Shown in pieces: positions 1 to 64,000 of a stretch of DNA of 64,000 bases. The notes beneath the pieces were generated by a model that was given only the letters and a program-made list of their open reading frames with translations, made no database searches and was not told where the DNA came from. Within the stretch, counting starts at the first letter, position 1; each line of letters starts with the position of its first letter. The stretch comes from Caulobacter zeae (GTDB taxonomy: Bacteria; Pseudomonadota; Alphaproteobacteria; Caulobacterales; Caulobacteraceae): NCBI RefSeq assembly GCF_002858925.1, contig NZ_PJRS01000009.1, forward strand, positions 1 through 64,000, given 5' to 3'. The position numbers were made by a program, and so were the translations under genes.

Positions 1-115
1 GGGAGGTGTCCGCGAAGCGGACGGAGGGGGGCCGTTTTCAGCTCTCGAGGCGTCGGAAAGTCTCCCCCCACCGATCGCTGACGCGATCGCCTCCCCCACA
101 GGGGGAGGTTCCTCC
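1..115. repeat. Intergenic inverted-repeat element, copy 1
   Basis: GC-rich element with G-rich and C-rich arms (GGGAGG... and CCTCCCCCACAGGGGGAGG) around the core CGTTTTCAGCT at 33-43, the reverse complement of AGCTGAAAACG. The CGATCG-containing arm matches the elements near 6.5, 18.7 and 49.9 kb. It resembles the Caulobacter intergenic repeat class described from C. crescentus, but no GANTC is visible in this copy. It ends just before the tgt stop codon, so it may form a hairpin at the 3' end of the tgt transcript. Confidence 0.7.
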
Positions 116-1231
116 TCAACCGCCCTTCTGGCGCGCCGCGAAGTCCCGGCGGAACTGCTCGAAACGCCCCTCTTCGATGGCCGCGCGCATGGCGGCCGTC
201 AGGGCCTGGAAGAAGGCGATGTTGTGCCACGACAGCAGCACCTGCCCCAGGATCTCCTCGGCCTTGAACAGGTGGCGCAGATAGGCCTTGGAATAGTCGC
301 GGCTGGCCGGGCAGTCGCTGGTCGGATCCAGCGGGCTCTCGTCCTCGGCGAAGCGGGCGTTCTTGATGTTGATCGCCCCGTCCCAGGTCCAGGCCTGGCC
401 GTGGCGGCCCGAGCGGGTCGGCAGCACGCAGTCGAACATGTCGACGCCGCGATAGACGGCCTCGACCAGGTCGATCGGCTTGCCCACGCCCATCAGGTAT
501 CGCGGGCGATCGGCCGGCAGCAGGCCCGGCGCGTAGTCCAGCACCTCGCACATCGCCTCGTGGCCTTCGCCCACGGCCAGGCCGCCGATGGCGTAGCCGT
601 CGAAGCCGATCTCCTGCAGGCGCTCGGACGACTCGCGGCGCAGGTTCTCGAAGGTCGAGCCCTGCTGGATGCCAAACAGGGCCTGGGTGTACCGCGCGCC
701 GAAGGCGGTCTTGGAGCGCAGGCCCCAGCGCGCCGAAAGCTCCATCCCCTCGCGGGCCCGCTTCTCCTCGGCCGGCCAGGCCACGCACTCGTCCAGCTGC
801 ATGACGATGTCGGATCCCAGCAGGTCGGCCTGGATCTCCATCGACCGCTCGGGGCTCAGCACGTGCTTGGTCCCGTCGATGTGGCTGGCGAAGGTCACGG
901 CCTCTTCGGTGACCTTGCTGATCCCCGACAGGCTCATCACCTGGAAGCCGCCGCTGTCGGTCAGGATCGGCTTGTCCCAGCGCATGAACTTGTGCAGCCC
1001 GCCCAGGCGCTTCACCCGCTCGGCCGTCGGCCGCAGCATCAGGTGATAGGTGTTGCCCAGGATGATGTCGGCGCCCGTGTCCTTGACCTGGTCGACCGTC
1101 AGGGCCTTGACCGTGCCGGCCGTGCCCACCGGCATGAAGGCCGGCGTGCGGATGTCGCCGCGCGGGGTCTTCAGCACGCCCGTCCGGGCCTTGCCGTCCG
1201 TGGCTTTGATCTCGAAGGGAAAGGCGGCCAT
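116..1231 (-). CDS. tgt: tRNA-guanine transglycosylase (queuosine)
   Basis: Exchanges guanine 34 of GUN-anticodon tRNAs for the queuosine precursor preQ1. The 371-residue length is normal for bacterial Tgt. Visible hallmarks are TDSGGFQ (Asp92), the GIQQG loop near 188, GGLAVGE near 216 and the nucleophile region [10 protein letters not shown] (Asp267, Cys268). The C-terminal zinc site is unusual: the usual CxCxxC reads S305-D-C307-P-A-S310, while the distal His336 is kept, so two of three cysteine ligands are serine. It lies directly downstream of queA (the queA stop codon abuts the tgt ATG), so the two consecutive queuosine steps are almost certainly cotranscribed. Confidence 0.96.
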
Positions 1232-2338
1232 CTAGACGGTCTCGGTTTCGGCGCGGAACAGCAGAGAGCCGTCGCCATAGGAATAGAAGCGGTAGCCCGT
1301 CGATATGGCGTGCTCATAGGCCGCGCGCATCGTCTTGCGGCCGGCAAATGCGCTGACCAGCATGAACAGGGTCGACTTGGGCAGGTGGAAATTGGTCATC
1401 AGCACGTCGACCGCCCGGAAACGATAACCCGGCGTGATGAAGATCGCCGTCTCGTCGGCGAACGGGCGGACAACGCCGTCCTCGCCCGTGGCGCTCTCGA
1501 TCAGGCGAAGGGACGTAGTGCCGACGCAGACGATGCGGCCGCCGGCGGCATGGACCGCGTTCAAGGCGTCCGCCGTCTCCTGGCTCACCTCGCCGAACTC
1601 GGCGTGCATCTTGTGCTCGGAAACCTCGTCGGTCTTCACCGGCAGGAAGGTGCCCGCCCCCACGTGCAGGGTGACGAAGTGCAGGGACACGTCCTTGGCC
1701 TTCAGCGCCTCCAGCAGGTCCGGCGTGAAGTGCAAACCGGCCGTCGGCGCGGCCACCGAGCCGTCCTCGCGGGCGTAGACGGTCTGGTAGTCGGCGCGGT
1801 CGCGGTCGTCCTCGGCCCGCTTGGCGGCGATGTACGGCGGCAGCGGCATCATCCCATGCCGGGCGATGCCGATGTCCAGGTCAGGACCCGACAGGTCGAA
1901 GGCCAGAACGACCTCGCCGCCCTCGTGCTTCTCGACCACCGTGGCGTCCAGGCGCTCGGCCTCGCACGCGACCGAGCCCTCGGCGGCGAAGGCCACGCGG
2001 TCGCCGGCCTTCAGGCGCTTGCCCGGGCGCATGAAGGCGCTCCAGCGGTCGGGGGCGATGCGGCGGTGCAGGGTCGCCTCGACGGCCACCGGGGTTCCGT
2101 CGGCTCCGCCGGTCGTGCGCCCCTCGCGCAGGCCCGACAGGCGCGCGGGGATCACCCGGGTGTCGTTGAACACCAGGGCGTCGCCGGCGCGCAGGAAATC
2201 GGGCAGCTCGCGGACGATGTGGTCCTCGAGGTCCTGCCCCGGGCGCACGACGAGAAAGCGCGCGCTGTCGCGCGGCTCGGCCGGGCGCAGGGCGATGTTG
2301 TCGTCGGGAAGGTGAAAGTCGAAGTCGGAAAGGCGCAT
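1232..2338 (-). CDS. queA: S-adenosylmethionine:tRNA ribosyltransferase-isomerase
   Basis: Transfers and isomerises the ribosyl moiety of SAM onto preQ1-tRNA to give epoxyqueuosine, the step after Tgt. The protein has 368 residues. Family signatures include the N-terminal [39 protein letters not shown] and the C-terminal [19 protein letters not shown]. It is the first gene of a two-gene unit, with tgt starting immediately after its stop. The ATG at 2338 is chosen because the conserved N-terminus begins there. About 150 bases separate it from a divergent gene, and I see no clear promoter there. Confidence 0.96.
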
Positions 2339-2487
2339 GGGCCGGCTTCAAGGCCACGAAGGGGGCGCAAGGTCAAGGCGCGGCGCGGCCGCTTCGGCGC
2401 CGCGCGGCTGCGCAACCGCCCTCCCAGGTCCCTCGAAATGTACGCCGGCTTACACGACCGTCGTCGGCTCGTGCTAAGGGCGAAGTC

Positions 2488-3468
2488 ATGCAACTGATCC
2501 TGCACCTTGCCCGCCTCTTCTGCCGCGGCACGGCCCTGGCCCTGGTCCTGCTGGCCCTGGCGCTCGGCCTGGCCGGCCTCGGCGGCGCCTTCAGCGACCG
2601 GCTGGACGTGGCCAACCACTTCGCGCCGGTCTGGCTGGTGGTGGGCCTCGCCGGCGCCCTGGTCGGGGCCGTCGTCTCGCGGCGCAGCGAGCGCTGGGCG
2701 ATCATCGTCATGGGCGTCATCGCGATCCTGGCCCACGGCGGCCTGATGGCGCCGGAACTGATCGCGGCCCAGACCCGCAAGCTCGATCCGGGCCCCGCCA
2801 CGCTGAAGGTCATGCAGTTCAACGTCTGGGCCTCGAACGACGACCCGACGGAGGCGCTGGAATGGGTGCTGGCCGAAGACCCCGACGTCCTCTTCGTCGA
2901 GGAAGGCGGCGGCAGCGCCTGGCCGCTGATCGGCCCGCTGCGCCGGCTCTATCCGTTCGTCGTCTCCTGCGTGGGCAACACCCGCCCGTGCGACACCTGG
3001 ATCTTCAGCAAGAAGAAGATGGTCGCCCGGGGCGGCGTCTATGATCGCGAGCGACCGCTGTCAGTGGCCTGGGCCACCCTGGCCGATGCGAACGGCCCGT
3101 TCACGGTGGTGGCCACCCACTATGTCTGGCCGATCCCGGCCGGCGCCCAGCAGGCCCAGAGCCGTCGCCTGGCGCAGATGCTGGACGGCTTCGACAAGAA
3201 GGCGATGATCGTCGCCGGCGACTTCAACTCGACGCCCTGGTCGTGGAGCCTGCGGCGTCAGGACAGGCTGTTTGGCCTGGAGCGGCGCACGCTCGCCCTG
3301 CCCTCCTGGCCGTCGGGCTCGTTCACCCGCCTGCTGAAGGCGCCCTTCCCGTTCATGCCGATCGACCACCTCTACGCCGGCAAGCAGTGGAAGACGGTGT
3401 CGGTCAAGCGCGGCCCGCACCTGGGCTCGGACCACCGGCCGGTGGTGATCACGCTCAGGCGCGGGTGA
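2488..3468 (+). CDS. Membrane-anchored endonuclease/exonuclease/phosphatase-family hydrolase
   Basis: 326 residues. The first 90 hold two or three hydrophobic helices, then an EEP-fold domain follows. Its signatures are VMQFNVWASN (start of the fold), VVATHYVWP, VAGDFNSTPWS and the C-terminal GSDHRPVVITL, which carries the catalytic Asp-His pair. The domain follows the transmembrane segments, so it probably faces the periplasm. The substrate cannot be told from sequence; relatives act on DNA, phosphoinositides or sphingolipids. The 3' end overlaps the convergent HD gene by 14 bases. Confidence 0.8.
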   Translation: MQLILHLARLFCRGTALALVLLALALGLAGLGGAFSDRLDVANHFAPVWLVVGLAGALVGAVVSRRSERWAIIVMGVIAILAHGGLMAPELIAAQTRKLDPGPATLKVMQFNVWASNDDPTEALEWVLAEDPDVLFVEEGGGSAWPLIGPLRRLYPFVVSCVGNTRPCDTWIFSKKKMVARGGVYDRERPLSVAWATLADANGPFTVVATHYVWPIPAGAQQAQSRRLAQMLDGFDKKAMIVAGDFNSTPWSWSLRRQDRLFGLERRTLALPSWPSGSFTRLLKAPFPFMPIDHLYAGKQWKTVSVKRGPHLGSDHRPVVITLRRG

Positions 3469-4027
3469 GTTCGGCGATCTCGGCGGCGAGGTTGCGAAGG
3501 GCCTGGGCGTCCAGCGCCTTCGCGAAAGCGGGATCGGGAAACAGCACCGGCGCGGCCAGGAAGCTTTCCAGCACCCTGGCCCGGCCAGCGCGATATATCT
3601 CCTCCGGCACGGCCGCGTACTCCTCGCGGATAGCCTGGGCATAAGCGGCGTAGGCTTCGGGCGCCGCGCCAAGGATCGACAGGTCGATCGACACCATCAG
3701 GGCGCCCAGCCGGTCGCCCGCCTCCACCGTGTGGCCCTTGGTCAGCAGGATGAGGCGCTCGACCTCGGCGATGTCGGCTTCGGGCGCCTCGGCCGCGGCC
3801 AGGGCCTCGCGGGCCAGGTCGGCGCTGCGGGCCTCGTTGTCGGGACGAAGCGGGTCGTAGACGGCGTCGTGCCACCAGATCGCCTGGACCAGCAGGTCGC
3901 GCTCGCGATCGCCCAGTCCGTCGACCGCCGCCAACCTGGCCAGGCAGTCGTCGATGTGAGCCTGCGTATGATAGCGCCGATGCGCCTCCTGGTAGGCGGC
4001 GCGCGGCGGATCCGGATGAACGATCAT
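3455..4027 (-). CDS. HD-superfamily metal-dependent phosphohydrolase
   Basis: 190 residues. Histidine and aspartate clusters of the HD fold are visible: YHTQAHI near residue 19, WWHDAVYD near 51 and NEARSA further on. This arrangement matches the small predicted HD hydrolases of the COG4339 type, whose substrates are mostly unknown. It overlaps the end of the convergent EEP gene and starts beside the terminator of the downstream cyclophilin gene, so it is probably a single-gene transcript. Family assignment is good; function is open. Confidence 0.75.
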   Translation of the reverse strand: MIVHPDPPRAAYQEAHRRYHTQAHIDDCLARLAAVDGLGDRERDLLVQAIWWHDAVYDPLRPDNEARSADLAREALAAAEAPEADIAEVERLILLTKGHTVEAGDRLGALMVSIDLSILGAAPEAYAAYAQAIREEYAAVPEEIYRAGRARVLESFLAAPVLFPDPAFAKALDAQALRNLAAEIAELTRA

Positions 4028-4036
4028 GCCGCCTCC

Positions 4037-4079
4037 AAAGAAAAGGGCCCCTTTCGTTTCCGAAGGGGCCCTCTTTTTG
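4037..4079 (-). terminator. Intrinsic terminator of the cyclophilin gene
   Basis: AGGGCCCCTT (4044-4053) pairs perfectly with AAGGGGCCCT (4063-4072) across a 9-base loop. On the minus strand the stem is followed by TTTTCTTT, just past the stop codon of the 4083-4550 gene. A T-run on the other side (TCTTTTT) would let it work in both directions. Confidence 0.85.
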
Positions 4080-4082
4080 ACT

Positions 4083-4550
4083 TTAGGCGTCGGCGGCGAT
4101 CTTGGCGCTGACGATCTTGCCCGGCGCGCGGGGCGGCTCGCCCTTGGGCAGGCTGTCGACGTGATCCATGCCGTCGGTGACCACGCCCCAGACGGTGTAC
4201 TGCTTGTCGAGGAAGGTGGCGTCGTCGAAGCAGATGAAGAACTGGCTGTTGGCCGAGTTCGGATCCGGCGTGCGGGCCATCGAGCAGACGCCGCGGACGT
4301 GCGGCTCGGCCGAGAACTCGGCCTTCAGGTCGGGCTTCGAGGAGCCGCCGCGGCCGGTGCCGGTCGGATCGCCGCCCTGGGCCATGAAGCCCGGGATCAC
4401 GCGGTGGAAGACGACGCCGTCATAGAAGCCCTCGCGGACCAGTTCCTTGATCCGCTCGACGTGGCCGGGGGCCAGGTCGGGACGCAGCTGGATGGTGACC
4501 GGACCGGTCTCGAGCGTCAGGATCAGGGTGTTTTCGAGGTCAGCCGACAT
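4083..4550 (-). CDS. Cytoplasmic peptidyl-prolyl cis-trans isomerase (cyclophilin)
   Basis: 155 residues from the ATG at 4550; an upstream in-frame ATG at 4583 would add 11 non-conserved residues. Cyclophilin signatures are VVFHRVIPGFMAQGGDPTGTG, with the catalytic Arg and the FMAQ strand, then NSQFFICFDD and VWGVVTDGMD. It has no signal peptide, so it acts in the cytoplasm as a PpiB-type foldase. It is the third of three consecutive cyclophilin genes on this strand; the other two carry export signals. It ends in a strong terminator. Confidence 0.92.
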   Translation of the reverse strand: MSADLENTLILTLETGPVTIQLRPDLAPGHVERIKELVREGFYDGVVFHRVIPGFMAQGGDPTGTGRGGSSKPDLKAEFSAEPHVRGVCSMARTPDPNSANSQFFICFDDATFLDKQYTVWGVVTDGMDHVDSLPKGEPPRAPGKIVSAKIAADA

Positions 4551-4645
4551 GGTCGTCCCTTCGGTACGGGGTTTGGCGGGCATGCCCGCCGGAAAAATTG
4601 AGTCTGGCGCTGTTTAGCCCGCCGCAAAGCGGCTGTGAACCGCCG

Positions 4646-5533
4646 TTACTGAACGCTGACGGGCACTTCCAGGTCGCAGACCGAGAAATCCGCGCCCTTG
4701 GCCCGGCGCACGGCCGCGATCTGGCCCCGGAACCAGGCGCCATTCGGGTCGATCACCCGCACCTTGGGACGCTCGGCTTCCGGGATGTCGGACAGCAGGC
4801 GCACCCTGGTCATCTCGTCCTGCGGGTCGGGCACCGGCTCGCCGGTCTTGATGGCCCGCACCACCTCCAGGCCCGAGATCACCCGGCCGAACGCGGTGTA
4901 GCGCTTGTCCAGCGACGGATAGGGCTGGCGCATCAGGAAGAACTGGCTGTTGGCGCTGTCGGGCGCGTCGTCGCGGGCCATGCCCAGGACGCCCGGGCAG
5001 TAGGTCCCCCAGGCGGCGACCTTCTTGTCGCTGGTCATGGTGTTCCAGCTCAGCGCCTGGCTGACCACGGGCAGCGACCTCAGGAAGCCGACCTCCGTGC
5101 CGGCCGGCGAGGCGGCGACCACGAACGGCAGGGCCTGGTCGCGACGGAAGGTGAACTCGGCCTTGAGGTTGGGCTTGCTCGAAGCCCCCTGCCCGGTGTC
5201 CTCCGGGTCGCCGGTCTGGGCCATGAACCGGTCGATGACCCGGAAGAAGGTGCGCCGGTCGTAGACGCCCTCGCGGGTCAGCTCCTGCAGGCGCGCCACG
5301 TGGGCGGGCGCGACCTCGGGGACCAGTTCGACGAGGATCCGGCCCTTGGTGCTGTCGATGACCATCACCGTGTCCGGCGCGGGGGTGCGCCAGTCGGATT
5401 CGCGAGGACCGGCCGGCGCCGCAACGGCGGCGGCGGCGGTCTTGGCCCGCTTGGCCTTGGGCGCGGCCTGCGCCGCCGGAACGACCGCCGCGGCGGCCAG
5501 GAGAGCGACGGCGGAGACGATCGGCAGGCGCAT
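4646..5533 (-). CDS. Exported cyclophilin-type peptidyl-prolyl isomerase
   Basis: 295 residues with an N-terminal signal sequence (hydrophobic VSAVALLAAAAVVPAAQA), then an Ala/Lys-rich stretch and the cyclophilin domain. Visible motifs are TFFRVIDRFMAQTGDPEDTGQG, DSANSQFFLMRQPYPSLDKRYTAFGRVISG and a C-terminal extension ending DLEVPVSVQ. It is closely related to the next gene upstream: the two share the order of motifs, the EWRTP/DWRTP entry and the CDxEVP tail, so they are tandem duplicates. It probably helps fold periplasmic or outer-membrane proteins. The gap to the upstream paralogue is only 15 bases. Confidence 0.9.
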   Translation of the reverse strand: MRLPIVSAVALLAAAAVVPAAQAAPKAKRAKTAAAAVAAPAGPRESDWRTPAPDTVMVIDSTKGRILVELVPEVAPAHVARLQELTREGVYDRRTFFRVIDRFMAQTGDPEDTGQGASSKPNLKAEFTFRRDQALPFVVAASPAGTEVGFLRSLPVVSQALSWNTMTSDKKVAAWGTYCPGVLGMARDDAPDSANSQFFLMRQPYPSLDKRYTAFGRVISGLEVVRAIKTGEPVPDPQDEMTRVRLLSDIPEAERPKVRVIDPNGAWFRGQIAAVRRAKGADFSVCDLEVPVSVQ

Positions 5534-5548
5534 TCAGTCGACCTCGGC

Positions 5549-6382
5549 TTACTTGCTGACCTTCGCGGGTACTTCCACGTCGCAGATGTTGTAGCCGGCG
5601 CCAAGCTCGGCCTGCTTCTTCTTGACGACTTCGGCGAAGGCGGCGCTGCGGGTGTCCATCACCTGCACGGTCGGGCGCTTGTCGGCCGGGATGTCGGCGA
5701 GCACCTTGACGCTCAGCATCTTGTCCTGCGGGTCAGCGACCGGCTCGCCGGTCTTGATGGCGCGCACGACTTCCAGGCCCGACAGCACGCGGCCAAAGCC
5801 GGTGTAGGCCTTCTCCAGCGACGGATAGTGCTGGCGCATGAAGAAGAACTGGCTGTTGGCGCTGTTGGGGTCGCCGGCGCGGGCCATACCCAGCACGCCG
5901 GGGCAGAAGTTGGCCCAGGCCTGCACCTTGCCGTCGGCGGTCATGGCCGCCAGCATCGACGACTGGCTGGTCACGGCCAGCGGGCCGACGAATCCGGTCT
6001 CCAGCGAGCCGACCTTGCCGGCCGGTGCGAACGAACCGCCCGAACCGGGGCGGCGGAAGCTGAACTCGGCCGTCAGGTCGGGCTTGTCCGAGCCGCCGGT
6101 GCCGTCGTTCTTGGGGTCGCCCGTCTGGGCCATGAAGGTGTCGATGACGCGGAAGAAGGTCAGGCCGTCATAGAAGCCGGCCCGCGCCAATTCGCGCACG
6201 CGCTCGACATGGCCCGGCGCGGCCTCGGGAACCAGCTCGGCGACGATGCGACCCTTGTTGGTCTCGACGACCAGCACGTTCTCCGGATCGGGCGTACGCC
6301 ATTCGGCGACTTGAGCGGAGGCGGCCGTAGCCGAAACGAGCGCCAGGGCGGCGACGCCGAGAACGCGGAACGCAGACTTCAT
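5549..6382 (-). CDS. Exported cyclophilin-type peptidyl-prolyl isomerase
   Basis: 277 residues from the ATG at 6382, chosen because MKSAFRVLGVAALALVSA then SAQ makes a clean signal peptide; the open frame extends 33 codons upstream with no signal-like sequence. The cyclophilin core shows LTFFRVIDTFMAQTGDPKNDG, NSANSQFFFMRQHYPSLEKAY and GRVLSGLEVVRAIKTGEPV. The tail NICDVEVPAKVSK parallels its downstream paralogue at 4646-5533. It is probably the first gene of a three-cyclophilin transcript and acts in the periplasm. Confidence 0.9.
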   Translation of the reverse strand: MKSAFRVLGVAALALVSATAASAQVAEWRTPDPENVLVVETNKGRIVAELVPEAAPGHVERVRELARAGFYDGLTFFRVIDTFMAQTGDPKNDGTGGSDKPDLTAEFSFRRPGSGGSFAPAGKVGSLETGFVGPLAVTSQSSMLAAMTADGKVQAWANFCPGVLGMARAGDPNSANSQFFFMRQHYPSLEKAYTGFGRVLSGLEVVRAIKTGEPVADPQDKMLSVKVLADIPADKRPTVQVMDTRSAAFAEVVKKKQAELGAGYNICDVEVPAKVSK

Positions 6383-6484
6383 GGATTTCCCCGAACAGAT
6401 CTCGTCGCCCCGCGTAGAACGGGCGGAGCGGAACCACAAGCTTTGTCGATGATTTCGGCCACTTGTGGGCGATGGGCGCAACGG

Positions 6485-6604
6485 ACCTCCCGCTTGGGGG
6501 ATGCGATCGTGCAGCGATCGGTGGGAGAGAACTTCAGGCGCAGCGGCAGCTGAAAACGCCCCCCTCCGTCGCCTTCGGCGACACCTCCCCCAGCGGGGGA
6601 GGAT
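6485..6604. repeat. Intergenic inverted-repeat element, copy 2
   Basis: Same element as copy 1 in the opposite orientation: an arm with GCGATCG...CGATCGG, the core AGCTGAAAACG at 6548-6558, then CCCCCCTCCGTCGCC and the CACCTCCCCCAGCGGGGGAGG hairpin. It lies between the coaD stop codon and the start of the cyclophilin cluster. Confidence 0.7.
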
Positions 6605-6611
6605 CTTTGGG

Positions 6612-7100
6612 TCACCGCGCCTTGATCTTGGCGATCAGGTCGGTGGCGACGCCGGGGCTGACGAACTTGCCGACTTCGCCGTCGAGCGAGGCGATTTCCT
6701 TGACCAGCTTGGAGGCGATGGCCTGGTGGCGCGGGTCGGCCATCAGGAAGACGGTCTCGATCTCGCGATCCATCTGCTGGTTCATCGCGGTCATCTGGAA
6801 TTCGTATTCGAAGTCGGCCACGGCCCGCAGGCCGCGGACGATCATCTGGGCGTTCACCTCGCGGGCGAAGTGGATCAGCAGGCTGTCGAAGGGGCGGACC
6901 TCGATGGCCGCACCCTTCAGGTGGGCCGTCTCGCGTTGCAGCATGGCGACCCGCTCGTCGAGCGAGAACAGGGGGTTCTTGCCGATGTTGACGGCTACCC
7001 CGATGACCAGCTTGTCCACCAGCTTGACCGCCCGACCGATGATGTCGAGGTGGCCGTTAGTGACCGGATCGAAGGTCCCGGGATAAAGACCGATACGCAT
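6612..7100 (-). CDS. coaD: Pantetheine-phosphate adenylyltransferase
   Basis: Penultimate step of coenzyme A synthesis: ATP plus 4'-phosphopantetheine gives dephospho-CoA. The 162 residues are typical. The nucleotidyltransferase signature GLYPGTFDPVTNGHLDI (TxGH motif) opens the protein, and the RGLRAVADFEYEFQM region and VFLMADPRHQAIASKLVKE end follow the family pattern. It lies 21 bases downstream of gyrA on the same strand, so it is probably cotranscribed with it. Confidence 0.96.
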   Translation of the reverse strand: MRIGLYPGTFDPVTNGHLDIIGRAVKLVDKLVIGVAVNIGKNPLFSLDERVAMLQRETAHLKGAAIEVRPFDSLLIHFAREVNAQMIVRGLRAVADFEYEFQMTAMNQQMDREIETVFLMADPRHQAIASKLVKEIASLDGEVGKFVSPGVATDLIAKIKAR

Positions 7101-7121
7101 GAAACCCCCTGCGCCTTTGAC

Positions 7122-9878
7122 TTACGGGGTCTCGTCCGCCCCGTTTGCGTCGTCCTGCCCTTCGTCGCCGCCGGCCTCGGCCAGACGTTCGACGCTCACG
7201 ACATGCTCGTCCGCCGCCGTGCGGAAGACGGTTACGCCCTGAGTATTCCGCGCCGCAACACGAATTTGCGCGACGGGGCACCGTATCAGCTGACCCGCGT
7301 CCGTCACCAGCAGGATTTGGTCGCTTTCATCGACCGGGAACGAGCCCACCAGCTTGCCGCCGCGCTTGGACAGGTCCTGAGCCGCGAGGCCCTGGCCGCC
7401 GCGACCGGTGCGGCGGAAGTCGTAGGCGCTGGTGCGCTTGCCGTAGCCTTCCGACGAGATGGTGAGGATGATTTCCTCGGCCGCGCCCAGCTCGGCGATG
7501 CGCTCGACCGTGAGAGTGGCCTCGCCGGCCTCTTCGTCGGTCTCCTCCGGCGCGGGGGCCTCGTCGCCCTCCTCGCCGTTGGCGGCGCGCAGCAGGGCGC
7601 GCTGGTGCTTGAGATAGGCGGCGCGTTCGGCCGGGGTGGCGTCGACGCTGCGCAGCACGGCCATCGAGATGACGGTGTCGCCCGAGGCCAGCTTCACGCC
7701 GCGCACGCCGGTGGAGTCGCGGCTGGCGAACACCCGCACCTCGTCGACCGAGAAGCGGATGCAGCGGCCGGCCGCCGTGGTCAGCAGCACATCCTGGTCG
7801 CCGTTGCAGACGGCGACGCCGACGATGCCGTCGCCTTCGTCCAGCTTCATGGCGATCTTGCCGTTGCGGCGGACGTCGACGAAGTCCGACAGCTTGTTGC
7901 GACGCACGCTGCCCGAGCGGGTGGCGAACATCACGTCCAGGCCGTCCCAGGTGGCCTCGTCCTCGGGCAGGGTCAGGATCGAGGTGATCGTCTCGCCCGG
8001 CTCGATCGGCAGCAGGTTCACGAACGCCTTGCCGCGCGAGTTGGCGGCGCCCAGCGGCAGGCGCCACACCTTCATCTTGTAGACCTTGCCGCCCGAGGTG
8101 AAGAACAGCAGCGGCGCGTGGGTCGATGCCGAGAACACGCGGGTGACGGCGTCCTCGTCCTTGGTGGCCATGCCCGACTTGCCCTTCCCGCCCCGGTGCT
8201 GGGTGCGGTAGTTGGCCAGCGGCGTGCGCTTGACGTAGCCGCCCATGGTCACGGTGATCACCATGTCCTCGCGGACGATCAGGTCCTCGTCTTCCATGTC
8301 GGCGTCGCCGTCGACGATCTGGCAGCGGCGCGGAATGGCGAACTTGTCCTTCACCTCGACCAGTTCCTCGCGAACCACGGCCATGATGTTGGCGCGGTCG
8401 GAGAGCAGTTCGAGATAGCCGCGGATGGCTTCGGCCAGCAGAGCGGCCTCGTTGCCGATCTCGTCACGGCCAAGGCCGGTCAGGCGCGACAGGGTCAGGG
8501 CCAGGATGGCGCGGGCCTGCTCGTCGGTCAGGCGGATGAAGTCGCCGTCTTCCAGCACCGAGCGCGGGTCGGCGATCAGCTCGACAAGCGGCAGCATGTC
8601 GCCCATCGGCCAGGCCTTGGCCACCAGGCGCTCACGCGCCTCGGCCGGGTCCTTGGACGAGCGGATGATGTGGATGAACTCGTCGATGTTGGCCACGGCG
8701 ATAGCCAGACCGACCAAGACGTGGCCGCGGTCGCGGGCCTTGCCCAGCTCGAACTTGGTGCGGCGGACGACGACTTCCTCGCGGAACTCGACGAACACTT
8801 CCAGGAGCTTGCGCAGGCCCATCTGCTCGGGACGGCCGCGGTTCAGGGCCAGCATGTTGACGCCGAACGAGCTTTGCAGCGCCGTGAAGCGGTAGAGCTG
8901 GTTGAGGATCACCTCGCCCGAGGCGTCGCGCTTGAGCTCGACCACGATACGCATGCCGTCGCGGTTGGACTCGTCGCGGATGTCGGCGACGCCCTCGATC
9001 TTCTTGTCGCGGACCAGCTCGGCGATGTGCTCGACGAGGTTGGCCTTGTTCACCTGATACGGGATCTCGGTGATGATGATGGCTTCGCGGCCGGTGCGGA
9101 TCTCGTCGACGCTGGCCACGCCGCGCATGACGACCGAGCCGCGGCCGGTCAGCAGCGCGTTGCGCGGCGGCGAGCGGCCGATGATCTCGCCGCCGGTCGG
9201 GAAGTCCGGGCCGGGCACGAGGTCGAGCAGCTGGTCGGTGGTGACCTCGGGCTCGTCGATCAGCAGCAGGCAGGCGTCGATGACTTCGCCCAGGTTATGC
9301 GGCGGAATGTTGGTGGCCATGCCGACGGCGATGCCGCCCGCGCCGTTGACCAGCAGGTTGGGGATCCGCGACGGCAGGACGGTGGGTTCCTGCTCCTTGC
9401 CGTCGTAGTTGTCGGCGAAATCGACCGTGTCCTTGTCCAGGTCGGCCAGCAGCGACATGGCCGGCGGCGCCATGCGGCACTCGGTGTATCGCATGGCGGC
9501 AGGCATATCGCCGTCGACCGAGCCGAAGTTGCCCTGGCCGTCGATGAGCACCAGGCCCATCGAGAACGACTGCGTCATGCGCACCAGGGTGAAGTAGATC
9601 GAGGCGTCGCCGTGCGGGTGATACTTACCCATGACGTCACCGACGACGCGGGCCGACTTGACGTACGGGCGCTCGGGCGTCTGGCCCTGCTCGTGCATCG
9701 AGAACAGCACCCGGCGGTGCACCGGCTTGAGGCCGTCGCGCGCGTCCGGAAGGGCGCGGCTGACGATGACGCTCATCGCGTAATCGAGATACGAGCGGCG
9801 CAGCTCGTCCTCGATGTTGATCGGGGCGATGTCTCCGCGCGGCCCTTCGGGAGGCAGAGTGTTTTGATCGTCGTTCAA
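7122..9878 (-). CDS. gyrA: DNA gyrase subunit A
   Basis: 918-residue A subunit of the type II topoisomerase that introduces negative supercoils. The winged-helix/tower core shows [14 protein letters not shown] and the active-site [10 protein letters not shown] (Tyr131). C-terminal beta-pinwheel repeats follow, with GyrA-box-like QHRGGKGK near 560. The best start is TTG at 9878, because conserved sequence runs from there without another start codon and no good ribosome-binding site is seen. The quinolone region reads GDASIYFT: Ala92 and Phe96 stand where E. coli has Ser83 and Asp87. An acidic insert ([19 protein letters not shown]) interrupts the C-terminal domain. A CcrM site (GAATC, 9897-9901) lies just upstream. 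Confidence 0.97.
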
Positions 9879-9993
9879 GGGGATTTTTCGCCGTCAGAAT
9901 CGAACACGGAACAGTCGGAAACAGTTAGCATTCTGACACGGACGGCGCCACCTTCGCGGCCCCATGCGTCCCTTACGAATGCAGGAGCAGTTC

Positions 9994-10518
9994 ATGCGTC
10001 TGACCGCCCTTTTCCTCGCCGCCGGCCTCGTGGCCGCCACCACGGCCTCCGCCGCCGAAGCGCCCGCCACCGCGACCGCCGAGATCAAGGGCGCGGACGG
10101 CAAGACCATCGGTACGGGGACGATCACCGAAGCCCCGCACGGCGTGCTGCTGAAGATCGAGGCCAAGGGCCTGACGCCCGGCTGGCACGGCCTGCACTTC
10201 CACGAGAAGGGCGACTGCGGCGCGCCTGACTTCAAGTCGGCCGGCGCCCACGTGCACACCACGGCCACTGTGGTCCACGGCCTGCTGAACCCGAACGGCA
10301 ACGACAACGGCGACCTGCCCAACCTCTACGCCGCCGCCGACGGCAGCGCCGTGACCGAAGTGTTCTCGCCCCTGGTGTCGCTGAAGGGCGCCGGCGGCCG
10401 CCCGGCCCTGCTGGACGCCGACGGCTCGGCCATCGTCATCCACGCCAGCCCCGACGACCACACCAGCCAGCCGATCGGCGGCGCCGGCGCGCGCAGCGCC
10501 TGCGGGGTGGTGAAGTAG
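9994..10518 (+). CDS. sodC: Periplasmic Cu/Zn superoxide dismutase
   Basis: 174 residues from the ATG at 9994, preceded by an AGGAG ribosome-binding site; an upstream ATG at 9964 is less likely. A signal peptide (LTALFLAAGLVAATTASA) directs export. Copper ligands lie in HGLHFHEKGDC, and the zinc loop reads AHVHTTATVVHGLLNPN then NDNGDLPN. The position that is usually the third zinc histidine (HxGDLP) is aspartate here, as I recall for some alphaproteobacterial SodC proteins. The C-terminal VIHASPDDHTSQP...GARSACGVV holds the catalytic Arg and disulfide Cys. It removes periplasmic superoxide. Confidence 0.92.
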   Translation: MRLTALFLAAGLVAATTASAAEAPATATAEIKGADGKTIGTGTITEAPHGVLLKIEAKGLTPGWHGLHFHEKGDCGAPDFKSAGAHVHTTATVVHGLLNPNGNDNGDLPNLYAAADGSAVTEVFSPLVSLKGAGGRPALLDADGSAIVIHASPDDHTSQPIGGAGARSACGVVK

Positions 10519-10552
10519 GCGAGGCTGCGCTGCCCCTCGCCTCCCCCATGCA

Positions 10553-10593
10553 CGTCATCCCGGAAAGCCCGCAGCGGCTTATCCGGGATGACG
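10553..10593. repeat. Palindromic intergenic repeat (GTCATCCCGGA type)
   Basis: CGTCATCCCGGA (10553-10564) and TCCGGGATGACG (10582-10593) are perfect inverted arms, with a further AGCC/GGCT pairing inside. This type of palindrome is common between genes in alphaproteobacterial genomes. It lies between the convergent sodC and dipM genes. Confidence 0.75.
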
Positions 10594-10606
10594 AAGGACC
10601 AAAGAA

Positions 10607-10636
10607 AAAGGCCTCCGGGACGTCCCGGAGGCCTTT
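10607..10636. terminator. Bidirectional terminator between sodC and dipM
   Basis: AAAGGCCTCCGGGA (10607-10620) and TCCCGGAGGCCTTT (10623-10636) are a perfect 14-base inverted repeat with A and T tracts outside. It sits in the convergent gap and would stop transcription from both sides. Confidence 0.9.
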
Positions 10637-10657
10637 CTCGTAGTCCGAAAGCCGACC

Positions 10658-12562
10658 TTAGCGCGGCAGCACCAGGCCCGGGTCGATCGGCTTGGCCTTG
10701 TCCTTCGGGGTCGGGGCGTAGCGGACCTCGAAGTGCAGCTGGGGCTCGTTGACGCCGCCGGTCTGCCCGACCGTGCCGAGCTGTTCGCCCTGGCCGACCT
10801 GCTGGCGCATCTTGACGTCGGTGGTGGCCAGGTGGGCGTAGGCCGTGACCCAGCCGTCGGCGTGCTTGACCAACACGAGATTGCCGAAGCCCGGCACCTG
10901 GTTGCCGGCATAGACCACCTCGCCCGAGGCGGCGGCCTTGACCGGCGCGCCGGCCGAGGCGCGGATGTTGAGGCCGTCGTTGCGCTGGCCGGTGCCCTTG
11001 GGGCCGAAGTCCGAAATGGTCTCGCCACGCACCGGCCAGACGAAGCGGCCGCGGCCGGCGGCCGTGATCTCGGCCTCGGTCGGCGGGGCGCTGCTCTCGA
11101 TGATCGGACGCGAGGGCGCCGGCGGCGGGGTGATCGGCTGGGCCGAGACCGGCGCGCTGGGACGCGGATAGCTGGAGGCCGAACCCGACGGCGTGTAGGG
11201 CCGCGGGCTGGACGGCAGGCCGCTGGTCGACGGCGCGGGCGCCGGCGAAGCACCGATGGGGGGCTGGGCGGTCGGGGCCGGGGTCGAGGGGCGCGGCGCA
11301 GGCGTTGTCACCGTGGTGCGGATCGGGCCGCGGTCCTTATAGCCGTCGGGCAGGACGACCTTCTGGCCCTTCTTGACCGACGCGCCGGTGCGCAGGTTGT
11401 TTTCCTTGGCCAGGGCCGAAACGCTGACGTTGAAGCGCTTGGCGATGCCGGCCAGGGTGTCGCCGCTTTCGGCCACATAGGCCTTGTCGGTGGTGGCCGG
11501 GCCTTTGAGCTTCTGGCCCGGACGGATCAGGTACGGGGCCTTCAGGTCGTTGTCCTCGACCAGGTCCTTGCGGGTGGTGCCCAGATCGCGGGCGATGGAG
11601 TCGATGGCGTCGCCCGACTTCACCGTGTGGATCTTCGGCTTGCCGGCGACCTCGATCACCTTGCCGGTGATGCTGACGGTCGTGGTGGTCGTGGCGGCGG
11701 GGGCCGGCTCGTCGTCGACGACCGGGCGCGACGGCGGCGGCGCGGCGACCGGACGCGAGCCGATCGACGGGGCCGAGGCGGTCGGCGTGCGGGTCGGCGC
11801 CGGCGCGGCGCCGGCCAGGGTGGGCGAACCGCCAGGAACCGGCTGCATCACCGTGGTCTTGGACGGCCCCTTGTCCTTGTAGCCTTCCGGCAGGCGAATC
11901 TTCTGGCCGGCGCGGATCGAGGCGCCGCTGCCCATGTCGTTCTCGTCGGCCAGGGCCACCGGCGTGACGCTGAAGCGGCGGGCGATGGCGCTGAGGGTGT
12001 CGCCGCTCTCGACCACATAGGCTTTCGCCTTGGTCGAGGGGCCCTTCAGCTTCTGGCCGGGCTTGAGGCGATAGGGCTCTTCCAGGTCGTTCAGCTTGGC
12101 CAGTTCGGCGCGCGAGATGCCCATCTTGCGGCCGATAGCGTCGAGGCCGTCGCCGGACTGGACGGTGTAGGTCTGCGGGCCGCCGCTGACGTCGACGACC
12201 TTGCCGCCGGTGACGGTCACCACGACCGGACGCATGGCCGGCTGCTGCTGCACGGGCGCCGGCGCCGGGATCGGACGGCTGTCGGCCGGCGGCGGGGGCG
12301 GCGGCGGAATGTCGGAGGGCACCGGCGACAGCGGCTGGCTGGACACGGCGCCGGCGGCGACCGGCGCTGTCACCGGCGGGGCGTCGTCCTCAGGCGGCTG
12401 AGCGGCCGGCGGCGTGGTCTGGACGGCGGGCGGAGCCTGGACGAGCGGCGGGCTGACGCCGGTGTCGGCGCGGGTCGGATACTGGGCGCCGGTCGTCTCG
12501 CAGGCCGCGAGCGTTCCAGCCGTCAGCGCGATCACCGCCGCTTGCGTCCACAACTGCCTCAT
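10658..12562 (-). CDS. dipM: DipM-like division protein: four LysM domains plus degenerate LytM domain
   Basis: 634 residues from the ATG at 12562, which has an AAGGAGAGG site; the 24 upstream codons look non-coding. A lipoprotein-like signal ends in LAAC (Cys21). After a Pro-rich linker come LysM domains at about 131-173, 181-224, 311-353 and 361-404, arranged as a duplicated two-LysM unit. A second Pro/Ser linker and an M23/LytM domain (505-634) follow. The metal motif HxGxD reads N528-D-G-L-N532 and HxH reads Q608-L-H610, so the hydrolase should be inactive. This matches Caulobacter DipM, which controls cell-wall remodelling at the division site. It lies downstream of pcm, the usual nlpD position. 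Confidence 0.88.
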   Translation of the reverse strand: MRQLWTQAAVIALTAGTLAACETTGAQYPTRADTGVSPPLVQAPPAVQTTPPAAQPPEDDAPPVTAPVAAGAVSSQPLSPVPSDIPPPPPPPADSRPIPAPAPVQQQPAMRPVVVTVTGGKVVDVSGGPQTYTVQSGDGLDAIGRKMGISRAELAKLNDLEEPYRLKPGQKLKGPSTKAKAYVVESGDTLSAIARRFSVTPVALADENDMGSGASIRAGQKIRLPEGYKDKGPSKTTVMQPVPGGSPTLAGAAPAPTRTPTASAPSIGSRPVAAPPPSRPVVDDEPAPAATTTTTVSITGKVIEVAGKPKIHTVKSGDAIDSIARDLGTTRKDLVEDNDLKAPYLIRPGQKLKGPATTDKAYVAESGDTLAGIAKRFNVSVSALAKENNLRTGASVKKGQKVVLPDGYKDRGPIRTTVTTPAPRPSTPAPTAQPPIGASPAPAPSTSGLPSSPRPYTPSGSASSYPRPSAPVSAQPITPPPAPSRPIIESSAPPTEAEITAAGRGRFVWPVRGETISDFGPKGTGQRNDGLNIRASAGAPVKAAASGEVVYAGNQVPGFGNLVLVKHADGWVTAYAHLATTDVKMRQQVGQGEQLGTVGQTGGVNEPQLHFEVRYAPTPKDKAKPIDPGLVLPR

Positions 12563-12667
12563 GACCTCTCCTTTCCTCGCGGAGCCTTCAAGTCGCCGCC
12601 GCAAGGGTAAATCAAACCTTAACCAAATACGCACGACGTCGCCGAACCTGTGGACGCCGGGCCCGCA

Positions 12668-13327
12668 CTACTCGCGGGCGACGCCTTCCAGGATCGGGAC
12701 GAAACGCACGTCGCACAGGGCTTCGACCGTGAAGCCCCCCTTCCCGTCGCCGGCATAGCGGCGAAGGCTCTGGACAGGCCCGCGACCAACGGGCGCGACG
12801 AGCACGCCGTTGGGCTTGAGCTGAGCCAGAAGCCCCTTAGGTTCTTCCTGCGCCGCAGCCGTGACCATAATACGGTCAAAAGGCGCCTGCTCGCGCCAGC
12901 CTTCCCAGCCGTCGCCGAACTTGGTGATGACGTTGGTCAGGCCCAAGGTCGCAAAGCGCGCCTCGGCCTCCTTCATCAGCGTGCGATAGCGCTCGACCGT
13001 GTAGACGAGACGCGACACGCGGCTGAGGATCGCGGTCTGGTAGCCCGAGCCGGTGCCGATCTCGAGCACCCGGCAGCGCGGCTCCACCGTCAGGGCCTGG
13101 GTCATCAGGCCGACGATGAACGGCTGGCTGATGGTCTGGCCGCAGGCGATCGGCAGGGCCGAGTCCTCCCACGACCGCTCCTTGAAGAGATCGGGCGTGA
13201 ACAGGTCGCGCGGGGTCTTCTCGATCGCCGACAGCACGTTGGGATCGGTGACGCCTTGAGCCCTCAGGGCGTCGAGCAGTCGCTTCAGCAGCGCTTCAGG
13301 CGTTTCCGGACGCTTGGCGCTCGCCAT
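12668..13327 (-). CDS. pcm: Protein-L-isoaspartate O-methyltransferase
   Basis: 219-220 residues. It uses SAM to methylate isoaspartyl residues and so starts repair of aged proteins. Motifs visible are the substrate-binding SWEDSALPIACGQTISQPFIV, motif I RVLEIGTGSGYQTAIL, then VYTVERY and LKPNGVLVAPVG. The start is either ATG at 13327, overlapping the surE TGA, or GTG at 13330; both couple its translation to surE. The surE-pcm pairing is classic, and dipM follows on the same strand. Confidence 0.95.
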   Translation of the reverse strand: MASAKRPETPEALLKRLLDALRAQGVTDPNVLSAIEKTPRDLFTPDLFKERSWEDSALPIACGQTISQPFIVGLMTQALTVEPRCRVLEIGTGSGYQTAILSRVSRLVYTVERYRTLMKEAEARFATLGLTNVITKFGDGWEGWREQAPFDRIMVTAAAQEEPKGLLAQLKPNGVLVAPVGRGPVQSLRRYAGDGKGGFTVEALCDVRFVPILEGVARE

Positions 13328-14133
13328 CACAGGCCAGGCTCCGGCTTGGAGGCGAGCTTGGGGGGCGCCCCGCCCAGCACGCCCTTGAGGGCCGCGACGG
13401 TGGCGTTGTGCGTCAGGTCGATATGCAGGGGCGTCACCGAGATGCGCCCTTCGTAAACGGCCTTCAGATCGGTGCCCTCCGGCGGATTGGACGGCTTGGC
13501 GGTGAAGCCGGTCCAGTAGTAGTCGCGACCACGTAGGTCGGTCCGCTTTTCAATGCGCCGCAAGTGCGAGTCGCGGAAGCCTTGGCGGGTCACTTCCACG
13601 GCATCGACGCGCTCGGGCGGGATCGGCGGGAAGTTGACGTTCATCACCACGTCCGACGGCCAGCCCACTTCCAGCAGGCGGCGGATGATGCCCGGCGCGA
13701 AGTGCTCGGCCGTTTCCCAGTGGGCGACGACCTCGTCGGCGAAATAGGTCATGGCCTGCGACAGGGCGATGGCCGGGACGCCCAGCACCATGCCCTCGAT
13801 GGCGCCGGCGACTGTGCCCGACAGGGTTACGTCTTCGGCCAGGTTCTGGCCGCGGTTGACGCCCGACAGCACCAGATCCGGACGCGCGCCCTGGACCAGT
13901 TCCTGGAAGGCCAGCGCCACGCAGTCGGTGGGCGTGCCCTCGACGGCGAAGCGGCGCTCGCTGATCTTCCGCACCCGCAGCGGGTCGGCCAGGGTCAGAG
14001 CGCGGCTGGCGCCCGACTGCTCATATTCCGGCGCGACGACCCAGACGTCGTCCGACAGGGCCGCGGCGATGCGCTCCAGGGCCTCAAGCCCCGGAGCGTG
14101 GATGCCGTCGTCGTTGGTGAGGAGGATCCTCAC
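13327..14133 (-). CDS. surE: 5'/3'-nucleotidase SurE
   Basis: 268 residues from a GTG at 14133. The start is fixed by [14 protein letters not shown], the metal-binding N-terminus of the family, and by the GTGA overlap with the serS stop. Other motifs are [16 protein letters not shown] and [20 protein letters not shown]. It is a metal-dependent phosphatase on nucleoside monophosphates, linked to stationary-phase survival. The open frame continues far upstream inside serS but is not coding there. It forms part of the serS-surE-pcm overlapping unit. Confidence 0.95.
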
Positions 14134-15425
14134 GCAGCGCCCCCGATGTGGGTCAGGCCGCCCATGTAAGGTTGCAGCACGGCCGGAATGGCGATGCGGC
14201 CAGCTTCGTCCTGGTAGTTCTCCAGCACGGCCACGAGCGTGCGGCCGACGGCCAGGCCCGAGCCGTTGAGGGTGTGGACGTAGTGCGTGCCCTTCTCGCC
14301 GGCCTTCTTGTAGCGGGCGTCCATGCGGCGGGCCTGGAAGTCGCCGCAGTTGGAGCACGAGCTGATCTCGCGGAAGGTCGCCTGGCTGGGCAGCCAGACT
14401 TCCAGGTCGTAGGTCTTGCGCGCGCCAAAGCCCATATCGCCCTTGCACAGCAGCATGGTGCGGAAGGGCAGCTCCAGCTTCTTCAGCACGGTCTCGGCGC
14501 ACTCGACCATGCGCTCGTGCTCGGCTTCCGACTGGTCGGGCGTGGTGATCGAAACGAGCTCGACCTTCTGGAACTGGTGCTGGCGGATCATGCCGCGCGT
14601 GTCGCGGCCCGAGGCGCCGGCTTCCGAGCGGAAGCAGTAGGTCAGGGCCGTCAGGCGCAGCGGCAGCTCTTCCTCGCCGGTGATCTGTTCACGCACGAGG
14701 TTGGTCAGCGACACCTCGGCGGTCGGGATCAGCCAGTGGTCGCCGGTGGTGCGGAAAAGGTCCTCGGCGAACTTCGGCAGCTGGCCGGTGCCGAACAGGG
14801 CGTCGTCCTTGACCAGGACCGGCGGGCTGACTTCGGTGTAGCCGTGCTCCACCGTCTGCAGGTCGAGCATAAACTGGCCAAGGGCCCGTTCGAGCCGGGC
14901 GATCTCCTTCTTGAGCACCACGAAGCGCGCGCCGCTCATGCGGGCGGCGGCCTCGAAGTCCATGCCGCCCAGGGCCGCGCCCAGGTCGACGTGGTCCTTG
15001 GGCTGGTTCAGGCGGCCGGCCGGCAGCTTGGAGGCGTCGCCCCAGCGGCGCTGCTCGACATTGCCGGCCTCGTCCTCGCCTTCGGGCACTTCGGCGGCGG
15101 GGATGTTGGGCAAGGACGCCAGCAGGTCCTTCAGCTTGGCGCCGACCAAGTGCTCTTCTTCCGAGGCCTCGGCCATGCGGCCCTTTAGCGCCTCGACCTC
15201 GGCCATCAGGCGGGCGGCTTCGGCCTCATCCGTCTTGGCCTTGGCCATGCCGATCAGCTTGGAGCTTTCGTTGCGCTTGGCCTGGGCTTCTTGCAGGGCG
15301 GTCTGGGCCGCGCGCAGCTGGGCGTCGAGCTTGACGGCTTCCGACGCCGCGCCCGACCGTCCCTTGGCCGACCACGCGGCTTCATAGGCTTCGGTATTTT
15401 CGCGGATGGCCTTGATGTCGTGCAT
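14130..15425 (-). CDS. serS: Seryl-tRNA synthetase
   Basis: Charges tRNA-Ser; class II synthetase of 431 residues. The N-terminal coiled-coil arm (about residues 27-100) is rich in Ala, Glu and Lys. The catalytic domain carries TAEVSLTNL, the motif 2 region [22 protein letters not shown] and the motif 3 region [13 protein letters not shown]. It begins the serS-surE-pcm overlapping gene row, with a GTGA overlap to surE. Confidence 0.97.
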
Positions 15426-15508
15426 CGGAATGAGCTCGGCAGGAAGTCGTTAAGAAACGCCCTTCTCTAAGGCGCGTCGGCAAGGGCGCCAACCTTTTCG
15501 CGCTACGT

Positions 15509-15802
15509 TCAGCCGACGGGATCGGCGCTCCAATCCTCCTGAGCATGCCGAATGCGCAGCACACGCACGTCGCTTCCGTCTACCACGTAGACGATGACGT
15601 GCGACTTGTAGGGATGGATGCGCACCGGAGGCGTGATCTCGGAGCGTTCGGGCGCGGCCCGAGGAAAGGCTTCCAGAAGGCCGAAGACCTCTTCAAGGCC
15701 CGCGTGATAGCGCTCGGCCTGCTGTCGGCCAAAAGCGCGTACGCCTTCGATATAGATGTCGACGAGATCGTCCCTGGCCCGGCGACTGAGCCTATAGGCC
15801 AA
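15509..15802 (-). CDS. parE: ParE/RelE-superfamily toxin
   Basis: 97 residues from a TTG at 15802; the homologous N-terminus YRLSRRARDDLVDIYIEG begins right there. Family features are RQQAERYHAGLEEVFGLL and the C-terminal HPYKSHVIVYVV...VRVLRIRHAQEDW. ParE relatives poison DNA gyrase; other members of the fold are mRNA interferases, so the target is inferred. Its start overlaps the end of the antitoxin gene by 11 bases, which suggests translational coupling. Without the TTG start the open frame would extend into unrelated sequence. Confidence 0.85.
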   Translation of the reverse strand: MAYRLSRRARDDLVDIYIEGVRAFGRQQAERYHAGLEEVFGLLEAFPRAAPERSEITPPVRIHPYKSHVIVYVVDGSDVRVLRIRHAQEDWSADPVG

Positions 15803-16040
15803 GTGCGCTGGCCCGCGCCCGAGCGATCTCAAGGATCTCGGACATGCCATGCTCGCTGTCGCCGGACGCCAAGGCCTCGTCGACCAATCCCTGCATGGCC
15901 TGGATCTTGGCGTGGCGTATGCGATCACGCTCGATCAGGTCCCGCACATAATCGGCGGGCGTGTCGTAGCGATCGGTTCGGGCCCGTTCCTCGACCCAAT
16001 CCTCGTCAGCTTTCGACAAAGAGACGTTCATCGTCGCCAT
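15792..16040 (-). CDS. parD: ParD-like antitoxin
   Basis: 82 residues. The N-terminal MNVSLSKADEDWVEERA is a ribbon-helix-helix DNA-binding segment, followed by YDTPADYVRDLIERDR, as in ParD/CopG antitoxins. The C-terminal half (about 45-82) should bind and neutralise the toxin encoded directly downstream with an 11-base overlap. The antitoxin-toxin dimer usually represses its own promoter, which would lie in the 43-base gap to tatC. Confidence 0.85.
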   Translation of the reverse strand: MATMNVSLSKADEDWVEERARTDRYDTPADYVRDLIERDRIRHAKIQAMQGLVDEALASGDSEHGMSEILEIARARASALGL

Positions 16041-16083
16041 GACGTAAGCCTGGGACCGACGGTCTGGATTGTCAAACGACAGC

Positions 16084-16986
16084 CTAGACCGCCACCACGT
16101 CCTTGCTTTCCTCGGCCTCGCGCTTGGCGCGGCTGCGCTCGATCAGCCACACGCACCAGATGCCGATCTCGTAGAGCAGGCACATGGGGATCGCCAGGGT
16201 CAGCTGGCTGATGGGATCGGGCGGGGTCAGGATGGCGGCGGCGATGAACACGCCGACGATGGCGTAGCGGCGACCGGCGCGCAGCATCTTGGAATCGATG
16301 ATCCCGGCCATGCCGAGCAGCGACACCACCACCGGCAGCTGGAAGCACAGGCCGAAAGCCAGCAGCAGCGAGGTCACCAGGGTCAGGTAGTCCGAGACCT
16401 TGGGCAGCAGCTGGATGTTGATGGCGGTCGTGGAGATCTGCTGGCTCATCGAGAACCACAGCACGAACGGCAGCATCACGTAGTAGACCAGCGCCGCGCC
16501 CAGGATGAACATGAACGGCGAGGCCAGCAGGAACGGCAGGAAGGCCCCCCGCTCGTTCTTGTAGAGACCCGGCGCCACAAAGCGATAAAGCTGCCAGGCC
16601 AGGACCGGGAAGGTCACGACCACGGCGCCGAAGCCCGCCAGCTTGATCTTGGTGAAGAAGAATTCCAGGGCGGCGGTGTAGACCAGCTCGAGGGCCTTGG
16701 CGTTGCCCATCGGGATGTCCTTCAGCCCGACGAGCGCCAGCAGCAGGTCGAACGGACCGTGCTTGCCGCCCGAGTGCTGCGCCGCCAGCAGTTGCTGGCC
16801 GACGGTGAAGGGCTTCACCAGGAACAGGAAGATCTGGTCGGAGAAGTAGAAGCAGACGCCGAAGCCGACGAACAGCGCCACCACGCAGACGATCAGGCGC
16901 GAGCGCAGCTCGGTCAGGTGCTCGAGCAGCGGGGCGCGCGAGGCCTCGATCTCGTCTTCCGGATCATGTCCGATCGAATTGCTCAC
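16084..16986 (-). CDS. tatC: Twin-arginine translocase subunit TatC
   Basis: 300-residue, six-helix membrane protein that receives twin-arginine signal peptides. Signatures are the N-terminal EASRAPLLEHLTELRSRLIV with the conserved HLxELRxR, FVAPGLYKNERGAFLPF and, near the C-terminus, AILTPPDPISQLTLAIPM. The ATG overlaps the tatB stop by 4 bases. It completes the tatA-tatB-tatC row. Confidence 0.97.
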   Translation of the reverse strand: MSNSIGHDPEDEIEASRAPLLEHLTELRSRLIVCVVALFVGFGVCFYFSDQIFLFLVKPFTVGQQLLAAQHSGGKHGPFDLLLALVGLKDIPMGNAKALELVYTAALEFFFTKIKLAGFGAVVVTFPVLAWQLYRFVAPGLYKNERGAFLPFLLASPFMFILGAALVYYVMLPFVLWFSMSQQISTTAINIQLLPKVSDYLTLVTSLLLAFGLCFQLPVVVSLLGMAGIIDSKMLRAGRRYAIVGVFIAAAILTPPDPISQLTLAIPMCLLYEIGIWCVWLIERSRAKREAEESKDVVAV

Positions 16987-17585
16987 GAAACGATGTCCGA
17001 GCTGGAGGCGGCGGTCTTGGTGGTGCGCTTGCGGACCGGCTTGGCGGCCGGCGCGGCGACTTTGGCCTTGGCGGCTTTAGGCTTGGCGGCGATGCCGACA
17101 TCCTTGGAGGCGGCCTTGGCGCGCGGCTTCTTGGCGACGATCTCGACGGTCGGCTCGGCGACCGCCTTGGGCGCGCGCTTGCGGACCGGCTTGGCCGGCG
17201 GCTCGAGCGTGGCGGCCGCGTCGGCCACCGGCTCGGGATTATGCGCGGCGTAGGGGTGGGCCTGCACAGAACCGCTGTTGAGGCTGGCGTCGATGTCGGC
17301 GAACACCTGGTCGACATTGGCGTCCTTGGCCTCGTCGACGGCGACCTGCACGGGATTGGCGTACTGGCCGGCGCGCATGGCCTCGACTTCGCGACGCAGG
17401 TCGTCGAGCTCGGACTGGCGGGCCATCTCGTCGAAGCTGGCGCGGAACTCGTTGGCCATGCCGCGGATCTTGCCGACGAACTGGCCCAGCTTGCGCAGGA
17501 GAACAGGCAGGTCCTTGGGGCCGACCACGATCAGGGCGACCGCGGCGATGACCAGAAGTTCTGCGCCGCCGATATCAGGAAGCAT
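16983..17585 (-). CDS. tatB: Sec-independent translocase subunit TatB
   Basis: 200 residues. A single N-terminal membrane helix (IGGAELLVIAAVALIVVGPKDLP) with Glu and the GP hinge is followed by an amphipathic helix (LRKLGQFVGKIRGMANEFRASFDEM). A long Ala/Lys/Pro-rich tail from about 110 onward is low-complexity. It works with TatC as the signal-peptide receptor. It lies between tatA (104-base gap) and tatC (4-base overlap). Confidence 0.93.
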   Translation of the reverse strand: MLPDIGGAELLVIAAVALIVVGPKDLPVLLRKLGQFVGKIRGMANEFRASFDEMARQSELDDLRREVEAMRAGQYANPVQVAVDEAKDANVDQVFADIDASLNSGSVQAHPYAAHNPEPVADAAATLEPPAKPVRKRAPKAVAEPTVEIVAKKPRAKAASKDVGIAAKPKAAKAKVAAPAAKPVRKRTTKTAASSSDIVS

Positions 17586-17689
17586 GCAACCGCCTCAGAC
17601 CGGCCCGGCGCTCGCGTGGAGGCCCAGGCCGCGCAGTGGGAAAAACGCGGGCCGCGCCCCCGCTTGCGAAGGCGCGGCGAACAGAGACC

Positions 17690-17914
17690 TTACGACTTGC
17701 GCAGGTCTTCCTTCTCGGCCTCGGTGCGCGGCAGGGCGCCGGTCGACTTGTTGTCGGCCACTTCCTGGCTGCTGTCGTCCTTCAGGCCGTCCTTGAACGC
17801 CTTGATGCCCTTGGCGGCGTCACCCATGATCCCGGACAGCTTGCCGCGACCGCCGAAAAGCAGGGCGACGACCGCGATCACGATCACCCAGTGAATCCAG
17901 CTCATGCTACCCAT
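17690..17914 (-). CDS. tatA: Sec-independent translocase subunit TatA
   Basis: 74 residues: the N-terminal helix [17 protein letters not shown] leads into the FGRGKLS-like hinge and the amphipathic [17 protein letters not shown], then a short charged tail. It forms the variable-size pore of the Tat system that exports folded proteins. First of the three tat genes, 136 bases downstream of scpB. Confidence 0.95.
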
Positions 17915-18050
17915 AACGGCGGTGCTCCTTGCGACAGCGGCGCTTTAGCCGCTGCGGCGTGTCGTTACAATGTCTCAGATAATATAGGCGTCCGCGTGGC
18001 GTAGAGCCAAGCGGAACGGAATGCGGCGATTGCGCCCCGGCCAAGGCAGG

Positions 18051-18716
18051 CTATGCCTTGTCGCCCCCTTCAAGCTCTCCCAGGAAATCCTGAGCGAATT
18101 CCGGGGTCTCGCCCTCGTCCAGCGGATCCTCGTTCTCGTCGTCGCGCATCGCCAGGGGATCAGGCACGGAAAAGCCCGGCGGCAGGTTGAGGTCGAGCAG
18201 GCCCGCGGCCTTCATTTCGGCCACGCCCGGCAGGTCGCCCAGATTCGCCAGGCCATAGTGTTCGAGGAAGGCGTCGGTGGTGCCGAAGGTCACCGGACGG
18301 CCCGGCGTGCGGCGGCGGCCACGCATGCGGATCAGGCCCAGTTCCAGCAGCACGTCCAGCGTGCCGCGGCTGGCCTGCACCCCGCGCACGGCTTCGATCT
18401 CGGCCCGGGTGACGGGCTGGTGATAGGCGACGATGGCCAGGGTTTCCTGGGCGGCCTTGGACAGGCGGCGCGGCTCCTCGCGCTCCTCGGTCATCAGGAA
18501 AGCGAGATCGGCGGCGGTCTGGAAGCGCCAGCGCCCGGCCACCTCGACCAGCTCGATTCCCCGCCCCGCCCAGGTCAGGCGCAGGTCGGCGACGCCTTGC
18601 TTGATGTCCGCGCCATCGGGCAGGCGCTTGGCCAGATCCTGGACGCTGAGCGGCTCGGCCGCCGCGAACAGCAGGGCCTCGATGCAGCGTTCGGTGAAGA
18701 TGGGGTCGAGGGTCAT
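18051..18716 (-). CDS. scpB: Chromosome segregation and condensation protein ScpB
   Basis: 221 residues with two winged-helix domains. Typical motifs are EALLFAAAEPLSVQDLAKRLP near the start, then QETLAIVAYHQPVTRAEIEAVRGV and FGTTDAFLEHYGLANLGDLPG. ScpB binds ScpA and SMC to make the condensin that compacts and separates chromosomes. The acidic C-terminus (DENEDPLDEGETPE) is low-complexity. It follows scpA after a 169-base gap filled by a repeat element. Confidence 0.95.
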   Translation of the reverse strand: MTLDPIFTERCIEALLFAAAEPLSVQDLAKRLPDGADIKQGVADLRLTWAGRGIELVEVAGRWRFQTAADLAFLMTEEREEPRRLSKAAQETLAIVAYHQPVTRAEIEAVRGVQASRGTLDVLLELGLIRMRGRRRTPGRPVTFGTTDAFLEHYGLANLGDLPGVAEMKAAGLLDLNLPPGFSVPDPLAMRDDENEDPLDEGETPEFAQDFLGELEGGDKA

Positions 18717-18735
18717 CGTGCGGGTCGGTCGCCGA

Positions 18736-18870
18736 GGAACCTCCCCCCATGGGGGAGGCGATCGCGCAGCGATCGGTGGGGGGAGTGATTGCGAAACAGG
18801 CTAAACGTGACGGAAGCTGAAAACGTCCCCCCACCGGCCTGCGGCCGCCTCCCCCTTGGGGGGAGGTTCC
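18736..18870. repeat. Intergenic inverted-repeat element, copy 3
   Basis: Starts with GAACCTCCCCCCATGGGGGAGGCGATCG, has the core AGCTGAAAACG at 18815-18825 and ends in CCTCCCCCTTGGGGGGAGGTTCC. The two outer ends are inverted copies (GAACCTCC/GGAGGTTC). It separates scpA from scpB and could act on the transcript between them. Confidence 0.75.
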
Positions 18871-18885
18871 AGGAAGACACGTCCA

Positions 18886-19710
18886 TCACAGCAGCCCCTC
18901 CCCGCCATCGGTCCGAGTGCGCAGGTAGATCTCCTCGAACGCGCCCATCTGGCGGACGGTCAGGGCGCCTTCCTTGGCCAGTTCCAGGCTCGCCGACAGG
19001 GTCGAGGCCAGATAGCTGGCGGGCGTGGGGCCTTCGGGGTCTTCCTCCCAGCGCTCGACGGGAGCCACGCCGGACAGCGCCGTCCACTCCTCCATCCGCG
19101 GCAGGAAGGTGCGCAGGCGGTCGCGGGCGTCTTCCAGCGGATAGGCCTGGGGCGGACGCGGGGCGTAGTGGCGGCCGTGCTCGCGCTTTCGCTGGCTGAT
19201 GTAGGCGCTCATCAGGGCGTAGAGGTCGCCCTCGAAACGGGTGGACGAGACGATCTTCACCGCGTCCGGATCGCCGCGCATGAAGACGTCGCGCTTGAGC
19301 TGCGGGCGCTCCTTAAGGGCCTCGACCGACTTGCGCATGGCGTCAAGCTTGGCCAGGCGGAAGGCCAGTTGGGCGGCCATCTCCTCGGCCGGCGGCTCCT
19401 CGGCCTTGGGCCGCTCGGGCTTGGGCAGCAGCAGGCGCGATTTCAGGTAGGCCAGCCAGGCGGCCATGACCAGATAGTCGGCGGCCAGCGAGAAGCGCAC
19501 GCGGCGGGCCTGCTGAACGAAGGCCAGGTACTGCTCGGCCAGGCGGGTGATCGACAGCTGGAGCAGGTCGACCTTCTGATTGCGGGCCAGGGCCAGGAGG
19601 ACGTGCAGCGGCCCTTCGTAGCCATCGATGTCGATGACCAGGGCCGCGCCGTCTTCGGCCGCCTCACGGGCGGCCGCGAAGTCGAATGTGGGCTGAAAGC
19701 CCGTGCTCAC
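18886..19710 (-). CDS. scpA: Segregation and condensation protein ScpA (kleisin)
   Basis: 274 residues. The N-terminal kleisin segment shows VIDIDGYEGPLHVLLALARNQKVDLLQ and DYLVMAAWLAYLKSRLLLP, followed by a variable middle and the C-terminal winged helix (TVRQMGAFEEIYLR). It bridges the SMC heads with ScpB. Its start overlaps the nagZ stop by 4 bases, so nagZ, scpA and scpB form one unit. Confidence 0.95.
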   Translation of the reverse strand: MSTGFQPTFDFAAAREAAEDGAALVIDIDGYEGPLHVLLALARNQKVDLLQLSITRLAEQYLAFVQQARRVRFSLAADYLVMAAWLAYLKSRLLLPKPERPKAEEPPAEEMAAQLAFRLAKLDAMRKSVEALKERPQLKRDVFMRGDPDAVKIVSSTRFEGDLYALMSAYISQRKREHGRHYAPRPPQAYPLEDARDRLRTFLPRMEEWTALSGVAPVERWEEDPEGPTPASYLASTLSASLELAKEGALTVRQMGAFEEIYLRTRTDGGEGLL

Positions 19711-20735
19711 CCGGCGTACCGGCCGTCGAAGGCGGCGTCGAAGCGGCCCCGGGCCTCGACCACGTCGAGCGGCTCGGGAACCTTGACCAGGCGGCCCATG
19801 ACGGCCTGGGCCCGGCGGCGGGCCTCCTTGGACATCTTGCCGACGCCGGCCATCACGGCCTTCATCTCGTCCATGTCGCCGTTGCAGTGCAGGACGACGT
19901 CGCAGCCGGCCGACAGGCTGTCCTTGGCGCGCTGCTTGAAGTCGCCCGACAGCGCCTTCATCGACAGGTCGTCGCTCATCAGCAGGCCGTCAAAGCCCAG
20001 CGAGCCCCGAATGATCTGCTTGATGGCCTTCTTCGAGGTGGTGGCGGGGCGGCGGCGATCGATGGCCGTGTAGACGACGTGGGCGGTCATCGCCATCGGC
20101 ATGTCCGACAGCACCCGGAACGGGGCGAAGTCGCGTTCGTCCAGCTCCGCCAGCTTGACCTTCACCACCGGCAGCTCAAGATGGCTGTCGGCCATGGCGC
20201 GACCGTGGCCGGGGATGTGCTTGATGATCGGCAGCACGCCGCCGGCCAGCAGGCCCTCGGCGGCGGCGCGGCCCAGCGTGGCCACCTGCTGCGGCGTGTC
20301 GCCATAGGCGCGGTCGCCGATGATCTCGTGGCCCTTGGGGTCGGGCACGTCGAGCACGGGCACGCAGTCGACGTTGATCCCCAGCGAGGTCAGGTCGTGG
20401 GCGATCAGGCGGGCGCCCAGGCGGGTGATCTCGCGCGCGACCAGCGGGTCGTTGGCGACCAGCTCGCCATAAGCCCGGCCCGGCGGATACTTCCCCCAGT
20501 GGGGGGGGCCAAGGCGGGCGACGCGGCCCCCCTCCTGGTCGATCAGGATCGGTGCATCAGGCCGCCCGATGGTCTCGCGCAGCGCCGAGGTCAGCTTGCG
20601 CACCTGGTCGGGCGTCTCGATGTTGCGCTTGAAGAGGATGAAGCCCCACGGCTTCACGTCGCGGAAGAAGGCGGCCTCTTCCGCCGACAGGACGGTCCCG
20701 GCGCAGCCGAGGATGGCGGCGGACGACGTGCTCAT
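19707..20735 (-). CDS. nagZ: Beta-N-acetylhexosaminidase (peptidoglycan recycling)
   Basis: 342-residue glycoside hydrolase family 3 enzyme that removes GlcNAc from anhydro-muropeptides in the cytoplasm. The catalytic loop IKHIPGHGRAMADSHLELP holds the Asp-His pair, and LLMSDDLSMKAL carries the nucleophile Asp. ILIDQEGGRVARLGPP is also characteristic. It lies 12 bases downstream of ftsN and overlaps scpA, which links recycling, division and segregation genes in one transcript. Confidence 0.95.
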   Translation of the reverse strand: MSTSSAAILGCAGTVLSAEEAAFFRDVKPWGFILFKRNIETPDQVRKLTSALRETIGRPDAPILIDQEGGRVARLGPPHWGKYPPGRAYGELVANDPLVAREITRLGARLIAHDLTSLGINVDCVPVLDVPDPKGHEIIGDRAYGDTPQQVATLGRAAAEGLLAGGVLPIIKHIPGHGRAMADSHLELPVVKVKLAELDERDFAPFRVLSDMPMAMTAHVVYTAIDRRRPATTSKKAIKQIIRGSLGFDGLLMSDDLSMKALSGDFKQRAKDSLSAGCDVVLHCNGDMDEMKAVMAGVGKMSKEARRRAQAVMGRLVKVPEPLDVVEARGRFDAAFDGRYAG

Positions 20736-20747
20736 GGGCCCCCTCGC

Positions 20748-21548
20748 CTACTTCACGAAGCAGGATTTGCCGGCGGCGCTCAGGGCGTCGCAGAACGCCT
20801 TGGCGTCGGCGCGGCTGGAGAAGCCCGTGACCGAGGTGCGGTAGAGGGTGGAGCCGTTCTTGTCGATCGCCTCGACCTTCTTGCCCTTGCCGGCGGCCAG
20901 GCCCGGCGCGATGCGGGCGGCGTCGTTCCACGCCTTGTCAGCCAGGGCGGTCGAGGACAGGGCGCCGATCTGGACGCTGGCCGGACCCGAGGCGGCGGCC
21001 GCGGGCTTGGGCGCGGCGACGGCCGGCTTCGGCGGAGCGACGGCGGCGGTGGCCAGGCTCTCGATGCTGGGGGCCGGGGCGGGCTTTGCGGCCGGCTTGG
21101 CGACCGGCGGAGCGGCGACAGGCGCGGAGGGCGCCGTGGCGGCGGGCTTGGCCGGCGGCAGGCTGGCGCTCTGCACCGGAGCGGCCGGCGGCGGCGCGGT
21201 CGGACGGGCCATCGGCTCTTCCGGCGGCGCGGCGTAGGTCGGCGAGGCCGTCGGGTTCTCGTGGCTGTAGATCTGCAGGCCGGCGGCCTCGTCGGGCTTG
21301 TTCTGGTCAGGCGCCGGGGCGGCCTTGATCTCGGCGACCGGCTCGCCGACGGTGCGCGGGGCGTCGTTGGGGCCGCGCACGCCGTTGCGATAGATCAGGA
21401 ACACCGCCACCAGCAGCGTGCCCAGCACCACCGCGCTGATGATCAGGGTCAGCGGCAAGGGCCGCGACCCGCGCACCGGCTGGCGCGCATCGAACGAAAG
21501 CGGCGCATCGGTGGGCGGCGCATAGGCGCCGCGGTGCGGGTCGGACAT
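20748..21548 (-). CDS. ftsN: FtsN-like SPOR-domain cell division protein
   Basis: 266 residues: cytoplasmic N-terminus, one membrane helix (about 31-53), a long Pro/Ala-rich periplasmic linker (about 60-185) and a C-terminal SPOR domain (VQIGALSSTALADKAWNDA ... YRTSVTGFSSRADAKAFCDAL). The SPOR fold binds denuded glycan strands at the septum. Size, layout and position between nagZ and dgt match the FtsN of Caulobacter crescentus. It probably activates septal peptidoglycan synthesis. The assignment rests on architecture, because the linker is not conserved. Confidence 0.85.
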   Translation of the reverse strand: MSDPHRGAYAPPTDAPLSFDARQPVRGSRPLPLTLIISAVVLGTLLVAVFLIYRNGVRGPNDAPRTVGEPVAEIKAAPAPDQNKPDEAAGLQIYSHENPTASPTYAAPPEEPMARPTAPPPAAPVQSASLPPAKPAATAPSAPVAAPPVAKPAAKPAPAPSIESLATAAVAPPKPAVAAPKPAAAASGPASVQIGALSSTALADKAWNDAARIAPGLAAGKGKKVEAIDKNGSTLYRTSVTGFSSRADAKAFCDALSAAGKSCFVK

Positions 21549-21683
21549 CGAAAAAGGCTCCAGAATTCCGGCGCGCGTTCACCATGTGCGAATCACGCGC
21601 GCAAGTCCCTACTCTACTGGACCCGATGCCCGTTCAGAACTGTCGCACCCTCGACGGTCGTGCGTCGCCCGGCGCTCGCCCCG

Positions 21684-22868
21684 TCAGCTCCACACATCCA
21701 GGTGGAACAGCTTGCGGTGTTCCTCGATGGCGAAGCGGTCGGTCATGCCGGCGATGTAGTCGCACACCACGCGAGCCCTTCCGGCTTGGTCGCGGTTCTG
21801 CGACTTGGCGAACCATTCCGAAGGCAGCACCTCGGGTTCGGCCAAGAACAGCGTGAACATCTCGGCCAGAATGCGGCGCGCCTGGCTGCGGGTGCGGTTC
21901 ACGCGCCAGTGGCGGTACATCCGGGCGTGCAGGAACTCGCGCAGGCGGGCCAGGTCTTCCAGCATGTCGGACGAGAACGACACCAGGGCGTGCGGCAGGG
22001 CCCGCACCTCGTCGGCCGAGGCGACGCCGGTGATCGCGGCGCGCTGCAGGGTCTCGCCCATCACGTCGTCGACCATGGCACCGATCATCCGGCGAACGGC
22101 TTCCAGGCGGGTGATGCGGGCGTCGAGTTCGGGACGCTCGCTGCGCACGGCCGCCAGGATCGGGCCGATCAGCGGCACGTCCATCAGTTCGTCCAGCGTG
22201 AAGAGCCCCGCCTCCACCCCGTCGTCGATGTCGTGGTTGTTGTAGGCGATGTCGTCCGACAAGGCCGCCACCTGCGCCTCGGCCGAAGCCCAGGTGTCGA
22301 GCTTGAGGCCGTATTCGCCGTCGTACTTGGAGATCGCCTTCCACGACGGCTGACCCAGCTTATGGATCACCGGGCCGTTGTGCTTGATGACCCCTTCCAA
22401 GGTCTCCCAGGTCAGGTTCAGGCCGACGAAGTCGGGATAGCGGTGTTCCAGCTCGGTCACGACCCGGAAGGTCTGGACGTTGTGGTCGAAGCCGCCGAAC
22501 TCCTTGGTCTGCAGCTCCAGCTCGTCCTCGCCGGCGTGGCCGAACGGCGGGTGGCCCAGGTCATGGGCCAGGGCGATGGTCTCGGCCAGGTCGGCGTCCA
22601 GCCCCAGGGCCGTGGCCAGCGAGCGGGCGATCTGGGCCACTTCCAGCGAGTGGGTCAGGCGGGTGCGGAACTGGTCGCCCTCGTGGGCGACGAAGACCTG
22701 GGTCTTTTCCTTCAGCCGGCGGAAGGCCGAGGTGTGGATGATGCGGTCGCGATCGCGGGCGAACGGGGTGCGGGTGCGGCTCTCGTCTTCCTGATAGCGC
22801 CGGCCGCGTGACTTGGCCGGATCTTCGGCGTAGGGGGCGCGGGGGACGGCGAACGGAGACGTCGACAT
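21684..22868 (-). CDS. dgt: dGTP triphosphohydrolase
   Basis: 394 residues. HD-domain motifs are [37 protein letters not shown] and [18 protein letters not shown]. The family splits dGTP into deoxyguanosine and triphosphate, and some members act as general dNTPases. An N-terminal [21 protein letters not shown]-like stretch (conserved substrate loop) supports the type. Divergent from erpA, with a 77-base gap. Confidence 0.93.
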
Positions 22869-22945
22869 GAGCGGCCTTTGCTGATCGCCCCTTTTCCCGG
22901 GGCGCGGTCGCCCTCATATATGCGATAGATCAAGTTTCCACAGCC

Positions 22946-23278
22946 ATGACCGACATCACCGTTACGCTTTCTTCCAACGCCGCCCGCCGCCTGCACGCCC
23001 TCTCGGAGGCCGAAGGTCGCGAAGTCATGCTCCGCGTCGCGGTCGACGGCGGCGGCTGCTCGGGCTTTCAGTACCGGTTCGACCTGGTCGAGGCCGCAGA
23101 AGCCGACGACCTGAAGATCGAGCGCGACGGCGCCTCGGCCCTGGTCGACGTCGTGTCGCTGGCCCTGCTCAAGGGTTCGGAGATCGATTTCGTCGACGAA
23201 CTGGCCGGCGCCGAGTTCCGGGTCAGGAACCCCAACGCCAAGTCCAGCTGCGGCTGCGGCGTCAGCTTCTCGATCTGA
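22946..23278 (+). CDS. erpA: A-type iron-sulfur cluster carrier/insertion protein
   Basis: 110 residues of the HesB/IscA fold. The three cluster-binding cysteines are visible in DGGGCSGFQY and in the C-terminal SSCGCGVSFSI. FVDELAGAEFRVRNPNAKSSCGC is the standard end. It passes Fe-S clusters to target apoproteins. It could be called IscA or ErpA; no isc or suf genes are nearby to decide. Divergent from dgt. Confidence 0.88.
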   Translation: MTDITVTLSSNAARRLHALSEAEGREVMLRVAVDGGGCSGFQYRFDLVEAAEADDLKIERDGASALVDVVSLALLKGSEIDFVDELAGAEFRVRNPNAKSSCGCGVSFSI

Positions 23279-23345
23279 CGCCCCTTCCCGCCCCTCTCAA
23301 GTTTATGGCGTGACACGCGCCAAACTAGGCTCTACGGTTCCCGCC

Positions 23346-23429
23346 ATGATCCTCGCCGCCAGCCAACAGCTGTTTTGGTACTTTAGCTATCCGACGCCTC
23401 TGGCGCCGGGAGGGGATCGTTTGGCCTGA
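23346..23429 (+). CDS. Aromatic-amino-acid leader peptide of the DAHP synthase gene
   Basis: 27 codons (ATG 23346 to TGA 23427-23429). The middle reads Phe-Trp-Tyr-Phe-Ser-Tyr at residues 10-15 (codons 23373-23390): five aromatic codons in six. It precedes a rho-independent terminator and the DAHP synthase gene that starts the shikimate pathway. A ribosome stalled there for lack of Phe, Trp or Tyr would expose the region 23396-23405, which can pair with the terminator's 5' arm. I chose the ATG because it gives a short frame ending before the terminator. No clear Shine-Dalgarno is visible. Confidence 0.85.
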   Translation: MILAASQQLFWYFSYPTPLAPGGDRLA

Positions 23430-23470
23430 GATCAGGCCGCCAAAAACGCCTTTCACCAGCCGCCAGGGGT
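23396..23470 (+). promoter_or_regulatory. Predicted attenuator antiterminator helix
   Basis: GCCTCTGGCG (23396-23405), just after the aromatic codons, can pair over 10 bases with CGCCAGGGGT (23461-23470), with two G-U wobbles. This would block the terminator's 5' arm. Between them GGCCTG (23423-23428) and CAGGCC (23433-23438) form a separate small hairpin around the leader stop codon. A ribosome reaching the stop codon would cover 23396-23405 and favour termination; one stalled at 23373-23390 would not. Confidence 0.75.
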
Positions 23471-23488
23471 TCCCCGGGCGGCTTTTTT
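23459..23488 (+). terminator. Attenuator terminator upstream of DAHP synthase
   Basis: GCCGCC (23459-23464) pairs with GGCGGC (23477-23482), with inner AGGGG/CCCCG extending the stem, directly followed by six Ts (23483-23488). It ends 38 bases before the aroG start, so it must be read through for expression. Confidence 0.9.
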
Positions 23489-23526
23489 GATGGCCGCCGG
23501 ACCCCGCGAATTTTCCGGAGCACGCC

Positions 23527-24624
23527 ATGCCATCCTCGACCGCCGCCAACCTCGTCTCGCTGCCCGTCCCCACCGACGACCTGCGCATCCAGAAACTCCA
23601 GACCCTCAGCCCGCCCGCCCAGGTGATCGGCGAAGCGCCGGCCACCTCGACGACGGCCGAGCTCGTCGAAGGCTCGCGTCAGGCCGTCCATGAGATCCTG
23701 CACGGCCGCGACGACCGCTTGGTGGTGGTGATCGGCCCCTGCTCGATCCACGACCCCAAGGCCGCCATCGACTACGCCAGCCGCCTGGCCGCCGAACGCG
23801 AGCGCCATGCCTGCGAGCTGGAAGTGATCATGCGCGTCTACTTCGAAAAGCCGCGCACGACGGTGGGCTGGAAGGGCCTGATCAACGACCCGGGCCTGGA
23901 CGGCGGCTTCCACATCAATGAAGGCCTGCGCCTGGCGCGCCGGGTGCTGCTCGACGTCTCCGCCCAGGGCCTGCCGGCGGCCTGCGAGTTCCTGGACGTC
24001 ACCACCCCGCAGTACATCGCCGACCTGGTGGCCTGGGGCGCGATCGGCGCCCGCACCACCGAAAGCCAGATCCACCGCGAGATGGCCTCGGGGCTGTCGT
24101 GCCCGGTCGGCTTCAAGAACGGCACCAACGGCGACGTGAAGGTCGCGGTCGACGCGGTCACCGCCGCCGCCCAGCCGCACCATTTCCTGGCCGTGACCAA
24201 GGAAGGCCGCGCCGCCATCGCCACCACCACCGGCAACGCCGACAGCCACGTGGTGCTGCGCGGCGGCAAGACCCCCAACTACGACGCCGCCAGCGTCGCG
24301 GCGGCGGCGCAGGCCCTGACCAAGGCCGGCCAGCCGCCGCGCCTGATGGTCGACGCCAGCCACGCCAACAGCGGCAAGAACCACGAGAACCAGCCGGCCG
24401 TGGTCGCCGACATCGCCGCCCAGGTGGCGACCGGAACCTCGCCGATCATGGGCGTGATGATCGAGAGCAACCTGGTGGCCGGCCGCCAGGACATCGTTCC
24501 CGGCCAGCCCCTGACCTACGGCCAATCGGTCACCGACGCCTGCGTCGACTGGGATACGTCGGTGCGCATGCTCGAAGACCTGGCGCAAGCCGTCCGCGCA
24601 GGTCGCCAGGCGCGCAAGGCTTAG
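23527..24624 (+). CDS. aroG: 3-deoxy-7-phosphoheptulonate (DAHP) synthase, class I alpha type
   Basis: First enzyme of the shikimate pathway: condenses phosphoenolpyruvate and erythrose 4-phosphate. The 365 residues match the AroF/G/H type. Motifs include VVVIGPCSIHDPKAAIDYA, MRVYFEKPRTTVGWKGLINDP, GARTTESQIHREMASGLSCPVGFKNGT and MVDASHANSGKNH (metal-binding His/Asp). It stands alone downstream of an aromatic leader peptide and terminator, so its expression is probably attenuated by aromatic amino acid supply. Feedback specificity (Phe, Tyr or Trp) cannot be read from the sequence. Confidence 0.95.
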   Translation: MPSSTAANLVSLPVPTDDLRIQKLQTLSPPAQVIGEAPATSTTAELVEGSRQAVHEILHGRDDRLVVVIGPCSIHDPKAAIDYASRLAAERERHACELEVIMRVYFEKPRTTVGWKGLINDPGLDGGFHINEGLRLARRVLLDVSAQGLPAACEFLDVTTPQYIADLVAWGAIGARTTESQIHREMASGLSCPVGFKNGTNGDVKVAVDAVTAAAQPHHFLAVTKEGRAAIATTTGNADSHVVLRGGKTPNYDAASVAAAAQALTKAGQPPRLMVDASHANSGKNHENQPAVVADIAAQVATGTSPIMGVMIESNLVAGRQDIVPGQPLTYGQSVTDACVDWDTSVRMLEDLAQAVRAGRQARKA

Positions 24625-24742
24625 GACGCCTGGACGGAGGGGCGCCCCAGGGGCGTCCCTCCCTATCCCCTGAAATCTCGCCTGCATGGCTTGAGCGCGC
24701 GGCCGCCGCCCCCTAGCCTCCGCCCGCCTATCGGAGCCCGCC

Positions 24743-25531
24743 ATGCGCATCGCCACCTGGAACGTCAATTCGGTCAACGCCCGCCTGGACAACGTCCTGG
24801 CCTGGTTCGAGGCCGAGGCGCCCGATGTCGCCGTGCTGCAGGAGATCAAGTGCGTCGACGAGAAGTTCCCGGCCGAGGCGTTCGAACGCCTCGGCTACAA
24901 CGTCGTCGTGCACGGCCAGAAGACCTACAACGGCGTGGCCCTGCTCTCGAAGCATCCGGTCGAGGACGTCCGCAAGGGCCTGCCCCTCCTGGAAGGCGAC
25001 GCCGAGGACGAGCAGGCGCGCTATGTCGAGGCGGTGATCTCGGGTCCCAAGCCGGTGCGGGTGATCGGCATCTACCTGCCCAACGGCAATCCGATCGGCA
25101 CCGAGAAGTTCGCCTACAAGCTGTCGTGGATGCGTCGCCTGCACGAGCACGCCAAGGGCTTGCTGGCCTTTGAAGAGCCCCTGGTCATAGCGGGCGACTA
25201 CAACGTCATCCCCGAGGTCGAGGACGTGGCCAATCCCGAAGCCTGGCTGGGCGACGCCCTGTTCCAGCCCGAGAGCCGAGCGGCCTTCCGGGCGCTCAAG
25301 AACCTGGGCTTCACCGACGCCTACATGCAAGCCGACGGAGCCCCCGGCGGCTACACCTTCTGGGACTATCAGGCCGGCGCCTGGCCGCGGAACCTGGGCA
25401 TCCGCATCGACCACCTGCTGCTGTCGCCCCAGGCGGCCGACAAGCTGGCCGAGGTGAAGATCCACCGCGACGAGCGCGACAAGGAAAAGCCGTCGGACCA
25501 CGTGCCGGTGGTGGCGACCCTGGCGCTGTAA
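24743..25531 (+). CDS. xth: Exodeoxyribonuclease III
   Basis: 262-residue EEP-fold AP endonuclease/3' exonuclease in base excision repair. Motifs are IATWNVNSVNARLDN, VLQEIKCVDEKFP, IYLPNGNPIGTEKF, IAGDYNVIPEVEDV, RIDHLLLSPQ and the C-terminal PSDHVPVVATL with the catalytic Asp-His. The MRIATWNVNSV start is the family N-terminus. It appears monocistronic, 119 bases after aroG. Confidence 0.95.
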   Translation: MRIATWNVNSVNARLDNVLAWFEAEAPDVAVLQEIKCVDEKFPAEAFERLGYNVVVHGQKTYNGVALLSKHPVEDVRKGLPLLEGDAEDEQARYVEAVISGPKPVRVIGIYLPNGNPIGTEKFAYKLSWMRRLHEHAKGLLAFEEPLVIAGDYNVIPEVEDVANPEAWLGDALFQPESRAAFRALKNLGFTDAYMQADGAPGGYTFWDYQAGAWPRNLGIRIDHLLLSPQAADKLAEVKIHRDERDKEKPSDHVPVVATLAL

Positions 25532-25597
25532 GCACGCAGCGCGGCCGGTAGCCGGCGCCTCTGTCGCGAATCCGCGAACGCCGCTAGCCTCCGCGCC

Positions 25598-26506
25598 ATG
25601 AGCGAGTTCTGGCGCCTCCTGTTGCTTGTCGCCATCGCCGGGTCGGCCGTCACCTTCATGGGCAGCGCGGCCATCTGGTTCATGGACGAAGAGCGTCGCA
25701 TCCGCCGCGCCCTGCGCCACGTGCTCAAGGGCGAGCCGGAGACCGTGATCATCGCCCGCGGCCGCGGCAAGGGCGTGGGCTTCTCGTTCGACACCAACAC
25801 CGCCGCCGTGGCCTGGGACAGCGGGACCTGGTGCCTGCTCTATCGCATCGACGAACTGATGGGCGCCGAACTGTCGGTCGACAACCAGGTCGTGGGCCGC
25901 GTCTTCCGCGGCGAGCAGCGCCGGGCCATCGACCAGATCGTGCAGCAGGCCGCCCGCGTCTGCCTGCGGCTGATCTTCGACGATCCGCGCCATCCCGACT
26001 TCGAGCTGGACCTGTGGCTGGAGGGCGACGAGCAGCAGCGCCAGAGCCGCTCGCCCGCCCTGGCGATCCAGGAGGCCAACCGCTGGCTGGCCAGGGCCGA
26101 GGCGATCGTGCGCCGGCCGCTGGCCCCGCGCGGCGCCTCGCCGGCCGCCGCCAAGGCCGGCGAGCCCGAGATCGCCCGCCGCCCCGAACCGGCCATGCCG
26201 GCCGACAAGCCCAAGCCCTATCGCTCGGCCCGCGAGGCGGTGACGGCGGGAGCCGCCGGCGCCGCCGCGGCCGTCGCCACCGCCCCCCTGTTCGAGGAGA
26301 TCGACGACGGCCCAGAGGCCGCCGATCCGCCCTGGTCCGACCCGGACGCCCCCATCCAGGCCTGGGCTGACGACGGCGACACCACCGACGAGCCCGCCTA
26401 CCTGCCGCCCGAGCGTCCCTACAAGCCGGTGTCCAAGGCCGCCCGCGACGCCAAGGGCGACCAGGACGAGCTGCCGTTCGACCTGGACGACGAGGACGAC
26501 TACTGA
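25598..26506 (+). CDS. Uncharacterised membrane-anchored protein
   Basis: 302 residues that I do not recognise as a named family. One N-terminal membrane helix (about 5-28) is followed by a cytoplasmic-looking domain to about residue 172, with FSFDTNTAAVAWDSGTWCL and DNQVVGRVFRGEQRRAIDQI. The C-terminal 130 residues are rich in Pro, Ala and acidic residues and end in DLDDEDDY. Codon usage matches its neighbours, so it is a real chromosomal gene. Tail-rich anchored proteins like this are often envelope scaffolds, but that is only a guess. Confidence 0.75.
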   Translation: MSEFWRLLLLVAIAGSAVTFMGSAAIWFMDEERRIRRALRHVLKGEPETVIIARGRGKGVGFSFDTNTAAVAWDSGTWCLLYRIDELMGAELSVDNQVVGRVFRGEQRRAIDQIVQQAARVCLRLIFDDPRHPDFELDLWLEGDEQQRQSRSPALAIQEANRWLARAEAIVRRPLAPRGASPAAAKAGEPEIARRPEPAMPADKPKPYRSAREAVTAGAAGAAAAVATAPLFEEIDDGPEAADPPWSDPDAPIQAWADDGDTTDEPAYLPPERPYKPVSKAARDAKGDQDELPFDLDDEDDY

Positions 26507-26572
26507 GGCTCTCGCCCGGGTTGCATGGCGACGCTGCGTGAGGCACGCTCAAGTCTCTCGTGGAGACGCGCC

Positions 26573-26941
26573 ATGATCCGCCTCGCCGCCCTCGCCCTGC
26601 CCCTGCTGCTGACCGCCCCTGCCATGGCCCAGACGCCGACGCCCTTGGCGCCGCAAAGGCTGGTGCTGAACCTGGCCGACCGCGACGGCGACGGCGTGGT
26701 CAGCCCGGTCGAGGCCGCCGAGCACCTGGCGTCGGGCGACGCCGCCGAACTGCCCGCCGCCCAGCCGTTGAGCCCGCTCCATCGGGGTCCCCGCCTCAGG
26801 CCCGGCAAAGCCAAGGCCGAGAAACCGGACGAGGCCGGCTTTCCCGGCTTGTCGATGAAGCGCCGCTTCGTCCCGGCCAGCGAATTCGAACGGGCCCTGG
26901 AATATCGCTTCCTGGAAGAGCTTAAGGACCGCCGCAAGTAG
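26573..26941 (+). CDS. Exported EF-hand protein
   Basis: 122 residues from the ATG at 26573; the 48 bases upstream add no signal-like sequence. A signal peptide (MIRLAALALPLLLTAPAMAQ) precedes one canonical calcium loop, DRDGDGVVSPVE, near residues 40-51. A second EF-hand is not evident. The rest is charged with Lys/Arg clusters. Probably a periplasmic calcium-binding protein; role unknown. Confidence 0.75.
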   Translation: MIRLAALALPLLLTAPAMAQTPTPLAPQRLVLNLADRDGDGVVSPVEAAEHLASGDAAELPAAQPLSPLHRGPRLRPGKAKAEKPDEAGFPGLSMKRRFVPASEFERALEYRFLEELKDRRK

Positions 26942-27101
26942 CGGTAATCCCTTGCCGCGGGCCATCCCGCCCTGCGCACCAAAATTCCGCCCATTTTTTG
27001 CCGGCTGCGGCCATCCCGTAGTTGCGAGTCGATCTCAACGCGCCTAAGACCCCCGCCCTTATTGCGATTGATACGCACGAGCGTTGGTACGGGGCGAGTA
27101 G

Positions 27102-29612
27102 ATGAAGCGAGCGATGATGACGACCGCGGCGATGGCCGTGGCCTTGGGCGCGGCCGGCCAGGCCTGGAGCCAGGACGAAAAAGCCGAGCGCCTACCGAAA
27201 GTCAGCATCGAGGCGACCGCCGCCGCTCCGCCCGCCGCCGCCTACCAGGCCGCCGATCCGGTCGACTCGGGCACCTCGAAGATCAGCCGCCGCGCCCTCG
27301 AAGACCGCACGCCCGGCAATGGCGACGTCATCGAGACCCTGAAGATCCTGCCCTACGCCAACTTCGACTCCAACCAGGGGGTGGCCACGCAGGAAAGCAT
27401 CCAGGACCAGCGTCCGGCCAACATCTCGATCTCCGGCGGCCAGTTCTACGACAACTACTTCTCGATCGACGGGATCGGCGTGAACAGCCGCCTGGACGTC
27501 GTCAATCTGGGCGGCACCAACCTGCAGAACTACAACGAGACCGGCGGCGGCAGCGCTCAGTCGATCTGGCTCGACACCAACCTGATCGAGAGCCTGACGG
27601 TGCGCGACAGCAATGTCTCGGCCCAGTACGGCGGTTTCACCGGCGGCGTGGTCCAGGTCGAGACCCGCCAGCCGTCGCACGTGTTCGGCGGCACGCTGAC
27701 GGTCGGCTGCACCAACGACAGCATGACCTCGTTCAAGATCCCGGCGAAGACCCTGGCCGCCCTGGGCGGCGTCAAGCCGGAGCATCCCAACTACGAAAAG
27801 TGCAAGGTCAACGCGACGGTCGACCTGCCGATCAACGAGAAGGTCCGCGTCCTGCTCGGCGCCGGCCGGCAGGAAACCGAGATGACCTACTACCGCGCCG
27901 CCAACTACGGCGGCGGCGCGTTCGGGCTGAAGAGCCGCAGCACCAACGCCCTGGCCAAGGTCGAGGTCGACCTCGCGCCGGATCTCGTGCTGCGCGGCCA
28001 ACTGGCCTACAGCCCCTACACCAGCCAGAACTCGGCCGACAACGCCCGCAACGCAGTCATGACCCAGCAGGGCGGCGGCCTGACCGGCAAGCTGGAGCTG
28101 GCCGGCAAGCGCGACCAGGCCAACTGGACGCTGGCCGCCACCTACGCCAAGGCCAAAAGCGGCCGCGAGGCGCCGGACCCAAACTTCTCGTGGTCGTCGG
28201 CCTCGAACTACGCCGACTGGTGCTCCAGCACCAACTGCACCGAAGGCAGCTTCGGCGACCTCGACCAATGGCAGGAAGACATCGGCCTGCAGGCCCGCTG
28301 GAGCCAGCCGTTCATGGGCGGCGACCTGCGCCTGGGCGCCGACTACGGCCATGTCGAGGCCCGCAAGACCCGCCCCGAGGACAATTACGCCTACAGCCAG
28401 GGCACGGTCAGCAGCCGCGTCACCTGCGCGGCGGGCGACGTGGCCTGCAAGGAGGGCGACATCGTCCTGCTCAGCGCCATCTACTACCAGGCCTACGACG
28501 CCCAGGTCAGCCTGGACTCGGTGTCGGCCTTCGCCGAGTACGAAGTCAGCCGGGGCCCGCTGACGGTGCGCGGCGGCCTGCGCTACGACCATGAGAGCCT
28601 GCTGGCCAACCACAGCTTCGCCCCCCGTCTGTCGGTGGTCTACGAACTGCCGTGGGAGGTCACCGCCACGGTCGGCGCCAACCGCTACTACTCGCGCGAC
28701 TTCCTGGGTTACGCGATCAAGTCGCAGTACCCGGGCACCAGGGTCTATCGCCGCACCACCTCGACGGTGAACGGCCAACTGGTGGCCGGCGCCTGGACGC
28801 TCAACACCCACACCGTCACGGCCGGCGTCGCGGGCACCGGCGTCAAGACGCCCTACTCCGACGAACTGACCTTCGCCCTGGCCAAGCCGATCTTCGGCGG
28901 CGTCGCCCGGATCAAGGGCGTGGCCCGCGAGAGCCGCGACCAGTTCACCGCCGGCGTCGTCACGGTGAACCAGTACATCCGCGAGACCAACGGCCAGACC
29001 TACACCTACAACACCACCAGCCTGGGCAACGCCGGCGAGACCTCGTTCCGCGGCCTGTCTGCCGAATGGAGCCGTGGCTTCGGGCGTCACACCGTCTCGC
29101 TGAACGGCTCGTGGTCGAAGACCGAGGACAACCTCAGCGACAGCTACTACGAGGATCCGTCGGACGAGACCGAGTACGGCGACGAGCTGATCTACTACAA
29201 GGGCGAGGTCCGCACCCTGACGGGCGTGATCGCCGAGAACCAGCGCCTGAACTACGCCGCGCCGGGGCTGATCAACGGCGACTGGAGCGCCGACTGGTGG
29301 AAGGGCCGCGTGCGGACCAACCTCAACGCCCGCTGGCGCTCGGGCTACGACCAGATCGAGGACCTGGGAACCTACCAGACCGTCAGCGGCGTGCGCTACG
29401 CGGTGTGGGACGTGGTCCGCTACAAGTCGCAGACGACGTTCAACGCCAACGTCTCGGCCCTGGTGGCCAAGACCGCCTATGGCGAGGCGCGCCTCGACCT
29501 GCGGATCACCAACCTGCTCGACACCCTGCCCCAGACGGTCACCGCCGCCTCGACCAGCAAGCCCTACCGCATGGGCCAGTCGTTCTGGGTGGGCATGAGC
29601 TACAAGTTCTAA
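27102..29612 (+). CDS. TonB-dependent outer-membrane receptor
   Basis: 836 residues. A signal peptide (MTTAAMAVALGAAGQAWSQ region) is followed by a plug domain with ISISGGQFYDNYFSIDGIGVNS and ESLTVRDSNVSAQYGGFTGGVVQV, then a long beta-barrel rich in aromatic residues ending SFWVGMSYKF. The terminal Phe fits outer-membrane insertion by BamA. The ligand is unknown. A di-heme peroxidase gene follows after 3 bases and a tonB gene sits opposite just beyond, so the three probably form a metal-related uptake module. A CcrM site GAGTC (27026-27030) lies in its upstream region. Confidence 0.9.
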   Translation: MKRAMMTTAAMAVALGAAGQAWSQDEKAERLPKVSIEATAAAPPAAAYQAADPVDSGTSKISRRALEDRTPGNGDVIETLKILPYANFDSNQGVATQESIQDQRPANISISGGQFYDNYFSIDGIGVNSRLDVVNLGGTNLQNYNETGGGSAQSIWLDTNLIESLTVRDSNVSAQYGGFTGGVVQVETRQPSHVFGGTLTVGCTNDSMTSFKIPAKTLAALGGVKPEHPNYEKCKVNATVDLPINEKVRVLLGAGRQETEMTYYRAANYGGGAFGLKSRSTNALAKVEVDLAPDLVLRGQLAYSPYTSQNSADNARNAVMTQQGGGLTGKLELAGKRDQANWTLAATYAKAKSGREAPDPNFSWSSASNYADWCSSTNCTEGSFGDLDQWQEDIGLQARWSQPFMGGDLRLGADYGHVEARKTRPEDNYAYSQGTVSSRVTCAAGDVACKEGDIVLLSAIYYQAYDAQVSLDSVSAFAEYEVSRGPLTVRGGLRYDHESLLANHSFAPRLSVVYELPWEVTATVGANRYYSRDFLGYAIKSQYPGTRVYRRTTSTVNGQLVAGAWTLNTHTVTAGVAGTGVKTPYSDELTFALAKPIFGGVARIKGVARESRDQFTAGVVTVNQYIRETNGQTYTYNTTSLGNAGETSFRGLSAEWSRGFGRHTVSLNGSWSKTEDNLSDSYYEDPSDETEYGDELIYYKGEVRTLTGVIAENQRLNYAAPGLINGDWSADWWKGRVRTNLNARWRSGYDQIEDLGTYQTVSGVRYAVWDVVRYKSQTTFNANVSALVAKTAYGEARLDLRITNLLDTLPQTVTAASTSKPYRMGQSFWVGMSYKF

Positions 29613-29615
29613 GCC

Positions 29616-30695
29616 ATGAAGCGCGCGGCGAATCTCCTTCTTTTGCTGGGAACGGCGTCTGCCCTGATCGGGCTGGCGCCGGCGCCCGACCCGACGGCGC
29701 TTCGCCGCGCCGCCTTCGCGGGCAAGCCCGACAGCTGGCCCGCCCCCACCCTGCTGCCGGGGGCCAGCTTCACGCCGTTCGGCGCCCTGCCCGCCCCCGC
29801 CGTCCCGGCCGACAATCCGCAGACGCCGGAGAAGATCGCGCTGGGCCGCAAGCTGTTCGACGATCCCAAGCTCTCGGGCTCGGGCCAGATCGCCTGCGCC
29901 TCTTGCCACAATCCCGAACTGGCCTTCGGCGACGGGGTGAAGACCTCGTTCGGCCACGACCGCCAGCGCGGCCGCCGCAACGCCCCCACCTTGAGCGTCG
30001 TGGCCTGGCGCACGCCGCTGTTCTGGGACGGCCGCGCCGGCAGCCTGGAGACCCAGGCCCTGGGCCCCGTGGTCGACCACAAGGAGATGGCCGGCGACCC
30101 GCGCGAGATCGAACGGCGCCTGGCCGCCGATCCCGACTACCGCAAGGATTTCCAGGCCGTGTTCGGCGCCAAGCGCCCGACGATGCAGGACGCCGCCAAG
30201 GCCCTGGGCGCCTACCAGCGCACCCTCAAGCCGCGCAGCAGCAAGTGGGACCGGGCGCTGTCGCTGGGCGGGCGAGTGCTGACCGACCAGGAGCTGCAAG
30301 GGCTGGAGCTGTTCCAGGGCAAGGCCGGCTGCGTGAACTGCCACAACGGCCCGCTGCTGTCGGACGGCAAGTTCCACAACATCGGCCTCAGCTTCTATGG
30401 CCGCAAGCTGCAGGACCTGGGCCGCTACGAGGTCAGCGGCGACCCCGCCGACGTCGGCGCGTTCCTGACGCCGTCGCTGCGCGGGATCTCCAAGACCGGC
30501 CCCTACATGCACAACGGCATCTTCCCCACGCTGGAAGGCACGGTGAACTTCTACAACGAGGGCGGCGCCCGCCCCCGGCCCAAGCCCGAACAGGCCGGCG
30601 ACCGCCTTTTCCCGACCACGACCTCGCTGCTCAAGCCGCTCGGCCTGACGCGCGAGGAGAAGGCGGCGCTGGTGGCGTTCTTGGAGACGCTGTAG
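29616..30695 (+). CDS. Di-heme cytochrome c peroxidase family protein
   Basis: 359 residues with an N-terminal signal and two c-type heme sites, C94-A-S-C-H98 and C239-V-N-C-H243. The conserved RRNAPTLSVVAW, LFWDGRAGSLETQ, NIGLSFYG and GPYMHNGIFPTLEGTVNFYNEGG regions match the CcpA/MauG superfamily; the Met in YMHNG favours a peroxidase-type axial ligand. It sits in the periplasm. It starts 3 bases after the receptor stop, so the two are cotranscribed, and it may oxidise a substrate or cofactor tied to that receptor. Confidence 0.92.
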   Translation: MKRAANLLLLLGTASALIGLAPAPDPTALRRAAFAGKPDSWPAPTLLPGASFTPFGALPAPAVPADNPQTPEKIALGRKLFDDPKLSGSGQIACASCHNPELAFGDGVKTSFGHDRQRGRRNAPTLSVVAWRTPLFWDGRAGSLETQALGPVVDHKEMAGDPREIERRLAADPDYRKDFQAVFGAKRPTMQDAAKALGAYQRTLKPRSSKWDRALSLGGRVLTDQELQGLELFQGKAGCVNCHNGPLLSDGKFHNIGLSFYGRKLQDLGRYEVSGDPADVGAFLTPSLRGISKTGPYMHNGIFPTLEGTVNFYNEGGARPRPKPEQAGDRLFPTTTSLLKPLGLTREEKAALVAFLETL

Positions 30696-30699
30696 GCGA

Positions 30700-30747
30700 C
30701 CCCCTCCGGCCCTCCGCAAGACGCTCCCCCTGACGGGGGAGGAACTT
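30700..30747. repeat. Partial G/C-rich intergenic repeat
   Basis: CCCCCTCCGGCCCTCCGC followed by CTCCCCCTGACGGGGGAGG resembles the outer arms of the larger repeat elements but lacks the AGCTGAAAACG core. It lies between the convergent peroxidase and tonB genes and could form a terminator-like hairpin. Confidence 0.5.
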
Positions 30748-30751
30748 GCCC

Positions 30752-31501
30752 CTACCCCTTCACCGCGTACGCGATCGGGGTCTCGAAGCGGCGGCGGTTC
30801 CAGTCGGAGTCGCGGGGGGCCTTGGGGAACGGGGCGGCGGCCGACAGCAGGTCCATGGCGGCGGCGTCCAGCGCGCGGTCGCCGCTGCTCTCGACGATCA
30901 CAGCTCGCGACATCCGGCCGAAGCGGTCGAGGGTGAAGGCCACGACGACGACGCCCTGGGTGCGGCGGCGCTTGAGGCCCTCCGGCATCACCTTGCGGGC
31001 CTCGATCCACGACAGCACCTGGGCGGCGTAGGGATCGTGGGTCTTGGCGGACTCGCCGCGCACCTGCACCGGCGCGCCGCCGCCGGCCGGGGCCGAGGCG
31101 GCCGAAGCGGCGACCGCCACGGGGGTCGCTGTCGAGGTCGAGCGGGTCTCGACCGGCTGTGGCGCGACCTGCGGGGCGGCGATCAGCGGATCGGGCGCGG
31201 GGATGGAAACCGGCCGCGGCCGGATCGGCGAGGCCATCCGGGCCTCATGGGGCACGGCCTGCTCGCGCCGCTCGTCCGAGGCCTTGGACGGCGAAGGCTC
31301 GGGACTGGGGGTCATGGCCTCGAACAGCGAGGCCTCCATGGCCGGCGGCTCGGCCAGGCCCGGCATGGCGCGGACGAAACCGACCAGCCCGGCGATGACG
31401 GCCGCATGCAGCCCGACCGACACGCCGGCGGCGAGGACCTTGTCCCCGCCCCGCCGGCCCGACCGGGGCCGTCTCACGCCTATGGATTCCGCGACACTCA
31501 T
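30752..31501 (-). CDS. TonB energy transducer
   Basis: About 249 residues from the ATG at 31501; ATG 31516 is an alternative. A basic N-terminus (RRPRSGRRGGDK) precedes a membrane helix (VLAAGVSVGLHAAVIAGLVGFV). A Pro-rich periplasmic linker follows, then the C-terminal TonB domain (VLSWIEARKVMPEGLKRRRTQGVVVVAFTLDRFGRMSRAVIVESSGDRALDAAAMDLL...PFPKAP). It links the proton motive force to outer-membrane receptors. It is convergent to the receptor-peroxidase pair, which it may serve. Confidence 0.88.
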   Translation of the reverse strand: MSVAESIGVRRPRSGRRGGDKVLAAGVSVGLHAAVIAGLVGFVRAMPGLAEPPAMEASLFEAMTPSPEPSPSKASDERREQAVPHEARMASPIRPRPVSIPAPDPLIAAPQVAPQPVETRSTSTATPVAVAASAASAPAGGGAPVQVRGESAKTHDPYAAQVLSWIEARKVMPEGLKRRRTQGVVVVAFTLDRFGRMSRAVIVESSGDRALDAAAMDLLSAAAPFPKAPRDSDWNRRRFETPIAYAVKG

Positions 31502-31561
31502 AAGAATGCGTCGCATCTACAGGATGGACGGCCTTGGCACAACGTCCGGAAGGCTGCGTAG

Positions 31562-32299
31562 TCAGGCCGCCTTCAGGGTCTCGGAGCGGACCTCCGGCGC
31601 GAAAGCCGGATAGAAGGTCGCCAGCATCCGCTCGGCATAGGCCACGAGGTTGCAGAACCCCTCGGCCCGGCGACGGATCGGCGAGTCGAAGAACGGCGTC
31701 AGGATTTGGGCCAGCATGGCGAAGACGATGGCGTCGACGCTGGTCGGCCGCTCGCCCATCATGAAGGCCTTGTCGCCCAGCATCTCCGAGAGCGCGGTCA
31801 GCGACCAGGACGCCAGCTCGACGATCTCGTCGGGCGAGTGCCGACCAATGCCGACGGCCTTCAGATTGGCCTCGACGGTGTCGAGCAGCCCCGCCTTCAG
31901 GTCCTGGCGCATGGCCTCGGGCGCGCCGTCGAACCAGCGGGCCGGCCCCTTCTCGAAATTGTCGAAGTCGAAGAAGCGGAAATAACAGTTGGCCCAGCCC
32001 AGCTGGTTCTCGACCATCCGCTCGATCGCCCAGGCCTGGGCGCGCTCGACGCGGGAGAGGCTCGCATCCAGGTCGACGCCGTAGCTGCGCTCGAGATAGG
32101 CGCGGATGAAGGTGGAGTCGGCGACCTTGACGCCGTCGTCGTCGATCCAGGGCAGCTGGCCCTTGGGCGAGGTCTCCGGATGGGCGGGGACCTTCTGGTG
32201 ATCCAGGCCCGCCATCATCAGGTGGATCTCGGTCTTGGTGACGTAGGGGCTTCCCTCAGGCAGGCCGTAGGCCGGGCCGGCGGCGTAGAGCGTGATCAT
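31562..32299 (-). CDS. Glutathione S-transferase-like protein (metaxin/FAX type)
   Basis: 245 residues from the ATG at 32299, where MITLYAAGPAYGLPE opens the thioredoxin-like domain; sequence upstream in frame is the intergenic region. The N-terminal half includes TSPKGQLPWIDDDGVKVADSTFIRAYL, a GST G-site pattern (Pro-Trp, Asp-Ser). The helical C-terminal half has GERPTSVDAIVFAMLAQIL, as in GST_C. Substrate unknown. It is divergent from a WYL-type regulator, with two tandem palindromes between them, so it is probably that regulator's target. Confidence 0.8.
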   Translation of the reverse strand: MITLYAAGPAYGLPEGSPYVTKTEIHLMMAGLDHQKVPAHPETSPKGQLPWIDDDGVKVADSTFIRAYLERSYGVDLDASLSRVERAQAWAIERMVENQLGWANCYFRFFDFDNFEKGPARWFDGAPEAMRQDLKAGLLDTVEANLKAVGIGRHSPDEIVELASWSLTALSEMLGDKAFMMGERPTSVDAIVFAMLAQILTPFFDSPIRRRAEGFCNLVAYAERMLATFYPAFAPEVRSETLKAA

Positions 32300-32350
32300 C
32301 TCGAGGTCCCTCTCGTGCAGTATTGCGATGGGGACAGACTGCCGCCACCC

Positions 32351-32372
32351 TGCTGCCAGCATGCTGTCAGCA
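32351..32372. promoter_or_regulatory. Tandem palindromic operator between GST and WYL regulator genes
   Basis: Two 11-base palindromes stand back to back, TGCTGCCAGCA (32351-32361) and TGCTGTCAGCA (32362-32372), each TGCTG-N-CAGCA. The 11-base phasing puts them on the same face of the helix. They lie in the 95-base divergent gap, so they are the likely binding site of the adjacent regulator. Confidence 0.65.
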
Positions 32373-32394
32373 ACGATCCGGCACAGTGAGACCC

Positions 32395-33135
32395 ATGAGA
32401 CGCGCTGAACGCCTATTCCAGATCATCCAGATCCTTCGCCGCAGCCGTGCGCCGGTCACCGCCGACGCCATCGCGGCCGAACTGGAGACCTCCAAGCGCA
32501 GCGTCTATCGCGACATCGCCGCATTGGTCGGTCAGAGGGCGCCCATCCGCGGCGAGGCGGGCGTCGGCTACGTGCTGGAGGCCGGATACGACATGCCGCC
32601 CCTGATGCTGACGCCGGACGAGATCGAAGCCGCCGTGCTGGGCGCCCAATGGGTGGCCGGCCGGGGCGATCCCGCCCTGGCCACCGCCGCCCGCGACCTC
32701 ATCGCAAAGATCGCCGCCGCCGTGCCCGACAACCTGCGCCCCTACGTGCTGGAGCCGGCCACCCGCGCGCCCGCGCCCTGGAACCCCGCTCCCGACGGCA
32801 TCGACATGGCCCAGACCCGGGCCTGGATCCACGCCGGCCGCAAGATCCGGCTGGACTATCGCGACGAGAAGGGCGCGGTCAGCCAGCGCGTCGTCTGGCC
32901 GGTGACCGTCGGCTACATGGCCACTACCCGCATGCTGATCGCCTGGTGCGAGCTGCGCGACGACTTCCGCAACTTCCGCACCGACCGGGTGGTGGCCGCC
33001 GAGTTCCTCGACGACCGCCACGGCCAGCGCCCCGCCGTGCTGCGCGCCCGCTGGCAGCGGCAGATGGAAGAGGAATGGGCCGCCTACGACGCGGCCAAGG
33101 CAGCCGGAACCGCTATCCCCCATAGCCCGGGCTGA
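32395..33135 (+). CDS. YafY-type HTH/WYL-domain transcriptional regulator
   Basis: 246 residues from the ATG at 32395. A winged HTH (AERLFQIIQILRRSRAPVTADAIAAELETSKRSVYRDIAAL) is followed by a linker and a WYL-type ligand domain with IRLDYRDEKGAVSQRVVWPVTVGY and FRNFRTDRVV. These regulators bind small ligands or nucleic acid cues. It is divergent from the GST-like gene, which is its likely target, and probably autoregulates through the tandem palindromes. Its 3' end overlaps the next, convergent gene by 23 bases. Confidence 0.88.
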   Translation: MRRAERLFQIIQILRRSRAPVTADAIAAELETSKRSVYRDIAALVGQRAPIRGEAGVGYVLEAGYDMPPLMLTPDEIEAAVLGAQWVAGRGDPALATAARDLIAKIAAAVPDNLRPYVLEPATRAPAPWNPAPDGIDMAQTRAWIHAGRKIRLDYRDEKGAVSQRVVWPVTVGYMATTRMLIAWCELRDDFRNFRTDRVVAAEFLDDRHGQRPAVLRARWQRQMEEEWAAYDAAKAAGTAIPHSPG

Positions 33136-33775
33136 AGCACCGGGCTGGGTACTTGTAAGCCGGGCTGTTGTAGTTCGCGAGCACCGAGCGCTGCTCGGCC
33201 GGACGCCAGGCCTTGCCGTCGAAACGCCAGAGGTCGGTGTCGGTATCGTAGTCCCAGCCGTTGTCAAAGCTCGCCCGTCGCCTCTCGCCGCAATGGGTGT
33301 GGGAGATCAACGCATATCGCCCGCCCGGGAAGAACACGGCGCGGCTGTAACGGGTGCGATCGAAGCTGTGCAGCCTCTCGACCGGCAAACTCATGCCATT
33401 GCCGACCGCCTTGGGAACGCCGGCGGCGTCCAGCACCGCGTCGCAGTCGATAGGGACGGCCTGGCGCGGCTTGGCCCAGTTCAGCGCCCACCCCACCAGC
33501 CGCAGCTTCAACGGCGTGTCGCCAACCGCCCGCCAGCGCGAGGGAACGCCCTCCACAGCCTCGGCGCGGCGGATTTCCATCGGCTCGGCGGCCCAGGCCT
33601 CGTCGAAGCGGCCAAGGCGGTAGGCCTCGATCGCGGCCACGACCTGGCATTCGCGGGCGACGTGCTCGGGCGTATCGATGGGATCGTGCAGCCACAGACC
33701 CAGCGCGACCATCGAGGTCGCCGCCGCGCCGAGCGCGACCCCTGTCCCGATCGCCAACGCCTTGCCGACACCCAT
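33113..33775 (-). CDS. Uncharacterised protein with N-terminal membrane helix
   Basis: 220 residues from the ATG at 33775 (33808 is possible). I do not recognise the family. A hydrophobic segment (KALAIGTGVALGAAATSMVALGLWL) looks like a signal anchor; the rest is a soluble domain with scattered Cys (CQVVAAIEAYRLGRFDEAW, VPIDCDAVLDAAG, HTHCGERR, CFSPGYGG). Those four cysteines could form disulfides in the periplasm. It overlaps the end of the WYL regulator gene. Confidence 0.65.
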   Translation of the reverse strand: MGVGKALAIGTGVALGAAATSMVALGLWLHDPIDTPEHVARECQVVAAIEAYRLGRFDEAWAAEPMEIRRAEAVEGVPSRWRAVGDTPLKLRLVGWALNWAKPRQAVPIDCDAVLDAAGVPKAVGNGMSLPVERLHSFDRTRYSRAVFFPGGRYALISHTHCGERRRASFDNGWDYDTDTDLWRFDGKAWRPAEQRSVLANYNSPAYKYPARCFSPGYGG

Positions 33776-33903
33776 GCCCCGCCCTCGCGCCAACACCCTA
33801 GATTGCACAACACTGAGAGATCACCAATTCAAGCCGACCCAAAGACTTCAACCATCGCGCAAGCGCTCGCCTCGCGATTAATCCTGCGAATGAGTTTGCG
33901 TTT

Positions 33904-33955
33904 GACTCGCAATTAAACCCCCGTTAGCTGCGACCCGTTCTTAAATAACGGGGGA
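33904..33955 (+). promoter_or_regulatory. CtrA-like site and hairpin over the receptor ribosome-binding site
   Basis: A CcrM site GACTC (33904-33908) precedes TTAA-ACCCCCG-TTAG (33913-33927), one mismatch from the CtrA consensus TTAA-N7-TTAA. CCCCCGTTA (33918-33926) is a perfect inverted match to TAACGGGGG (33946-33954). In RNA this hairpin would bury the GGGGGA ribosome-binding site that lies 4 bases before the ATG at 33960. Confidence 0.55.
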
Positions 33956-33959
33956 ATGC

Positions 33960-36272
33960 ATGAAGTCGCGGTTGATGATGGCGAGCGCCGTCGGCGTTTG
34001 GGCGGTGCTGGGCGGCGCGGCATGGGCCGAGGCTCCGGTCGCCACGGCGCCGGAAGCGCCGACGCAGGTCGACCAGGTGGTTGTCACCGGTGAAAAGACC
34101 AGCCGCAGCATCCAGGACACCGTCACCAGCGTGGCCGTGACCACCGCCCGCACCATCGAGCGCGAGCAGATCCGCGACTTCTACGACGTGGTCGCCAGGA
34201 CCGCGAACATGAGCGAGACCTACGGCAAGAGCGGCTTCACCATTCGGGGCGTGGCCAACAACAACGTCTCGGGCGGCGGCTCCGGAGGCCTGGCCACGGT
34301 CTATGTCGACGGCGCGGCGGTTCCCGAGCGCGCGATGTACGGCGGCCCGCTGGACATGTGGGACGTGGGCCAGGTGGAGGTGTTCCGTGGCCCGCAGTCG
34401 ACGCTTCAGGGCCGCAACGCCCTGGCCGGCGCGGTGATCGTGCGCACCACCGACCCGACCAACGACTGGAACTTCAAGGCCCGCGTGACCTCGGCCAGCG
34501 GCGACGACCGCTCGGTCGCCCTGGCCGGCGGCGGCCCGATCGTCGCCGACCAACTGGCCTTTCGCCTGGCCTTCGAGGACCGCCAAAGCGACGGCTTCAT
34601 CTACAACACCACGCGCAAGGTCGACGACGACGCCCTCGATACGCGCATGATCCGCGGCAAGCTGCTGCTGACGCCGGCGACGGCCGAGGGCTTCAAGGCC
34701 GTGGCCACCATGAGCCACAACGAGCGCAAGTCGGGCTATCTCTACACCTACAGCCGCACCGACACGCCTGACTACTACGACCACCGCGTCACCACGACCA
34801 ACTCGCCCAACACCAGCGACATCACCACCGACATCGCCACCCTGGAGGTCGAGCAGAAGCTGGGCCAGCGCTTCATCCTGTCGGGCGTGGCGTCCTGGAG
34901 CCAGGTTGACCTGATCCAGCGCTATGACGGCGACCTGGGGCCGCAGACCCTGTCCTACGGCGGCCAGAACGAGCGGATCGAGACGGCCAGCCAGGAAGTG
35001 CGCCTGAACTACGAGGGCGAGCGGCTCAAAGGCCTGGTCGGCCTTTTCCACGCCACCCGCGACGCCGACCGCAAGTCGGCCAGCCTGACCAACGTGGCCT
35101 TCCCGCGCGCCACCCTGGTCAGCGTCCTGACCTCGACCCTGATGGGCAGCGTGCCCGGCATCACCCAGCCCCAGGCCCTGGCCCAGGCCAACGCCTTCGC
35201 CAACCTCTACATCGCCGCCCTGCCCGTCATTCCGGTCGACTACACCTCGGACGCGCCGGAACTGGTGGAGACCACCGCCCTGTTCGCCGATGGCAGCTTC
35301 GCCCTGACGCCCAAGCTCAGCGTGCTGGCCGGCTTCCGCTACGACCGCGAAAAGAACACCCAGAGCTCGGTGCAGACCGCGCGCTTCGCCGGGGTCTATC
35401 CCACCCCGGCCGCATTCGGCGCCTATGCGCCCTACGTGGTGCTGGTGAACCAGTTCGTCGGCTCGATGGTCGCCCAGGCCGGCGCCCCCTCGCCCGAGAC
35501 GACGCGCGAGTTCGAGGCCTTCCTGCCCAAGCTGGGCGCCAGGTACGCCTTCACCGACGACGTCTCGGCCAGCTTCGTGGTCCAGCGCGGCTACCGCTCG
35601 GGCGGCACGGCGATCAACACCGCCCGCGCCACCGTCGTGCCCTATGATCCCGAATACACCTGGAACTACGAGTTCTCGCTGCGCACCTACTGGCCGCAGT
35701 GGGGGCTGACTGCCAACGCCAACGCCTACTACGTGGATTGGAGCGACCAGCAGGTGTCGCTGAACCTCGGTCTGAACCAGTACGACTACCAGGTCGAGAA
35801 CGCCGGCTCCTCGCACCTCTACGGCTTCGAGCTGGAACTGGCCCAGCGCGTCACGCGCAACGCCAGCTGGTGGGCGTCGCTGGGCCACACCAAGACCGAG
35901 TTCGACGAGTTCAACGTCCAGACCGGCACCGACACCCGCAACCTGTCGGGCTCGGAGTTCCCCTACGCGCCGCACTGGACCTTCGCGGTCGGCGGCGACT
36001 ACCGCTGGGACAACGGCCTAGTCGCCAACCTCAACGCCAGCTACCGCGCCAAGGCCTTCACCGAGGCCGGCAGCGCGCAGGACGGCCGGATCGCCGACGC
36101 CCGCACCCTGGTCAACGGCCGCTTCGGCTACGAGAGCGATCGCTGGGGCGCCTACGTGTTCGGCAAGAACCTGCTGAACGAGAAGTACAGCCAGTACAGC
36201 CGCCCCGACTTCGCCGTGGCCCTGCTGGGCGAGCCGCGCGTGCTGGGCGTCAGCCTGGAGGCGCGCTGGTGA
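33960..36272 (+). CDS. TonB-dependent outer-membrane receptor (siderophore type)
   Basis: 770 residues. The signal peptide (MASAVGVWAVLGGAAWAEA) and TonB-box-like VDQVVVTGEK are followed by the plug (TYGKSGFTIRGVANNN, FRGPQSTLQGRNALAGAVIVRTTDPT) and the barrel, ending in VLGVSLEARW with a terminal aromatic. The layout resembles siderophore receptors. It is followed by overlapping genes for a membrane protein and a PepSY-type protein, an arrangement seen in ferric-siderophore uptake and reduction. The exact ligand is unknown. Its 5' region carries a CtrA-like motif and a hairpin that could mask the ribosome-binding site. Confidence 0.92.
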   Translation: MKSRLMMASAVGVWAVLGGAAWAEAPVATAPEAPTQVDQVVVTGEKTSRSIQDTVTSVAVTTARTIEREQIRDFYDVVARTANMSETYGKSGFTIRGVANNNVSGGGSGGLATVYVDGAAVPERAMYGGPLDMWDVGQVEVFRGPQSTLQGRNALAGAVIVRTTDPTNDWNFKARVTSASGDDRSVALAGGGPIVADQLAFRLAFEDRQSDGFIYNTTRKVDDDALDTRMIRGKLLLTPATAEGFKAVATMSHNERKSGYLYTYSRTDTPDYYDHRVTTTNSPNTSDITTDIATLEVEQKLGQRFILSGVASWSQVDLIQRYDGDLGPQTLSYGGQNERIETASQEVRLNYEGERLKGLVGLFHATRDADRKSASLTNVAFPRATLVSVLTSTLMGSVPGITQPQALAQANAFANLYIAALPVIPVDYTSDAPELVETTALFADGSFALTPKLSVLAGFRYDREKNTQSSVQTARFAGVYPTPAAFGAYAPYVVLVNQFVGSMVAQAGAPSPETTREFEAFLPKLGARYAFTDDVSASFVVQRGYRSGGTAINTARATVVPYDPEYTWNYEFSLRTYWPQWGLTANANAYYVDWSDQQVSLNLGLNQYDYQVENAGSSHLYGFELELAQRVTRNASWWASLGHTKTEFDEFNVQTGTDTRNLSGSEFPYAPHWTFAVGGDYRWDNGLVANLNASYRAKAFTEAGSAQDGRIADARTLVNGRFGYESDRWGAYVFGKNLLNEKYSQYSRPDFAVALLGEPRVLGVSLEARW

Positions 36273-36844
36273 TCGGGCCCATGGTGGGATTGGGCGGTCT
36301 GGCTCTGGCCCCATTGGCCCTGGGCGGCGCGCTGCTGCTGCGGCGCGCCTGGACCCACGCCGATGCGCGGCGGCCCTGGCTGATCGTCGGCGGCTGGGCG
36401 CTGCTGGCGATCGCCATCGCGGTCTCCGTACCGTTCCTGGGCGCGGCGCGGGGGCCCTCGATCGTGCTGGCGCTGGCCTCCACCGTCGCCCTGGCGCTGG
36501 TGGCCGCCGGGATCGAGCTGCGCGAGGCTAGGCGCAAGGCGCCGCGCGAGCTGGCCCTGGAGCCGTCCGACCGCCGACGCGTAGCCTGGCGCGGCTGGCT
36601 GCGCGGCTTTCTCGCCGGACCTCTGGGCGGAGCCGCCGCCATGGCCGTGGGCCTGGCGGTCGCCGTCTGCTTCCCGGCCGAGGTCAAGACCCGCCTGATC
36701 ATCGGCGGCATGCTGGTGCCGTTCCTGTGGGCCGGCGGCATGGCCTGGACCCTGTCTGACGACAAGATCCTGCGCGCCCTGGCCGTGCTGGTCGGCGTCA
36801 CCGTCGCCGGCTTCGGCGCCGTGTTCCTGAAGGGCTCCCTCTGA
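36269..36844 (+). CDS. Integral membrane protein of the siderophore-uptake operon
   Basis: 191 residues from GTG at 36269 (GTGA overlap with the receptor stop); ATG 36281 is an alternative. About five hydrophobic segments, such as LALAPLALGGALLLRRA, LIVGGWALLAIAIAVSVPFL and GGAAAMAVGLAVAVC. The C-terminal half resembles the small DUF3649-type proteins that accompany PepSY proteins in iron-uptake operons, though I am not certain. It is tightly coupled on both sides: overlap with the receptor and a one-base overlap with the PepSY gene. Confidence 0.7.
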   Translation: MIGPMVGLGGLALAPLALGGALLLRRAWTHADARRPWLIVGGWALLAIAIAVSVPFLGAARGPSIVLALASTVALALVAAGIELREARRKAPRELALEPSDRRRVAWRGWLRGFLAGPLGGAAAMAVGLAVAVCFPAEVKTRLIIGGMLVPFLWAGGMAWTLSDDKILRALAVLVGVTVAGFGAVFLKGSL

Positions 36845-38340
36845 TGCACGCCCCGCAACAAAAACCCAAACCCGGCAAGCCGATCTGGCCGAAGATCCCT
36901 GCCCCCTTCGTGCGCGCCATGCTGGCGGGCCACTCGGCCCTGGGCCTGGCGTTCGCCGCCCTGATCTACCTCGTCTGCTTCTCGGGCGCGGTGGCGGTGT
37001 TCACCAACGAGTTCAATCGCTGGGAGCAGCCGACCGCTCCGGTGCTGCACAGCGTGACGCCCGCCGCCGTCGGCGCGGCCTTCGACGAGGTGCTGGCCAA
37101 GAACCCCAAGGCCCACGACCTCTTCATCCGCATGCCCGAGCCCGCCGTGCCGCGCCTGTCGGTGCACGGCGACGACGCCAAGGGCGGTGAGCACACCTGG
37201 TTCGCCGACGCCTCGGGCAAGATCGTCGCCGAGCAGCGCACGCCCTTCAGCGAGTTCCAGGCCAAGCTTCACACCGCCCTGCACCTGCCCGGCAGCTGGG
37301 GCTTCTTCCTGGTCGGCCTGACGGGCGTTGCCTTGCTGTCGTCGCTGGTCTCGGGCGTGCTGTCGCATCCGCGGGTGTTCAAGGACGCCTTTGCCTTCCG
37401 CTGGGGCGGCTCAAAGCGCCTGCAGGAAGCCGACCTGCACAACCGCATCTCGGTGTGGGGCCTGCCCTTCCATGTCGTGGTGTCGCTGACCGGCGCGTTC
37501 CTGGGCCTTAGCGTCCTGATCGTCGGCGTGCTGGCCATGGTGGTGTTCGACGGCAATCGCGAGAAGGTGTTCGCCCTGTTCAGCGGCCCGGCCGTGGCCG
37601 ACGACCCGCGCCCGGCCCCGGTGGTCGACGTGGCCAAGGGCCTTTCCGTCCTTCAGGCCAGGCATCCAGAGGCCGGCTTCAACTACATCTTCGTCGAGCA
37701 TCCCGGCGAGACCGGCCAGCACATGAGCATCAACCGCGTCACGCCCGGCAAGCTGTCGCGCGGCGAGATGTTCATCGTCGACGGGAACGCCAGGGTGCTG
37801 GGCGAGGCCGGCTTCGAGAGCGGCAATGTCGGCATGGCCATCTATGCCAGCCTGACCCCGCTGCACTTCGGCTGGTTCGGCGGCTGGCCGGTCAAGGTCG
37901 CCTACTTCCTGCTGGGCCTGGGCCTGACTGCGGTGACCGCCAGCGGCGTCGCCATCTGGCTGGCCCGCCGGCGCGACAAGGGCCGCCCGGCCCCGCGCTG
38001 GGAGCGGGTGTGGGTCGCCTTCTGCTGGAGCCAGCCGCTGGGCTACGGCGTCGCGGCCATGGTCGCCCTGCTGGCCCAGGGCGTCCCGCCCGTGGCGGTG
38101 TGGGGCGGGGTCACCCTGCTGGCCAGCGCCAGCGCGTTTCTCTGGACCCCGCAGGTGATCTCGATCCGCCTGCGCCTGGCTTCGGCCGTCAGCCTCGTCC
38201 TGGTGGCGCTGGTGCATCTTGGCCTCAACACCGGTCGCTCGGTCGATCCGGTCGCCTGGATCATGGACGTCTTCCTGGTGCTCGGCGCGGTGCTGCTGGC
38301 GGCGTCGGTCAAGCTGACCAAGACGCCCGCCGCGGCCTGA
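36844..38340 (+). CDS. PepSY-associated membrane protein (ferric-siderophore reductase type)
   Basis: 498 residues. The N-terminus has HSALGLAFAALIYLVCFSGAVAVF, the typical first helix of PepSY_TM proteins. A periplasmic loop (to about 140) and further helices (GFFLVGLTGVALLSSLVSG, FHVVVSLTGAFLGLSVLIVGVLA) follow, with a second periplasmic domain and four more helices at the C-terminus. Family members are thought to reduce or process siderophore-bound iron. It is the last gene of a three-gene operon and ends in a strong terminator. Confidence 0.85.
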   Translation: MHAPQQKPKPGKPIWPKIPAPFVRAMLAGHSALGLAFAALIYLVCFSGAVAVFTNEFNRWEQPTAPVLHSVTPAAVGAAFDEVLAKNPKAHDLFIRMPEPAVPRLSVHGDDAKGGEHTWFADASGKIVAEQRTPFSEFQAKLHTALHLPGSWGFFLVGLTGVALLSSLVSGVLSHPRVFKDAFAFRWGGSKRLQEADLHNRISVWGLPFHVVVSLTGAFLGLSVLIVGVLAMVVFDGNREKVFALFSGPAVADDPRPAPVVDVAKGLSVLQARHPEAGFNYIFVEHPGETGQHMSINRVTPGKLSRGEMFIVDGNARVLGEAGFESGNVGMAIYASLTPLHFGWFGGWPVKVAYFLLGLGLTAVTASGVAIWLARRRDKGRPAPRWERVWVAFCWSQPLGYGVAAMVALLAQGVPPVAVWGGVTLLASASAFLWTPQVISIRLRLASAVSLVLVALVHLGLNTGRSVDPVAWIMDVFLVLGAVLLAASVKLTKTPAAA

Positions 38341-38361
38341 TCGCGTCGCCCGGAAACAACC

Positions 38362-38392
38362 AAGGCCCGCCGGCGACGGCGGGCCTTTTTCG
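38362..38392 (+). terminator. Terminator of the receptor-PepSY operon
   Basis: AAGGCCCGCCG (38362-38372) pairs perfectly with CGGCGGGCCTT (38377-38387) across GCGA, then TTTCG follows. It lies 21 bases after the PepSY stop. Confidence 0.9.
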
Positions 38393-38476
38393 TTGGCTGT
38401 GCAAGCCCGTCCTTCAACGCTTGAGCGACGCGGCAAGACCGGCTAAGCACGACCTCCACGGTCGCTCGCGACCCGT

Positions 38477-38551
38477 GCGGGCGTAGTTCAGAGGTAGAAC
38501 GTCAGCTTCCCAAGCTGAATGTCAGGGGTTCGATTCCCCTCGCCCGCTCCA
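38477..38551 (+). tRNA. tRNA-Gly (anticodon CCC)
   Basis: 75 bases including an encoded CCA. Acceptor arms GCGGGCG (38477-38483) and CGCCCGC (38541-38547) pair fully. The D-loop shows TAGTTCAGAGGTAGAAC, the anticodon stem TCAGC/GCTGA encloses TTCCCAA with anticodon CCC, and the T-arm reads GGGGTTCGATTCCCC. It reads GGG codons. Confidence 0.97.
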
Positions 38552-38636
38552 ATCTCCTCCCTCATCCCGAAACGTTGACGCCCGCCCGCGCGCAGCGCAC
38601 GCTGACCGTCAAACAGACGTTCGGGAGGAGAACGCG

Positions 38637-39230
38637 ATGGCCGACGGCGAGGATCACCCCCGCGCGCGCTTCCACGCCATGACCGAGGGCACGGCCGAGG
38701 ACTGGGGCATCATCGCCCAGGCCGCCGGCGAGTACGGGCGCGAACTGCCCGACCGGCTGATCAAGCATCTGCAACTGCTGCAAGGCGACTGCGGGGGATT
38801 TGCGGTGGACCGGCTGGAGCACAGCCTGCAAGCCGCCACCCGGTCCCACCTGGCCGGCGAGGACGAGGAATATGTCGTCTGCGCCCTGCTCCACGACATC
38901 GGCGACATCCTGGGCCCGCGCAACCACGCCGACATCGCCGCCGCGATCGTCCAGCCCTTCGTCTCGGAGGCCAACCACTGGATGGTGGCCAACCACGCGA
39001 TCTTCCAGGGCTACTACTTCTTCCATCACCTGGGCCTGGACCGCGACATGCGCGAGGCCTTCAGGGGCCATCCGCATTTCGAGCGCACGGCCAAGTTCTG
39101 CCACCAGTACGACCAGCCCGCCTTCGACCCGGCCTATGAAACCCTGCCACTGGAGGCGTTCGAGCCGATGCTCCGGCGCGTGATGAGCACGCCGAAGCGA
39201 TCGATCTACCTGCGGGCCGCGGAGGCCTGA
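38637..39230 (+). CDS. HD-domain protein related to diiron oxygenases (PhnZ/MIOX-like)
   Basis: 197 residues. The HD pattern is LQAATRSHLAGEDEEYVVCALLHDIGDIL, then NHADIAAAIVQPFV, NHWMVANHAIFQGYY and FCHQYDQPAFDP. The spacing resembles the HD-fold mixed-valence diiron oxygenases (PhnZ, myo-inositol oxygenase) more than phosphohydrolases. Substrate unknown. It has a strong GGGAGGAG ribosome-binding site. It follows the tRNA gene and is convergent to a TraB/GumN gene. Confidence 0.75.
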   Translation: MADGEDHPRARFHAMTEGTAEDWGIIAQAAGEYGRELPDRLIKHLQLLQGDCGGFAVDRLEHSLQAATRSHLAGEDEEYVVCALLHDIGDILGPRNHADIAAAIVQPFVSEANHWMVANHAIFQGYYFFHHLGLDRDMREAFRGHPHFERTAKFCHQYDQPAFDPAYETLPLEAFEPMLRRVMSTPKRSIYLRAAEA

Positions 39231-39237
39231 GCGCGCC

Positions 39238-40128
39238 CTACTGGACGCGCTCGACCTTGATCCCGCGCTTGCCCAGCAGGGTCTGGACGCTGTCGGGACC
39301 GACCAGGTGGCCCGCGCCGACGGCGACGAAGCTGACGCCCTTGCCGTCCAGCTTGGTCTTCAGCTGATCGGCCCAGGCGGCGTTCCGGGCGACGATCAGG
39401 GTGTGGTAGAGCGGCTGGTACTTGGTGCGCATCTCGGTGACGAACTCGCCTTCCAGGCCCTTCACGTCGCCTTCGGCCCAGGCCTTGACCAGCTTGTCGA
39501 GCTTGGCCGGACCTTCCTCGACCTCGTCCAGCGTCGACTTCAGCAGCAGCACCTCGTCGGCCTGCGGCATGTCGGCGAAGAAGCGGATCTGCTGCTCGGC
39601 CGTCTCCAGCGAGCCCAGGCCCTTGCCGTCGGCCTTCAGCTCGGCGGTCAGCACCTGCTCGACGCCCTTCTTCGGGTCGAAGCCGGCCTTGATCATCGGG
39701 GCCATGGCCAGGGTGATGCCGGCCATCCACGGGCGGAAGGCGTCGAGCGCGGCGGCCGGCATGCCCATCTCCTGGCCGTAGGTCTTGGTCTTCTCCCAGT
39801 CGGCCGGGGCCAGCTTCTTCGACAGCGGCGTGGCCTGGTCGATGCCGTACTTCATGACCAGCGGCTGCATGACGGCCATGTCGTCGGCCCCGACCACTTC
39901 CAGCACCAGTTCGTCGGAGGATTTCAGGGCCGCATCGAGCTTGGGCGAGCGCCATTGGGTCTCGGGGCGCAGCACGTGGACGGTGCCGAACAGATAGATG
40001 GTCGAGTCGTGATCCTGGATCTTCCACAGCGCCGGGTCGGCCAGCGACGGCGTGGCCGCGCCCAGGGCGAGCATGGAGACCAGGCCGACGACGACGCGAC
40101 GGGCGGCTTTGACGGACGAACGAAGCAT
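39238..40128 (-). CDS. TraB/GumN-family protein, paralogue 1
   Basis: 296 residues with a signal peptide (VVVGLVSMLALGAATPSLA). The family signature STIYLFGTVHVL with the GxxH motif appears early, with LVLEVVGADD and a C-terminal VAVGAGHLVGPDSVQTLL. The TraB/GumN fold is shared with Tiki metalloproteases and erythromycin esterases, so a periplasmic metal-dependent hydrolase is plausible. A paralogue with the same start and end motifs lies at 43545-44420. Confidence 0.85.
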   Translation of the reverse strand: MLRSSVKAARRVVVGLVSMLALGAATPSLADPALWKIQDHDSTIYLFGTVHVLRPETQWRSPKLDAALKSSDELVLEVVGADDMAVMQPLVMKYGIDQATPLSKKLAPADWEKTKTYGQEMGMPAAALDAFRPWMAGITLAMAPMIKAGFDPKKGVEQVLTAELKADGKGLGSLETAEQQIRFFADMPQADEVLLLKSTLDEVEEGPAKLDKLVKAWAEGDVKGLEGEFVTEMRTKYQPLYHTLIVARNAAWADQLKTKLDGKGVSFVAVGAGHLVGPDSVQTLLGKRGIKVERVQ

Positions 40129-40176
40129 GCGGATCCTCTCGGGTTAAATCAGGTCGGAAACGGTTGGGGTGAGCGG

Positions 40177-40851
40177 CTAGTCGACGAAGCCGCGCCGCCA
40201 GGCCACGATCATCGAGATCAGCAGATAGGCGATCATGTTGATGTTGACGGCGTCCCACAGCGTCAGCGGCGGCAGCAGGGAAAGCTTCTCGCCCGCGGCC
40301 CACAGGAACAGCAGCCCCTGCAGCAGGCCGTAGGAGACGGCGGCGGTCTCGGCCATGGTCCGGCGCATCAGCTCGTCGCTGCGCACCCACAGGCTGATGT
40401 TGCCGGCTGTCTGAACCAGGAAGAGCGCGATCAGGCCGGTCATCACGGCCGACGCCAGCAGCGGCGACAGCGGCACGAACAGGGCGCCGGCCAGCGGCGG
40501 AGCGGCCAGCATGCCGGCGGCCAGCACCAGCACCCCGCCCTGCCCGGCGTAGAAGCTGGCCTGGGCGGGCGTGGCGGCCCTCGGCGTCTCTTCGCCGTTG
40601 ATCCGCCGGCCCAGCGCCTTGCGGCTGAGGCTGACGACCATGGTCACCAGGCCGACCGCGACGAGGAAGGTCGCCAGGCCCAGCGAGACGACATCGCTGG
40701 TGGAGAGTTCCAGGCCGTGCCAGTAGCCCTGGCGCTTCAGCCACATCAGGGCGCGGCCGGCGAAGAAGCCGACCGGCGCGCCGACGGCCATCAGGATCAG
40801 CGCCCCGCGCGCCCGGGGCGACAGCTTCTGGGCGTTGGAAGCGACGCTCAT
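40177..40851 (-). CDS. Membrane protein with DExxR signature, paralogue A
   Basis: 224 residues with about six hydrophobic segments. After the fourth comes SDELMRRTMAETAAV, then two more helices and a basic end (VAWRRGFVD). The same DELxRR-x3-E stretch occurs in the protein encoded at 41055-41648, and a shorter DExxR version in 41662-42114, so all three are related. It lies one base after the small XRE regulator gene. Such proteins with adjacent HTH genes recur in alphaproteobacteria; no function is known to me. Confidence 0.75.
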   Translation of the reverse strand: MSVASNAQKLSPRARGALILMAVGAPVGFFAGRALMWLKRQGYWHGLELSTSDVVSLGLATFLVAVGLVTMVVSLSRKALGRRINGEETPRAATPAQASFYAGQGGVLVLAAGMLAAPPLAGALFVPLSPLLASAVMTGLIALFLVQTAGNISLWVRSDELMRRTMAETAAVSYGLLQGLLFLWAAGEKLSLLPPLTLWDAVNINMIAYLLISMIVAWRRGFVD

Positions 40852-40852
40852 C

Positions 40853-41047
40853 TCAGTCCTCGTCCTGGAAAATGGCTTCGATGGGCTGGCCGAACAGCCG
40901 GGCGATCTTGAAGGCCAGCGGCAGGCTGGGATCGTACTTGCCGGTCTCCAGCGCGTTGATGGTCTGGCGCGAGACGTCCAGCCGCTGGGCCAGGTCGGCC
41001 TGGCTCCAGTCGCGTTCGGCGCGCAGCACCTTGAGGCGGTTCTTCAT
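40853..41047 (-). CDS. Small XRE-family transcriptional regulator
   Basis: 64 residues from the ATG at 41047; the open frame continues upstream into the next gene but is not coding there. It consists of one HTH: LKVLRAERDWSQADLAQRLDVSRQTINALETGKYDPSLPLAFKIARLFGQPIEAIF. It lies in the middle of a four-gene unit with 1-7-base spacing to membrane-protein genes on both sides. It probably controls this operon. Confidence 0.9.
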   Translation of the reverse strand: MKNRLKVLRAERDWSQADLAQRLDVSRQTINALETGKYDPSLPLAFKIARLFGQPIEAIFQDED

Positions 41048-41054
41048 CGAGGCC

Positions 41055-41648
41055 TCAGCGGTAGCGCCAGGACACCAGGCCCTGGGCGAGGCCGAACACC
41101 AGGGCGAAGACCGGCGCGACCACCCACAGCTGCAGGTGCGGCGCCTTGCCAAAGGCCTCCATGATGCCCCAGGCGGTGGCCAGCGACAGGGTCGCGCCCA
41201 GCGCCCACAGCAGGCTTTCGACCGTGATCCGCCGCAGCAGCTCGTCGGTTTCACGGAAGATGTAGAGGCCGAGGCTGGCGAAGGCGGCGATCAGGGCGAT
41301 CACCGGCGCCAGGGCTGCGGCGTAGCCGAGCGCGCCCTGCGTGAAGCCGGCCAGGTAAAGCTGGACCGCGCCTAGCAGCAGGACGACATAGGCGGTCATC
41401 GCGCCCAGGAAGCCGATCAGGAAGCCGCGCATCGCCGGACGCACCGGCTCGCCGCCATAGAGGCGCCGCGCGGTGGAGGCGAAGGCCGCGGCCGCGAAGG
41501 CCATGGCGACAGCGCCGACATAGGTGGGCCACTGGCCGCGTCCGAGCAGCAGCATCGCCATCGAGCCGCCGACGCCGACCACCCCGACGAGGACCAGGAT
41601 GGCGGCCTTGGCGGGCGCCGGGCGGCTGGTCTTGAGAAAAGCGTTCAT
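41055..41648 (-). CDS. Membrane protein with DExxR signature, paralogue B
   Basis: 197 residues, about six hydrophobic segments. After the fourth comes ETDELLRRITVESLLWALG, which aligns with SDELMRRTMAETAAVSYG of paralogue A, followed by WGIMEAFG and a terminal helix ending SWRYR. The membrane layout also parallels A. It overlaps nothing; 7 bases separate it from the XRE gene and 13 from paralogue C upstream. Confidence 0.75.
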   Translation of the reverse strand: MNAFLKTSRPAPAKAAILVLVGVVGVGGSMAMLLLGRGQWPTYVGAVAMAFAAAAFASTARRLYGGEPVRPAMRGFLIGFLGAMTAYVVLLLGAVQLYLAGFTQGALGYAAALAPVIALIAAFASLGLYIFRETDELLRRITVESLLWALGATLSLATAWGIMEAFGKAPHLQLWVVAPVFALVFGLAQGLVSWRYR

Positions 41649-41661
41649 CGGTTCCCCTCCC

Positions 41662-42114
41662 CTAGCGCCGCTTCAGCCACCAGCCGACCCAGAACAGGCT
41701 GTAGCCGATCAACTGGAAGCCGCCGAGCAGGGCCATGCCGAACAGCACCGCCTGCGTGGTGGTCATGCCGACCGGCAACGCCGCCTCGGCGGTTCCGGGC
41801 ATGGCGTGGAGCAGAATGTAGGGCACGGCGGCCAGGGCCAGGCCCGTCGAGCCGCCCCAGTACCAGGACCATTTGTGGGCTTCACGCGCGGCCTCGTCGG
41901 CGGCGCTCCACCAGCGCGCGCAGAGCCACAGCACCAGAGCCATGACCCCGATGACCAACAACGCGATGACGACCAGCGAAAAGACGGCGAACTCGGGCTT
42001 TCGCTTGCCCAGCTCGCCGATCAGGGAGGCCGCGACGCCGAGCACCAAGGCCGCGCCAAACGAATAGACCACCGCGGCCACAAGCCTTCGCCGCGCCAGT
42101 CTTTGCCCCGCCAT
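41662..42114 (-). CDS. Membrane protein with DExxR signature, paralogue C
   Basis: 150 residues from the ATG at 42114, which has a GAGGGGA site; a further start at 42174 would add 20 residues. Two N-terminal helices (VVYSFGAALVLGVAASLIG, VVIALLVIGVMALVLWLCA) precede SAADEAAREAHKWSWYWGG, then two more helices end in WVGWWLKRR. The motif matches the DExxR of paralogues A and B but lacks their following Glu. Probably the first gene of the operon. Confidence 0.7.
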   Translation of the reverse strand: MAGQRLARRRLVAAVVYSFGAALVLGVAASLIGELGKRKPEFAVFSLVVIALLVIGVMALVLWLCARWWSAADEAAREAHKWSWYWGGSTGLALAAVPYILLHAMPGTAEAALPVGMTTTQAVLFGMALLGGFQLIGYSLFWVGWWLKRR

Positions 42115-42145
42115 GCCAAGTCCCCTCGTCAAAATGACAAGTAAC

Positions 42146-42174
42146 ATTGACACCATGAAGCAGGACCATGTCAA
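42146..42174 (-). promoter_or_regulatory. Candidate promoter of the membrane-protein/XRE operon
   Basis: On the minus strand TTGACA (42174-42169) is followed after 17 bases by GTCAAT (42151-42146), a half-matching -10. TGTCA repeats (TGTCAATGTTACTTGTCA on the minus strand) surround the -10 and could be the XRE regulator's binding site. Confidence 0.4.
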
Positions 42175-42196
42175 GGACCCTGGACAGAATTCGCGT

Positions 42197-42463
42197 TTAG
42201 GCGGCGATGCGCCCGCTGCGCCAGTGGAGCGGCGCCGGGGCGGCGACGCCCAGGGCCTTGGCCAGCCAGTGGGCCTTGGGGTCGGCGTGGATCAGCCAGC
42301 CGTATTGCGAGAAGCGGTCGCCGTAGTCGTCCCAGCGGATGACTCGCCCGTCGGCGTCGCAGCGCCACACCGCCTTGTCGCAGCCGGGGATGCGCTCGGC
42401 GCGCTCCCAGGCGGCCACGCGCTGGCTGTGGGTCGAGAACGGACCGGAGAAGAGGCGGTTCAT
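42197..42463 (-). CDS. Small protein resembling a degenerate HNH nuclease domain
   Basis: 88 residues from the ATG at 42463. The stretch DADGRVIRWDDYGDRFSQYGWLIHADP followed by APLHW looks like the HNH-type segment with pattern G..IRW.DYG.R.S.YGWEIDHI.P and a later PLHW. Here the catalytic EIDHI is replaced by LIHAD and the end is truncated (PLHWRSGRIAA), so it is probably inactive. The likeness is by eye only. It is a separate transcript upstream of the XRE/membrane operon. Confidence 0.55.
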   Translation of the reverse strand: MNRLFSGPFSTHSQRVAAWERAERIPGCDKAVWRCDADGRVIRWDDYGDRFSQYGWLIHADPKAHWLAKALGVAAPAPLHWRSGRIAA

Positions 42464-42633
42464 GACGCTGGGCTCCAATCGACGCGGCGCGGATCCGGAA
42501 ACCGAATCTGCGTGTAATCGCAATAACTGGACACTAGCCCTTGGTGACGATTAACGCAGCCAACACCATATGTAGTGCGACGCCATGCCGCGCGACAGAT
42601 TGAACGCGTTCAGCGACTTGCGCTTCCGGCGAC

Positions 42634-43518
42634 TCACGGCGGCGTAAGCGGTCGCCGCGTCGCATCCAGCGCCTCATGCAGGTCGGCCCGTTCCGGAAGG
42701 TCCTCCGCGCACCAGGCGGTCAGGCGCTCGTAGTGGTCGAGGAAGTGCTCCAGCGCCGCCGGATCGAGGCCGCCGCGGTCACCGCGGGCGGCCAGGCTCG
42801 CTTGCAGCTTGGCCTCCTGCTGGCGTCGCCAGGCGCGCACCGTGGCGAAGTCTGGCGCGGTAAGCACCGCCAGCCAGTCGATCCGGCCGAAGAGCTCGCG
42901 GTACGGCCCCGCCAGGGCCGCATCGATGTAGCCGCGCCAGGCGCCGCCCTTGTCCTCGTCGCGCTCCAGGGCGTTGACGGGCGCAGCCAGCGCCGCCGCC
43001 CCTTGCGGACGCGCGCCCAGGCACCAGCCCTCCAGCAGCACCACGTCGGCCGGACCGTCGAACACCGGCCAGGCCTGCCGCGGAGCGCGGTCGTCGGCGG
43101 CCTTGTCGAAGCGCGGCAGGGCGGTCGCCCCCTGCCCCGCCAGGGCGTCGAGGAGCGACAGGCCCAGAGCGACATCGTGCGTGCCCGGCGGCCCGCGCGT
43201 GGCCAGCAGCGGATGGACGTCGCGCGCCAGGGCCTGGCGCTGGGCCCGGGTCAGGTAGAGGTCGTCCAGCGACAGGACGGCCACCTTCAGGTCCTCGTCG
43301 GCCAGAAGGCGCGCGACCGCCGCCACCAGCGTCGACTTGCCCGACCCTTGCGGTCCCGACAGGCCGGCGACGAAGCCCGGCCGGCCATGGGCCCGGGCCG
43401 CCGCGATCAACCGCCGGGCCAGGGGAAGATGCAGGGCGTGGAAGGTCTCGGCGAAGCCGGGGTCCAGGCGCTCGTCACGCATGAAGTCAGGCAGCCAGGC
43501 GGGATCGGGCGCGCTCAT
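42634..43518 (-). CDS. P-loop kinase, probable D-glycerate 3-kinase
   Basis: 294 residues. The Walker A motif GLSGPQGSGKSTLVAAVARLL lies near residue 52, followed by LKVAVLSLDDLYLTRAQRQALA (DDxY substrate loop), RGPPGTHDV and DVVLLEGWCLGARP. This is the pattern of plant-type glycerate kinase (GlyK) and the yeast homologue. It probably phosphorylates glycerate, but pantothenate- or uridine-kinase relatives share the fold. Upstream neighbour is a TraB/GumN gene, 26 bases away. Confidence 0.8.
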   Translation of the reverse strand: MSAPDPAWLPDFMRDERLDPGFAETFHALHLPLARRLIAAARAHGRPGFVAGLSGPQGSGKSTLVAAVARLLADEDLKVAVLSLDDLYLTRAQRQALARDVHPLLATRGPPGTHDVALGLSLLDALAGQGATALPRFDKAADDRAPRQAWPVFDGPADVVLLEGWCLGARPQGAAALAAPVNALERDEDKGGAWRGYIDAALAGPYRELFGRIDWLAVLTAPDFATVRAWRRQQEAKLQASLAARGDRGGLDPAALEHFLDHYERLTAWCAEDLPERADLHEALDATRRPLTPP

Positions 43519-43544
43519 GCCCGACCATGCACCGCTTCGGGCGG

Positions 43545-44420
43545 TTACTGCACCCGCCGTACGCGATAGCCGCGCGCCTTCATCAGGGCCGGCAGGCCGT
43601 CGGGCCCGGCCATGTGCAACGCCCCCACCGTGACCAGTTCGACGCCCGCCCCCGCCATCTCGCGGTCCAGAACCTGCGCCCAGGCCAGGTTGCGGCGCTT
43701 GAGCAGGGCCTCATAGAGCTCGGGCCGGTCGCGGCGCATGCCCTCGACCAGCACCGCGCCCAGGCGGTCGACATCGCCCTTCAGCCAGGCTTGTTGCAGG
43801 TCGACGCCCCGGCGCGGCGGCGCGACCTGCTCGGCGGCGACGTCGTCGAGATATTGCACCTCGACCGTCTCGGGCAGGTCGGCGAACAGGCGCAACTGCT
43901 GCTCGAAGCTCTCGAAGGCCAGGACCGGCTTCTCGGCCCGGACGGCCTGGCGGGTGACGCTTGCGTCGGCGCCGTCCTCCACCGAGCCGCCGGCCTGCGC
44001 CATCGGCAGCACCGACAGCATCATCGCCGCCGCCCAGGGGCGCAGGCGGTCGACGCGATCGAGGCTGGCGCCGCGGCTGTCGAGCGCCGCGCGCAGGCTG
44101 GCCACGGTGCGCGGCGGCAGCTTCTCGGTCAGGGAGCGGTCGAGATCGACGCCGTAGCGGTCGACCAGGGCCTTGATGGCGGCGGGCTCGGCGTCGACAC
44201 GGGTCTCGAACCACAGCTTGTCGGCGCGGGCGTAGGCGCGGTCGAAGGCCGGGGTGCGCCAGCGCACGTCCGGCGACAGCACGTGCATCGAGCCGAACAG
44301 ATAGATGCGGGAGTCGCCGTCGCTGACCTCCCACATGGCCGGGGCCGCGCGGGCGACGCCCGACAGACCCGCCAGCGCGACGATGGCCGCCGCCGCGCCC
44401 CTAACCCAAGCCAGAACCAT
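43545..44420 (-). CDS. TraB/GumN-family protein, paralogue 2
   Basis: 291 residues with a signal peptide (AAAAIVALAGLSGVARA). SRIYLFGSMHVL and the C-terminal VTVGALHMAGPDGLPALMKARGYRVRRVQ match paralogue 1 at 39238-40128, including the last RVRRVQ/KVERVQ. A middle segment (FEQQLRLFADLPETVE) is also shared (EQQIRFFADMPQADE). It is probably an exported metal-dependent hydrolase. Two copies within 5 kb suggest duplication. Confidence 0.83.
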   Translation of the reverse strand: MVLAWVRGAAAAIVALAGLSGVARAAPAMWEVSDGDSRIYLFGSMHVLSPDVRWRTPAFDRAYARADKLWFETRVDAEPAAIKALVDRYGVDLDRSLTEKLPPRTVASLRAALDSRGASLDRVDRLRPWAAAMMLSVLPMAQAGGSVEDGADASVTRQAVRAEKPVLAFESFEQQLRLFADLPETVEVQYLDDVAAEQVAPPRRGVDLQQAWLKGDVDRLGAVLVEGMRRDRPELYEALLKRRNLAWAQVLDREMAGAGVELVTVGALHMAGPDGLPALMKARGYRVRRVQ

Positions 44421-44496
44421 ACGCCGTCCCCGACAGAAACACGGGGACCACGCTAGGCCTGAGCGCGTTAACCGGGCGAGCGCAAAGCGCCGCGGC

Positions 44497-45525
44497 CTAA
44501 CGCCACGCCTTGAAGTGCTTCGAAAGCTTCAGGCCCTGTCGCTGGTAGTGCGAACCGCCTTCGCCATAGAGGCGCGCGGGCCGCTCGGTCAGGGGCTCGT
44601 AGACCAGGCGGGCGACGGTCTGGCCGTCTTCCAGCAGGAACGGCGTCTCGTGGCTGCGCACTTCGAGCACGCCCTTGGAGCCGACGGCGCCGGCCTCCTC
44701 GGTGCCGAAGCCCGGGTCGAAGAAGCCGGCGTAGTGGACGCGGAACTCGCCGACCGACGGGTCGATCGGAGTCATCTCGGCCGCTTCCATGACCGGGATC
44801 TCGACATCGTCCTTGGAGGCCAGGATGTAGAACTCGCCCGGATCGAGCAGCAGTTCGCCGTGTCGGGTCTCCAGCGGCTCCCAGAAGTCGCGCGGGTCGT
44901 GGCCGTCCTCGTGGTCGAGGTCGACGACGCCGGCGTGGCGACGGCCGCGGAAGCCGACGATGCCGGTGTCGCCCGGCGTCAGATCGACGCCGACGCTGCG
45001 GATGGCCAGCTTGACGGGGTCGCCGCGCTTGAGGCGCAGCTGGTTCAGGCGCGTGCCGGCGCGGACCAGCACCGAGAAGGTCTGAGGCGCGATCTCGATA
45101 TAGAGCGGGCCCTCGTAGCCGGCCTCGATGTCGTCGAAGGCCTTGGAGTGGTCGCTCAGCAGGCGGACGAAGACGTCGACCCGGCCGGTGGAGCTCTTGG
45201 GGTTGCCGCGCGCGGCGACATTGGCCGGCAGGGCCAGGCGCTCCTGGATCTCGGCGATGTAGACGCAGCCCTTCTCCAGCACCGCGCCCTTCGACAGGTC
45301 CAGCTCGTGCATGGCCACGTCCTTGAGGCGGTCGGGCACGCGGCGCGAGACCCCCGGCAGGAACGAGGCGCGCACGCGCCAGCAGCGCACGCCCAGGCGC
45401 AGGTCGAGGCTGGCGGGCTGGACCTGGTCACGGTCGAACGGGGTCTGCGAGGTGATCGCCTCCTGGGCGATCAGGGATTCGATGGTCTGGCAGGGCAGAA
45501 TCCCTGCGGCGTGGGCGTCGGTCAT
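44497..45525 (-). CDS. dcd: Long-form dCTP deaminase family protein
   Basis: 342 residues from the ATG at 45525; the open frame extends upstream without homology. It begins with SLIAQEAI and has QPASLDLRLGVRCW, the dCTP deaminase/dUTPase-fold opening, then ARGNPKSSTGRVDVFVRL, and in the second half GEFYILASKDDVEIP and HYAGFFDPGFGTEEAG, an internal fold repeat. It is longer than E. coli Dcd (about 190), as in the alphaproteobacterial form. It makes dUMP precursor dUTP from dCTP. Confidence 0.85.
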   Translation of the reverse strand: MTDAHAAGILPCQTIESLIAQEAITSQTPFDRDQVQPASLDLRLGVRCWRVRASFLPGVSRRVPDRLKDVAMHELDLSKGAVLEKGCVYIAEIQERLALPANVAARGNPKSSTGRVDVFVRLLSDHSKAFDDIEAGYEGPLYIEIAPQTFSVLVRAGTRLNQLRLKRGDPVKLAIRSVGVDLTPGDTGIVGFRGRRHAGVVDLDHEDGHDPRDFWEPLETRHGELLLDPGEFYILASKDDVEIPVMEAAEMTPIDPSVGEFRVHYAGFFDPGFGTEEAGAVGSKGVLEVRSHETPFLLEDGQTVARLVYEPLTERPARLYGEGGSHYQRQGLKLSKHFKAWR

Positions 45526-45598
45526 CGGCGGCACACTCTCTAAAGCGCCGTCGCGAGGCAAGAGCGGTATCGGAAGCGCCGCGAAAATCTGAACGCCG

Positions 45599-46900
45599 TC
45601 AGCCCCGTCGAAGCAGTTCGTCGAGATGCAGGGCGCCGGCCATGGCCCCATCCTCGCCCCGAAAGACCGGCGCCAGGCCCTGCGCGGCGGCGGCATAGGC
45701 GGGGTCCTCCAGCACGGTCTTCAGCGCTGTGGCCGCGCCGCCGCGCGCGAAACGTTCGGGCCGAAGCCTGCGGCCGACGCCCAGCCGCCCCACTCGCCGG
45801 GCGTTGTCGTGCTGATCGCCCAGGAACGGCGTCACCAGCTGGGGCCGCCCCGACCGCAGGGCCTGGGCGGTCGTGCCGATCCCGCCGTGATGGACGATGG
45901 CCGCGGCCCGGGGGAAGACCAGCGAATGGGCGGCGTAGGAACAGACGAAGACCTCGCCCCCTCCCTTCCCCGCCAGGCGCTCGGCCTCGTTGGCGCCGGC
46001 CAGAAGCAGAGCCCGGCGGCCCAGAGCGCGCGCCGCCTCGAGGCTGGCGCGATAGAAGTCGCCCGGCGCATGCACCGCGAAACTGCCCAGCGAGAACACG
46101 ATCGGCGCCGGTCCCGCGTCGAGAAAGGCCGCCAGCGCGGGATCTAGCGCGGACTGCCCCCCGGCCTCGCTGTCGTAGGACGGAAACCCGACGAGGGTCA
46201 GGCCGGCCGGGTGGTCGGGCTGCACCGGCCCGAACGCGGGCGAGTAGAGGCCCAGCACCGGCGCGCCGTCGCCGTGGCCGCAATCGAACATGGCGTCGGC
46301 GTCGGCATGGGCGACGCCGAGCTTGCGGCCCAGATCCCGCACGGGCTTCAGCGAGGCGGCGATCCGCCCGCGCACCAGCGCGCGTACAAGCCGGTTCCAG
46401 CCGATCGCAGCGGCCGAGCGCGGCGTGAAGACATAGGGCGCCGGCCCGGTTTCGGACGGATCGCTCGCCGACTGCATGAAGATCGGAGCCAGGGCCACGC
46501 GCACCAGCGGCAGGTCCAGCGCCCGGGCGGCCGGCGGCGCGCCGAAGACGATGTTGTGCGCCACCACCATGTCGGCCCCCAGGGCCGCCGCTCGGACGTC
46601 CTCGTAGGTCTCCGACAGGAAGGGCATCTGCAGATCGCGCAGCAGGAAATCGGGATCGCGGCTCATCCGATCGAACACGTCGGCGATGTCGAGGCCCAGG
46701 CGCGCCTGGATCTGCTGGGTGCTGGGCCGCAGCGGGGCGAAGGCCAGGCCCTCGGCCTCGACCTTGGCGCGATGGTCCTCGTGGGTGGCCAGCACCGGCG
46801 CGTGGCCAAGGCTTTCCAGGGCCAGCGCCAGGGCCAGAAACGGATGCAGGTCGCCGAGCGAGCCCGTCGTCGCCAACACGATCCGCCGCCCCGCCGCCAT
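45599..46900 (-). CDS. GT-B glycosyltransferase (MGT/UGT type)
   Basis: 433 residues from the ATG at 46900, which begins RRIVLATTGSLGDLHPFLALALAL, the N-terminal Rossmann entry of macrolide/sterol/rhamnosyl transferases. The C-terminal donor motif reads AAAIVHHGGIGTTAQALRSGRPQLVTPFLGDQHDNARRV. VFSLGSFAVH and other strands follow the fold. The acceptor is unknown: natural product, lipid or sterol-like. It runs toward dcd with a 73-base gap. Confidence 0.85.
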   Translation of the reverse strand: MAAGRRIVLATTGSLGDLHPFLALALALESLGHAPVLATHEDHRAKVEAEGLAFAPLRPSTQQIQARLGLDIADVFDRMSRDPDFLLRDLQMPFLSETYEDVRAAALGADMVVAHNIVFGAPPAARALDLPLVRVALAPIFMQSASDPSETGPAPYVFTPRSAAAIGWNRLVRALVRGRIAASLKPVRDLGRKLGVAHADADAMFDCGHGDGAPVLGLYSPAFGPVQPDHPAGLTLVGFPSYDSEAGGQSALDPALAAFLDAGPAPIVFSLGSFAVHAPGDFYRASLEAARALGRRALLLAGANEAERLAGKGGGEVFVCSYAAHSLVFPRAAAIVHHGGIGTTAQALRSGRPQLVTPFLGDQHDNARRVGRLGVGRRLRPERFARGGAATALKTVLEDPAYAAAAQGLAPVFRGEDGAMAGALHLDELLRRG

Positions 46901-47109
46901 CCTCGCCCCCGCGCGCCGCACGGTCGGATGGGAACCGCAACCGGCGCGCCAAGGCAAGGCTCGCCTCACCCGCCAGGCGACCTTCGCCGCCCTGGCGCTC
47001 GCCCCGCGCGCTCGGACCGTGACGAAGCAGTGAAAGATCGCCTATACCCACCGCGATTGCGTCGGCGGTAAGTTGTCGACGCGGGCCTTTTCGTCGTCGG
47101 GAGTACGCC

Positions 47110-48294
47110 GTGTCCGAAGATCCGAAGAACTGGGACGTCGCCACCAAGCTCATCCGTGGGGGGCTGGCCCGTTCGCCGTTCATGGAGACCGCCGAGGCGC
47201 TCTACCTGACCCAGGGCTTCACCTACGACAGCGCCGAGGGCGCGGACCGCCGGTTCTCAGGCGAGGACCCGGGCTTCGTCTATTCGCGGTTCAACAATCC
47301 CACCGTGAAGATGTTCGAGGACCGCCTGGCCCTGCTGGAAGGCGCCGAGGTCTGCCGCGCCACGGCCACCGGCATGGCCGCCGTCCACTCGGCCCTGATG
47401 GGCCTGGTGCGCGCCGGCGACCACGTGGTGGCGGGCAACGCCCTGTTCGGCTCGTGCCGCTGGCTGATCGCCGAATGGCTGCCGCGCTTCGGCGTCGAGA
47501 CCACCTTCGTCGACGCCACCGACCTTTCGGCCTGGGAAGCGGCGATCAAGTCCAACACCAAGGCCGTCCTGATCGAGACGCCGTCCAACCCGGTGCTGGA
47601 GATCACCGATATCGCCGCGGTGTCGAAGCTGGCCCACGCCGTCGGCGCCAAGGTCATCGTCGACAACGTGTTCGCCACCCCGATCTTCCAGCAGCCGCTG
47701 GCGCTGGGCGCAGACGTCGTCGTCTATTCGGCCACCAAGCACATCGACGGCCAGGGCCGGGTGCTGGGCGGGGCGATCCTGACCACCGAGGCGATCAACG
47801 AGGAATTCTACCGCGACAGCATGCGCCACACCGGCCCGTCGCTGTCGCCGTTCAACGCCTGGGTGATGCTCAAGGGCCTAGAGACCCTGGACCTGCGCGT
47901 GCGCCGCCAGACCGACACCGCCGCCGCCCTGGCCGACGTCATGGCCGAGCACAAGAAGGTGACGCGGGTGCTCTACCCGTTCCGCACCGACCATCCGGGC
48001 TACGAGGTGGCCAAGAAGCAGATGACCGGCGCCGGCACGGTGATCGCGCTGGACCTCGGTTCGCGCGAGGCGGCGTTCAAGTTCCTGAACGCTCTGGAGA
48101 TCGTCGACATCTCCAACAACCTGGGCGACGCCAAGTCGATGGCCACCCACCCCCCGACCACCACGCACCGCTCCGTTCCGGAAGAGATGCGCCCGCTGCT
48201 GGGCGTCACCGAAGGCGGCGTGCGCCTGTCAGTGGGCCTGGAAAGCCTGTCCGACCTGACGCGAGACGTGACCCGTGCGCTCGACCAGGCGTGA
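47110..48294 (+). CDS. metZ: O-succinylhomoserine sulfhydrylase
   Basis: 394-residue PLP enzyme of the Cys/Met metabolism family that makes homocysteine directly from sulfide. The PLP lysine is in VVYSATKHIDGQGRVLGG, with YSRFNNPTVKMFEDRLALLEGAE and SVGLESLSDLTRDV as other hallmarks. The GTG start at 47110 has a GGGAG site. The MetZ label rests on overall resemblance to the alphaproteobacterial enzyme; cystathionine gamma-synthase is a close alternative. apaG overlaps its 3' end by 20 bases. Confidence 0.9.
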   Translation: MSEDPKNWDVATKLIRGGLARSPFMETAEALYLTQGFTYDSAEGADRRFSGEDPGFVYSRFNNPTVKMFEDRLALLEGAEVCRATATGMAAVHSALMGLVRAGDHVVAGNALFGSCRWLIAEWLPRFGVETTFVDATDLSAWEAAIKSNTKAVLIETPSNPVLEITDIAAVSKLAHAVGAKVIVDNVFATPIFQQPLALGADVVVYSATKHIDGQGRVLGGAILTTEAINEEFYRDSMRHTGPSLSPFNAWVMLKGLETLDLRVRRQTDTAAALADVMAEHKKVTRVLYPFRTDHPGYEVAKKQMTGAGTVIALDLGSREAAFKFLNALEIVDISNNLGDAKSMATHPPTTTHRSVPEEMRPLLGVTEGGVRLSVGLESLSDLTRDVTRALDQA

Positions 48295-48739
48295 GTCCAG
48301 CCCGCCGCTGAAGCGGATCCGTCGGCGCCGCGGCCCCGACACCGGGATCTACGAGGCCCGCACGCGCGACATCGTCGTGCGGGTCGCGCCCTGCTACCTG
48401 CCCGAGGAATCCTCGCCCGAGCAGAGCCTCTACCTGTGGGCCTACACCGTCGAGATCGAGAACCACGGCGTCGAGACCGTGCACCTGGTCGCGCGCTGGT
48501 GGAAGGTCACCGACGCCCTGAACCGCAGCAACGAGGTCGAGGGCTCGGGCGTGGTCGGCGAGCAGCCGGAACTGAGGCCGCGCGAGGCTTTCCGCTACGT
48601 CTCCAACTGCCCGCTGCCGACGGCCTCGGGCACCATGGTCGGCCGCTACCAGATGGTCACCGAGGCCGGCGAGGCGTTCGACGCTCAGATCCCCGAGTTC
48701 TCGCTGCACCTGCCCGGCGCCTCGCGACGGGTAAACTGA
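48275..48739 (+). CDS. apaG: ApaG-like protein
   Basis: 154 residues from GTG at 48275, inside the metZ end. The conserved ApaG region starts near residue 28 (RDIVVRVAPCYLPEESSPEQSLYLWAYTVEIENHG) with HLVARWWKVTD and ASGTMVGRYQMV, including the GxG-rich ASGTM turn. It is a fibronectin-III-like beta-sandwich linked to Mg/Co resistance and diadenosine metabolism. The basic first 25 residues are probably extra; the real start may be further in. Confidence 0.9.
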   Translation: MRSTRRESSPPLKRIRRRRGPDTGIYEARTRDIVVRVAPCYLPEESSPEQSLYLWAYTVEIENHGVETVHLVARWWKVTDALNRSNEVEGSGVVGEQPELRPREAFRYVSNCPLPTASGTMVGRYQMVTEAGEAFDAQIPEFSLHLPGASRRVN

Positions 48740-48814
48740 CGCAAGGATCGCGTTTCCGAAAACGCAACCTTGAGATAGTACGTCATTGTTCGTGAACCCG
48801 GGGGGAGCCGAGCG

Positions 48815-49453
48815 ATGACGTACTACACCATCCAGATCTGGAACCAGTCCCAGGCCGCCAAGAGCTATGTGCTCTTTCTGCGGGAACCTGAGCTCACCGC
48901 CAACGGCGGCGCTTCGCAGGTCTTCACCAACGCCTGGGCGACCTTCCCCGGCGTCACCAACGGCGGCTTCGACCGCATCACCTTCGACGAGACGGTCTAC
49001 GCCTACTGGAGCCATCCGCCGGTGGGCGGCCAGATGCTCAGCGGCGGCGTAATGCAGGTCAGCACCCAGACCCAGGACACAGTCGCCTTCAGCGGCGGCT
49101 CGCCCACCGGCTTCACCACGCTCACCAGCCCGGGCACGGCCCAGCCGGGGTCGTTCGCGATCGTCACGGGCTCGGACTTCACGCCGGCCAGCGGCTACGT
49201 GCTGGGCATGGCCCGCATCGCCGGCACGCCGATCCCCGTCCCCACCATGACCTTCCCCGCCCTGCCGAACATGATCAGCAACATCAGGCCGATCCACACC
49301 TACTATGTCGCCGAAGGGGCCTATGCGCCGGGCGAGGTGATCGACGCGGCCCAGATCACCGCCAGCGCCGAAATCGACTTCACCGGCAGGCCCCAGACCA
49401 CCGCCACGGTCATCCAGCAGCCCAACGGGACCTTTTCGGTCACCTACAGCTGA
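48815..49453 (+). CDS. Uncharacterised beta-rich protein, RhiA-like
   Basis: 212 residues with no clear signal peptide. MTYYTIQIWNQSQAAKSYVLFLREP and WATFPGVTNGGFDRITFDETVYAYWS suggest a beta-sandwich. The pattern of an N-terminal YxIxIxNxS then a YQxxP-like strand recalls the Rhizobium rhizosphere-expressed protein RhiA; this is from memory and unproven. A strong GGGGGAG site precedes the ATG. The next gene downstream opens with the same module. Confidence 0.6.
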   Translation: MTYYTIQIWNQSQAAKSYVLFLREPELTANGGASQVFTNAWATFPGVTNGGFDRITFDETVYAYWSHPPVGGQMLSGGVMQVSTQTQDTVAFSGGSPTGFTTLTSPGTAQPGSFAIVTGSDFTPASGYVLGMARIAGTPIPVPTMTFPALPNMISNIRPIHTYYVAEGAYAPGEVIDAAQITASAEIDFTGRPQTTATVIQQPNGTFSVTYS

Positions 49454-49547
49454 CGGCTCCGCCGAACGGCGCCGTTGCCAAGTAACAATGTTACGCGTTT
49501 ACTTCCCTCAGCGGCGCGAGACCGCGAACACATAGGGAGGTTGCGGC

Positions 49548-49832
49548 GTGGCCGATTACGAGCTGACCCTCATCAACCAGAGCGACGACGTCCAGAATTC
49601 GACGGTCGTGGTGTTTCAGAAAGCCCCGACCAGGCCGGTTAGCCTGGCGCGGTCGATCCCGCCGGGCGGCTCGTCGAAGATCAGCTTCAACAATCTCGAG
49701 CCGAACGCCCAGGCCTATCTGGTGCTGGGCGAGCGGCCGCACCTGGACGCGGGCCCGCCGTCCGGCTCGGTGCGGCTGGACCTGGACCTGACGCACGAAT
49801 ACGTCATCCGGCGACCGGAAGGGCGGCACTAG
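49548..49832 (+). CDS. Small beta-domain protein related to the preceding gene
   Basis: 94 residues from GTG at 49548 with a GGGAGG site. ADYELTLINQSDDVQNSTVVVFQKAP matches the first 30 residues of the protein at 48815 in spacing (YxIxIxNQS, then a VVFQ/VLFL strand then P). The rest (SISFNNLEPNAQAYLVLGERP) is short. It looks like the isolated N-terminal module of that family. Function unknown. Confidence 0.7.
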   Translation: MADYELTLINQSDDVQNSTVVVFQKAPTRPVSLARSIPPGGSSKISFNNLEPNAQAYLVLGERPHLDAGPPSGSVRLDLDLTHEYVIRRPEGRH

Positions 49833-49850
49833 CTGCGCTAGCCCCTTAGA

Positions 49851-49985
49851 GAACCTCCCCCTCTGGGGGAGGCGGCCGAAGGCCGGTGGGGGGCCGTTTT
49901 CAGCTATCGAAGGCTGAAGGGGGGCTCGAAATCACTCCCCTCACCGATCGCTGCGCGATCGCCTCCCCCACAGGGGGAGGTTCCT
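49851..49985. repeat. Intergenic inverted-repeat element, copy 4
   Basis: Begins GAACCTCCCCCTCTGGGGGAGG, has CGTTTTCAGCT at 49895-49905 (core reverse complement), a CGATCG...CGATCG arm and ends CCTCCCCCACAGGGGGAGGTTC. Orientation matches copy 1. It separates the small beta-domain gene from hslO. Confidence 0.75.
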
Positions 49986-49991
49986 CGTGCC

Positions 49992-50900
49992 TCAGACCTC
50001 GCCTTCCGGCTCCAGGGCGTAGACGCGCGAGCAGTATTCGCAGGTCACGTGGATCTTGCCGTCCGGCTCGATCATCTCGGCCTTCTCTTCGGGCGAGAAG
50101 GATTGCAGCACCACGCCAATCCGCTCTTCGGAGCAGCGGCAGAAGGCGCGCAGCGGCTTCTCGTCGATCAGGCGCACGCCGTCCTCGTTGAACAGGCGCC
50201 ACAGCAGGGTGGTGGTCGGCACGGTCGGGTCGATCAACTCGTCCTCGCCCGTGGTCTCGAACAGCGCCTGGGCGTGGTTCCAGGCTTCCTTGGTCTCGCC
50301 GCGCGTCTCGTCGCCGGCGATGGTCTGGATCAGGATGCCGCCGGCGCGCCAGGTCAGGCCCTCGCCGGTGTCGACCTGGCCGACTGCCAGGCGCACGCGG
50401 GTCGGGATCTGTTCCGACTGCATGAAGTACTGCTCGGCGCACAGGGCCAGGCTCTCGCCCTCGATGGCGGTGACGCCCTGGTAGCGCTCCATGTCCGGCC
50501 CCTGGTCGAGGGTCATGATGAACACGCCGCCGCCCAGAAGGGTCTTGGCGCCCGGACGCGCGAAGCCTTCCGAGACGGCCGCCACCTCGTCGGGGTCGAA
50601 CCGGCAGTAGCCGCGCAGGCCGCCGGTGGTGTCGTAGTCGACGACGACATAGCGCACCGGGCCGTCGCCCTGGGCCTGGACGATCAGGCGGCCCTCGAAC
50701 TTCAGGCTCGAGCCGACCAGGGCGGCCAGCGCGCAGGCCTCGCCCAGGAGGTTGGCCACGGGCTCGGGATAGGAATGGCGAGTCAGCACCTCGTTGACCG
50801 CCTCGCCCAACCGCACCACGCGGCCGCGCACGGGCAAGCCTTCGATCTGGAAGGCGGAAACGAGGTCGTCGGACAGGATCTGGGGGGCGGCGTCGGTCAT
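49992..50900 (-). CDS. hslO: Redox-regulated chaperone Hsp33
   Basis: 302 residues from the ATG at 50900. The C-terminal redox switch reads CRCSEERIG ... VTCEYCSRVY, the CxC and CxxC zinc cysteines whose oxidation activates the chaperone. The N-terminal domain has VYxLGEAVNEVLTRH-type sequence and GYCRFDPDEVAAVSEG. It prevents protein aggregation during oxidative stress. Flanked by repeat elements on both sides. Confidence 0.93.
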   Translation of the reverse strand: MTDAAPQILSDDLVSAFQIEGLPVRGRVVRLGEAVNEVLTRHSYPEPVANLLGEACALAALVGSSLKFEGRLIVQAQGDGPVRYVVVDYDTTGGLRGYCRFDPDEVAAVSEGFARPGAKTLLGGGVFIMTLDQGPDMERYQGVTAIEGESLALCAEQYFMQSEQIPTRVRLAVGQVDTGEGLTWRAGGILIQTIAGDETRGETKEAWNHAQALFETTGEDELIDPTVPTTTLLWRLFNEDGVRLIDEKPLRAFCRCSEERIGVVLQSFSPEEKAEMIEPDGKIHVTCEYCSRVYALEPEGEV

Positions 50901-50942
50901 GGGGCGGTTAGATAGGCGCTTTCCCAAAAAATGCGAGGGGGC

Positions 50943-51062
50943 GCCGCAAAACCCCCTCCGGCCCTCCGGGCCACCTCCCCCAGAGGGGGGAGGATCTATT
51001 AGCGCAGGCGCAAAGATGCTCCCCCTCTGGGGGAGCTGTCGCGGAGCGACTTAGGGGGGTCT
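50943..51062. repeat. G/C-rich intergenic repeat without the core
   Basis: CCCCCTCCGGCCCTCCGGGCC, CACCTCCCCCAGAGGGGGGAGG and CTCCCCCTCTGGGGGAG hairpins fill the gap between hslO and the M20 gene. The arms match the other elements but AGCTGAAAACG is missing, so it is a variant or a pair of half-elements. Confidence 0.55.
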
Positions 51063-51066
51063 TCCC

Positions 51067-52371
51067 TTACTTCTTCGCCAGGTAATCCAGGGCCATGAAC
51101 ACCTCGGCCTTGACCCCCGTCTCCAGCACCGCCTCGTCGATGTCGAAATAGGGCGAGTGGTTGGCCGGGGCGCCGGCGGCGGGGACGTCGGCCTTGCGGC
51201 CGCCCAGTTGGACGAACACCGCCGGGACCTTCTGGCCGTAGAGGGAAAAGTCCTCGGCGCCGGTAACCAGGGCGGCCTGGTCGTCGACCTTGCCGGGCGA
51301 GGCCTTTTCCAGAGAGGCCTTTACCCACTTCGACAGGGCCGCGTCGTTCCAGGTGACCGGATAGGGCTGGGTGAACACCGCCTCAGCCTTGGCGCCATAG
51401 CGGTCGCCGATGGCGGCCACGGCCTTCTGCGTCTTGGCGATCACCTCGGCCTTCCGCTCGGGCGTGAAGGTGCGCAGGGTGCCGCTCATCACCAGGTCTT
51501 CGGGGATGATGTTGTTGCGCACCCCCATGTTGATGGTGGCGATGGTCAGCACCGTGGGCGAGGTCCCAACATCGATCTGGCGGGCCGCGATCTGGTTCAG
51601 GGCTTGGACGATGTCGGCCGAGATGCTGGCCATGTCGATGCCGGCCCAGGGCCGCGCGCCATGGGTCTGCTTGCCCTTGACGGTGATGGTGAGGCGATCG
51701 GCGCCGGCGTAGAAGCCTTCGGGGCGATAGTTCAGGGCGTGGGCGTCGCCCGGACCGATATGGACGCCGAAGATGGCGTCGACCTTAGGATTATCGAGCG
51801 CGCCGTCGGCGATCATCAGCTTGGCGCCGCCCTCGTCGCCGGCCTGGGGCCCCTCCTCGGCCGGCTGGAAGACGAAGACCACCGTGCCGGCGATGTCGTT
51901 CTTCATGCCGGCCAGCACCGTCGCCGCGCCCAGCAGCATGGCCACGTGGGTGTCGTGGCCGCAGGCGTGCATGACCGGGACGGTCTTGCCCTCCCAGGTC
52001 GCCGTGGCCTTGGAGGCGAATGGCAGGCCGGTCTTTTCCAGCACCGGCAGGGCGTCCATGTCGGCGCGCAGGGCCACGACCTTGCCGGGCTTGCCGCCCT
52101 TGAGCACGCCCACGACGCCGGTCTTGCCCACGCCTTCGCGGACCTCCAGGCCCAGGGCCTTCAGCTCCTTGGCCACCAGGGCGGCCGTGCGGACTTCCTG
52201 GTTGCCCAGTTCGGGATGCTCGTGGACGTCGCGCCGCCAGGCCACGACCTTGGGCTGGGCCGCCTTGGCGGCCGCCTCGACCTTGGCCGCGGAGGGCGCG
52301 GCCAGCGCCGGAACGGACATGGCGCTCGCCGCCATCAGGGCCAGTACCGAAACCTTCGCGCGCACGCCCAT
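51067..52371 (-). CDS. M20-family amidohydrolase, exported
   Basis: 434 residues with a signal peptide (VSVLALMAASAMSVPALA). Metal-binding motifs are MHACGHDTHVAMLLGAATVL and FQPAEEGPQAGDEGGAKLM with the catalytic Glu, and the dimerisation-domain HGARPWAGIDMASI. Family members hydrolyse N-acyl amino acids (hippurate/IAA-amino acid type). The signal peptide places it in the periplasm. Substrate unknown. It runs alone, 51067 toward hslO. Confidence 0.88.
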   Translation of the reverse strand: MGVRAKVSVLALMAASAMSVPALAAPSAAKVEAAAKAAQPKVVAWRRDVHEHPELGNQEVRTAALVAKELKALGLEVREGVGKTGVVGVLKGGKPGKVVALRADMDALPVLEKTGLPFASKATATWEGKTVPVMHACGHDTHVAMLLGAATVLAGMKNDIAGTVVFVFQPAEEGPQAGDEGGAKLMIADGALDNPKVDAIFGVHIGPGDAHALNYRPEGFYAGADRLTITVKGKQTHGARPWAGIDMASISADIVQALNQIAARQIDVGTSPTVLTIATINMGVRNNIIPEDLVMSGTLRTFTPERKAEVIAKTQKAVAAIGDRYGAKAEAVFTQPYPVTWNDAALSKWVKASLEKASPGKVDDQAALVTGAEDFSLYGQKVPAVFVQLGGRKADVPAAGAPANHSPYFDIDEAVLETGVKAEVFMALDYLAKK

Positions 52372-52492
52372 TCCCGACTCCTTGAGAAGACTTTGCGGGC
52401 GAGCTTGGCGGTTCCTGGGATCGGGTCAAGGGCGGCGGCGCTTTACCTAAGGAACGGCTTTGCAGAACCGTCGTGAAGACTAAGCTTCGTCC

Positions 52493-53227
52493 ATGACCGA
52501 GCCCGTATCCGACTCCCCAACCTTCGACTCGAAAGACGATGGCGAGGCGCTGGATCCCAATTCCGGCGTCATTCGCCCCCGCCACGCCGCCACCCTGATC
52601 GTTGTCCGCGACGACGGACCGGCCCCGCAGGTGCTGATGGGCCGGCGCAATCGCGGCCACGCCTTCATGGCCAGCAAATGGGTGTTTCCCGGCGGCCGGG
52701 TCGATCGTGGCGACTATGGCGCGCCCTCGGCCACGGAGCTGGATCCCGAGGTCGCCACGCGGCTGGCCGCCGAGCCTCGCCACCCTTCCCCCGCCCGCCT
52801 GGCTCGCGCCCTGGCGCTGGCGGCCGTACGGGAGACCTTCGAGGAGACCGGCCTGCTGCTGGCCAAGGCCGCCCCGACGCGGCCCGGAGCCGGCGCCTGG
52901 CGGCCGTTCCTGGCCCAGGGCGCCCTGCCCGACCTGTCGCCGCTGAGCTTCGTGGCCCGCGCCATCACCCCGCCCTATCGCCCGCGCCGCTTCGACGCCC
53001 GCTTCTTCATGGCCCCGGCCAGCGCTCTCCTGAGCCTCGAGCGCCAGCCCGACTGCGGCGAACTGGACGAGATCGCCTGGGTCACCTTCGACGAAACCCG
53101 CGACCTCGACCTGCCCAGCATCACCCGCATGGTGCTGCGCGAGACGGCCCTGCGCCTGAAGGATCCCGGCCGCCGGGCGCCATTCATGCGCTTCCTGCGC
53201 GGCAACGCCGTGATGACCGAGCTTTAG
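52493..53227 (+). CDS. Nudix hydrolase
   Basis: 244 residues. The Nudix box is split around WVFPGGRVDRGDYG and LAAVRETFEETGLLL (REx2EEx2GU). HAATLIVVRDDGPAPQVLMGRRNRGHAFM is the preceding strand pair. The family removes nucleoside diphosphates linked to X; long-form members of this type act on CoA or ADP-ribose derivatives, not decidable here. Monocistronic. Confidence 0.85.
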   Translation: MTEPVSDSPTFDSKDDGEALDPNSGVIRPRHAATLIVVRDDGPAPQVLMGRRNRGHAFMASKWVFPGGRVDRGDYGAPSATELDPEVATRLAAEPRHPSPARLARALALAAVRETFEETGLLLAKAAPTRPGAGAWRPFLAQGALPDLSPLSFVARAITPPYRPRRFDARFFMAPASALLSLERQPDCGELDEIAWVTFDETRDLDLPSITRMVLRETALRLKDPGRRAPFMRFLRGNAVMTEL

Positions 53228-53230
53228 AAG

Positions 53231-53320
53231 CGTCCTCGCCCTTCGACAGGCTCAGGGTGAGGACGAATTTCGACGTCGCAGTAGAAATCCTCATCCTGAG
53301 CTTGTCGAAGGACGAGGATT
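53231..53320. repeat. Long inverted intergenic repeat (CCTTCGACAGGCTCAGG type)
   Basis: CGTCCTCGCCCTTCGACAGG then CTCAGGGTGAGGAC (53231-53264) is mirrored by TCCTCATCCTGAGCTTGTCG then AAGGACGAGGA (53288-53318). This palindrome type is widespread between genes in Caulobacterales and sphingomonads, with no known function. It separates the Nudix gene from the next one. Confidence 0.8.
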
Positions 53321-53358
53321 GCGGACCATGATCTGGACCTTCCGACGGAGCCGCCGCC

Positions 53359-53802
53359 ATGCTCGCCCTCTTCCTCGCCTTGCAGGCCGCCCCGGCGCCG
53401 GCCATCGACCAGGCTGCCTTCCTGGCGGGCTGCTGGCGACAGGACCGTCCGAACGGCGTCGTTGAGGAGCGGTGGCTGGCGCCCGGCGGCGGCATGATGC
53501 TGGGCATGAGCCGCACGGTGCGCGACGGCAAGGTCCGCACTTTCGAGTTCACCCGAATCCAGGAAATCGACGGACGACTCACCTTCTTCGCCACGCCCTC
53601 GAACCAGGCCCCGGCCGCCTTCCCGCTGAAGAACGCCGCGCCAGGCGAGCTGGTGTTCGAGAACCCCGCCCACGACTTTCCCCAGCGCGTGATCTACAAA
53701 AGCCAGGGCAAGGACGGACTTATCGGCCGGATCGAGGGCGAAATCGGCGGCAAGGCGCGGTCCGTGGATTTCCCCTACAAACGATGTTCAGGCGCCGATT
53801 GA
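53359..53802 (+). CDS. DUF6265-like protein
   Basis: 147 residues with a short hydrophobic start. AFLAGCWR, VVEERWLAPGGGMMLGMSR and DFPQRVIYKSQGKDGLIGRIEGE match a common small family of single-domain beta-barrel proteins (DUF6265). Function unknown. Followed after 81 bases by rpmG, but a promoter lies in between. Confidence 0.75.
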   Translation: MLALFLALQAAPAPAIDQAAFLAGCWRQDRPNGVVEERWLAPGGGMMLGMSRTVRDGKVRTFEFTRIQEIDGRLTFFATPSNQAPAAFPLKNAAPGELVFENPAHDFPQRVIYKSQGKDGLIGRIEGEIGGKARSVDFPYKRCSGAD

Positions 53803-53826
53803 CTTTGCTCCGTTCATGCGTATGTT
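53799..53826 (+). promoter_or_regulatory. Candidate promoter of rpmG
   Basis: TTGACT (53799-53804) and TATGTT (53821-53826) are separated by 16 bases, 58 bases before the rpmG ATG. This is the best sigma-70-like match in the gap. Confidence 0.55.
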
Positions 53827-53883
53827 CCGCGCCTCTCATTTCGACCGCGCGGAGACCTGCGCGACCACCGCAGGGATACGACC

Positions 53884-54051
53884 ATGGCCAAACCGGCTTC
53901 GATCAAGATCCGCCTGAATTCGACGGCGGACACCGGCTTCTTCTACGTCACCAAGAAGAACGCCCGCACCAAGACCGAGAAGATGGTGCTGAAGAAGTAC
54001 GACCCGGTCGTGCGCAAGCACGTCGAATTCCGCGAAGGCAAGATCAAGTAA
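53884..54051 (+). CDS. rpmG: 50S ribosomal protein L33
   Basis: 55 residues. [20 protein letters not shown] opens the family sequence, then [36 protein letters not shown]. The alphaproteobacterial form has no zinc cysteines, as here. It is a small subunit of the large ribosome. It carries its own promoter and terminator, so it is a single-gene transcript. Confidence 0.95.
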
Positions 54052-54082
54052 GATCGCCTCGTCGCACCGACGATTCTCGAAA

Positions 54083-54116
54083 ACGCCCGGCGGCAACGTC
54101 GGGCGTTTTTGTTTTT
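54083..54116 (+). terminator. Terminator of rpmG
   Basis: ACGCCCG (54083-54089) pairs with CGGGCGT (54100-54106) across GCGGCAACGT, followed by TTTTGTTTTT. It lies 32 bases after the rpmG stop. Confidence 0.88.
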
Positions 54117-54141
54117 CCGGTCCCTGGAATAGGTTCATCGC

Positions 54142-54894
54142 GTGATCGTTCGCCTCGCCCTCGCCTTCTCCGTCATGGCCGCCCTGCCCGCCTGCGCCCA
54201 GCCGGCGCCGGTGCAGAGCTACGAGGTGGTCCGCACCTATCCTCACGACCGCCAGGCCTTCACCGAGGGCCTCCTGGTGCGCGACGGCCAGCTCTACGAG
54301 AGCACGGGCCTGGAAGGCCGCTCGTGGGTGCGCAAGGTCGATCTGGAGACCGGCGCTGTGCAGCAGCAGGCGGACCTGGATCCCAAGTATTTCGGCGAGG
54401 GCATCGTCGACTGGGGCGACCAGATCATCCAGCTGACCTGGCAGAACGGCATCGGCTTCGTGCGCGATCGGGCGACCTTCGCCGTCAAGTCGACCTTCAG
54501 CTACACCGGCGAAGGCTGGGCCCTGACCAAGGACGACCGCCGCATCATCATGAGCGACGGCACCGACGAGCTGCGGTTTCTCGATCCCAAGACCCTGAAG
54601 GAAACCGGCCGGGTCAAGGTGACCGACGACGGTCGCCCCGTGGACCAGATCAACGAGCTGGAATTCATCAAGGGCGAGGTCTGGGCCAACATCTGGCAGA
54701 CCGACCAGATCATCCGCATCGATCCCAAGACCGGCAAGGTGGTCGGGCGACTCGACCTGTCGGGCCTGCTGACGCCGCAGGAGGCTCGCCGGGCCGACGT
54801 GCTGAACGGCATCGCCTACGACGCCAAGGCGGACAGGATCTTCGTCACGGGCAAGTTCTGGCCGTGGCTGTTCGAGATCAAGGTGGCGAAGTAG
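54142..54894 (+). CDS. Glutaminyl-peptide cyclotransferase (beta-propeller type)
   Basis: 250 residues from GTG at 54142. A signal peptide (LALAFSVMAALPACA) leads to VRTYPHDRQAFTEGLLVRDGQLYESTGLEGRSW, TWQNGIGFV and NELEFIKGEVWANIWQTDQIIRID, a bacterial/plant glutaminyl cyclase pattern. It converts N-terminal glutamine to pyroglutamate on exported peptides. Convergent to pleD. Confidence 0.9.
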   Translation: MIVRLALAFSVMAALPACAQPAPVQSYEVVRTYPHDRQAFTEGLLVRDGQLYESTGLEGRSWVRKVDLETGAVQQQADLDPKYFGEGIVDWGDQIIQLTWQNGIGFVRDRATFAVKSTFSYTGEGWALTKDDRRIIMSDGTDELRFLDPKTLKETGRVKVTDDGRPVDQINELEFIKGEVWANIWQTDQIIRIDPKTGKVVGRLDLSGLLTPQEARRADVLNGIAYDAKADRIFVTGKFWPWLFEIKVAK

Positions 54895-54901
54895 GCGGCG
54901 C

Positions 54902-56266
54902 TCAGGCCGCCTTGCAGACCACGGCGTTGCGGCCGGCGGCCTTGGCCTCGTAGACGCCGCTGTCGGCGCGCTTGAGCAGGGCCTCGGGGGTGTCGCCCGC
55001 ACCGGTGGTCGCCGAGACGCCCACCGAGATGGTCACCGTCAGCATTTCCTGGCCGCCGGCCACGCGGAACGGCGAGCCGGCCACGTGCATGCGGATGCGC
55101 TCGGCGATGCGCACGGCGTCGGCCAGCTGGGTGTCAGGCATGATCACCGTGAACTCCTCGCCGCCGTAGCGGCAAGGCAGGTCGATGGCCCGCACGTTCG
55201 AGGCCAGGCGCAGGGCGAACTCGCGCAGCACCTCGTCGCCGACGTCGTGGCCGAAGCCGTCGTTGATCTTCTTGAAGTAGTCGATGTCGATCAGCAGGGC
55301 CGAGACCGGGTCGCCGCCCATGGTGGCGCGGTTAACCAGAGCCGACAGCTGGCCGGTCATGTAGCGGCGGTTGTGCAGGCCGGTCAGCGGATCGGTGACG
55401 GCCAGCTCCAGCGAGTGGTCGAGGTTGTTGCGCAGATAGTCGGTGTAGCGCTTGCGGCGCACCTGGGTGCGGACGCGGGCGGCCAGCTCCTGCGGGTCGA
55501 TCGGGCGCGGCAGCACGTCGTTGACGCCGATATCCAGCGCCTTGACCATCCGCGGGCGGTCGTCGGGATCGACCACGGCCAGGATCGGCAGGTGCCGGGT
55601 GCGCTCGCTGGAGCGCAGCGTCGCGGCGAAACGCAGGCCGTCGAAGCCGCGGGCGGCGGCGTTGACGATCACGAGATCCACCGGCCCGCCGGCGCTGATT
55701 TCCGCCTTGGCCAGGTCGGTTTCGATCACCGGGCGGTGCTCGACCGCCAGTTCGGAGGCCACGCGCTGGGCCTGGCGTTCGTTGTCGTCGACGATCAGCA
55801 CCCGGCCGCCGATGCCGTCGAGGCGGGCGGCGGCGCCGGCGATCACGCCGATGCGGCGGCCCGAGGCCTCGCGCTGGCGCAGTTCGTCGATGACCATCTT
55901 CAGGCGGGTCAGGCTGCGCACGCGGGCGAACAGCATGACGTCGTCGATGGGTTTCGTCAGAAAGTCGGCGGCGCCCGCCTCCAGGCCCTGGATGCGATCG
56001 GCGCGGCCATCGAGGGCCGTGACCAGCACCACCGGGATATGGCGGGTGGCGGCGTCTTCCTTGAGCTTGCGACAGACGGTGAAGCCGTCCATGCCGGGCA
56101 TCATCACGTCCAGCAGGATGATGTCGGGCAGTTCCTCGGCCGCCTTCGCCAGGGCCGTCGGGCCATCATAGGCGTAGGAGACCTGATAATACTCGGCCGA
56201 CAGCTTGGCCTCGAGCAGGCGCACATTGGCCTCGATGTCGTCGACGACGAGGATTCGCGCGCTCAC
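54902..56266 (-). CDS. pleD: Response regulator and diguanylate cyclase PleD
   Basis: 454 residues, the length of C. crescentus PleD. The first receiver has ILLDVMMPGMDG with the phospho-Asp near residue 53; the second receiver (about 155-275) is less conserved; the GGDEF domain shows RYGGEEF, preceded by RAID, the inhibitory I-site RxxD. It makes c-di-GMP for the swarmer-to-stalked transition. It lies 6 bases after divK on the same strand, which fits a divK-pleD operon, and its receiver is probably controlled by the same kinases (PleC, DivJ). Confidence 0.95.
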   Translation of the reverse strand: MSARILVVDDIEANVRLLEAKLSAEYYQVSYAYDGPTALAKAAEELPDIILLDVMMPGMDGFTVCRKLKEDAATRHIPVVLVTALDGRADRIQGLEAGAADFLTKPIDDVMLFARVRSLTRLKMVIDELRQREASGRRIGVIAGAAARLDGIGGRVLIVDDNERQAQRVASELAVEHRPVIETDLAKAEISAGGPVDLVIVNAAARGFDGLRFAATLRSSERTRHLPILAVVDPDDRPRMVKALDIGVNDVLPRPIDPQELAARVRTQVRRKRYTDYLRNNLDHSLELAVTDPLTGLHNRRYMTGQLSALVNRATMGGDPVSALLIDIDYFKKINDGFGHDVGDEVLREFALRLASNVRAIDLPCRYGGEEFTVIMPDTQLADAVRIAERIRMHVAGSPFRVAGGQEMLTVTISVGVSATTGAGDTPEALLKRADSGVYEAKAAGRNAVVCKAA

Positions 56267-56272
56267 GACCTG

Positions 56273-56641
56273 TTACCTCTCCAGCAGCCGGCGGATGGTT
56301 TCGAGAAAGTGCGACACCGAGATCGGCTTCGAGATGTAGGCCTCGCAGCCGCCCTCGCGAATCCGCTCTTCATCGCCCTTCATCGCAAATGCCGTAACAG
56401 CGACCACGGGTATATGTGACAGATCGTCGTCCTCCTTGAGCCACTTGGTCACTTCCAGGCCCGAAATCTCGGGCAGCTGGATGTCCATGAGGATCAAGTT
56501 AGGGCGATGTTCACGGGCGATCGACAGCGCCTGCAGCCCTTCACGGGTCTGCAGGGTCTCGTAGCCCTGGGCCTCGAGCAAATCATGAAACAGCTTCATG
56601 TTCAGCTCGTTATCCTCGACGATGAGGACCTTCTTCGTCAT
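56273..56641 (-). CDS. divK: Single-domain response regulator DivK
   Basis: 122 residues from the ATG at 56641 ([20 protein letters not shown]); the five residues upstream of it are not family sequence. It is one receiver domain with the phospho-Asp in [19 protein letters not shown] and the conserved [27 protein letters not shown]. It is nearly identical to C. crescentus DivK, the switch that controls the CckA-CtrA pathway. A CtrA-like site lies 80 bases upstream. Confidence 0.97.
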
Positions 56642-56720
56642 CCTGACCCCGACCATACGGTCCGTGGCGACACGTGAGGGATTCGCGCCGCTTCTTCATC
56701 CTCAGATCGCACGAATATCC

Positions 56721-56735
56721 TTAAGCCCGCGCTAA
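56721..56735 (-). promoter_or_regulatory. CtrA-like binding site upstream of divK
   Basis: On the minus strand the sequence is TTAG-CGCGGGC-TTAA, one mismatch from the TTAA-N7-TTAA consensus. It lies about 80-95 bases before the divK ATG. CtrA control of divK is known in C. crescentus, so this is the expected place for it. The site also lies about 30 bases upstream of the divergent HAD gene. Confidence 0.7.
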
Positions 56736-56764
56736 TCGCGTTTCCAACGACCGATCGCACACAA

Positions 56765-57421
56765 ATGGACGCCCGCTCTCTCGACCTCAAGACCTGCACG
56801 CTGGATGCGCACCGTCCGCTCGTCATCGTGGACGTCGACGAAGTCCTGGCCCAGTTCATGGCCGGCTTCGGCGCGTTCATCGGACGGCATGGCTTCGAGC
56901 TGCGCGTCGACCGTTTCGCGCTGTTCCAGAACATCTATCGCCCGGGCGAGGCCGAGCACCTGGACCTGATCGCCGGCCGGGCCCTGTTCAACGACTTCTT
57001 CCGCGATGGCGGCGAGGACCTGCTTCCGGCCGAAGGCGCGGCCGACGCCCTCGCCGACCTGTCGCTGGACGCCAATGTGGTGATCCTGACCAACGCCCCC
57101 GAGCACGGCCGCCAGACCCGCGCGCGGTGGCTGAAGACCCACGGCTTCGACTATCCGCTGATCATCAACTCCGGCCCCAAGGGTCCGTCGGCGGCCGACC
57201 TGGCCGGGCGGGTCGAGAAGCCTGTGGTGTTCATCGACGACCTGCTGCCCCAGCTCGAATCAGTGGCCGAGTACGCGCCGAGCGTGGGCCGCTTCCAGAT
57301 GGTGACGGACGAGCGCCTGCGCCCCCTGGCCCCCAGCGCGCCCGACCGGCACACGCGCATCGACCTGTGGCCCGACCTCAAGGTCGCTCTCCGCGAGGCG
57401 CTGGCGCTCGACGGGCGATGA
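56765..57421 (+). CDS. HAD-superfamily protein cotranscribed with dinB
   Basis: 218 residues. Motif I VIVDVDEVLAQF (DxD) lies near residue 20, motif II VVILTNAPEHGRQ, motif III with Lys in GPKGPSAADLAG and motif IV VVFIDDLLPQLES. This is a small HAD phosphatase; substrate unknown. Its stop codon overlaps the dinB ATG (ATGA), so the two are translationally coupled. Confidence 0.8.
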   Translation: MDARSLDLKTCTLDAHRPLVIVDVDEVLAQFMAGFGAFIGRHGFELRVDRFALFQNIYRPGEAEHLDLIAGRALFNDFFRDGGEDLLPAEGAADALADLSLDANVVILTNAPEHGRQTRARWLKTHGFDYPLIINSGPKGPSAADLAGRVEKPVVFIDDLLPQLESVAEYAPSVGRFQMVTDERLRPLAPSAPDRHTRIDLWPDLKVALREALALDGR

Positions 57422-58674
57422 AGGCTCTCTGCCGCGACTGCCTGTGGACCGGCGAGCGCAAGGCGCCGCGCTGCCCGTCGTGCGGCTCGCCGCGCACGGT
57501 CTTCCACGAGGAGCTGGGCGTCCTGTCGATGGCCCACCTGGACTGCGACGCCTTCTACGCCTCGGTCGAGAAGCGCGACGATCCCGCCTTGCGCGACAAG
57601 CCGGTGATCGTCGGCGGCGGCAAGCGGGGCGTCGTCACCACGGCCTGCTACATCGCCCGGATGAGCGGCGCGCGCTCGGCCATGCCGATGTTCAAGGCGT
57701 TGCAGCTGTGTCCAGACGCCGTGGTCGTGAAGCCCAACTTCGCCAAGTACAAGCACGAGAGCGCGCTGATCATGGCGCGACTCTCTAACCTGACGCCGCT
57801 GGTCCAGCCGCTGTCGCTGGACGAGGCCTGGATCGACCTGGCCGGCACCGAGCGCCTGCACGGCGCGCCGCCGGCGGTGATGCTGGCCAAGGTGCAGAGA
57901 GAGATCGAGGCCGAGCAGAACCTGACCGTCTCGATCGGCCTAGCCCCCAACAAGTTCCTGGCCAAGATCGCTTCGGAGCTGGACAAGCCGCGCGGCTTCT
58001 CGGCCATAGGCGCGACCGAGGCGGTGGCGTTCCTGGCGACCAAGCCGGTGTCGATCCTGCCCGGCGTGGGGCCGGCCACGGTCTCGACCCTGGCGGGCCT
58101 TGGCCTGCGCACTGTCGGCGACATCGCCAATGCGGATCTGAAGACCCTGGCCCAGGCGCTGGGAACCGGCGGCCTGCGCCTGCATCGGCTGGCCCACGGC
58201 CAGGACGCCCGGGCGGTGGATCCCGACAGCGTGCGCAAGACGATCAGCGCCGAGACCACCTTCAACGACGACCTCTTCCGCCGCGAGGACCTCGAGGACC
58301 AGCTGTGGCCCCTGTGCGAGAAGGTGGCCCGTCAGGTGCGGCGCGAAGAGGTGGCGGGCCGGGTGGCGACGCTGAAGCTGCGCACCCCCGACTTCAAGAT
58401 CCACACCCGCCGACGCACCCTGCCCGTCCCCACCCAGACGGCCCAGACCCTGTTCCAGGTGGCGCGGGAACTGTTGGCCGCCGAGCCGCCGGGACGGTCC
58501 TATCGCCTGATCGGGGCGGGCCTGACCGAGTTCGTGCCCGCCGCGGGCGCGGCCGACGACTTCTTCGCCGGCGACGAGCGCCGCGCTCTCAAGAGCGAGA
58601 CCGCCATCGACGCCCTGCGCGGCAAGTACGGCCTTGGCGCCGTCGTCACCGGGCGGGCGCTGAAGAGCAAGTAG
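57418..58674 (+). CDS. dinB: DNA polymerase IV with N-terminal zinc ribbon
   Basis: 418 residues from the ATG at 57418, overlapping the previous stop. The Y-family core shows HLDCDAFYASVEKRD, LSLDEAWIDLAG, IGLAPNKFLAKIASELDKPRGF and TKPVSILPGVGPATVSTLAGL. In front lies an extra 40 residues with CRDCLWTG and CPSCGS, a CxxC/CxxC ribbon not found in E. coli DinB. It copies across DNA lesions. The last 29 bases overlap the convergent LysR gene. Confidence 0.95.
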   Translation: MKALCRDCLWTGERKAPRCPSCGSPRTVFHEELGVLSMAHLDCDAFYASVEKRDDPALRDKPVIVGGGKRGVVTTACYIARMSGARSAMPMFKALQLCPDAVVVKPNFAKYKHESALIMARLSNLTPLVQPLSLDEAWIDLAGTERLHGAPPAVMLAKVQREIEAEQNLTVSIGLAPNKFLAKIASELDKPRGFSAIGATEAVAFLATKPVSILPGVGPATVSTLAGLGLRTVGDIANADLKTLAQALGTGGLRLHRLAHGQDARAVDPDSVRKTISAETTFNDDLFRREDLEDQLWPLCEKVARQVRREEVAGRVATLKLRTPDFKIHTRRRTLPVPTQTAQTLFQVARELLAAEPPGRSYRLIGAGLTEFVPAAGAADDFFAGDERRALKSETAIDALRGKYGLGAVVTGRALKSK

Positions 58675-59566
58675 CCTCGACCAGCGCCTCGCCCGCCGTC
58701 GCCCGCACCGCCGCCGTCAGGCGATCCAGCAGGCGCGCCGACAGCCGCGAACGCTGCCAGTAGAGCGTCACCGCGATAGCGTGGCCCGGCGGCAGTTCGA
58801 CCAACCGGCCGGACGCCAGGTGCGGCTGCGCGAGCGTGCGCGGGGTCATGGCCCAGCCCAGGCCCGCCAGGTTCATGTCGAGCATCCCTTGCGTGGCCGG
58901 CGTCCAGTGCACGGGACCTTCGGGAAGCACGCCCAGCGCCTCCTGCGCCCAGCGGGCCTGAAGTCCGTCGCGGCGGTCGAAGCGCAGCAGCGGCGCATGG
59001 CGCAGCCGCTCGGCGCCGAAGCCGTCCGGAAAGACACGCGCCATGAAGGCGGGGCTGGCCGTGGCCACGTACTCGATCGCCCCCAGCGGAAAGGTCTTGC
59101 AGCCGGCCACCGGCGCCGGATCGGCGGTGACGGCGGCCAGCACCTCGCCATCGCGCAGGCGCTCGGCGGTGTGGGCCTCGTCGTCCATGACGATATCGAG
59201 CATGGCCCCGGTCTCTTCGGCGAAGCGGGCGGCGGCGAGCGGGAACCAGGTGCTGACGCTGTCGGCGTTGACGGCGATACGAACCACGGCCGGCCCCTCG
59301 GCTAGATCGGTCAGGCGCGGCAGGTCGGCGACCAGATCGCCCTCCAGCAGCCGAACCTGCTCCACATGGGCGCACAGGCGCGCGCCGATGGCGGTGGGGC
59401 GGCAAGGCTGGCCACGGGTCAGCAGCACCGCGCCCAGGCGCTCTTCCAGGGCCTTGACCCGCTGGGACACGGCCGAGGGCGTGACGCCGAGGACGGTGGC
59501 GGCCTTGTCGAAGGCGCCCTCGCGCGCGACCGCCGCCACCGCGGCCAGGGAGGCATAGTCCAGCAT
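58646..59566 (-). CDS. argP: LysR-family regulator, ArgP/IciA type
   Basis: 306 residues from the ATG at 59566. The HTH LAAVAAVAREGAFDKAATVLGVTPSAVSQRVKALEERLGAVLLTRGQP is the ArgP/LysG pattern. The effector domain follows (RIAVNADSVSTWFPL). It is divergent from a LysE/ArgO exporter gene, the usual target, which ArgP activates in response to basic amino acids. A longer open frame upstream is not coding. Confidence 0.9.
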   Translation of the reverse strand: MLDYASLAAVAAVAREGAFDKAATVLGVTPSAVSQRVKALEERLGAVLLTRGQPCRPTAIGARLCAHVEQVRLLEGDLVADLPRLTDLAEGPAVVRIAVNADSVSTWFPLAAARFAEETGAMLDIVMDDEAHTAERLRDGEVLAAVTADPAPVAGCKTFPLGAIEYVATASPAFMARVFPDGFGAERLRHAPLLRFDRRDGLQARWAQEALGVLPEGPVHWTPATQGMLDMNLAGLGWAMTPRTLAQPHLASGRLVELPPGHAIAVTLYWQRSRLSARLLDRLTAAVRATAGEALVEATCSSAPAR

Positions 59567-59579
59567 TAGCTCATCTAAT
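59565..59579. promoter_or_regulatory. Palindrome at the argP start codon
   Basis: ATTAG-CTCAT-CTAAT is a perfect 15-base inverted repeat of LysR-box size. It covers the first base of the argP ATG and faces argO across a short gap, so it may be the ArgP site for autoregulation or argO activation. Confidence 0.5.
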
Positions 59580-59635
59580 TTCGATTTAGCATCCTTAGTT
59601 AGACTACAGACGCCGCCGTCGTCATCAAGACGGCC

Positions 59636-60262
59636 ATGAGCACCGCCCTCCTCCCCGCCTTTGCAAAAGGTTTCGCCCTCTCCGCCGGCCTGATCGTCGC
59701 CATCGGCGCGCAGAACATGTTCGTCCTGCGCCAGGGGCTGAAGCGCGAACACGTGCTGCCGATCGTGCTGTTCTGCGCCCTGGCCGACGCCACGCTGATC
59801 ATCGCCGGGGTCAATGGGCTGGGCGCGGTTCTGGCGCTGATCCCGGGACTGTCGCTGGCGCTGAGCCTTGGCGGCGCGGCGTTCCTGGCCTGGTACGGCG
59901 TCGGCGCGCTGCGGCGGGCGGCCAATCCCGAGGCGCTGGCCCTGGCCGAACAGCCGAGCATCACCCTGGGCGCGGCGCTGGCCGGCACGGCCGCCTTCAC
60001 CTTCCTGAACCCGCACGTCTATATCGACACGGTGATGCTGATGGGGGCGGTCGGCGCCAGCCTGCCCGCCGCCGAACGCCCGCTGTTCATGGCCGGCGCG
60101 GCCCTGGCCAGTTTCTCCTGGTTCTCGGCCCTGGGCTTCGGCGCCCGCTTCCTCGTCCCGCTGTTTTCCCGCCCCGCCGCCTGGCGCGTGCTCGACCTCG
60201 TCATCGGCGCGGTGATGCTGCTGCTGGCCGTCAGCCTGCTGGTCGCGGCGGCGGGTCACTAG
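59636..60262 (+). CDS. argO: LysE/ArgO-type amino acid exporter
   Basis: 208 residues, six membrane helices. The opening FAKGFALSAGLIVAIGAQNMFVLRQGLKREHVL and HVYIDTVMLMGA are characteristic of LysE/ArgO. It exports arginine or lysine from the cytoplasm. Divergent to argP, with 69 bases between the two start codons. Confidence 0.9.
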   Translation: MSTALLPAFAKGFALSAGLIVAIGAQNMFVLRQGLKREHVLPIVLFCALADATLIIAGVNGLGAVLALIPGLSLALSLGGAAFLAWYGVGALRRAANPEALALAEQPSITLGAALAGTAAFTFLNPHVYIDTVMLMGAVGASLPAAERPLFMAGAALASFSWFSALGFGARFLVPLFSRPAAWRVLDLVIGAVMLLLAVSLLVAAAGH

Positions 60263-60278
60263 GGTGCCATTCAGAGAA

Positions 60279-60324
60279 CTCTGCTTGACAGAGCTTATCG
60301 GCGCAAGCACTCTGTCACACAGAG
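60279..60324 (+). promoter_or_regulatory. Twin palindromic operator with embedded -35 box
   Basis: CTCTG-CTTGA-CAGAG (60279-60293) and CTCTG-TCACA-CAGAG (60310-60324) are two 15-base palindromes with identical arms, centred 31 bases apart. A perfect TTGACA (60285-60290) lies inside the first one. They stand just before the membrane-protein gene, so a repressor bound here would block its promoter. The winged-helix gene downstream is the obvious candidate. Confidence 0.7.
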
Positions 60325-60339
60325 AGCTTTGAGGCTCAC

Positions 60340-60921
60340 ATGGAGGATGTGATGGTGCTGACCAAGGACGAAGCGGCCGCCGCATTGGCCGACATTCAGG
60401 AAACCACCCGCCGGGGCGCCACCCTGCGCGGCTACCGCATCGGCGGTCCGATCCTGATGCTGTGGAGCGTGATCTGGATGCTGGGCTATCTCGGCATGGG
60501 CCTGCTGCCCTCGCACCAATGGGGCTGGGCGTGGCTGGTGCTCGACACGGTGGGCGCGATCGGTTCGATCCTGCTGGCCCGCCCCGCGGAAAAGGCCGCG
60601 CGCGCGGCCGGCGTGAAGGGTGACCGAAGCTCGCTGAAGATGATGGGCGGCATGGCGGTGGCCATCGTCTTCGTGATGTCGACCTTCTACGTGCTGCGCC
60701 CCACCGATCCGGCCGCGTACCTGGCTTTCCCCGGCCTGATGGTGGGAGCGATCTATGCGGCGGTCGGCGTCTTCGTGGCCGGGCGCTACCTCGGGATCGG
60801 CGCGGTGATGTTCGCCCTGACCCTGGTCGGGTTCTACGCCTTCCCCGACATCCTCGCCTTCTGGATGGCCAGCGCCAGCGTGGCGCTGTTCGTCAGCGGC
60901 GTCTGGCTGGCGAGGGCCTGA
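60340..60921 (+). CDS. Uncharacterised membrane protein paired with a winged-helix regulator
   Basis: 193 residues, starting at ATG 60340 or 60352, both with a fair ribosome-binding site. A cytoplasmic N-terminus (LTKDEAAAALADIQETTRRGATLRGYR) precedes four to six hydrophobic segments in the remainder. I do not know the family function. It is followed after 2 bases by a winged-helix regulator and preceded by twin palindromes, so the two genes form an autoregulated unit. Confidence 0.75.
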   Translation: MEDVMVLTKDEAAAALADIQETTRRGATLRGYRIGGPILMLWSVIWMLGYLGMGLLPSHQWGWAWLVLDTVGAIGSILLARPAEKAARAAGVKGDRSSLKMMGGMAVAIVFVMSTFYVLRPTDPAAYLAFPGLMVGAIYAAVGVFVAGRYLGIGAVMFALTLVGFYAFPDILAFWMASASVALFVSGVWLARA

Positions 60922-60923
60922 GC

Positions 60924-61220
60924 ATGGCGCAGGCCGACGACCTGATCCACCAGCCCCTGCGCCTTAAGATCATGGCCGCCCTCTATGCCGAGCGCGACGG
61001 CGAGCCGCCCGAGTTCTCGCGCCTGAAGACTGTCACCCAGGCCACCGACGGCAATCTGGGCAGCCACCTGAGCGCCCTGGAAAAGGCCGGCTATGTCGAG
61101 ATCCTGAAGGACCACGTCGGCAAGCGCCCCCGGACCCGCGCCAAGGTGACGGCGGACGGCGCCAAAGCCTTCCGCGGCCACGTCGCCTACCTAAGGGAAC
61201 TGGTAGAGGGGATCGACTGA
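60924..61220 (+). CDS. Winged-helix transcriptional regulator
   Basis: 98 residues. A short winged-helix fold: PLRLKIMAALYAERDGEPPEFSRLKTVTQATDGNLGSHLSALEKAGYVEILKDHVGKRPRTRAKVT. This matches the ArsR/MarR-like PF13601 type, which has no ligand domain of its own. It probably represses the pair through the CTCTG-N5-CAGAG sites upstream. Confidence 0.85.
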   Translation: MAQADDLIHQPLRLKIMAALYAERDGEPPEFSRLKTVTQATDGNLGSHLSALEKAGYVEILKDHVGKRPRTRAKVTADGAKAFRGHVAYLRELVEGID

Positions 61221-61244
61221 GGCACGCGAAGATTGAAACCGGAC

Positions 61245-61715
61245 ATGGCGGGCGTCACATTGACGCTCGCCATGATCGCTTTTCTCCTCGCCGTCGCCCT
61301 GCAAGCCGCCCCATCGGCGCCTCCTCCGCCGCCCTCGCCGCCCTCGCCGCCTCCGGGCCCGCACACGGATGAGGTGATCGTCTATCACCCGTCGGGCTCG
61401 ACAGGGACGAGGGCGGTCTCGGAGCACGCCATCGACGCGGCCGTTCAGCAGATTCGGTTCTACAAGCCGGCCAAGGTCATCGTCCAGTCACACACCGATA
61501 CGGTCGGCTCCAGCGACAGCAACATGGCGCTATCGACGGGTCGCGCCGAGGCGGTGAGAAGGGCCCTGGTCGAGGCCGGCGTCGACGCCCAGCTGATAGA
61601 GCTACAGCCGATGGGCGAGACAGCCCCGGCAGTGAAGACCGCCGACGACGTCGCCGAACCCGTCAACAATCGGACAGTGGTGATCCTTCGCCAGATCACC
61701 CTGCCGAAAGGCTGA
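61245..61715 (+). CDS. OmpA-family periplasmic protein
   Basis: 156 residues from ATG 61245 (a TTG at 61233 is possible). After a hydrophobic signal comes a proline-rich linker (APPPPPSPPSPPPGP) and an OmpA C-terminal domain with VIVQSHTDTVGSSDSNMALSTGRAEAVRRAL. The domain binds peptidoglycan. It abuts the convergent rodA stop. Confidence 0.8.
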   Translation: MAGVTLTLAMIAFLLAVALQAAPSAPPPPPSPPSPPPGPHTDEVIVYHPSGSTGTRAVSEHAIDAAVQQIRFYKPAKVIVQSHTDTVGSSDSNMALSTGRAEAVRRALVEAGVDAQLIELQPMGETAPAVKTADDVAEPVNNRTVVILRQITLPKG

Positions 61716-62873
61716 CTACATCAGCGAGCCCTTGCCGCTGGTGACTTCGGTGTAGCGATGGACCCGCACGGCCTGCACGAGGCCAAAGCCGATCATCACC
61801 GTCATCATCACGGTGCCGCCGTACGACAGCATCGGCATGGGCACGCCCACCACCGGGGCCAGGCCCATGACCATGGCCCCGTTGATCAGCACGTAGAGGG
61901 CGAAGGTCGCCGTCACGCCCGAGGCCGCCAGGCGCCCGAAGTGGCTGTGGCTGATCGAGGCGATGCGCAGGGCCATGAAGATCACCACGCCGTACAGCGC
62001 CAGCACCCACAGGCAACCGACGAAGCCGAACTCCTCGGCCAGGGTGGCGAAGATGAAGTCGGTCTGCTTTTCCGGCAGGAAATTCAGCTGGCTCTGCGAG
62101 CCCAGGCCAAAGCCCTTGCCCAAGAGGCCGCCGGAGCCCAGGGCGATCTTGGACTGGTAGATGTGGTAGCCCGAGCCCGACTGGTCGGCCTCGGGGTTGA
62201 GGAAGGTCAGGACCCGCTTGCGCTGGTAGTCGTGCAGCACGAACAGCACGAAGGGCGGGATGGCCACCAGGGCCCCGATGACGCCGGTGGCGATCACCCG
62301 CCAGGAGAGGCCCGCGAGCACGACGATGGCCAGCCCCGTCATGGCGATCAGCATGGCGGTGCCCAGGTCGGGCTGGTGGGCGACCAGCAACACCGGCGCG
62401 CCGATCATCGCCAACGGGACCAGAAGCCGCCAGGAGAACCGGGCGCTGTCGGCCGACAGGCCGTGGTAATAGCGGGCCAGGGCCAGCACGACGCCGATCT
62501 TCATGATCTCGGACGGCTGGAAGCGGAAGCCGCCGATCGACAGCCAGCGCTGGGCGCCCAGCGACACGTCGCCGACCACCTCCACCGCCACCAGCAGCAG
62601 GAGCCCCACCCCGTAGACGGGATAGGCCAGGGTGAACCAGACCCGCAGGTCGACCATCGCCAGGATGATCATCATGATGAAGTAGAGGCCGAAACGCAGC
62701 AGGTGCTTGTCGGCCCAGGGCTCCCACGAGGCGCCCGCGATCGAGAACAGCATCAAGGCCCCCGAGCCCGCGATCAGGCACAGGAGCAGGCAGAAGGTCC
62801 AGTCGATCTCCATGAACTTGATGATCGGCCGGTCGCGTTCGCCGGGCCGGGAGAGGCCGCCGCTGAGGGTCAT
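61716..62873 (-). CDS. rodA: Rod-shape peptidoglycan polymerase RodA
   Basis: 385 residues with about ten membrane helices. SEDS motifs: VAHQPDLGTAMLIAM, LGSGGLLGKGFGLGSQSQLNFLPEKQTDFIFATLAEEFGF and GVPMPMLSYGGTVMM. It polymerises glycan strands for side-wall growth together with PBP2, whose gene overlaps its start by 4 bases. Confidence 0.95.
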   Translation of the reverse strand: MTLSGGLSRPGERDRPIIKFMEIDWTFCLLLCLIAGSGALMLFSIAGASWEPWADKHLLRFGLYFIMMIILAMVDLRVWFTLAYPVYGVGLLLLVAVEVVGDVSLGAQRWLSIGGFRFQPSEIMKIGVVLALARYYHGLSADSARFSWRLLVPLAMIGAPVLLVAHQPDLGTAMLIAMTGLAIVVLAGLSWRVIATGVIGALVAIPPFVLFVLHDYQRKRVLTFLNPEADQSGSGYHIYQSKIALGSGGLLGKGFGLGSQSQLNFLPEKQTDFIFATLAEEFGFVGCLWVLALYGVVIFMALRIASISHSHFGRLAASGVTATFALYVLINGAMVMGLAPVVGVPMPMLSYGGTVMMTVMIGFGLVQAVRVHRYTEVTSGKGSLM

Positions 62874-64000
62874 ATGTGGCCTCCCTGGGGTGGCTGGCCG
62901 GTCGTCGGGGTCGTCGCCTCGGGGGGCGGCGGAGCGCCCTCCTCCGGCTCGTCGGGCGCGGCGCCTTCGACGACGCCGTCGGCGGTCTCGACCGGGGCCT
63001 CGGGCAGAGGCATGGGACGCTCGATGCGGGCGCGGATCTCCGGATCCTTCAGCAGGGCCACCCGCATCACCTCGCGGGCGCGCGGGGCGCCGGCGGTGGC
63101 GCCGCCCAGGCCCCCGTGCTCGACCAGCACCGCCACGGCGTAGCGCGGGTCGTCATAGGGCGCGAAGGCCACGAACAGGTTGTGGTCCTTGAGCTTCCAC
63201 TGCACCGACGCGCTGTTGCGGCTCTTGGCCTTGTCGTAGCTGCGGACCTGGGCCGTGCCGGTCTTGCCGGCCATCTGCACGTCGCCCAGACCCAGCTGGC
63301 TCTGGCGATAGGCCGTGCCGCGCACGTCGTTGGCCACGGCCGCCATGCCGCCGCGCACGTAGTCGAGGTGCTCCTTGGAGAAGGGCAAATCGGGCACGTC
63401 GGCGCCGCTGGGCTGCTCAACGCCGCCGACCGACTTGATCAGGCGCGGGTTCAGGGCCTTGCGGCCATTGGCCAGGCGCGCGGTCATCACCGCCAGTTGC
63501 AGGGCGTTGACACTCAGCGCGCCCTGGCCGATGCCGTAGCTGGGGGTCTCGCCCGGAAACCAGATCTGGTTGGCCGGATTGCGCTTGAAGGCCCGCTTCT
63601 TCCACTCGCGGTCGGGGACGATGCCCTTTTTCTGGCCGGGAATGCCGATGTCGAAGATCTCGCCGAAGCCCATGCCGCGCGCGGCCGTGGCGATGGCGTC
63701 GGGGCCAATCTTCAGCGCCGTCTGGTAGAAGTAGATGTCGCACGAGTTCTTGATGGCGTCGTGCATGTTCTGGGCGCCGTGGCCGCCCTTCTGCCAGCAG
63801 CGCCAGGTGCGGCCGCCGTAGTACCAGCTGCCCGGGCAGTTGATGCGGATGTTCGGATCGATGCCCGCCGCCAGCGCGGCCAGGCCCACCGTCGGCTTGA
63901 AGGTCGAGCCCGGCGGATAGGTGCCGGTCATCGCCTTGTCGAGCAGCGGCTTGCGCTCGTACTCCGACAGCGCCCGGTATTCCGCGCCCGACAGGCCCTT
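62870..64000 (-). CDS. mrdA: Penicillin-binding protein 2 (transpeptidase), 3' part
   Basis: Partial: the reading frame is open to the end of the window, so the N-terminus and about 250 residues are missing. 376 codons are seen. Active-site motifs are PPGSTFKPTVGL (SxxK), NSCDIYFYQ (SxD-like second motif) and AGKTGTAQVRSYDK (KTG). A Pro/Glu-rich tail (EEGAPPPPEATTPTTG) ends the protein. It is the D,D-transpeptidase partner of RodA in the elongasome. Confidence 0.95.
   Translation of the reverse strand, partial: KGLSGAEYRALSEYERKPLLDKAMTGTYPPGSTFKPTVGLAALAAGIDPNIRINCPGSWYYGGRTWRCWQKGGHGAQNMHDAIKNSCDIYFYQTALKIGPDAIATAARGMGFGEIFDIGIPGQKKGIVPDREWKKRAFKRNPANQIWFPGETPSYGIGQGALSVNALQLAVMTARLANGRKALNPRLIKSVGGVEQPSGADVPDLPFSKEHLDYVRGGMAAVANDVRGTAYRQSQLGLGDVQMAGKTGTAQVRSYDKAKSRNSASVQWKLKDHNLFVAFAPYDDPRYAVAVLVEHGGLGGATAGAPRAREVMRVALLKDPEIRARIERPMPLPEAPVETADGVVEGAAPDEPEEGAPPPPEATTPTTGQPPQGGHI

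Follow-up and report, generated by a model that had tools for sequence, protein, structure and literature searches.

The DNA analyzed here (the window) is a stretch of 64,000 nucleotides on contig C34 of Caulobacter zeae, whose genome measures 5.39 Mb. A short leader open reading frame (ORF) and a terminator occupy the gap between erpA and a type I DAHP synthase gene (Table 1). The first-pass annotation of this DNA had placed the leader before a DAHP synthase gene, and this was borne out by a family search in which the window gene was the only type I match in the whole genome; its product shares 98% identity with the type I DAHP synthase of Caulobacter radicis. The leader ORF, with five aromatic codons in six, has exactly the sequence and position originally read. 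The T-tailed terminator likewise lies where it had been placed, and the ten-base competing helix begins 5 bases past the last aromatic codon.

Table 1. Features of the erpA-DAHP synthase interval in the window
Feature	Coordinates	Strand	Evidence or remark
erpA	22946-23278	+ (same direction as leader)	Ends 67 bases before leader ATG
Predicted -35 element, GTGACA	23310-23315	+	TGAC conserved upstream of leader ATG
Predicted -10 element, TACGGT	23333-23338	+	17 bases after -35; ends 7 bases before ATG
Leader ORF, 27 codons, MILAASQQLFWYFSYPTPLAPGGDRLA	23346-23429	+	ATG 23346, stop TGA 23427-23429
Segment 1, AUGAUCCUC, includes start codon	23346-23354	+	Pairs with 23412-23420 in fold of 23346-23420
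Control codons TTT TGG TAC TTT AGC TAT (F W Y F S Y)	23373-23390	+	Five aromatic of six
Small hairpin, CCGACGCCUCUGGCGCCGG, able to hide segment 2	23391-23409	+	89.6% of cells paired
Segment 2, 5' side of antiterminator	23396-23405	+	Pairs with 23461-23470 (helix 2:3); swap test
Partner of segment 1, GGGGAUCGU	23412-23420	+	Fold, swap test
Intrinsic terminator (3:4), six T	23459-23488	+	Fold, -20 kcal/mol
Segment 3, common to antiterminator and terminator	23461-23470	+	Fold, pair counts
Segment 4, 3' arm of terminator	23473-23482	+	Alignment, swap test
Segment 5, GCCGCCGG, complementary to segment 4	23493-23500	+	Beyond T-run; swap test z -6.0
Type I DAHP synthase (aroFGH family), 365 aa	23527-24624	+	TIGR00034, 525.5 bits vs cut-off 173.2

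The terminator stem comprises six G-C pairs (23459-23464 with 23477-23482), an A.G mismatch and three more G-C pairs, and the T-run behind it covers T23483-23488, the first T of which also pairs with A23458 in the fold. The rival helix between segments 2 and 3 has ten pairs, two of them G-U. Folding of the leader RNA had been proposed as a check of the annotation; when it was carried out, 23388-23470 formed the antiterminator at -42.5 kcal/mol and beat 200 of 200 shuffles. The whole leader (23330-23495) was only moderately better than its shuffles (z -1.83, 9 of 200 equally good), and the terminator alone also scored moderately (z -1.68). A simple consensus scan of 22800-25000 reported no promoter and no terminator.

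Of 249 Caulobacteraceae genomes, 64 carry the type I DAHP synthase gene. An aromatic-cluster leader ORF, followed by a terminator, precedes it at all 63 loci from which upstream DNA was taken; the 64th (G071) holds a partial gene and was left out. The comparison of relatives suggested in the first-pass annotation therefore favored its reading, as the aromatic codons are kept in 63/63 Caulobacteraceae and the paired segments co-evolve. With 47 leaders from other groups, these loci make up a set of 110 leaders, scored after selection for a downstream T-run, in which the hairpin starts 54-77 bases past the last aromatic codon. Conservation extends upstream of the ORF. Among 61 distinct upstream regions from Caulobacteraceae, 53 have a TGAC that begins 34-38 bases 5' of the leader ATG, against a control in which TGAC fell within -45 to -28 in 5.7% of shuffles, and in these 53 regions TA, belonging to the -10 element, is invariant 22 bases after TGAC. 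Several betaproteobacterial leaders carry TGTGCTAGGAT-like -10 elements (CTAGGAT-like) just before the ATG. From the position of these promoter elements, transcription is predicted to start at the ATG or within a base or two of it, and the leader mRNA is therefore predicted to be leaderless or nearly so.

The pairing of the segments was assessed by a swap test, in which the duplex energies of own and foreign segments were compared across 40 leaders (23 alphaproteobacterial and 17 others, pairwise similarity score below 0.75) with 20,000 permutations; one partner was reversed in the control, preserving composition. Permutation does not fully remove shared ancestry from these scores, in which own partners were favored for helix 1:2 (z -4.5, 0/20000; reversed control z -1.6), helix 2:3 (z -4.6, 0/20000; control z -0.7) and helix 4:5 (z -6.0, 0/20000; control z -1.3). 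The value for helix 3:4 (z -11.4; control z 1.4) is biased because the terminators had been chosen as hairpins. Counts per 20,000 in the alphaproteobacterial and remaining subsets were 44 and 11 for 1:2, 67 and 2 for 2:3, 0 and 0 for 3:4, and 3 and 9 for 4:5, with reversed controls that were not always flat (1:2 in Alphaproteobacteria, z -1.8; 2:3 outside them, z -1.7). Segments that are not neighbors in the relay gave z 0.0 (1:3), -1.0 (1:5) and 0.4 (2:5). Wider tests of helix 1:2 were weaker (z -2.9 in one; z -2.7 for all leaders and -0.8 for Alphaproteobacteria alone in another), the start-region version giving z -4.5.

Alignment A1 of the 40 leaders (mean column identity 60%) complements these results. 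Antiterminator cells are paired in 87.3% of cases (at most 59.6% in slid controls) and terminator cells in 93.1% (at most 54.8%), and the proportion for the small hairpin given in Table 1 compares with at most 60.6%. Three of the six pairs of the small hairpin have changed on both sides, a number to be set against up to 4 in slid controls. The outer antiterminator pair occurs as GC (12), CG (9), UG (3), GU (2), UA (2) or other combinations (8), with both sides changed in 14 sequences. Over the whole antiterminator, paired cells and covariation score lie above column shuffles, while double-change pairs (1) and pair types (7) in A1 do not exceed them (1.9 and 7.6). RNAalifold returned the terminator alone from A1, as expected because the two folds are mutually exclusive. 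The signal is uneven among single leaders: the own 2:3 duplex was not better than the mean foreign one in 14 of 40, and it beat all 50 segment-2 shuffles in only 10 of 40.

We interpret the element as a ribosome-mediated transcription attenuator, operating through a relay of paired segments in front of the type I DAHP synthase gene, and assign this reading a probability of about 0.88. Attenuation by ribosome stalling, the mechanism proposed by the annotation, has strong comparative support, since the leader codons are conserved and the paired segments co-evolve. The locus contains the parts of a trp- or phe-type attenuator: a short leader ORF with a run of end-product codons, an intrinsic terminator between that ORF and the structural gene, an antiterminator that uses the terminator's 5' arm and excludes the terminator (though 14 of 40 leaders, taken singly, show it weakly or not at all), and, as indicated by co-evolution, a protector helix 1:2 before the antiterminator. 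In the proposed sequence of events, transcription would begin at or next to the leader ATG, and the leader would be translated. A shortage of Phe-, Trp- or Tyr-tRNA would stall the leading ribosome in TTT TGG TAC TTT, and helix 1:2 could not form because the stalled ribosome would stand between segment 1 and its partner. Segment 2 would then pair with segment 3, blocking the terminator and allowing the type I gene to be transcribed. When the aromatic tRNAs are charged, the ribosome would reach the stop codon and cover the partner of segment 1, segment 2 would fold into its own small hairpin, and segment 3 would pair with segment 4, so that transcription would end at the T-run. Segment 4, left free in read-through RNA, would pair with segment 5, holding the RNA open.

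A simple masking model of the ribosome is consistent with this scheme. In all 110 leaders, a ribosome placed at the first aromatic codon lets upstream RNA hold half or more of the terminator 5' arm ahead of 3' arm synthesis; with the ribosome at the stop codon this happens in 1 of 110, and without a ribosome in 75 of 110. The 110/110 result is less striking because shuffled spacers often do likewise, reaching the same half-arm threshold in 935 of 1260 trials and in 576 of 940. In the window, stalls at F23373, W23376, Y23379 and F23382 leave the antiterminator free and Y23388 is borderline; when the stall is placed at the final aromatic codon, the leaders that pass number only 27 of 63 and 20 of 47. 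The finished terminator is more stable in every state computed, exceeding the open state by 6.9 kcal/mol in the stalled case of the window. As energy favors the terminator even when the ribosome is stalled, the switch would have to be decided during transcription.

Helix 4:5 departs from the usual design, and we know of no textbook attenuator that includes a helix beyond the terminator. A GC-rich complement of the terminator arm lies within 30 bases past the T-run at 50 of 63 Caulobacteraceae loci (294 of 3150 shuffles), and at only 10 of 47 loci outside the family (105 of 2350 shuffles). Because segment 5 lies beyond the T-run, it can have no share in the terminator decision and could act only in read-through RNA. 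The CCGGA of segment 5 (23497-23501) is also complementary to UCCGG in the Shine-Dalgarno region of the DAHP synthase gene (23514-23518). One alternative gives the element a dual output, in which segment 5 would hide the Shine-Dalgarno sequence unless captured by segment 4, so that translation would be switched as well. The co-evolution of segments 4 and 5 and the complementarity in the window are in keeping with this proposal, as is a weak swap signal between segment 5 and the Shine-Dalgarno region in Alphaproteobacteria (z -2.2, 319/20000, 15 leaders). Leaders from other groups show no such signal (z 0.2, 14 leaders), pooling all 29 gives z -2.1 (419/20000), and by the rule used 24 of 110 loci have no start with a recognizable Shine-Dalgarno sequence, leaving 11 of 40 representatives unused. 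On balance, we consider a dual output distinctly unlikely. The odds also run clearly against a broader proposal, which we offer tentatively. In it, type I DAHP synthase genes of Alpha-, Beta- and Gammaproteobacteria would be preceded by one family of five-segment attenuators, leaderless, with the start codon locked in helix 1:2 and with helix 4:5 latching the read-through RNA and, at least in Alphaproteobacteria, freeing the Shine-Dalgarno sequence. If this five-segment reading were true, a single stalled ribosome would switch transcription and translation together.

A natural frameshift bears on whether the leader is conserved as RNA or as peptide. Seven genomes (L126, L129, L135 and L137-L140) carry an additional T after the last Tyr codon, and their frame reads SDAAGGGR (SDALGGGR in L139) in place of PTPLAEEG. 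The bases themselves are retained, as CCGATGCCGCTGGCGGAGGAAGGGGATCGC identically in six of these genomes and as CCGACGCCCTGGGCGGAGGAAGGGGATCGC in L139, and the stop codon shifts from +36 to +48 or +51. The insertion thus alters the peptide yet keeps the RNA, which argues that PTPLA is conserved as antiterminator. This evidence weighs against nascent-peptide arrest, in which an FWYF(S/G)YPTPLA peptide would stall the ribosome on binding a free aromatic amino acid or another ligand, in the manner described for TnaC. Such arrest would lead one to expect a uniform peptide, and in Caulobacteraceae its uniformity is indeed striking, with PTPLA shared by most; however, the RNA remains nearly the same where the frame is shifted, L132 reads RPSAAAM, several betaproteobacterial leaders read FPKPLVEEG, and the distal half of the peptide follows the RNA. 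Peptide arrest is accordingly very improbable. We see a similarly slim chance that the terminated leader RNA or its peptide acts mainly elsewhere in the cell, like rnTrpL/peTrpL of Sinorhizobium: the predicted leaderless small mRNA has the layout described for rnTrpL (PMC7298713), but the insertion genomes do not preserve the distal half of the peptide as protein, and action in trans would in any case be compatible with attenuation in cis.

To follow the attenuator beyond Caulobacteraceae, a covariance model (R1) was built from 40 leaders, the window leader among them. It gives one strong match in the genome of the window, at this locus (E 1.5e-15), the next standing at E 0.77. Named relatives were the best 80 matches of one bacterial genome scan, or 73 after seven same-genome duplicates (L002-L007 and L011) were dropped; four doubtful loci (L028, L064, L066 and L070) are counted among the 73 relatives and stand outside the 110 leaders. 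R1 matches upstream of the gene in 54 of the 73, within about 165 bases in 53 of them, and still matches 30 of 49 relatives when the 24 named loci used for building are set aside. Matched relatives include Devosia, Kaistia, Methylosinus, Rhizobium, Bordetella, Pusillimonas, Massilia, Pseudoxanthomonas and Rhodanobacter, and the 19 of 73 in which R1 found no match include Methylophaga, SAR86 and L038, where the upstream DNA is masked. Of the 80 named loci, 22 escaped the ORF rule, which asked for four aromatic codons within seven and a T-run after them; R1 recovered 5 of these 22 and two of the four doubtful loci, the L070 element lying about 470 bases from the gene match. Weak R1 matches at L018, L031 and L070 lie on the opposite strand across the true element, and those in G260, G322, G627, G883 and G000:C38 look like chance terminators. 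L022, recorded as Mycobacterium sp. KBS0706 and grouped with Alphaproteobacteria in our counts, has a leader and a DAHP synthase resembling alphaproteobacterial ones and is possibly mislabelled.

Genome samples, which may overlap the genomes used to build R1, gave a close association of element and gene in Alphaproteobacteria. Among 387 alphaproteobacterial genomes, a type I gene exceeds the family cut-off in 18, and R1 matches the same 18, with three weak matches elsewhere. The match lies within about 155 bases upstream of the gene on the same contig in 17 of them; in the 18th (G403) it lies at a contig edge and the gene near the start of another contig. In a second sample, of 397 Pseudomonadota genomes, the 26 Alphaproteobacteria with the gene are the same 26 with an R1 match (position checked for 9). 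As both are present in 18/18 and 26/26 genomes, the switch and the type I gene look like one inherited unit. The non-alphaproteobacterial genomes with a type I gene in the Pseudomonadota sample have an R1 match in 38 of 194 cases. Six of these are Phe_leader loci, and once they and G883 are removed, at least 24 of the remaining 31 lie just upstream of a listed gene; one further match (G782) was confirmed through its downstream protein. That the hairpin is simply the ordinary terminator of erpA, which ends 67 bases before the leader ATG in the same direction, with an accidental aromatic ORF, is scarcely credible given that 63 Caulobacteraceae loci, as well as beta- and gammaproteobacterial relatives, retain the leader codons, their spacing and the helices, that the element accompanies the DAHP synthase gene in 18/18 alphaproteobacterial genomes, and that a promoter is predicted between erpA and the leader.

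Codon choice within the leaders indicates what the attenuator could sense. The annotation had suggested tuning to all three aromatic amino acids at once, and this holds for the codons, TGG being retained alongside Phe and Tyr codons in 63 of 63 Caulobacteraceae leaders, and for the stall geometry; it does not carry over to beta- and Rhizobium-type leaders, which often have no Trp codon. Many betaproteobacterial leaders contain Phe and Tyr codons only, and Rhizobium-type leaders (L010, L025, L030, L033, L039 and L045) read RFYSYRC, with Phe and Tyr and without a Trp codon, which points to a set of sensed amino acids that varies by lineage. Although these genomes are GC-rich, the control codons are mostly TTT and TAT. 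The 63 Caulobacteraceae leaders contain TTT 123 and TTC 4 times, and TAT 115 and TAC 26 times, whereas genes of the window prefer TTC and TAC (TTT 3, TTC 80, TAT 13 and TAC 70 in eight genes). Counts in the 47 leaders outside the family are TTT 126, TTC 33, TAT 66 and TAC 35. Slow decoding, absence of structure or a U-rich signal may underlie this preference.

The principle of such control is textbook, with precedents in aroR-aroF of Corynebacterium glutamicum and pheL-pheA of Escherichia coli; the novelty here lies in the leader family and how widely it occurs, and in the two helices at the start codon and past the terminator. Rfam family RF01859 (Phe_leader), which represents the pheL-pheA and pheM-pheST attenuators of enterobacteria, has no match at E 1 or better in 22500-24500 and none at gathering score in 12 relatives. 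A search of Rfam 15 for a T-box or amino acid riboswitch likewise found none in 22500-24500, where the only match with E of 1 or less was to a microRNA family (E 0.27, below gathering score), and no fitting match at gathering score in the 12 relatives. Like the Caulobacter leader, the pheL-pheA and pheM-pheST leaders have aromatic codons, followed at once by an antiterminator segment, and a GC-rich terminator; unlike it, they precede other genes. R1 weakly matches Phe_leader-type loci, and the six of the 38 non-alphaproteobacterial matches that reach the RF01859 gathering score are L225-L229 and L232. A scan for the gene behind the leader at four of these gammaproteobacterial loci identified pheA at two (L225 and L232) and pheS at the other two (L226 and L227). 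This weak recognition of pheA and pheS leaders may reflect common descent or convergence.

An attenuator at aroR-aroF of C. glutamicum was reportedly described by Neshat et al. in 2014. According to the available passages on this system, it is an established attenuator with a Phe-Tyr-Phe leader, and transcription rises under Phe limitation (PMC11802643, PMC4046766). Compared by description, it resembles the Caulobacter element in placing an aromatic leader peptide before a DAHP synthase gene; it differs in belonging to an actinobacterium, and those passages report no Trp codon and describe Tyr as without effect. Another relevant system is trpLE(G)/rnTrpL of Sinorhizobium meliloti, described as a ribosome-mediated attenuator on a leaderless leader mRNA (PMC7298713, PMC10117765). 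It shares with Caulobacter an alphaproteobacterial host and a leaderless leader, the Caulobacter start being predicted rather than mapped, and is distinguished by its Trp codons and its gene, trpE(G). Attenuation of proteobacterial DAHP synthase genes has also been predicted elsewhere: two Vibrio species are listed with a putative attenuator ahead of aroA(I-alpha)-tyrA (PMC1173090, Table 7), and Shewanella aroF is listed with predicted regulatory RNA or attenuation (PMC2659441). These cases were compared with Caulobacter by description rather than sequence, and the descriptions available include no leader peptide. A Caulobacter genome map places leader coding sequences before trpS and ilv genes and, in its available sections, mentions none for DAHP synthase (PMC4117421). 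Our search of one open-access library found no report of this attenuator in Caulobacterales.

The genome also encodes a class II DAHP synthase (G000:C41:50810-52126, L111). R1 has no match at this gene, and the 300 bases upstream of it contain no comparable run of aromatic codons; an upstream ORF with FGVWQEWW is probably the end of the preceding gene. The annotation's further suggestion that the first shikimate step as a whole is under this control was therefore overstated: because the class II enzyme has no such leader, the switch governs one isozyme rather than the whole step. We infer that class II is the standing enzyme and type I an extra one that would be switched on by shortage. An accessory type I DAHP synthase, beside its near-universal class II counterpart, would in this way gain its own sensor of aromatic tRNA shortage. 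Of 169 Caulobacteraceae genomes, 168 have a class II gene, among them all 40 that also have a type I gene, and the C. vibrioides control genome has both types. Class II is thus near universal in the family, and type I is patchy (64/249).
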